From the IMG/VR virus record IMGVR_UViG_3300028844_000174, positions 1-22,820 of that record: a stretch of DNA of 22,820 nucleotides; one strand, given 5' to 3'. Shown one piece after another: positions 1 to 22,820 of this stretch; the first letter of the stretch is position 1; the number at the start of each line of letters is the position of its first letter. Origin of the DNA: a virus. Below the pieces are notes generated by a model, which worked only from the letters and a program-made list of their open reading frames with translations, was not told where the DNA came from and made no database searches. The position numbers and the translations under genes are program-made.

Positions 1-1886
1 TAGACATCCCTGCGGGCGTCTATAGTCACGGCGTTGACTTGGATTCTAAGGGTCGTTGGCTTGACTCCAGCCTTGTGCGTTGGACTAACAACGCTCCGCA
101 GCCAGTAGGCGGCTGGGTGCAAGCAGCTAATATTGAGACGATTAGCGATGACCCGCATCTGGAAGATTCTGCAAGCTGGACTCAAGTAAACACAAGCTAT
201 GATGCCGACATTGATACCATTGAGATGGAGAATGTCGCTGGTACGGCCTCCAGCATCACGCAGAGCCTTTCTAGCGTCCTAGCGGTATCTACGGACTATG
301 TTGTTGATGTCAACGTCACAGAGCTTTCTACGGGTGCCTCAGCGACCATTACGTTGGGCGGTGTGGCTTCATCTAGCAATGTTGAGTCAACGGGCCGTAG
401 TTCGTTTGAAATCACCACAGGCGCGTCACTCCCAGATACAAACCTTGTGATCGAGCTTGATTCAGCCACGGGCGGCGAAACAGACACGATTACGCTTACT
501 GAGATTGATGTACGGCAGAAGAGCCGACAGTCTCGTGGTATGCACGCATGGGTATCCAACAGTGGCTCGCCATACCTCTCGGCAGGGTCATACAGCAGGC
601 TTGCTCTCGTAGACGGTAACGATGTTGTTTATGACATTACCCCGGCATCATTTACCACTGGCATCGCAGTGGCGGCAGAAAATCTTGGCTATGGCGGCAA
701 AAACTATAGCTCTGGCGCATATGGCGTCCCCCGGGAAAGGGATTACTCGGTGGCAGCAGCTACAAACTGGTCTCTGGATAACTTTGGCGAGGACTTAATC
801 GGCGTTTCAGATGCTGATGGTAATTTGTATGAGTTAGATGTTTCTGCCTTTGCCAGTTCGCCATCCACAACAGTCGCTACCAAGGTCATAGATAATTCGC
901 TGGCAACAGACAACCGCAACTGGCCCGTTGCGATAAAGTCTATCGTTGTGACTGCCGAGCGATTTGTCATGTGTCTTGCCCCAAATAACGCTAGGAAAGT
1001 GCAGTGGTGTGACAGGGAAAACATATATCAATGGTATCCAGAGATTACGAACGAGGCTGGCGATATAGAGCTTCAGACATCTGGGAAAATTGTTGCGGGG
1101 GCTAGAGTCCGAGGCAGAACGCTAATCTGCACGGATGTTGATGCGTGGGTCGCAACATATCAAGGCCCGCCGACAGTGTTCGGCTTCCAGAAGATCGGTA
1201 ACTCGTGCGGTTTGGTGGGCAGGAATATGCTCGCCTCTGTAGGGCCGACAGCCTTCTGGATGGGGGAGCGTAACTTCTTTGTATATGACGGCTCGACGGC
1301 CCGAGTTCTTCCCTGTGAGGTGCATGACAAGGTATTTACCGAGATGAACCTAAACCGTGTCAGCCACGGGTTTGCGGTAGCCAACCAGAAGTTTAACGAG
1401 GTGTGGTGGTTCTACCCGGGTGCCGGAGAAGACGAGAATACCCGCTACGTTGCCTACGACTACAATGAAAACCATTGGCTTGTTGGTGAGCTTGACCGCT
1501 GCTCTGGCGTAGATTCCGGCGTCTTTGTTGACCCCATGTGGATTGCAACAGATGGCGCGATATACCGCCATGAGTCAGGCTACGGGCATGAGGGTAGCTC
1601 AGTGTTTGTGGAGAGTGGTCCTATAAACATTGCTGATGGCGACAACGTGATGCGTATTACGGAGATGATCCCAGAAGAGGAGACGCAGGGCGAGGTCAGC
1701 GTGAAATTTAAAACTCGTTTCTACCCTAACGGAAGTGAGACTGAGCATGGCCCATTTGACCCGGCAAACCCGACAAGCGTTAGGATGACGGGCAGGCAAG
1801 TGAGAGTTCGGATTGACGGTGATGCAGAGGCTAACTGGCGAGTCGGAGATGTCCGGCTGCGCGTTAGCGGTGGAGGCAGGCGTTGA
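1..1886 (+). CDS. Tail adaptor/hub-like structural protein (5' end missing)
   Basis: The reading frame is open to the left edge (first full codon at 3); an internal TTG at 39 should not be taken as the start. The N-terminal text (YSHGVDLD, RWLDSSLVRW, PVGGW) and the C-terminal two thirds resemble the beta-rich proteins that many podoviruses place at the head-tail joint or tail hub, comparable with P22 gp10-type stabilisation proteins. Between GGW and RGMHAW (about nt 129-518, some 130 residues) lies a Ser/Thr/Asp-rich segment that looks like a carbohydrate-binding-module beta sandwich inserted into the scaffold of the protein. The stop overlaps the next start by 4 nt (TTGA). That this is a virion protein is well supported by context; its exact tail position is inferred. 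It could alternatively be a tailspike-anchoring protein. Confidence 0.7.
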   Translation, partial: DIPAGVYSHGVDLDSKGRWLDSSLVRWTNNAPQPVGGWVQAANIETISDDPHLEDSASWTQVNTSYDADIDTIEMENVAGTASSITQSLSSVLAVSTDYVVDVNVTELSTGASATITLGGVASSSNVESTGRSSFEITTGASLPDTNLVIELDSATGGETDTITLTEIDVRQKSRQSRGMHAWVSNSGSPYLSAGSYSRLALVDGNDVVYDITPASFTTGIAVAAENLGYGGKNYSSGAYGVPRERDYSVAAATNWSLDNFGEDLIGVSDADGNLYELDVSAFASSPSTTVATKVIDNSLATDNRNWPVAIKSIVVTAERFVMCLAPNNARKVQWCDRENIYQWYPEITNEAGDIELQTSGKIVAGARVRGRTLICTDVDAWVATYQGPPTVFGFQKIGNSCGLVGRNMLASVGPTAFWMGERNFFVYDGSTARVLPCEVHDKVFTEMNLNRVSHGFAVANQKFNEVWWFYPGAGEDENTRYVAYDYNENHWLVGELDRCSGVDSGVFVDPMWIATDGAIYRHESGYGHEGSSVFVESGPINIADGDNVMRITEMIPEEETQGEVSVKFKTRFYPNGSETEHGPFDPANPTSVRMTGRQVRVRIDGDAEANWRVGDVRLRVSGGGRR

Positions 1887-2173
1887 GTAGAGAGCTTCCG
1901 CCGCCATACTCCCGAGAGACTCCGCATCTGTGGGCAGAGGATTTGAACGATTACCTTACCCGGGTCCGAGAGTTGGTATCGCAAAAGCAGGCGTCAGACG
2001 TAGCGGCAGAAAATGGAATTTTGCTGTATGACGCAAGCAACGGATATCTAGTTGTGTCAGTCAGCAATGAATTTGTGCAGATTTTGATGGCAAAAGGTAA
2101 CAGTCTACCCACAACGCTGCCGTCAGATTCTGGCGTCATATGGAATGATGGAGGCACGTTAAAGGTTTCGTAA
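1883..2173 (+). CDS. Small virion-associated protein, 96 aa
   Basis: The start is TTG at 1883, supported by GGAGG at 1872-1876 six bases upstream and by the TTGA overlap with the preceding stop. The N-terminal half is charged and helical (LNDYLTRVRELVSQKQAS); the second half is short beta strands ending in GVIWNDGGTLKVS. The xWNDGGTLK ending is common in small phage tail or fibre-associated proteins, so it probably decorates or connects to the tail protein encoded just upstream. No enzymatic motif is visible. The family name is not recognised with certainty, and placement between structural genes is the main functional clue. Confidence 0.65.
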   Translation: MSRELPPPYSRETPHLWAEDLNDYLTRVRELVSQKQASDVAAENGILLYDASNGYLVVSVSNEFVQILMAKGNSLPTTLPSDSGVIWNDGGTLKVS

Positions 2174-2184
2174 GGGGTGGTATA

Positions 2185-2553
2185 ATGGAGGAATTGGACG
2201 CTGAGTTAGAGCGTTGCAGGCCGTGGATTGATGCGGCCTTGGATCGCGGCGGCAACACGCACTTATTTGAGGATATTGTGAGCGCCGTCAAAGCAGGAAC
2301 CATGCAGTTTTGGCCTGCCGAGGATGCTTGCGCTGTTACAGAGATAATAGTGTACCCCCGGAAGAAGGCGCTGCACGTTTTTTTAGCAGGGGGCAACATG
2401 GACACAATCGTAGATATGGATGAGTCGGCTGTGTACTTTGCGAGACAAAATGGTTGCTCATCAATGAGTATTGCGGGTCGGAAGGGCTGGCAGAGAATTT
2501 TACAGGATAAGGGCTATAGGCCCGTACTCACAAGTCTAGGTAAGGACATTTAA
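2185..2553 (+). CDS. GNAT-like small phage protein, 122 aa
   Basis: The ATG at 2185 follows AAGGGG (2172-2177) with a 7-base spacer. The sequence pattern (QFWPAEDACAVTEI, YPRKKALHVFLAGG, then GRKGWQRILQDKGY near the C terminus) matches small proteins encoded among podovirus structural genes. These are often annotated as acyltransferase-like or internal virion protein A-like because of a GNAT-type fold. The GRxGWxRxLxxxGY tail corresponds to the last strand/helix of that fold. Whether it binds acetyl-CoA is doubtful, since no clear R/QxxGxG/A pyrophosphate loop is seen. It sits between two virion genes, so a structural or assembly role is as likely as catalysis. Confidence 0.6.
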   Translation: MEELDAELERCRPWIDAALDRGGNTHLFEDIVSAVKAGTMQFWPAEDACAVTEIIVYPRKKALHVFLAGGNMDTIVDMDESAVYFARQNGCSSMSIAGRKGWQRILQDKGYRPVLTSLGKDI

Positions 2554-2554
2554 T

Positions 2555-3049
2555 ATGGGCGGCGGCGGAAAGGGTGGCAGTCAATCAACTCAGGTAGAGA
2601 TTCCTGCGTGGGCAGAGTCAGCCATGAAGGAGAACCTAAGAAAAGCAAGCGCGATGGGCGAGATCGGCTATATGCCGTATTACGGACCAGATACCGCCGC
2701 GTTTACCCCCATGCAAGAAGCTGGAATGCAGGGTGCGTATAACGCTGCCGCAGCATTCGGTCTTGCAGAGCCGGGCGGTGACGCTATGGCTGGTGTGCCA
2801 GAGGCTAAAGATTTTGGCGGCGGATTGAGAGGTTATTCATCTGGCGATCTGTTTGAGCAGGCCCGAGCAGAGTTTGAGTCTAGAAATCCGCAGCAAGCCG
2901 CAGCATATAACCAGTTTTTCAAGCCCTACGGGACGCCCGAAACAAACCCAAATAACCCGGGAGATATGCAGGCACCCGGATTTATACCACCCTACGGGAC
3001 GCCCGAGTTTGACGCATGGGCTGCACAATTTGGCACCCTAAGATTCTAA
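2555..3049 (+). CDS. Glycine-rich-start virion protein with PYGTPE repeat, 164 aa
   Basis: The ATG at 2555 lies 8 bases after AAGGA (2542-2546). The protein begins MGGGGKGGSQ and continues with an amphipathic stretch (PAWAESAMKENLRKASAMGEIGYMPYYGPDTAAFTPMQ). That stretch resembles the N-terminal regions of many marine-phage structural proteins encoded next to ejection proteins. The C-terminal third carries PYGTPE twice, encoded by an exact 17-nt DNA repeat at 2924-2940 and 2990-3006. No catalytic motif is seen. It is probably a virion component made together with the next two glycine-rich proteins; all three carry a GGKGG-type patch. Function is unknown beyond context. Confidence 0.6.
   Translation: MGGGGKGGSQSTQVEIPAWAESAMKENLRKASAMGEIGYMPYYGPDTAAFTPMQEAGMQGAYNAAAAFGLAEPGGDAMAGVPEAKDFGGGLRGYSSGDLFEQARAEFESRNPQQAAAYNQFFKPYGTPETNPNNPGDMQAPGFIPPYGTPEFDAWAAQFGTLRF
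2924..3006 (+). repeat. 17-nt direct repeat, 66-nt period
   Basis: CCCTACGGGACGCCCGA occurs at 2924-2940 and again, identical, at 2990-3006, inside the gene at 2555-3049. It encodes PYGTPE both times and is in frame (66 nt = 22 codons). The sequence between the copies is Pro/Asn/Gly-rich, so this may be one and a part copies of a degenerate structural repeat. Confidence 0.85.
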
Positions 3050-3058
3050 GGACATATT

Positions 3059-3745
3059 ATGTTTGCCCAACCATCAAGAGCTAATTTATCAAGACCAATG
3101 AGCGTACCTCCGGGTAGCCCTCGTCAGACCGCAGGCGGTGGTTTTGGCGGCAAGGGCGGTGGTGGCAGTAGTCAGGTTTCGGGATCGCCCGGTAAAGGCG
3201 GCGGCGGTCGCCCCATGCAGGCGTTTGGCAATATAAATAAGATGAACACCGATATCGGGTCATCTGGTCAAGGACAATATCAAAGGCCAATGGCAGATAT
3301 GTTTTCTGGCGGCTCTAGTATGGTTGACAAATTAAAAGCAACACACAATGCAAGCGCAGCAAGCGGAATGCCAAACTCAGGCTCTATTGACCGCACTGGT
3401 ACGCTTACATCTTTGCCGTATATGGGGTCACCAAACGCTGGTCAGGCCGCCATCCAAAACGCTGTCGGGCCTACAGGCGGCATTGCGTCTCAATTGTACG
3501 CACCAAATCTTACGGTAGCCGATGTGCAGAGAGCGCAGCCTATGGGACAGATGTTGCCGCCGTCACAGCCAAGCCCGCAAACGCTGACGCCTCTTCCGGG
3601 TTTTCAGCCGCAGCAGGCAATGCCAAGCCCACAAACGCTAACACCTATGCCGGGTTTTCAGCCGCAGCAGGCAATGCCAAGCCCGCAGATCCCGCAGCTT
3701 CCCGCTGGGTTAATGCAAAGATTACAAAGTTTTGGGGGTTTTTAA
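3059..3745 (+). CDS. Low-complexity Gly/Pro/Gln-rich virion protein, 228 aa
   Basis: The ATG at 3059 follows AAGGA (3048-3052) by 6 bases; the leader TAAGGACAT is shared with that of the preceding gene. Residues ~25-60 are glycine-rich with GGKGGGG and GKGGGG patches. The middle is Asn/Gly/Ser/Met-rich without a recognisable domain. The C terminus has two copies of an 18-residue Pro/Gln unit (PSPQTLTP(L/M)PGFQPQQAM) and a broken third. Such composition suggests an extended, flexible virion or injected protein rather than an enzyme. It is translated in tandem with the S74-motif protein immediately downstream (no gap). No family is recognised. Confidence 0.6.
   Translation: MFAQPSRANLSRPMSVPPGSPRQTAGGGFGGKGGGGSSQVSGSPGKGGGGRPMQAFGNINKMNTDIGSSGQGQYQRPMADMFSGGSSMVDKLKATHNASAASGMPNSGSIDRTGTLTSLPYMGSPNAGQAAIQNAVGPTGGIASQLYAPNLTVADVQRAQPMGQMLPPSQPSPQTLTPLPGFQPQQAMPSPQTLTPMPGFQPQQAMPSPQIPQLPAGLMQRLQSFGGF
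3569..3676 (+). repeat. Two tandem 54-nt units (18 codons each)
   Basis: Units at 3569-3622 and 3623-3676 differ by only a few bases and encode PSPQTLTPLPGFQPQQAM and its L-to-M variant. A third unit starts at 3677 with PSPQ and then diverges. The repeat is in frame within the gene at 3059-3745. High nucleotide identity implies recent duplication, so copy number may vary among relatives. Confidence 0.9.
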
Positions 3746-5362
3746 ATGGGCAGTTCAGCAGGCGGACAGCCAGTAGCATCAGCAGGCGGCGGAGTGCCAG
3801 CAAGCGGCGGAAAGGGCGGCGGAATGGCTGGACCTTCTTATGAGGGGCTTGATGCGTTTCAGCAATCCGCACAAGGAATGACACAAGCCTACGGCGGTAT
3901 GCAGAACGCCATGAATTACCAGCCTATGATGGTTGAGGGAGGCGGCTACAGCCCCAACATGGGCGCTGGATTTCAAAGTGTTACGGCGCAGCAACTTGAC
4001 CCTAACGCCACTGATTATGCGGCGGCACAGTTCCAGCAAGCTGACTTAGATCGGTTTATGAACCCCTATACGGGGGAGGTAATTGATCAGTCTATGGCTG
4101 ATATTGAGCGCAGCAGGCTGATGCAGGCCAACCAAGCGGCTGCACAGGCGCAGGCGGCAGGCGCATTCGGTGGATCTCGCGGTGCGCTGATGGAGGCAGA
4201 GATTGCCCGTAACGCACTAGATCAGTCAGCAAGTACTGCGGCTAACTTGCGTAACCAAGGCTTCCAGTTTGCAGCGCAACAAGGACAGCAGGATGCTGCT
4301 CGACGGCAGCAGGCTTTGCAGCAGAACGCACAGCAACAGCTACAGTCTTACTTGGCGAACCAGAGCAGTGCCTTGCAAGCCGGGATGACAAACGCCCAGC
4401 TTGGCGCACAGACAAGCATTGCCAATCAGCAAGCCGCTAACCAAGCCCAGCAGTTTGGCTTAACTCAGGGGCTGCAAGCCGCACTAGCTAATCAAGGCGC
4501 TGGATTGCAGGGCGCTGGATTGCAGATGCAGGGCGCTCAAGGCTTGGGCGCGCTCTCAAATCTTGGCTTTGGAATGGGTCAGGATGTGCTTTCTGGAATG
4601 CAGACGCAAGGTCTGATGCAGCAGATGCTTGCACAGCAGATGATGGATAGGGCTGGGCCTCAAGGCCAGTTCGGGGGCTATACAGGCGCTACCGGGCAGG
4701 CACTCGGCAATCTGGCGCAGGCTCTTGGCGCGACTCAAGTGCCGCAGAGTCAGTCAACCTCTAGCGACCCCGGTCTGTTTGGCTGGCTGTCTATGCTTGT
4801 TGGCTCTGACGCTAGGCTCAAGAAAAACATCCGCAGGGTGGGCAAGACTCCGGGCGGGCATAACCTTTACGCTTGGGATTGGAAGAAGCAGGCCAAGTTC
4901 GTGTTTGGCAAAACTGGCTCTGACATGGGCGTACTGGCGCAAGAGGTCGGTCTAGAGAAGGGCGGCATCCGAGACTCTATGGCTACTCGGCAGGCGCAAG
5001 CTACTGGAGGTCAGGCCATGCAGATGGCTAACCAGCCGCTTATGTCTCCGGTTGGACAGAATCCTCTGTCGCCCCCAGTGCCACAGATGTCGCCAGTACC
5101 TCCGGCAATACCCCAGCCTGCGACTGCATCGCCAGATATGTTTGACCACATCCAAAAGTTTGTAGGTTACCTCGGTAACGGTAATATGCAGGGCGGAATG
5201 CCTGTGGGCGGAATGCCTATGGGGGGGAGGCCTGCAGCTTTAAATGGTCCGGCAAATACTCCAAACATGGGTCTTTTGGCGCAAGATTTTACGGCACGTA
5301 ACCAAGAAAGTGGTGGATTAAGAGGCAAGTTGGAAAAACTAATCATGGGCGGAATGGTGTAA
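3746..5362 (+). CDS. Gln-rich virion protein with S74-type chaperone motif, 538 aa
   Basis: The ATG at 3746 follows a GGGGG run (3734-3738) by 7 bases. Residues 1-40 are glycine-rich (GGKGGG). Residues ~60-300 are Ala/Gln-rich and helical (for example NQAAAQAQAAGAFGGSRGAL, AQQGQQDAARRQQALQ), typical of coiled or ejected virion proteins. At residues 354-359 is SDARLK, then NIRRVG, a YAWDW-type strand and GVLAQEV at 395-401. This is the signature order of the peptidase S74 intramolecular chaperone of endosialidase and tail fibres, in which Ser and Lys carry out self-cleavage before the Ser. Instead of the usual long helical end, about 135 low-complexity Met/Pro/Gly-rich residues follow. It could be a fibre-like or an internal protein; the motif is firm, the role is inferred. 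Confidence 0.7.
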   Translation: MGSSAGGQPVASAGGGVPASGGKGGGMAGPSYEGLDAFQQSAQGMTQAYGGMQNAMNYQPMMVEGGGYSPNMGAGFQSVTAQQLDPNATDYAAAQFQQADLDRFMNPYTGEVIDQSMADIERSRLMQANQAAAQAQAAGAFGGSRGALMEAEIARNALDQSASTAANLRNQGFQFAAQQGQQDAARRQQALQQNAQQQLQSYLANQSSALQAGMTNAQLGAQTSIANQQAANQAQQFGLTQGLQAALANQGAGLQGAGLQMQGAQGLGALSNLGFGMGQDVLSGMQTQGLMQQMLAQQMMDRAGPQGQFGGYTGATGQALGNLAQALGATQVPQSQSTSSDPGLFGWLSMLVGSDARLKKNIRRVGKTPGGHNLYAWDWKKQAKFVFGKTGSDMGVLAQEVGLEKGGIRDSMATRQAQATGGQAMQMANQPLMSPVGQNPLSPPVPQMSPVPPAIPQPATASPDMFDHIQKFVGYLGNGNMQGGMPVGGMPMGGRPAALNGPANTPNMGLLAQDFTARNQESGGLRGKLEKLIMGGMV

Positions 5363-5366
5363 GAAA

Positions 5367-6686
5367 ATGGCATTAATTGATTTGCTCATAAATGCGCTAG
5401 ATCCTACAAAGCAGACAACGCCACCATACGTCCCGGGTCCGGCACAACCGGCCTCGGTGTTTGCTAATGCGCCATTTCCGGTCAACCCAAACCCAGCGCC
5501 ACCGACACCCCCTGCGCAGCCACCGCAGCCATCGCCAGCGACAGCCTCTCAGCTTGAACTGCAAATGGCAGACCCAGAGGTGCAGCGGATGATGGCGGCT
5601 ATGAACGCGCCTGCGCTTCAATCTGTGGCTGGTGGATCAACAAACCCTAGACCAGAAGCGCCCGGGTTTTTGTCATCTCTTGGTAGGGGCGCACTTGATT
5701 ACTTGTCTGACCCAATCAACCGCAAGCAGTTGGCGATCGGCTTTAATGCCATGCGCCTTAACCCAGATGCTAACCTAGCGCGATCACTACAAGGGCAGAT
5801 AGAAACTGAGCAAGGGCTACGGCTGCTCCGGGGCCAAGGCAACAAAACCGCCGATGCGTTAGAGCAAAGGGCCAACAAGATCGCCAAGACCGATCCGCAG
5901 AGAGCGGCTCAACTGCTAACCGCTGCAGAGTTTATCCGTAATAACCCTACTAATACTGAGGGTATTTCCGCAGCTGCAAACCTGTTGTTCGACTCATCTC
6001 AGTTTGCACCTACGGTGTCAGGCGTTCAGACAGATCCTGTAACTGGCGAGCAGTATGTGGTTATCACTGACCGCAACACAATGCAGCCGAAGCGCATGAC
6101 CGTAGGTGGCGCTAGGCAGCTGACGCCAGCGGCAGAGGCAGAGCTTGAGACGCAAAACGCAATTAGGCTTCAGGATATTAGTTTTGCCCAAGAAACGGGT
6201 CAGGCGGCAATGGGTCAAGTTGCAGATTTAGACCGTCAAATTGAAAAGATGGTTGTGGCATATAAGGCACTGAGAGATCAAGGCGCGCGATCCGGCATTT
6301 TTATAGGTGCGCTACCCGCCTTTGACGCTGGCACAGCGCAGTTACGATCAATGGCAAACCAGTTAGGTATTGACGTTATAAACTCCGCGACATTTGGCGC
6401 ATTGAGTCAAGAAGAGCTAAAGCTGGCTCTCCGCACGGAGCTGGATCTTACCCTTTCGCCGCCAGAGCTTATGAAGCAGATTGACGCTCAGATTCGGGCA
6501 AAAGACAAGCTGCGAAATGAGCTATTCAAAATGGCGCAAGGACTGACTAGTGGTGTGGGATACTCAGACTATATTAAGAAGTATCAGTTCGTACCTTTAG
6601 CTCCGCCAGAGGGTGTGCCTCTTGATGTGTGGATGGACGCAACACCAACGCAGAAAAGAGAGCTAACAGCGGCGGCACAACAATAA
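5367..6686 (+). CDS. Internal virion / ejection-type protein, 439 aa
   Basis: The ATG at 5367 is four bases after the previous stop. Residues ~15-60 are a Pro/Ala-rich linker. The middle holds long charged helices (for example the EQGLRLLRGQGNKTADALEQ region), followed by a VSGVQTDPVTGEQYVVITD-type beta hairpin. The last third contains FGALSQEELKLALRTE, LSPPELMKQIDAQIRAKDKL and GYSDYIKKY. That FGAL-S-x-x-E-L-x-L-A segment recurs in proteins encoded between tail and portal genes of podoviruses and annotated as internal virion or DNA-ejection proteins. It overlaps the next start by one base (TAATG), indicating coupled translation. The ejection role is inferred from composition and position. Confidence 0.6.
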   Translation: MALIDLLINALDPTKQTTPPYVPGPAQPASVFANAPFPVNPNPAPPTPPAQPPQPSPATASQLELQMADPEVQRMMAAMNAPALQSVAGGSTNPRPEAPGFLSSLGRGALDYLSDPINRKQLAIGFNAMRLNPDANLARSLQGQIETEQGLRLLRGQGNKTADALEQRANKIAKTDPQRAAQLLTAAEFIRNNPTNTEGISAAANLLFDSSQFAPTVSGVQTDPVTGEQYVVITDRNTMQPKRMTVGGARQLTPAAEAELETQNAIRLQDISFAQETGQAAMGQVADLDRQIEKMVVAYKALRDQGARSGIFIGALPAFDAGTAQLRSMANQLGIDVINSATFGALSQEELKLALRTELDLTLSPPELMKQIDAQIRAKDKLRNELFKMAQGLTSGVGYSDYIKKYQFVPLAPPEGVPLDVWMDATPTQKRELTAAAQQ

Positions 6687-8542
6687 TGGCTAGAACGACA
6701 GAAGAAATCATTGCGGAAATCCGGGCTGGACAGAGTCAATCATCAGCCATGCCGGTAGAGTCTCAAAAGTTCCGCACTGCCATGCAGGGTGCTACTTACA
6801 ACTTTGCTGATGAGATAGAGGCCGCTGTTCGTAGCGTCCTACCAGAATCCTTGGGCGGCGGCGAGTACGAGGCAATCCGCAACGAGCTACGTCAAAAACT
6901 CTCGGCGTACAAGGAGGCCAACCCGGCAGAGGCACTGAGCTACGAGCTTGCTGGCGCATTGGTCCCGGCGATTGGCATGATGGCTGTACCGGGCCTGCAA
7001 GGTGGTGGCGCGTTACGGTTAGGAACTATTGCTGGCGCTGAGGGGCTTGGATCTTACTTTGGACAGCTTGATGAGGTTGATGATGCAACCGCGCTTGATG
7101 CCGGCTTGGCTACTGGTATTAGTGCAGTAGGTGGCCCATTAGCTCAGAAGGGACTGTCAGCTGCAGGCGCTGGCGGCAGCAAATTGATTAAATTTGTGCG
7201 GGGTAGGTTCGGTGATGCCCCAGCCACGGCAGTTCAATCTGAGTTGCGTAGGCTTGCTGAGGCTACAGGTCAGAGTGTTGACGAAGTCATACAGGATGTC
7301 ATGGACGGCAGGATCATGGCGGAAAACCGCACCCTACAGGCTTCTATAAGGGCGCTGCGTAGCCAAGGCGGTGGCGCGGCTAGAGAGATTACAGAGCAGT
7401 TACCAGCAAGGCGTCAAGCCACACGCGCCGTTGCGATGGAAGGTATGCAAGAGGGTCTCGCTCCCGGCATGAGCGGTAATGTCATTAAGGCGATGAAGGC
7501 TACGGATGAAGAGCTTGGCAGGCTAGAGAGAGAGGCTTACAAGGCTGTTTTTGGCGGAATCCCTAATGTAAACACTGCACTTGCGAGAGAAATGGAGTCA
7601 ATACTGGGTCGTTTTCCAGATGCTCGCGCAGCGATGGGAAGGATTTACAGAAAGCGGAACACTGTACCACTTTGGGATGAAGAGCGAAATATACTGCGCC
7701 GAATGCCTAACCTAGAGGATGCGGAGATTCTACGCAGGCTGATAGATGATGAGGCGTCAGTGCTGTTCAGAGGCGGTTCTGGCACTGAAGGCGCGGCAAC
7801 CGCTGATATAGCAAACGCATTTAGAAAAATGCTTGATGATGCGTACCCAGATGTAAGGTCCGTTAGAGCAGATGCGGCAGTTCGCAGAGAAATGCGCGAC
7901 CAGTTTGCTGCGGGCCAGAAGGCTCTTAGCATGAACGCCGATGCGCTAGATGTGGCGTTTGATGAGGTTAAGGGGAAGGGAGATGCGGCAGTACGCGCTT
8001 TCCGCGCTGGTGTTATGGACGCTATTAGAAATGCTGCTAGACGCCGCCCCGCACTTATGGGACGCCTTGCTGATCCTGAGCGTCAGGAAGGTGCTGTGTT
8101 GCGTGTTGTTTTCCCAGATGAAGGAGTAGAGCAAATACAGAAACGGCTAGAGATAGCGGAAGGCTCTCAGGATCTCTACGGTAAAGTCTTTCAAAACTCT
8201 ATGACAGCCCCAGAGCAGGCTGCTAGATCACTAATGGGTACTGGCGACATCAGTGCATTTGAGATGCGCGAAATGTTGACGGGCAACCCTGCTGCGCTTA
8301 TATCTGGTCTTGGAAAGATGATCTCCAACGCTATGCCGCAGATGTCAGACGCAGACCGTACAAGCGTTGCAAGGGTGCTGCTGTCTGATGATCCGCAGCT
8401 AGTAATGAGGGCGCTAACAGACAACACCCAGCTTGATAAACTGCTGGCGAAAATACAGCAAATCGTAAATGCTGGTGCTGCAGGCGCAAGAACGGGTGTC
8501 GCTCAACAGACCGGCGGCTTACTGGCAGAGGAAAATTATTAA
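6686..8542 (+). CDS. Putative DNA-ejection/membrane-active internal virion protein, 618 aa
   Basis: The start chosen is ATG 6686 in the TAATG junction with the previous gene; the longer in-frame ATG at 6629 would overlap that gene by 58 nt. The N-terminal region has the pattern FRTAMQGATYNFADEIEAAV followed by a Tyr/Arg-rich helix and a NPAEA helix. This is a common opening of phage internal proteins thought to enter the host envelope. Residues ~85-125 are hydrophobic, rich in Ala/Gly/Leu, and could insert in membrane. The rest is long, charged, helical sequence (LRRMPNLEDAEILRRLIDDE, and others). It lies immediately upstream of the portal gene. There is no lysozyme motif, so if it helps cross the wall it does so by other means. 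Confidence 0.65.
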   Translation: MARTTEEIIAEIRAGQSQSSAMPVESQKFRTAMQGATYNFADEIEAAVRSVLPESLGGGEYEAIRNELRQKLSAYKEANPAEALSYELAGALVPAIGMMAVPGLQGGGALRLGTIAGAEGLGSYFGQLDEVDDATALDAGLATGISAVGGPLAQKGLSAAGAGGSKLIKFVRGRFGDAPATAVQSELRRLAEATGQSVDEVIQDVMDGRIMAENRTLQASIRALRSQGGGAAREITEQLPARRQATRAVAMEGMQEGLAPGMSGNVIKAMKATDEELGRLEREAYKAVFGGIPNVNTALAREMESILGRFPDARAAMGRIYRKRNTVPLWDEERNILRRMPNLEDAEILRRLIDDEASVLFRGGSGTEGAATADIANAFRKMLDDAYPDVRSVRADAAVRREMRDQFAAGQKALSMNADALDVAFDEVKGKGDAAVRAFRAGVMDAIRNAARRRPALMGRLADPERQEGAVLRVVFPDEGVEQIQKRLEIAEGSQDLYGKVFQNSMTAPEQAARSLMGTGDISAFEMREMLTGNPAALISGLGKMISNAMPQMSDADRTSVARVLLSDDPQLVMRALTDNTQLDKLLAKIQQIVNAGAAGARTGVAQQTGGLLAEENY

Positions 8543-10629
8543 TGCTCAAGCCAATGACAGAGCAAGAGATTGAGTCAATCGCCCGGGAAGCGGCAAGCGA
8601 TGCAGTTGATTTTGTTGAGTCTGAGATTGCCGAGGACCGAATCAAGGCCCAGCGGTACTTTGACGGCGAGGTAGATATCGGTGAGGAAGAAGGCCGGTCA
8701 AAGGTTGTAGCCACTAAAGTGCGTGACACTATCCGAGCCATCAAGCCTTCTCTTATGCGCGTGTTCTTGTCTACGGATAAGCCTGTGGAGTATGTTCCCC
8801 GGGGGCCGGAAGACGTACAGTCCGCAGAGCAGGCAACCGAATATATGCACTACGTTTTCAACGAGCATAACGGTTACCGAGTGCTGAATGACGCCTTCCA
8901 CGATGCAATGGTGAAGAAGGTCGGCATCGTTAAGGTTTACTGGGACAACTACCAAGAGCAAGAAACCTACAACTTTGAAAATCTCAATGAGATGGAATAC
9001 CGAATCATCACCATAGATGATGAAGTTGAGGTGCTGGAGTCAACAACACGCATAGATGTTCAAGTTGATGAGATGGGCGTGCAAGTTGAGACCCCATACT
9101 ACGATGTCAAAATTGCGCGTTACAAAGATGTGGGGAAGATGTGCATTGAGTCGGTGCCACCGGAGGAGTTTTTTGTAGACCGTAGTGCTAGGAGCTTAGA
9201 TGAGGCATACGCCGTTTGTCACCGCACAGAGATGCGGATAGGCGACCTGATCTCTATGGGCTATGACTACGAGGATGTAAAAAACCTAAGCGGACTCCAG
9301 CATTCAGACACGTTCTCAGATGCTGAAGAGTTTGAGCGCCGTGGGTATGAAGACACTAACGAGGATGACAACATCCAAGACCCAGCGATGCGTCTGGTAG
9401 CGGTTACTGAAGTCTATATGGATATAGATGTAACCGGGAGTGGCGTACCTACGCTACAGAAAGTGACGCTAGGGGGCGCACAGAACAAGCTGCTGGACTA
9501 CATGGATTGCACCCATATCCCGTTCGCCGTGTTTGAGGTGGACCCAGAGCCACACACTTTCTACGGTCGCTCAGTAGCTGACCTAATCATGAACGAGCAG
9601 GACGCATCTACGGCTATGCTGCGGGGCGTTTTGGATAACGTAGCTCTAACAAACAGCCCCAGAATGGAAATCCTTGACGGCGCGGTAAATGTCGATGACT
9701 TGCTCAACAATGAGATTGGTGGTGTTATCCGGGTGAAGCAGCCCGGAGCAATCACCCCACAAGCTATTCCGTTTGTTGCTGGTCAGACCCTGACTGCGCT
9801 GCAGTACATGGATCAAGAGATTGAAGATAAGACCGGCGTTACCCGGGCATCCACAGGCTTGTCACCAGATGCGCTGCAGAACACTACAGCCGCAGCGGTG
9901 CAGGCCACGGTACAAGCGCAAGCTGGGCAGATTGAGGTCATGGCTCGGAACCTTGCGGAAGGCGGAATGCGCCAAATGTTTACTCTGATGCTCAAGGTCA
10001 TGCACGAAAACGTGGAAGAGCAGCAGATGATGCGTATCGCTGGCGCAAATTACGTCCCGGTAGACCCCCGGTCATGGAATGTGACAATGGACGTTACCGT
10101 AAACGTAGGGCTGGGTACAGGCAGAGAAGAGCAGAAGCTGGCTGCGCTCACGCAGGCATTCCAAGTACAGCAGCAGATATTGGGCCAGTACGGGCCACAG
10201 AATGGCATCGTAACGCTTACTCAGGTACGCAACACACTAGCAGATATGCTGGCGCTTAATGGTATCCGCAACAGCACACGGTACTTCAACCCAATGAACC
10301 CGCAGACTGAACAGCAACTGCTACAGCAACAGCAGCAGGCGGCACAGCAACAAGGTCAGCAGGGAGATCCGCAGGCCGAGGCGTTCCTGCAAGCAGAGCA
10401 GATGAAAGCGCAAGCTAAAGCTCAGACTGACATGGCGAAGCTGCAGGCGCAGACACAGAAAGATCAATTCAAGCTGCAGTTAGAGGCTCAGAAGGCCGCT
10501 GCAGATGATGACTTGGCGCGTGATAAAATGGATCAGGATTTGCTTGTCAGTGCCGCAGAGATACTGGGCAAGCACGGCACAGCCGTAGATGTTGAAAGAA
10601 TCAAACAGATGCAAGCTGTACCTAGATGA
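8542..10629 (+). CDS. Portal protein, P22/SU10-like, 695 aa
   Basis: The ATG at 8542 overlaps the previous stop by one base and follows AGAGGA. The portal forms the dodecameric ring at the capsid vertex through which DNA is packaged. Supporting sequence: an N-terminal KVVATKVRDTIRAIKPSLMR segment followed by LSTDKPVEYVPRGPED, then FHDAMVKKVGIVKVYWDN. Further on come VPPEEFFVDRSARSLDEA and the stem-region text TGVTRASTGLSPDALQNTT. All of these are characteristic of P22-type portals. The C-terminal ~100 residues are Gln/Ala-rich coiled coil (LLQQQQQAAQQQGQQG), as expected for a barrel-forming tail. Length is near that of P22 gp1. It shares ATGA with the next gene. Confidence 0.92.
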   Translation: MLKPMTEQEIESIAREAASDAVDFVESEIAEDRIKAQRYFDGEVDIGEEEGRSKVVATKVRDTIRAIKPSLMRVFLSTDKPVEYVPRGPEDVQSAEQATEYMHYVFNEHNGYRVLNDAFHDAMVKKVGIVKVYWDNYQEQETYNFENLNEMEYRIITIDDEVEVLESTTRIDVQVDEMGVQVETPYYDVKIARYKDVGKMCIESVPPEEFFVDRSARSLDEAYAVCHRTEMRIGDLISMGYDYEDVKNLSGLQHSDTFSDAEEFERRGYEDTNEDDNIQDPAMRLVAVTEVYMDIDVTGSGVPTLQKVTLGGAQNKLLDYMDCTHIPFAVFEVDPEPHTFYGRSVADLIMNEQDASTAMLRGVLDNVALTNSPRMEILDGAVNVDDLLNNEIGGVIRVKQPGAITPQAIPFVAGQTLTALQYMDQEIEDKTGVTRASTGLSPDALQNTTAAAVQATVQAQAGQIEVMARNLAEGGMRQMFTLMLKVMHENVEEQQMMRIAGANYVPVDPRSWNVTMDVTVNVGLGTGREEQKLAALTQAFQVQQQILGQYGPQNGIVTLTQVRNTLADMLALNGIRNSTRYFNPMNPQTEQQLLQQQQQAAQQQGQQGDPQAEAFLQAEQMKAQAKAQTDMAKLQAQTQKDQFKLQLEAQKAAADDDLARDKMDQDLLVSAAEILGKHGTAVDVERIKQMQAVPR

Positions 10630-10856
10630 ACATAAAGGATCTAGCAGCTGGCATGAGGCGGCTACAAAGTGACGATGCTTTTAGCTACCTAGTAGAAAAG
10701 ATTAAAAAAGATCAGGGCGATATCTTTTTTAACCCGTACTCATCAGACGATGAGCGGGCGGAGGCGCATACGATTATTCGGGCGCTTGGAAAGATCGAAG
10801 ATTGCATAGCCCAAGTCTTACAAGACGAAGCAATCTACGATAAAAAACGTAAATGA
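10626..10856 (+). CDS. Small conserved protein between portal and scaffold, 76 aa
   Basis: The ATG at 10626 overlaps the portal stop (ATGA). The protein is charged and predicted helical throughout: RLQSDDAFSYLVEKIKKDQ, then FFNPYSSDDERAEAHTIIRALGKIEDCIAQVL, ending DKKRK. A similar short helical protein is often encoded between portal and scaffold in P22-like morphogenesis blocks; its role is not established. It may assist head assembly. The family is not recognised by name. Confidence 0.7.
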   Translation: MNIKDLAAGMRRLQSDDAFSYLVEKIKKDQGDIFFNPYSSDDERAEAHTIIRALGKIEDCIAQVLQDEAIYDKKRK

Positions 10857-10868
10857 GGACTCAGTACC

Positions 10869-11831
10869 GTGGACACGACTGAACTTAGTAGTTTTGACAG
10901 CGCCGTAGAAGGTTTACTTGCCCCGCAACCCGAAGCCGAAGAGGTGGAGGCCGAGGCAATTGAAGAGAGCGAAGCCGAAGAGGTGGAGCTTGATGAAGAC
11001 ACGGAAGAATTTGAAGAGCCTGATGGCTATGAAGATGAAGCCGTAGAACCGGACGAATACGAAGGACCAGAAGATGATGACGTTCCGGCCCCTCCACTAT
11101 ACACCGTCAAAGTTGACGGCAAGGAAGAGGAGGTAAGCCTTGATGATCTCAAGCAAGGATATAGTGGTCAAAAGTATGTCCAGAAAGGAATGCAAGAAGC
11201 CGCTGCCATGCGTAAGCAGGCAGAAGATGTGTACGCAAACCTGTTAAATGAGCGCCAGCAAATCAGCCACCTGTTGCAAGTAGCACAGAGCGGTTTGCCG
11301 CAAGCGCCGACACCTCCAGATAAGTCTTTGAGGGATGTTGATCCAATTGGATACACCAGCGCCCGGGAAGACTATGAAGAGGCAAAGCAGGCATATGACT
11401 CGCAAGTTTACCAGCTGCAGCAAGTAGCGCAGCAGCAAGGTCAAGCAGAGCAGTATGCCCAGCGCGTTTATTTAGAGCGTGAGATGGAGACGTTAAAAGC
11501 TGTAGTGCCAGAGTTTTCAGAGCCAGATACAGCAGCCCAAGCCCGGGACCGTCTAGTGACGATGGGCCAAGAGGTTTACGGATACAATCCGGCTGAAATT
11601 GGTGCAGTAATGGACCACCGCGCAATCCGAGTATTGCATGACGCCATTAAGTATCAAGAATTGATGTCTGGTAAGAAAAAAGCAGTCACCAACGCGAAGC
11701 CAAAGGCGAAACGCACGGTGAAGGCAGGCGCTAAGAGAACGCGATCCAACGCAGACGCCGAGCGACAAACTCGACAAAAACTGAAGAAGAGCGGAAGCAT
11801 TGATGACGCTCTTAACTTAATCCTTAAATGA
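10869..11831 (+). CDS. Capsid scaffolding protein, 320 aa
   Basis: The start is GTG at 10869, about 10 bases after a modest AGG; no closer alternative is better. Residues ~18-75 are extremely acidic (Glu/Asp-rich with several EAEEVE units). The middle is Gln-rich coiled coil (VYQLQQVAQQQGQAEQYAQR). The C-terminal part has GYNPAEIGAVMDHRAIRVLHDA followed by a very basic tail (KPKAKRTVKAGAKRTR). An acidic head with helical middle and basic C terminus, encoded directly before the capsid gene, is the classic layout of phage scaffold proteins. The basic end binds the capsid inner wall in P22. No protease domain is visible. Confidence 0.85.
   Translation: MDTTELSSFDSAVEGLLAPQPEAEEVEAEAIEESEAEEVELDEDTEEFEEPDGYEDEAVEPDEYEGPEDDDVPAPPLYTVKVDGKEEEVSLDDLKQGYSGQKYVQKGMQEAAAMRKQAEDVYANLLNERQQISHLLQVAQSGLPQAPTPPDKSLRDVDPIGYTSAREDYEEAKQAYDSQVYQLQQVAQQQGQAEQYAQRVYLEREMETLKAVVPEFSEPDTAAQARDRLVTMGQEVYGYNPAEIGAVMDHRAIRVLHDAIKYQELMSGKKKAVTNAKPKAKRTVKAGAKRTRSNADAERQTRQKLKKSGSIDDALNLILK
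10931..10988 (+). repeat. 19-nt direct repeat in the acidic region of the scaffold gene
   Basis: CGAAGCCGAAGAGGTGGAG is present at 10931-10949 and 10970-10988, a 39-nt (13-codon) period, encoding EAEEVE each time. It probably arose by local duplication within the acidic N-terminal segment. Confidence 0.8.
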
Positions 11832-11842
11832 GGTAATTAATC

Positions 11843-12790
11843 ATGGCACAGCCAACCAACACGTTTGACAGCTATGATGCTGTCGGCATCCGAGAAGATT
11901 TGAGCGACATCATCCATGATGTGTCGCCCGAAGAAACGCCGCTCTACTCAGCCTGCGGAAAAAGCAAGGCTCGTAACACTTACCACGAATGGCAAACTGA
12001 CGCACTGCGCTCATCTGCAGCTAACGCTCACATTGAGGGTGACGCGACTGCTGCCGAGACTCGCACCGCGACCGTTCGCTTGGGTTCGTACACGCAAATT
12101 TTCAAGAATGCGGTAATCATCCCCGGCACTGACGAAGGTCTTGATAAGGCCGGTCGTGCTAAGGAAATGGCTTACCAGACTCTGAAGATTGCCAAAGAGC
12201 AGAAGCTCGACATTGAGAAGGCTTTGTTTGCTAACAACGCCCGCGAAGCTGGCTCTAGCTCTGCTGCCCGTGAGCTTGCTGGCCTTCCTTCATGGATCGT
12301 CACCAACATCGACGAGGCTGGTGACGCTACCGTGGCTACTGGTGACGGCACTGATGCCCGCACTGACGGCACGGCTGCTGCATTCTCGCAGGCCCGTTTC
12401 GACGGTGTAATGCAGTCAATCTGGGAATCAGGTGGTAACCCAGATTCTGTTTACCTGTCAGCGTTTCAGATGAACGTGGCGCTTGGCTTTGATGGCAACA
12501 ACAACCAGCGCAGCAACATCACCGCTGAGTCTGAGAAGGTCATCAAGCACATGAGCGTATACGTCACTCCTTGGGGTACTGTTAAGTTTGTACCTTCCCG
12601 GGAGCAGCGTGGTTCAGATGTCTTTGTTATCCAAGACGATATGTTTGAGGTAGCCGTACTGCGTCCTACCAAGAACGAAGCACTTGCCAAAGACGGCGAC
12701 TACGAGAAGCGTCAGGTTGTAACTGAGCTTACTTTGGTCTCCAAAAATGAAAAGGCTTCTGGCGCGGTTTACGACTGCTCCACTAGCTAA
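11843..12790 (+). CDS. Major capsid protein, DUF5309/SU10-like, 315 aa
   Basis: The ATG at 11843 follows GAGGT (11830-11834) by 8 bases. It is the shell-forming protein, expected to have the HK97 fold. Characteristic text: TFDSYDAVGIREDLSDIIHDVSPEETPLYSACGK at the N terminus, then HEWQTDALR. Next come SYTQIFKNAVIIPGT, KLDIEKALFANN and the C-terminal YVTPWGTVKFVPSREQR. This order is that of DUF5309/SU10-type capsid proteins. Codon choice (ATC, CGT/CGC, AAC, AAG, GGT/GGC) looks more biased than in neighbours, consistent with high expression. A strong terminator follows within 10 bases, isolating high-level capsid transcription from the lysis genes. Confidence 0.93.
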   Translation: MAQPTNTFDSYDAVGIREDLSDIIHDVSPEETPLYSACGKSKARNTYHEWQTDALRSSAANAHIEGDATAAETRTATVRLGSYTQIFKNAVIIPGTDEGLDKAGRAKEMAYQTLKIAKEQKLDIEKALFANNAREAGSSSAARELAGLPSWIVTNIDEAGDATVATGDGTDARTDGTAAAFSQARFDGVMQSIWESGGNPDSVYLSAFQMNVALGFDGNNNQRSNITAESEKVIKHMSVYVTPWGTVKFVPSREQRGSDVFVIQDDMFEVAVLRPTKNEALAKDGDYEKRQVVTELTLVSKNEKASGAVYDCSTS

Positions 12791-12797
12791 TCTTGAC

Positions 12798-12820
12798 GGG
12801 GGCTACGGCCCCCTTTTCTC
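12798..12820 (+). terminator. Rho-independent terminator after the capsid gene
   Basis: Six-base stem GGGGGC (12798-12803) / GCCCCC (12808-12813) with loop TACG, followed by TTTTCTC. The loop closed by C-G is a UNCG-class tetraloop, which makes the hairpin unusually stable. It starts eight bases after the capsid stop. It should end or strongly reduce transcripts of the structural operon before the lysis genes. Confidence 0.93.
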
Positions 12821-12832
12821 ATTGGAGGCGAT

Positions 12833-13129
12833 GTGAAGGTAAAGGAAGAGTTTGTTGATCTGGGTGGCACTAAGTTTGGCATCCGCACTGAGTACGACAA
12901 CACACCATACCTTGAGCGTAATCAGCAGCTGCGATCTGCCGGGGTCGGCAAAGACGATATGCTTTCTGACTCATGGTATGTAGGCGATATCCCGATGCAC
13001 CTTCTGGCGATGTGGATGAAGCAAGAGGGCGTGTCTTGGGAAGATCATGACGGGATGCAGAAGCTAATCATTAAGAAGCTGAACGACCCCAACTTCAAGA
13101 AACTACGGATTGTCGAGGGTAAGATATGA
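12833..13129 (+). CDS. Small conserved phage protein, 98 aa
   Basis: The start is GTG at 12833, just after GGAGG (12824-12828) with a short 4-base spacer; the ATG at 12831 is followed at once by a stop. The sequence includes GGTKFGIRTEYDN, DSWYVGDIPMHLLAMWMKQEGVSWED and a lysine-rich end (LIIKKLNDPNFKKLRI). The YVGDIPMHLLxxWMKxEG segment recurs in proteins encoded right after capsid genes of related phages, but I do not know a function. It may be a head-completion or neck factor. It shares an ATGA junction with the lipoprotein gene. Confidence 0.65.
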   Translation: MKVKEEFVDLGGTKFGIRTEYDNTPYLERNQQLRSAGVGKDDMLSDSWYVGDIPMHLLAMWMKQEGVSWEDHDGMQKLIIKKLNDPNFKKLRIVEGKI

Positions 13130-13947
13130 AAGCGATTATTGCTCTATTTTTTGCGGCATTAGTCACTGGTTGCGCGTCCAGCACCAGCCAGTATTACGAG
13201 GCGGTACAGAGGGCTGCGGAAGCAAACTCGGCAGCGGCACAATCTAAGTTTGAGGCGCTGTCAAAGATTGCGGCGAGTGGTGATGGTCAGGCTGCGAGCG
13301 CAGCTGTTATGGCTTTGGCCTTAACGCAAACTTCTACGGTTCAGCCAATCCCTCAGCAGTCAGAGGCGATCCAGTGGGCGTCAGTTTTAGCATCGCCCGT
13401 AACATCTCTTGGCATGATGTGGATGCAGGCAGATTCAGCTAAGACAATGGCCCGGTACAACAGCCAAGCAGAGCTTGCTAGGGTCGCGGCTGAATCCAAA
13501 GACAATCAAGCGTTGTATGGGGCATTTGTAGACACAGCATCCGCTGGCTATTCAGCACTGGGCAACATGGACTACACGCCATTCGTTGATGGGATGGTCA
13601 CGCTGGGTACTGCTGGTATCGACGGCGCAGTTGATCTGGGTACGGCGGGCTTTGATTCTAACGTCACGCTGGGTACGGCTGGCATTAACGGCGTAGTCAA
13701 TATGGGAACTGTCGGAATTAACGGCGTAGTAGATATGGGTGTGGCTGGAATTGGGGGGGTAGCCGATGTCAGCACCGTGGGGTTTGGAACTTTGCTGTCA
13801 CTGGACAATGGGAACAACGATCTTTTGGATGGTGTATGGAGTGAGTACACTGCCGCCATCGCTGAGATCATGGCGAATGTTCCGCAAGTGAGCTGTGCGG
13901 TAACAACAAACGCTGACGGCTCATCATCTGTCAACTGTTCACCATAG
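13126..13947 (+). CDS. Phage-encoded lipoprotein with six 11-residue repeats, 273 aa
   Basis: The ATG at 13126 overlaps the previous stop (ATGA) and follows GAGGG by 6 bases. Residues 1-16 are a lipoprotein signal peptide: MKAIIALFFAALVTGC with lipobox LVTGC and acylated Cys16. Residues ~20-60 are Ala-rich helix; residues 158-223 are six copies of an 11-residue unit of the form V(T/D/N)(L/M)GTAGI(D/N)G(A/V). The C terminus has two cysteines (SCAVTT and VNCSP) that could form a disulphide. It would be anchored in the outer or inner membrane. It sits before the lysis genes, so an outer-membrane spanin-like, superinfection-exclusion or envelope-modifying role is possible. It is much longer than known o-spanins. 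Confidence 0.75.
   Translation: MKAIIALFFAALVTGCASSTSQYYEAVQRAAEANSAAAQSKFEALSKIAASGDGQAASAAVMALALTQTSTVQPIPQQSEAIQWASVLASPVTSLGMMWMQADSAKTMARYNSQAELARVAAESKDNQALYGAFVDTASAGYSALGNMDYTPFVDGMVTLGTAGIDGAVDLGTAGFDSNVTLGTAGINGVVNMGTVGINGVVDMGVAGIGGVADVSTVGFGTLLSLDNGNNDLLDGVWSEYTAAIAEIMANVPQVSCAVTTNADGSSSVNCSP
13597..13794 (+). repeat. Six in-frame 33-nt repeats in the lipoprotein gene
   Basis: Six consecutive 33-nt units encode hendecads such as VTLGTAGIDGA, VDLGTAGFDSN, VTLGTAGINGV, VNMGTVGINGV, VDMGVAGIGGV and the degraded ADVSTVGFGTL. Units 1 and 3 begin with the same GTCACGCTGGGTAC. The alternating hydrophobic/Gly pattern suggests a beta-helix or membrane-lining structure. Confidence 0.85.
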
Positions 13948-13958
13948 GGGTTTGGGTG

Positions 13959-14240
13959 ATGGCACAGGAAGAGGTATTCCTGAAGCGGTTAGATCGGTTT
14001 GAGGTAAAGTTAGACAAGCTGACAGAGGCGGTAAGCGCCATCGCAAGGGTAGAGGAAAAAGTGTATTCATCTAACAAGCGGGTTGACCGTCTTGAGTACA
14101 GGATGGATTTGATTGAGACTGACGTTGATAAGGCGAAGGAAACGATCAACAAAAATGCTCAGACCGTTAAAGCTACGGAAAGATTTTTTTGGGTTGCGAT
14201 TTCCGCGATTGTTTCTATCGCCGTTTACATGATGAGGTAG
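13959..14240 (+). CDS. XhlA-like coiled-coil protein with C-terminal TM, 93 aa
   Basis: ATG 13959 is preferred over the in-frame GTG at 13956 because AGGGG (13946-13950) then sits 8 bases upstream. The protein is a continuous heptad-rich coiled coil (RLDRFEVKLDKLTEAVSAI, RVDRLEYRMDLIETDVDKA) ending in one transmembrane segment (FFWVAISAIVSIAVYMM). This layout is that of XhlA/haemolysin-type lysis accessory proteins encoded beside holins. It probably sits in the inner membrane with its coil in the cytoplasm or periplasm and assists holin or spanin function. The stop is followed within 3 bases by the next start. Confidence 0.7.
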   Translation: MAQEEVFLKRLDRFEVKLDKLTEAVSAIARVEEKVYSSNKRVDRLEYRMDLIETDVDKAKETINKNAQTVKATERFFWVAISAIVSIAVYMMR

Positions 14241-14242
14241 TT

Positions 14243-14542
14243 ATGGATCGGCAGAAAGATTTTGAGATTGCAGTACAAGTTATGGCGGAGGCTGGAGAGG
14301 CGTTTAAGGGCTACATCTACCGAGTGGGTGATGCAACTTCTCAACTAGCTAATGTGACCTTTCTGTTTGGCATGAACCCAAACGAGTCGATTAGCAGTCG
14401 ATCATATCGGTTGCGTGCCAACCCGGTGTGGAACTCTGCCCGGGTTACGATTGATCTGTTGTTCAAGCTGGTAGAAAGAGAGCATTGCAAGTCAGCTTAC
14501 TTGCGTGATCTGCAGCGTGCGAGCGAGATGATCTCCAAGTGA
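14243..14542 (+). CDS. Small conserved protein of the lysis region, 99 aa
   Basis: The true start is ATG 14243 after GAGGT (14234-14238); the frame stays open upstream to about 14171 but inside the previous gene. The C-terminal half, FGMNPNESISSRSYR...NPVWNSARVTIDLLF...HCKSAYLRDLQR, resembles a short protein often found beside holin/endolysin genes in proteobacterial phages (pattern E-(T/S)-(L/I)-S-(S/A)-R-(S/A)-(Y/W)-R ... HC..AY). Its biochemical role is unknown to me. There is no signal peptide or membrane segment. The stop overlaps the holin start. Confidence 0.65.
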   Translation: MDRQKDFEIAVQVMAEAGEAFKGYIYRVGDATSQLANVTFLFGMNPNESISSRSYRLRANPVWNSARVTIDLLFKLVEREHCKSAYLRDLQRASEMISK

Positions 14543-14940
14543 CGGGCGTGATCGAGTTGATTGCTGGCGTATTCAAGCCCGCGGCAAAGCTAATTGATGA
14601 TTTACACACTTCAGATGAAGAGCGGCTAAAGGCTCAAGGCCACTTGCTTGACGTTCAAGCGGCGGCAATGCAGCGCGTCTTTGATTACGAGGCTGAGTCG
14701 CTCAAAGCAAAGGCGGGGATCGTGCAAGCCGAGGCAAAATCTGAACATTGGGTGACAGCAACTTGGCGACCCATTACAATGCTCACCTTCCTTGCCCTAG
14801 CGGTGGGGGATTCTCTGGGATGGCTTCCAAACCCGCTGCGCGATGAAGCGTGGACCCTGCTGCAGATTGGCTTGGGTGGATACGTTGTTGCGCGGTCAGG
14901 GGAAAAGATAGTTACTCAGGTTCGCAAGACCCAACAATGA
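14539..14940 (+). CDS. Holin, 3TM/GTA-holin type, 133 aa
   Basis: The start is GTG at 14539, overlapping the previous stop (GTGA); an in-frame GTG at 14548 is the alternative. Residues ~22-70 are a charged amphipathic helix (DEERLKAQGHLLDVQAAAMQRVFDYEAESLKAKA), followed by the hallmark HWVTATWRPITML. Membrane segments are at about 79-95 and 104-118, with GWLPNPLRDEAW between. This is the arrangement of the GTA_holin_3TM family, which forms inner-membrane lesions releasing endolysin. Only two strong hydrophobic stretches are apparent; the third would be N-terminal (residues 3-12). It overlaps the endolysin gene by four bases. Confidence 0.82.
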   Translation: MTGVIELIAGVFKPAAKLIDDLHTSDEERLKAQGHLLDVQAAAMQRVFDYEAESLKAKAGIVQAEAKSEHWVTATWRPITMLTFLALAVGDSLGWLPNPLRDEAWTLLQIGLGGYVVARSGEKIVTQVRKTQQ

Positions 14941-15296
14941 ATTATTTTTCTAAGGATGAGTTGCGCTGCAAGTGCGGCTGCAACGTCTATCGCTTTGACG
15001 ACGATGCGCTATCAATACTCAATAGCATTCGCCACGATTGCGGCTTCCCTCTTCCCGTTTCTAGTGGTTATCGCTGCACTCAGCATCCCATAGAAAAACG
15101 CAAGAGCAAGCCCGGGGCGCACACTACAGGTAAGGCGGTTGACCTAGCGGTTGATCGCGGTCTTGCCCATACAGTCTTGCGCGTAGCATTTGCACACAAC
15201 GTCCCCCGGGTTGGCGTTAATCAAAAAGGTGACGGGCGCTTTATCCATTTGGATTGGTGCGATGATCTTCCCGGCCCTACCGTCTGGTCGTACTGA
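14937..15296 (+). CDS. Endolysin, M15-type peptidase, 119 aa
   Basis: The ATG at 14937 is within ATGA of the holin stop. It is a zinc peptidase predicted to cut peptide cross-links of peptidoglycan. The N terminus (NYFSKDELRCKCGC) and SSGYRC at 42-47 are typical of the Peptidase_M15_3 family. Zinc ligands are in place: H62 and D69 of GAHTTGKAVD and H104 of FIHLDW. No signal peptide is present, so it depends on the holin next door. The length matches single-domain phage M15 enzymes. It is the last gene of the lysis cassette and is followed by a palindrome and a promoter region. Confidence 0.9.
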   Translation: MNYFSKDELRCKCGCNVYRFDDDALSILNSIRHDCGFPLPVSSGYRCTQHPIEKRKSKPGAHTTGKAVDLAVDRGLAHTVLRVAFAHNVPRVGVNQKGDGRFIHLDWCDDLPGPTVWSY

Positions 15297-15298
15297 CC

Positions 15299-15315
15299 TG
15301 TAGCGTCACGCTACA
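15299..15315. promoter_or_regulatory. Perfect 17-bp palindrome TGTAGCGTCACGCTACA
   Basis: Seven-base arms TGTAGCG/CGCTACA surround TCA, beginning right after the endolysin stop. No T-run follows, so a rho-independent terminator is unlikely. It is centred about 60 bases upstream of the predicted start point of the next promoter, a position where an activator or repressor could bind. A short RNA hairpin protecting the lysis transcript end is the other option. Confidence 0.6.
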
Positions 15316-15332
15316 TACAGCACACAAAACTG

Positions 15333-15361
15333 TTGACCTGACACATATTGGTGTCCATACT
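15333..15361 (+). promoter_or_regulatory. Sigma70-like promoter of the early/replication operon
   Basis: TTGACC (15333-15338), a 17-bp spacer, then CATACT (15356-15361). The predicted start point is near 15368, leaving a leader of about 34 bases containing GGAGG before ATG 15402. It is the only promoter-like site before the 7-kb gene string that follows. Confidence 0.72.
15341..15354. promoter_or_regulatory. Candidate operator, copy 1 (ACACATATTGGTGT)
   Basis: Inverted repeat ACAC-N6-GTGT (extended here to GACAC-N6-GTGTC at 15340-15355) lying between the -35 and -10 boxes. A near copy with 12 of 14 identical bases is at 22363-22376 in the other promoter region. A repressor bound here would block RNA polymerase; the 70-aa XRE-type protein at 17056 is a candidate. 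Confidence 0.55.
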
Positions 15362-15401
15362 CTTTTCTGAGTCCCGGGTTGCGGGCGTAACGGAGGAAAG
15401 T

Positions 15402-15704
15402 ATGAAAGACGCATTTGAGCAAGCAGCAGAGCAGGCTGTCGCAGAGTTGGTCAAACACTCTTTAGTAGAAGACAGCATCAAGCAGGAGGTTGCCAAGCAC
15501 CAGCTAAACGGTGCGCGGCATCTGGTCGCACACATCATTGACTTGGTTCAAGAGTCTATCCAGACCGATGGTGACTTCATGAATACGATTGACCGCGAGC
15601 GGTCACCACAACAGTGGCAGTATTTCGACGGCTACATTAATGCCCGCAAGTTGGACCTTGATCACCTTTATCGTCTGCGCGACTTCATGAAGGAGTCAGA
15701 CTGA
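15402..15704 (+). CDS. First early gene, helical hypothetical protein, 100 aa
   Basis: ATG 15402 is fixed by GGAGG (15392-15396) five bases upstream; the frame is open upstream to 15348 but that includes the promoter. The protein is helical and charged: FEQAAEQAVAELVKHSLVEDSIKQEVAKHQ, then HIIDLVQESI and DLDHLYRLRDFMKESD. There is no recognised domain. It is first behind the promoter, so it is likely made early; small proteins in this position often act on the host. Its last base is shared with the next ATG. Confidence 0.7.
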   Translation: MKDAFEQAAEQAVAELVKHSLVEDSIKQEVAKHQLNGARHLVAHIIDLVQESIQTDGDFMNTIDRERSPQQWQYFDGYINARKLDLDHLYRLRDFMKESD

Positions 15705-15988
15705 TGATTGCGATCTGGATTGACTACGAGCCTGTGTCAGAAGAGCAGGACATTATCAACGGCGCTCGGATAGTAGATGTTGAAGAGCGAGGCTGCTGGG
15801 TGATGGCTGACCCGCACGACATTGACGCGCAATACGACATCAACGGCGGTTGCTACATTGATGAGGCGTGGGGCAATAAAACTTTGGTTGAAGAAGTCGA
15901 GTACACCGTTCGCAAATGCACATGGTGTAATTACAAGATTTTGAATGCAGAGGATGTCGTTGAGACGCTGGAGGAAATGTATGCCTGA
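15704..15988 (+). CDS. Early hypothetical protein, 94 aa
   Basis: ATG 15704 overlaps the previous TGA by one base and follows AAGGAG (15690-15695) by 8 bases. It is an acidic protein (many Asp/Glu) with a CTWC pair near the C terminus and a further Cys in GGCYIDEAW. A single CxxC is not enough to claim a zinc ribbon. No family is recognised. The end overlaps the following gene by 8 nt. Confidence 0.65.
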   Translation: MIAIWIDYEPVSEEQDIINGARIVDVEERGCWVMADPHDIDAQYDINGGCYIDEAWGNKTLVEEVEYTVRKCTWCNYKILNAEDVVETLEEMYA

Positions 15989-16184
15989 GTTAGATTCTGA
16001 GTTGCAGGAGTATGTCGATACCTACTACCGCAACAGACCGCTGTTTGATGTCAGCCAGTTTGTACTTGGCTGGCAGGACTGTAAGGAAGGGAAGCCAGCT
16101 AACGTCGAGGACCGAGCATATGTTGCTGGTTACGGCGCTCGGTATTGGCATGAGCAAGAGCAAGATCGGAGGACGATGGTATGA
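15981..16184 (+). CDS. Small conserved phage protein (GWxDC...GYxxxY), 67 aa
   Basis: ATG 15981 is 6 bases after GGAGG (15970-15974); the longer frame from 15945 lies inside the previous gene. The sequence FVLGWQDCKEGKPANVEDRAYVAGYGARYWHEQ matches a recurrent short phage motif in which GWxDxxxG and YxxGYxxxY are repeated Gly/aromatic turns. Proteins of this kind are frequent in early regions of phages but have no assigned function. The stop overlaps the next ATG (ATGA). Confidence 0.65.
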   Translation: MPELDSELQEYVDTYYRNRPLFDVSQFVLGWQDCKEGKPANVEDRAYVAGYGARYWHEQEQDRRTMV

Positions 16185-16792
16185 CAGATGGAGTGGTAAA
16201 GATTCATGGTCGGGAGTACAAGACCGTAGCGTTACGGGTGGCGGAGTTTAACGAGCAGTATCCAGAGTGGTCTATTGTGACCGAGCTTGTCTCCGCTGAT
16301 GATGAAACTGTTGTGATGAAGGCGTTGGTGCTAGATCAGGACCAGCGCATAAGAGGGACAGGTTATGCGGAGGAGAAACGGACGGCATCTAAGATCAACA
16401 AGACAAGTGCAATGGAAAATGCGGAAACGTCAGCAATCGGCAGAAGCCTCGCAGCTTGCGGGTTTGCCGGTACTGAATTTGCGTCAGCAGACGAAGTTGC
16501 CAACGCCATTTCGCAGCAAAACATTGATGAGCAAGTTTCTTCCCAAGTCGCTACACTCATGGCCCATAATGAAGCCGTGAGAAATGATTGGGAAACCGTC
16601 TCTTACATGAAGGCGGCATTTGTGGAAAAAGATGCACTCGCATTTGCGGAGGCATGGCTGGAGTTAAGTGACGCGCAGAAAGAGGCGTTGTGGTTAGCTC
16701 CATCAAAGGGTGGTGTATTCACCACAGAAGAGAGGGCGTACCTACGCTCAAATGAAGTAAACGCAGCACGTAAGGAGATCATTAATGGATAG
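16181..16792 (+). CDS. Putative single-strand annealing (recombination) protein, 203 aa
   Basis: ATG 16181 follows GGAGGA (16168-16173) by 7 bases. The N-terminal domain has VALRVAEFNEQYPEWSIVTELV and MKALVLDQDQRIRGTGYAEEKR. It continues with SKINKTSAMENAETSAIGRSLAACGFAGTEFASADEVANAI. The last segment, ending in an ENxETSAIGRxLAxxG helix, recalls phage annealing proteins of the Rad52-like/Sak type, which pair complementary strands in recombination. The C-terminal half is helical (VRNDWETVSYMKAAFVEKDAL). It overlaps an SSB-like gene, a common pairing for recombination cassettes. The family assignment is tentative; an unrelated DNA-binding protein cannot be excluded. Confidence 0.55.
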   Translation: MTDGVVKIHGREYKTVALRVAEFNEQYPEWSIVTELVSADDETVVMKALVLDQDQRIRGTGYAEEKRTASKINKTSAMENAETSAIGRSLAACGFAGTEFASADEVANAISQQNIDEQVSSQVATLMAHNEAVRNDWETVSYMKAAFVEKDALAFAEAWLELSDAQKEALWLAPSKGGVFTTEERAYLRSNEVNAARKEIING

Positions 16793-17048
16793 TGAGTTAA
16801 TCGGGGGTCTATACCCGAAGAAGCGTGACGGTCAGCCAGACTTTGTTATTGGCAAGCTGTCAATCAACGTACCTCAGTTTCGCGAGTGGATGGCTGAGTA
16901 TCTGAAGGCCAACCCGGGTGGCGAGTGGATCAACATTGATATGTTGGTGAGCAAAGCCGGTAAGGGTTACGCGAAACTAGACACTTGGGAGCCTGAGAGC
17001 AAAGAGGAACCCAAGTCTGAGCCGGTGTCGGAAGACATCCCATTTTGA
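16785..17048 (+). CDS. SSB-like single-stranded-DNA-binding protein, 87 aa
   Basis: ATG 16785 follows AAGGAG (16772-16777) by 7 bases and overlaps the upstream gene by 8 nt. The body is a small beta-rich domain (LYPKKRDGQPDFVIGKLSI, GGEWINIDMLVSKAGKGYAKLDTW) compatible with an OB fold. It is followed by an acidic disordered tail that ends EDIPF, essentially the C-terminal tip by which bacterial SSB recruits replication and recombination proteins. It is shorter than typical SSB (about 170 aa) because the linker is reduced. Its position between a putative annealing protein and primase/helicase genes supports the call. Confidence 0.65.
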   Translation: MDSELIGGLYPKKRDGQPDFVIGKLSINVPQFREWMAEYLKANPGGEWINIDMLVSKAGKGYAKLDTWEPESKEEPKSEPVSEDIPF

Positions 17049-17055
17049 GGTAGCT

Positions 17056-17268
17056 ATGGAACGAATGGATGTAGGTAAGCGCATCCGGGCGTTGCAAGAT
17101 CAGCGCGGGGTCAGCACCCGCGCACTTGCCCGCCTAATGGATGAACACCCCAATCAGGTGGTGAGATGGCGCAACGCGAAGACTGTTAAGGTTAGCGTTG
17201 TGGAAGATTTTTGTTCTGCAATGGAGATAGGTGTACCTGAGTTTTTCAGTGACTACGAGCCACTATAG
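17056..17268 (+). CDS. XRE/Cro-type DNA-binding regulator, 70 aa
   Basis: ATG 17056 follows GAGG (17047-17050) by 5 bases; an in-frame ATG at 17065 is possible. Residues ~6-60 form an HTH_XRE domain: VGKRIRALQDQRGVSTRALARLMDEHPNQVVRWRN, with helix 2 (STRALARLM) and recognition helix 3 (HPNQVVRWRN). The end, VEDFCSAMEIGVPEFF, is the usual helix 5. It is a single-domain protein of Cro size with no oligomerisation domain. It is the only clear transcription regulator here and may bind the shared inverted repeats in the two promoter regions. A structural HTH role in replication is an alternative. Confidence 0.75.
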   Translation: MERMDVGKRIRALQDQRGVSTRALARLMDEHPNQVVRWRNAKTVKVSVVEDFCSAMEIGVPEFFSDYEPL

Positions 17269-17277
17269 GAGGGGTTT

Positions 17278-17706
17278 ATGTCAGCGCAAGATATTCTGGA
17301 TCGCGTCCAGAAGTACAAGAAGACCGGCAGCGGGAAGTGGATGGCAACGTGTCCTGCACACGGCGATCTGTCGCCATCACTGTCAGTCACAGAGCTAGAA
17401 GACGGGAGGGTGTTAATCAACTGCTACGCTGGCTGCGGCGCAATTGATGTTTTAGCGTCCGTAGGGCTGGATTGGCAGACCCTATACCCTGACACCGACC
17501 AGAACTTCAAATCGCTCAGAAGGCCATCAGAGGCTTCTGTGGAGGACTTTGTGGTTGAGTTGGCGGAACACGCCAAGAAGACCGGGCAGCAACTGTCCCG
17601 GGAGGACAAGCTGCGCTACGCCAAAGCATTAAAAAGGGGCGGGCGTCAAAACCAGTTTGTGGACACAGTGGTAAGGGGGGCGTCCGGTGAAGTGGGTAAA
17701 GCATGA
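17278..17706 (+). CDS. Stand-alone primase-type zinc-finger protein, 142 aa
   Basis: ATG 17278 lies just after AGGAGG (17267-17272). Residues 25-53 hold the CHC2-type zinc finger: CPAH (C25, H28) and CYAGC (C49, C53), with PSLSV between them as in phage primases. The following DVLASVGLDWQTLYP is the usual post-finger helix. The remaining ~80 residues are helical and basic; no TOPRIM or primase catalytic motif is present. It thus looks like only the template-recognition part of a T7 gp4-type primase. The helicase part lies two genes downstream. It overlaps the next gene by 20 nt, with a G6 run in the overlap region. Confidence 0.75.
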   Translation: MSAQDILDRVQKYKKTGSGKWMATCPAHGDLSPSLSVTELEDGRVLINCYAGCGAIDVLASVGLDWQTLYPDTDQNFKSLRRPSEASVEDFVVELAEHAKKTGQQLSREDKLRYAKALKRGGRQNQFVDTVVRGASGEVGKA

Positions 17707-18358
17707 TACTGACGCGCATAGGGACGCCAAGCTGAAGAAGCTGATGTTGTCCTACGGAATGGAGGGGTACGGACTGTACTGGTATTGCGTCGAGCTAATA
17801 GCGGGCGATGTCAGCGCAGAGAAGTACAACTTTGAGCTAGAGCATGATGCGGAAATCATCAGCCATGACACCGGGATCTCAATCACCAAGGTAAACGAGA
17901 TGATGGCGTTTATGGTGGACTTGGATTTGTTTGAGAATGACGGCGGCATCATTACCTGTCTGAAAATCGCCAAGCGGCTGGATTCATCAATGACTAGCAA
18001 CCCAGAAATGCGGAAGCTAATCAGTAGGTTGAAGGACGTAGGTGACGCAGATTCTCACAGCAGTCATGACCCCGTCATGATAGAGTCATGCAAGACTAGA
18101 TTAGATAAGACTAGAAAAGATAGTAAGGGGTCCAAATCGAAACGATTTGTCCCGCCGTCTTTGGAGGAGATCGCTACTGTTTGCAAAGAGCGGGGATATC
18201 TTTTCGTAGACCCAGATTCATTCTTTCACTTTTACGAGTCCAAGAACTGGATGGTTGGTCGGAGCAAGATGAGCAATTGGGTGCAGGCGGCTGCCGGGTG
18301 GAATGCCCGGGAGAAAAAGCGCCAGCGAGGTAACAAACAAGCGGAGTACATCGTATGA
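17687..18358 (+). CDS. DUF4373/Lin1244-like replication-associated protein, 223 aa
   Basis: The start is GTG at 17687 preceded by AAGGGGGG (17673-17680, spacer 6); the frame is closed by TAA at 17672. The N-terminal domain (WVKHDTDAHRDAKLKKLMLSYGMEGYGLYWYCVELI ... MMAFMVDLDLFENDGGIITC) matches the DUF4373/Lin1244-like winged-helix domain found in phage replisome organisers. A Ser/Lys-rich linker (residues ~125-155) leads to a C-terminal helical region with FHFYESKNWMVG and WVQAAAGWNAREKKRQ. Such proteins commonly precede a helicase gene and may load it, as here (ATGA overlap with the helicase). Helicase loading is inferred. Confidence 0.7.
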   Translation: MKWVKHDTDAHRDAKLKKLMLSYGMEGYGLYWYCVELIAGDVSAEKYNFELEHDAEIISHDTGISITKVNEMMAFMVDLDLFENDGGIITCLKIAKRLDSSMTSNPEMRKLISRLKDVGDADSHSSHDPVMIESCKTRLDKTRKDSKGSKSKRFVPPSLEEIATVCKERGYLFVDPDSFFHFYESKNWMVGRSKMSNWVQAAAGWNAREKKRQRGNKQAEYIV

Positions 18359-19317
18359 ATCGGATCCCCCGGAGGGAGGTCGAAGACTTTACAGACAAGG
18401 ACTTGCAGGACATCTACGCGCAAGTTGAAGAGCTTGATGTTGTCGGGATCGACGCATTCAAGGATGAGTTCTTGGACAGCATTGAGGTAAACAGCGAGGT
18501 GGCGGGTACGCCGCTGCCGTTCCCCAACACCGAAGACAAGCTACGCCTACGGAGCGCAGAGGTGTCGGTCTGGGCTGGGATTAACGGTCATAAGAAAAGC
18601 ACACTACTGAGCCAGATATTGGTACACGCTGCACAACATCACCCGGTTGGGCTGGCATCGTTTGAGATGCGGCTGCAGGATACCGCCAAGATGATGTGCA
18701 AGCAGGCTGCTGCAGTGGATCGTGTGTCCCAGCACTTTGCCGAAGACTTTATTGAGTGGAGCCGGGACCGGATCTGGTGGTACAGGGCGCTAGGCTCAGT
18801 GACCCCGCTACAGGCATTGGGTAGCGTATCCGCGATGGCGAAGCGTGGCGTGAAGCTGGTGGCACTGGACAACTTGCAATTCATGGGGGTTACCGATGAT
18901 CCGGAGCGGGAGAGGTTGTTCTTCAACCAACTAATATCGCTGGCTGAGGCGCTGAAGATCCACATTGCTATTGTGCATCACGTTAGGAAGCCGCCGCAGG
19001 GCGGGGATGAATATATCCCGACTAGGTTCGATGTCCGGGGCGGCAGCACTATCACGGATCAAGCCCATGTTCTTTGTATTACGTGGCACAACAAGCTACG
19101 GGCTATGGCGAAGCGCAAGCACGAGGACGGCATACCGCTGACTGAGCGCGAGACCGCAGAGTTAGCTGAGGGCGTCGATCAGCGGCTAGTTGTGGCGAAA
19201 CAGCGCCACCATCACTGGGAAGGAACCATCGCCTTGTTTGATGGCCCCGGGCAGACGTTTAAGCGGTCAGAGTCAGCCAATAACATAAGAGTCGATATTC
19301 CGAGGAGTGAGCGATGA
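18355..19317 (+). CDS. DnaB/RecA-fold replicative helicase, 320 aa
   Basis: ATG 18355 overlaps the previous stop by four bases. The protein is a helicase domain without primase or DnaB N-terminal domain. Walker A lies at residues 75-82 (GINGHKKS); Walker B is LVALDNL with D172; then come IAIVHHVRKP and the motif RGGSTITDQAHVLCITWHN. The order is that of DnaB/T7 gp4/Twinkle-type 5'-3' helicases. The position before the Walker lysine, normally Gly (GxxxxGK), is Lys80 here. Length is near that of phage single-domain helicases (about 300-450 aa). It is expected to act at the fork with the zinc-finger protein and DUF4373 protein upstream. Confidence 0.85.
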   Translation: MNRIPRREVEDFTDKDLQDIYAQVEELDVVGIDAFKDEFLDSIEVNSEVAGTPLPFPNTEDKLRLRSAEVSVWAGINGHKKSTLLSQILVHAAQHHPVGLASFEMRLQDTAKMMCKQAAAVDRVSQHFAEDFIEWSRDRIWWYRALGSVTPLQALGSVSAMAKRGVKLVALDNLQFMGVTDDPERERLFFNQLISLAEALKIHIAIVHHVRKPPQGGDEYIPTRFDVRGGSTITDQAHVLCITWHNKLRAMAKRKHEDGIPLTERETAELAEGVDQRLVVAKQRHHHWEGTIALFDGPGQTFKRSESANNIRVDIPRSER

Positions 19318-19466
19318 AGCGGGAGAGCGTTGAAGAATACTTGATGCGTGGGGGAAAAATAAAACAATTACCTCCAGAGCCAGAACTGGGACATAGGACA
19401 CAAACTAAAGGCCGCGTGAGGAACTGGCAGAGAGCAAGCACAGGAACTAAAGGGAGGCTAAAGTGA
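19314..19466 (+). CDS. Very small basic phage protein, 50 aa
   Basis: ATG 19314 overlaps the helicase stop (ATGA) and the TGA at 19464-19466 overlaps the next ATG. The start, MKRESVEEYLMRGGKIKQLPPEPE, fits a recurrent small phage protein with pattern V-x-E-(F/Y)-L-x-R-G-G-K-(I/V). The rest is Arg/Lys/Gly-rich. Tight coupling at both ends shows it is a real gene. Function is unknown; the strong positive charge would allow nucleic acid binding. Confidence 0.75.
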   Translation: MKRESVEEYLMRGGKIKQLPPEPELGHRTQTKGRVRNWQRASTGTKGRLK

Positions 19467-19672
19467 TGAAGTGGGAATCGGATCAGGTCGGCGGCAGTCA
19501 CTACAAGACCATGAAGATACAGCCTCTGGACTACGCGCTGCAGAATGGTCTGGGCATATGTGAACACGCGGTGGTCAAGTATGTGTCACGGTGGAAGATG
19601 AAGGGCGGGATACAGGATCTGGAGAAGGCCCGACACTACATCGACATTTTGATTGAGCAAGCTAATGCGTAA
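19466..19672 (+). CDS. DUF3310 family protein, 68 aa
   Basis: ATG 19466 is chosen (TGATG junction; GGAGG at 19453-19457 upstream) over the in-frame GTG 19463. Residues DQVGGSHYKTMKIQPLDYALQNGLGICEHAVVKYVSRWKMKGGIQDLEKARHYIDILIE cover the whole DUF3310 pattern: HY, IQPxDY, N-x-L, KYxxRxKxKxGxxDLxKAxHYID. This family is common in phages and sometimes annotated as a nucleotide kinase, but no P-loop is present and the fold resembles MazG-like helices. Its real activity is unproven. The end overlaps the next gene by 8 nt. Confidence 0.85.
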   Translation: MKWESDQVGGSHYKTMKIQPLDYALQNGLGICEHAVVKYVSRWKMKGGIQDLEKARHYIDILIEQANA

Positions 19673-20543
19673 CTGGAGCAACAGCGCGTCTATCGCAGTA
19701 GATGATCCGGGGCGTCACCAAACCGCTAAGGCGGCAGAACTATTGGTCAGGGATGAGCTAGGTGCGAGTAGGGTGTCAGAGTCAAATATTGGATGCTTGT
19801 GGGACTTAGAGTTCTGCGGCATAAAGATTGATGTGAAGACTAAGCAGCGGAATGTGTCGCCACAAGCGCACCATGACGCCCATGTTGAGGCGTCACAAAT
19901 TGACTACCCAGTTGATGCCTACGTTTTTTGTAGTAGCAACATGAAGTCAGGCAAAACTGAGATGGTCGGCTGGGCGTGGAAACACGACTTTGACCGGCTG
20001 TGTAGGAAGGTAAAGAAAGGCGATCCTGATGGCCCGTTCCGGGAGAGAGCGGATGCTTTCAAGATCAAGCACGATCTATTACGACCCATTGAGGGAATGA
20101 GGGAAGCTATGAGTGAGTTTTGGTTAGTAAAGGACAAGCAGCAGCTGCGCCAGCGGCTTGAGTTTTTCCAAAAGTATTTGGAAAGCGAATGGAACTGGGA
20201 ATACCCAGTTGAGTGGAAGGTAAAGCGATATGTGGCAAAGCGGTCGCTATCTCAGAATGCGCTCTTCCATGTTTGGTGCCGGGAGATGGCTGAACACTTC
20301 AAATCGAAGGGTGCAGATATCACTGAAGAAAAAATGAAAGAGCTGATAAAATACAAGCTGTTAGGTACGGAAGATCGGCAGATAAACAACACGGTGATCC
20401 CCGGGCAAGTGCGGGAGACCAGCGGGTTGGATCGTGGGGAGATGATGGACTTCATGGACGGTGTATTGGAGTGGGCGTTGGATCACGGCGTGAAACTCAC
20501 CTGTCCCCAAGACTCGGAGTACATGACACTTAAACGGGGGTAA
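19665..20543 (+). CDS. PD-(D/E)XK nuclease fused to NinB-like recombination domain, 292 aa
   Basis: ATG 19665 is the best start; the frame upstream (TTG 19653) runs further into DUF3310. Residues ~18-125 look like a restriction-endonuclease fold: E25, D47, then D56-V-K58 (IDVKTK), with DYPVDAYVF following, matching the E ... D ... (D/E)xK order. Residues ~155-292 start with FWLVKDKQQLRQRL and contain KRSLSQNALFHVWCREMAEHF (RSLSQN at 193-198). This resembles lambda NinB/Orf-type proteins, which bind ssDNA-SSB complexes and aid recombination. Fusion of a nuclease with a NinB-like part would couple end processing with strand handling. The nuclease call is by motif only. Confidence 0.65.
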   Translation: MRNWSNSASIAVDDPGRHQTAKAAELLVRDELGASRVSESNIGCLWDLEFCGIKIDVKTKQRNVSPQAHHDAHVEASQIDYPVDAYVFCSSNMKSGKTEMVGWAWKHDFDRLCRKVKKGDPDGPFRERADAFKIKHDLLRPIEGMREAMSEFWLVKDKQQLRQRLEFFQKYLESEWNWEYPVEWKVKRYVAKRSLSQNALFHVWCREMAEHFKSKGADITEEKMKELIKYKLLGTEDRQINNTVIPGQVRETSGLDRGEMMDFMDGVLEWALDHGVKLTCPQDSEYMTLKRG

Positions 20544-20546
20544 TGG

Positions 20547-21707
20547 ATGCACCATCCGCTACTAGACTTTTGTACCACTGAAAAACAGATTTCTGTAATT
20601 AGCTTGTGCATGGTTCAAGGGCTTTCGCAAAGGGATGCCGCAAAAGAATTACAATGCACTAGAGACGCCGTTAAAAACCAGATTCAAGCGGTAAAAGAAA
20701 AGGCCGCTCGCAGAGGTTATAGCCCGGACCATGATTGGCGGAACCCGGTTCCTGACGGTCATAAAATCAAGGGCGTCTCGACGTTCTATGATGAGGATGG
20801 CAAGCCGGTACGCCAGTGGGTTAAGTCTCAGACTGATGAGAAGCGCCAGTTTGAGATCCTTGTGGAACGTCTGGAGGCCGCGCAAGAGGGGCTAAAGCCG
20901 TTCAAGCCCGTGGCTGCGCCGAAGTCTGTTGATGACGATCTGCTCACGCTACTTACCATCACCGACTTTCACCTTGGGATGTACGCCTACGAAGCTGAGA
21001 CCGGGGATGATTGGGATATGCGTATCGCCCGGGACGTATTCCTTAATTCGGTTCACGATATGATCAAGGCATCACCTAAGTCTGGCACTGGAGTTCTATG
21101 TCAGCTAGGTGACTTCCTGCACTGGGACGGGATACTCAGCGTCACGCCGCAGTCGGGCCATATTCTGGACGCGGACACCCGGTACGGTAAGTTGGTAGAG
21201 ATGTCGATGTCTGTTATGACCGAGGCGGTCAGGATGATGCTGCGGAAGTTCGACAAGGTTGTGGTGATATCTGCCGAGGGCAACCATGACATCTCAGGTA
21301 GCATCTGGCTGCGGAAGCACATCAAGCACTTGTTTGGGGGTGAGCCGCGGCTGTCGGTGATCGACAACGACTTCCCCTACTACGCATACCTACACGGTGA
21401 GACGATGCTCGCGTTTCACCACGGTCACAAGGTTAAGCTGGCTAATCTTCATAAGCTGTTCGCTAGTGAGCCAAGGTTCCGCGAGATGTGGGGGTCAGCC
21501 ACCACAACCTATATCCATACCGGACATTACCATCATGAGCGGGTGGTGGAGGACGGCGGCGCTATCGCAGAGATGCACCCGACACTAAGTGGCAGGGATG
21601 CGTATGCTGCGCGAGGCGGATGGGTGTCACGCCGGGGGGCAAAGGCGATTACCTACCATAAGACCGAGGGCGAGATAGCCCGTATAACCGTGAGGCCGCG
21701 ATTGTGA
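20547..21707 (+). CDS. HTH plus calcineurin-like metallophosphoesterase, 386 aa
   Basis: ATG 20547 has a G-run (20536-20540) six bases upstream. Residues ~12-50 are a sigma/Fis-like helix-turn-helix (TEKQISVISLCMVQGLSQRDAAKELQCTRDAVKNQI). A linker follows, then a complete metallophosphoesterase core: D140-F-H142, GD189, GNHD (246-248), HHGH (291-294) and GHYH (326-329). The metal-binding set is intact, so it should be a two-metal phosphodiesterase or nuclease, possibly SbcD/Mre11-like. The HTH may recognise DNA. The architecture is known in other phages but its substrate is unclear. It lies between the nuclease-NinB fusion and the HNH gene, so a DNA-processing role is likely. Confidence 0.82.
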   Translation: MHHPLLDFCTTEKQISVISLCMVQGLSQRDAAKELQCTRDAVKNQIQAVKEKAARRGYSPDHDWRNPVPDGHKIKGVSTFYDEDGKPVRQWVKSQTDEKRQFEILVERLEAAQEGLKPFKPVAAPKSVDDDLLTLLTITDFHLGMYAYEAETGDDWDMRIARDVFLNSVHDMIKASPKSGTGVLCQLGDFLHWDGILSVTPQSGHILDADTRYGKLVEMSMSVMTEAVRMMLRKFDKVVVISAEGNHDISGSIWLRKHIKHLFGGEPRLSVIDNDFPYYAYLHGETMLAFHHGHKVKLANLHKLFASEPRFREMWGSATTTYIHTGHYHHERVVEDGGAIAEMHPTLSGRDAYAARGGWVSRRGAKAITYHKTEGEIARITVRPRL

Positions 21708-21961
21708 TTCCAGTATTTAAGATGCCGATGGGCAAGGGCGAGGTTGCGATCCTGACTGAGACAGTCGGCGGCGCAATGTCGAACACCACTAACAGAAGCC
21801 TGACTGACGTTTACACCGACACATGGCCCGATGGCATTACGGTTGATGTCAATCTGGAGAACTTTACCCGGGTGTGGCTCACCTGTCTCTGCTGCGAGCT
21901 AGAAGAGCTAGAGGGCGAGATGGAGTTTATTGTTGGTGAGGTCAGTACGGAGGTTCATTGA
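21704..21961 (+). CDS. Small acidic hypothetical protein, 85 aa
   Basis: The start is GTG at 21704 (GTGA overlap with the preceding stop); ATG 21722 is an alternative without a better ribosome site. Sequence: a beta-rich N-terminal half (VFKMPMGKGEVAILTETVGG), then FTRVWLTCLCCELEELEGEMEFIVGE with a CLCC cluster. No family is recognised. The CxCC cluster might bind metal, but only three Cys are present. It is coupled to the next gene by TGATG. Confidence 0.6.
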   Translation: MIPVFKMPMGKGEVAILTETVGGAMSNTTNRSLTDVYTDTWPDGITVDVNLENFTRVWLTCLCCELEELEGEMEFIVGEVSTEVH

Positions 21962-22344
21962 TGGCGGTTAAAAGAGACGCCGCGGACATTTGGTTTAGCA
22001 AGGCGGTCCGGGCGAGGGACGGCAAGTGCCTGCACACTGGTAGGACTGACGTATTAGAGTGCGCCCACATCTACGGACGCCGGGCTAAGATCCTGAGATG
22101 GTCCCTTGATAATGCGGTTAGCCTAACCCACAGCAGCCACCGTTACTTTACTGAGAACCCTGTAGCGTTCCACGATTGGCTGGAGCAGACGCTGGGCGAG
22201 GGGCATATGACGATACTGCGTGAGAAGGCGCGGGGTCATATGAAGACCAACGAGGCGCTGCGGCGAGAGATAGCCAAGCATTATCGGGAAGAACTCAAGA
22301 AATTAGAGGCAGATCCCGACTACAAATTAATTTCATTTAATTAA
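21961..22344 (+). CDS. HNH-endonuclease-like protein (NinG-like?), zinc ligands reduced, 127 aa
   Basis: ATG 21961 follows GGAGG (21949-21953) by 7 bases and overlaps the previous TGA. The HNH outline is present: ECAHIYGR (catalytic-type H36), WSLDNAVSL (N51) and SSHRYFTENPVAFHDWL (H60). The two CxxC zinc knuckles typical of this family are changed: CLHT at 23-26 and THSS at 56-59, leaving only C23. The C-terminal ~45 residues are a charged helix. The gene context (nuclease/NinB, phosphoesterase) makes a recombination nuclease plausible. It may be a zinc-independent HNH enzyme or an inactive relative. Confidence 0.72.
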   Translation: MAVKRDAADIWFSKAVRARDGKCLHTGRTDVLECAHIYGRRAKILRWSLDNAVSLTHSSHRYFTENPVAFHDWLEQTLGEGHMTILREKARGHMKTNEALRREIAKHYREELKKLEADPDYKLISFN

Positions 22345-22350
22345 TAAAAA
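22325..22350 (+). terminator. Weak AT-rich hairpin at the end of the replication operon
   Basis: AATTAA and TTTAATTAAT pair across the last codons of the HNH gene and the bases after its stop, followed by AAAAAG rather than a T-run on the + strand. It is a poor terminator on this strand. It is listed because it is the only secondary structure between the two operons. Confidence 0.25.
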
Positions 22351-22353
22351 GGG

Positions 22354-22381
22354 TGTACACGCACACAGATTAGTGTACTAT
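22354..22381 (+). promoter_or_regulatory. Candidate promoter of the third transcription unit
   Basis: TGTACA (22354-22359; 4 of 6 consensus), 16-bp spacer, TACTAT (22376-22381; 5 of 6). The predicted start point is near 22388, with a leader of about 38 bases and GGAGGG (22413-22418) before ATG 22426. The region also has GTGTAC twice (22353-22358 and 22373-22378), the first within palindrome GTGTACAC. Confidence 0.65.
22363..22376. promoter_or_regulatory. Candidate operator, copy 2 (ACACAGATTAGTGT)
   Basis: ACAC-N6-GTGT inverted repeat between the -35 and -10 boxes, 12 of 14 bases identical to the element at 15341-15354. In addition GTACAC (22355-22360) and GTGTAC (22373-22378) form a wider inverted repeat around it. 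It is probably recognised by the same regulator as copy 1. Confidence 0.55.
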
Positions 22382-22425
22382 CTGTCTTGTAGTATCAATT
22401 AACACATACCTTGGAGGGTATAGAT

Positions 22426-22820
22426 ATGAGCAACGTATACGCTAAAGCTGAATCAAAGATCGCTGAGTTAGAGGCTAACATCGCTGGCTATCGTGCTGCA
22501 GGCGCAGACGAGGCAAAGGGTAAGGCGATGCAGGAGCGTGTAGCAGCTATCTTTGATCGCATCGTTGAGGGTGATAAGTCTGCTTTCGATGAACTGGCAG
22601 AGCAGGGTGACTACATCCAAGATCCTAGCTACCGTCTAGCGTCAGAGCTTCCAGAGCTTGCTGGTCTCAAAGAGACGCTGACGCTTCCCCTCGCCAAGAT
22701 CGGCAGCACTCGCTACCTGATCACCGATGACGACAAGGGTCTGATCTCGCCTGCTGGCTATTGGGATGACGGCATCTTTGTCAAGAATGACGTATGGATC
22801 GAGACTAACAGGTTGCCTCG
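22426..22820 (+). CDS. Start of a highly expressed hypothetical protein (3' end missing)
   Basis: ATG 22426 is 7 bases after GGAGGG; the frame is open to the right edge (131 codons visible). Residues 1-30 are an amphipathic coiled coil (YAKAESKIAELEANIAGYRAAG). Then come helices (QERVAAIFDRIVEGDKSAFDELAEQG) and a beta-rich stretch (RYLITDDDKGLISPAGYWDDGIFVKNDVWIE). There is no recognised domain. Codon choice is strongly biased (ATC, CGT, GCT, GGT, AAG), like the capsid gene and unlike the preceding replication genes. With its own promoter and a strong ribosome site it should be abundant, perhaps a DNA-binding or host-takeover protein. Confidence 0.75.
   Translation, partial: MSNVYAKAESKIAELEANIAGYRAAGADEAKGKAMQERVAAIFDRIVEGDKSAFDELAEQGDYIQDPSYRLASELPELAGLKETLTLPLAKIGSTRYLITDDDKGLISPAGYWDDGIFVKNDVWIETNRLP

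Follow-up and report, generated by a model that had tools for sequence, protein, structure and literature searches.

A predicted PD-(D/E)XK-type nuclease fused to a NinB/Orf domain as one state of an exchanged cassette in a tailed phage

The window analyzed here is the whole stretch of 22,820 nucleotides from IMG/VR record IMGVR_UViG_3300028844_000174, and its source is an uncultivated tailed phage. Its replication/recombination operon encodes primase zinc-finger-like, replication-initiation-like and DnaB-like helicase proteins, and an open reading frame of 292 amino acids that runs from an ATG at 19665 to a stop codon at 20541–20543 with no internal stops (Table 1). The ATG overlaps the 3′ end of the upstream DUF3310 gene; translation could alternatively begin at an in-frame TTG at 19653. 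A first-pass annotation, made from the sequence alone, had described this frame as a PD-(D/E)XK-type nuclease joined to a NinB-like recombination domain. It had also proposed that the fusion, with a putative annealing protein and an SSB-like protein of the same operon, suggests an unusual compact recombination system.

Table 1. Coordinates of the fusion gene, its parts and its neighbors in the window
Feature	Position	Strand	Remarks
Putative annealing protein	16181..16792	+	Conserved, PHROG_11717
SSB-like small protein	16785..17048	+	Conserved acidic DIPF tip
DUF3310 gene, left flank of the swapped slot	19463..19672	+	
Fusion gene, PD-(D/E)XK-type nuclease + NinB/Orf	19665..20543	+	292 aa
Predicted PD-(D/E)XK nuclease domain, residues 1–148	19665..20108	+	Candidate catalytic E25, D47, D56, K58
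Junction, purine-rich GAGGGAATGAGGGAAGCT 5′ of the Met149 ATG	20089..20111	+	Candidate internal NinB start
NinB/Orf domain (YbcN-like), residues 149–292	20109..20540	+	Met149 = standalone ninB start in relatives
DNA repair exonuclease-like gene	20547..21707	+	PHROG_704

The second half of the protein is NinB-like, as first described. The Pfam NinB model scored 33.2 bits on the C-terminal half against a cut-off of 23.8, PHROG_72 matched at E = 4e-24, and the NCBIfam PRK09741/YbcN profile also matched, below that model's cut-off. The motif KRSLSQNALFHVW lies at residues 192–204, and lambda NinB (1pc6) ranked fifth, with a probability of 1.0, in a fold search with the full-length protein. The C-terminal half is a complete NinB/Orf domain. 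These 144 amino acids are the part that resembles lambda Orf (NinB) and DLP12 YbcN, which are single-domain proteins, whereas the window protein adds an N-terminal nuclease. Lambda Orf binds both ssDNA and SSB, and a role in recombinase loading has been suggested for it (PMC4118853).

The fusion recurs in related phages. A scan of IMG/VR found 12 other loci matching the fused protein at 63–95% identity or better, with both halves in one open frame in L001–L007 and L010–L012; L008 and L009 are partial at contig ends, and L009 is identical to the window across the portion present. A later scan added L161, which has the same fusion point and a far more diverged nuclease half that keeps the E, D, D-x-K residues. 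The first-pass annotation had allowed that the frame could be a sequencing error in a phage whose relatives encode the halves separately; relatives do encode them as separate genes, but because the frame recurs intact in independent contigs at 63–95% identity and again in the distant L161, a sequencing or assembly error was ruled out as its origin. Wherever dS could be estimated, dN/dS was 0.03–0.11 for both halves, and judged by these ratios purifying selection acts on each of them. A megablast search of the fusion region against phage records gave no match. UniProt entry A0A516LWE3, an unnamed protein from an uncultured phage, has 292 amino acids and is 94% identical across the nuclease half; because length and identity agree, it is probably the same fusion, already deposited, and no description of a fusion of this type was found in the literature searched.

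The N-terminal half is recognized far less readily. Pfam, PHROG and NCBIfam models gave nothing above chance on residues 1–148, a sequence search against solved structures and tblastn against plasmids gave nothing meaningful, and tblastn against phages returned a single record, MW202481. Profile searching with this half recovered 297 viral relatives, and the 80 best of these were retained; bacterial genome assemblies yielded seven more. Almost all of the relatives are standalone proteins of about 165–200 amino acids. The residues originally named as an E, D, D-x-K layout (E25, D47, D56 and K58) sit at those positions of the frame. In an alignment of 38 sequences, with relatives down to about 21–30% identity, D47, D56, V57 and K58 are invariant, but E25 is the weaker element: position 25 is E in all fused forms and Q in several standalone relatives. 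The conserved nuclease motif exceeds chance occurrence.

Structure prediction, proposed at the outset as a check, returned a restriction-endonuclease core. The AlphaFold2 model built on the 38-sequence alignment (mean pLDDT 86) has the helix–strand order of the PD-(D/E)XK core. The first long helix carries E25, D47 immediately precedes the next strand, and D56 and K58 lie within the strand after. Foldseek comparison with solved structures placed NhoI and Eco15I of the BisI family at the top and DpnI next, with Hjc, PvuII and EcoRV among the lower matches (best E = 2e-3, probability 1.0, TM-scores 0.4–0.5). From these models the PD-(D/E)XK fold class of residues 1–148 is well supported, whereas the exact family is not, because of the TM-scores. 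Two of the nearest viral models carry the name “Restriction endonuclease.” The BisI family belongs to the PD-(D/E)XK fold by crystal structure and has a QxK variant of the motif (PMC11347163). NhoI and Eco15I share with the window protein the core order, the candidate helix glutamate, the aspartate and the lysine at about 14% identity; they differ in having QxK where the window protein has DVK, and so lack of the PD-QxK active site sets it apart from BisI enzymes. Unlike for these comparison enzymes, there was no evidence for 5mC dependence of the window nuclease. The profile search uncovers a large family of predicted phage nucleases that neither Pfam nor PHROG matches; some of its members resemble restriction enzymes.

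Fusions of a nuclease to NinB have been described with HNH nucleases, namely the Orf-HNH (DUF968) proteins, which include phiNM1 Gp16 (PMC4118853; PMC12817073). Gp16 has a predicted NinB fold and an HNH nuclease and nicks DNA; RecA enhances its cutting, and phages that lose Gp16 are impaired in DNA replication (PMC12817073). These proteins resemble ours in combining a NinB/Orf fold with a nuclease in a phage protein whose gene lies in a DNA-metabolism context, but their NinB domain is N-terminal and followed by a C-terminal zinc-finger HNH domain, whereas the window protein has an unrelated PD-(D/E)XK-type domain at its N terminus. Membership of the window protein in the HNH/DUF968 group was considered and rejected: it has no such match in Pfam, PHROGs or NCBIfam, and it ends with NinB. 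The joining of a nuclease to NinB is a known idea, and what is new here is an unrelated nuclease at the opposite end; no PD-(D/E)XK–NinB fusion was found in the open-licence papers searched. Phages have thus joined a nuclease to NinB/Orf at least twice, with unrelated nucleases and at opposite ends, which suggests that coupling of cutting to recognition of SSB-coated ssDNA is useful.

Many close relatives have a separate ninB whose product starts with MSEFW or MGEFW, equivalent to Met149 of the window protein, and in most of them a DUF3310 gene lies upstream. The slot between DUF3310 and ninB holds one of several types of content or is empty: type A is the window nuclease and is always fused; type B is a separate protein of 172 amino acids with a QVK motif, like the QxK of the BisI enzymes; type C is a separate protein with residues in the order E...D...DIK; and type F is an unrelated small gene. 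In L022, a type D nuclease (DVK) lies directly 5′ of ninB with no DUF3310 alongside. Profile comparison indicated homology among types A, B and D (probabilities of 96% for A–D, 99% for B–D and 83% for A–B) and found no link between type C and the other types. Type C proteins are encoded at L016:1861–2286, L036:823–1305 and L037:251–733; neither Pfam nor PHROG matched the one in L036, and Pfam gave no match to the one in L016.

The nuclease halves of the fused proteins form one clade (tree support 94/91). In a NinB-domain tree, fused proteins are scattered and their state requires seven changes, at least five of them forced by well-supported branches, which is no better than shuffled labels. 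Identity between the window and L004 is 0.98–1.0 across the nuclease core and through the initial 45 nt of ninB, then falls to about 0.8; therefore, a recombination breakpoint lies inside ninB. Between L011, whose slot is occupied, and L027 and L040, whose slots are empty, NinB is 94% identical at the nucleotide level, and the absence of the nuclease from such close relatives means that it is dispensable. The nuclease half is one state of a repeatedly exchanged cassette. Since the cassette moves between NinB backbones together with an in-frame junction, many independent fusion origins are not needed. Because close relatives lack or replace the cassette, the nuclease is not integral to the recombination pathway, and the “unusual compact recombination system” goes too far for a swapped half with partly restriction-like standalone relatives.

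The two other members of the proposed system held up in part. The putative annealing protein is conserved, carries the motif NKTSAMENAETSAIGRSLAACG, and has relatives also in phages with a standalone nuclease, but it matched no functionally named family and no solved structure significantly. The C terminus of the SSB-like protein is an SSB-type EDIPF tip conserved across its relatives, but the protein too matched no functionally named family in the libraries searched and no solved structure significantly; from its sequence it is possibly a divergent phage SSB family. Among the standalone-nuclease loci, 38 have 3.3 kb or more of upstream sequence, and 12 of these contain a relative of one or the other protein, a raw count uncorrected for background. 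A replication-initiation-like gene immediately precedes the nuclease in L088, L101 and L138, and a primase/helicase follows it in L088 and L138. Downstream in the window, the exonuclease-like protein has an N-terminal sigma-region-4-like helix-turn-helix, and a NinG/Rap-like protein is encoded a little 3′ of the fusion at 21958–22344 (PHROG_5034, 3e-15). In lambda, ninB and ninG are likewise near each other.

We give about an even chance to the reading that the fusion is a two-domain phage DNA enzyme whose NinB half directs the predicted nuclease to SSB-coated ssDNA or recombination intermediates. The NinB domain would bind SSB-coated ssDNA and thereby probably position the nuclease at gaps, forks or recombination intermediates; the nuclease would cut or nick there, and the resulting ends or ssDNA would feed phage recombination and replication. 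This would be a mode like that of the NinB–HNH protein Gp16, except that the nuclease is unrelated and attached to the opposite end of NinB. The NinB match, the predicted nuclease fold with its invariant residues, the recurrence of the intact fusion, the purifying selection, the homologous nuclease genes that adjoin ninB, the two trees and the Gp16 precedent argue for this reading. Against it stand the modest TM-scores of the predicted fold and a nuclease that sequence libraries do not recognize, the empty slots of L027 and L040, and the standalone relatives beside methyltransferases, which point to sequence-specific restriction rather than SSB targeting. Gp16, the sole characterized analogue, bound dsDNA and not ssDNA (PMC12817073), which also counts against it.

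Those methyltransferases bear on the leading alternative, which we consider unlikely: the nuclease could be a restriction-type endonuclease that acts against host or competitor DNA, with NinB a passenger or a helper in recombination with the cut DNA. Restriction enzymes sit near DNA methyltransferases, and a DNA methyltransferase lies within 2 kb at 11 of the 63 distinct standalone nuclease loci, touching the nuclease gene in L092, L099, L101 and L123 and overlapping it at some of the 11; in L154, from a bacterial genome, a few bases separate a C5 cytosine methyltransferase gene from the nuclease gene downstream. The nearest solved structures are restriction enzymes, and frequent exchange of unrelated nucleases in one slot, as seen here, is typical of conflict genes. 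However, neither PF01555 nor PF00145 matched in the window's partial record, and methyltransferases of these two families were not found in 15 of the 17 records of the fused/NinB group, the window's included, all counted on partial records. The NinB fusion and the operon position also point to DNA metabolism instead. As an observation in its own right, the nuclease relatives that adjoin DNA methyltransferases (L154:3568–5348, L092, L099, L101, L116, L123, L130 and L156), which occur both in phages and in bacterial assemblies, are candidate unrecognized restriction–modification pairs.

The occupied and empty sites of close relatives (L011 versus L027 and L040) would also fit a homing-type element, in which the nuclease cuts cassette-less relatives close to the DUF3310–ninB junction and repair from a cassette-bearing genome follows with the help of NinB. 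The cassette common to the window and L004 shows a recent transfer, and PD-(D/E)XK is a known homing family (PMC6083498). We hold this to be improbable: the conserved flanks allow ordinary homologous recombination, which yields the same pattern, several standalone relatives are found within replication operons instead of being scattered, and no target site was identified.

Placed just behind it, and quite improbable, is that cassette exchange produced the fusion as a neutral by-product, with domains that act separately and NinB possibly made also from Met149. All fused forms retain that methionine, which is the ancestral ninB start, with a purine-rich stretch upstream of it; relatives encode homologous nucleases as separate genes, and the in-frame junction travels with the cassette. 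Yet every type A cassette found beside ninB, as far as L161, is fused and none is separate, and the upstream stretch is unexceptional: of the window's 207 in-frame internal ATGs, 19 score equally well. Least probable of all is a mobile nuclease cassette with its own mediator, which would cut cassette-less genomes while the attached NinB loads the annealing protein onto the broken DNA; if true, one polypeptide would couple cutting to repair templated by the cassette-bearing genome.

Near-identical NinB proteins with the nuclease fused, separate or absent form a natural comparison set, so the effect of fusion is directly testable. A DUF3310 neighbor was not found as a general rule among the 63 standalone nuclease loci but is present in MW202481, where the family nuclease (L067:1269–1778) is standalone, follows a DUF3310-like gene and is unannotated in the deposited record. 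In an unrelated phage (L095:3436–4360), a standalone family nuclease is immediately preceded and overlapped by a NinB-like gene, the reverse of the order in the fusion.
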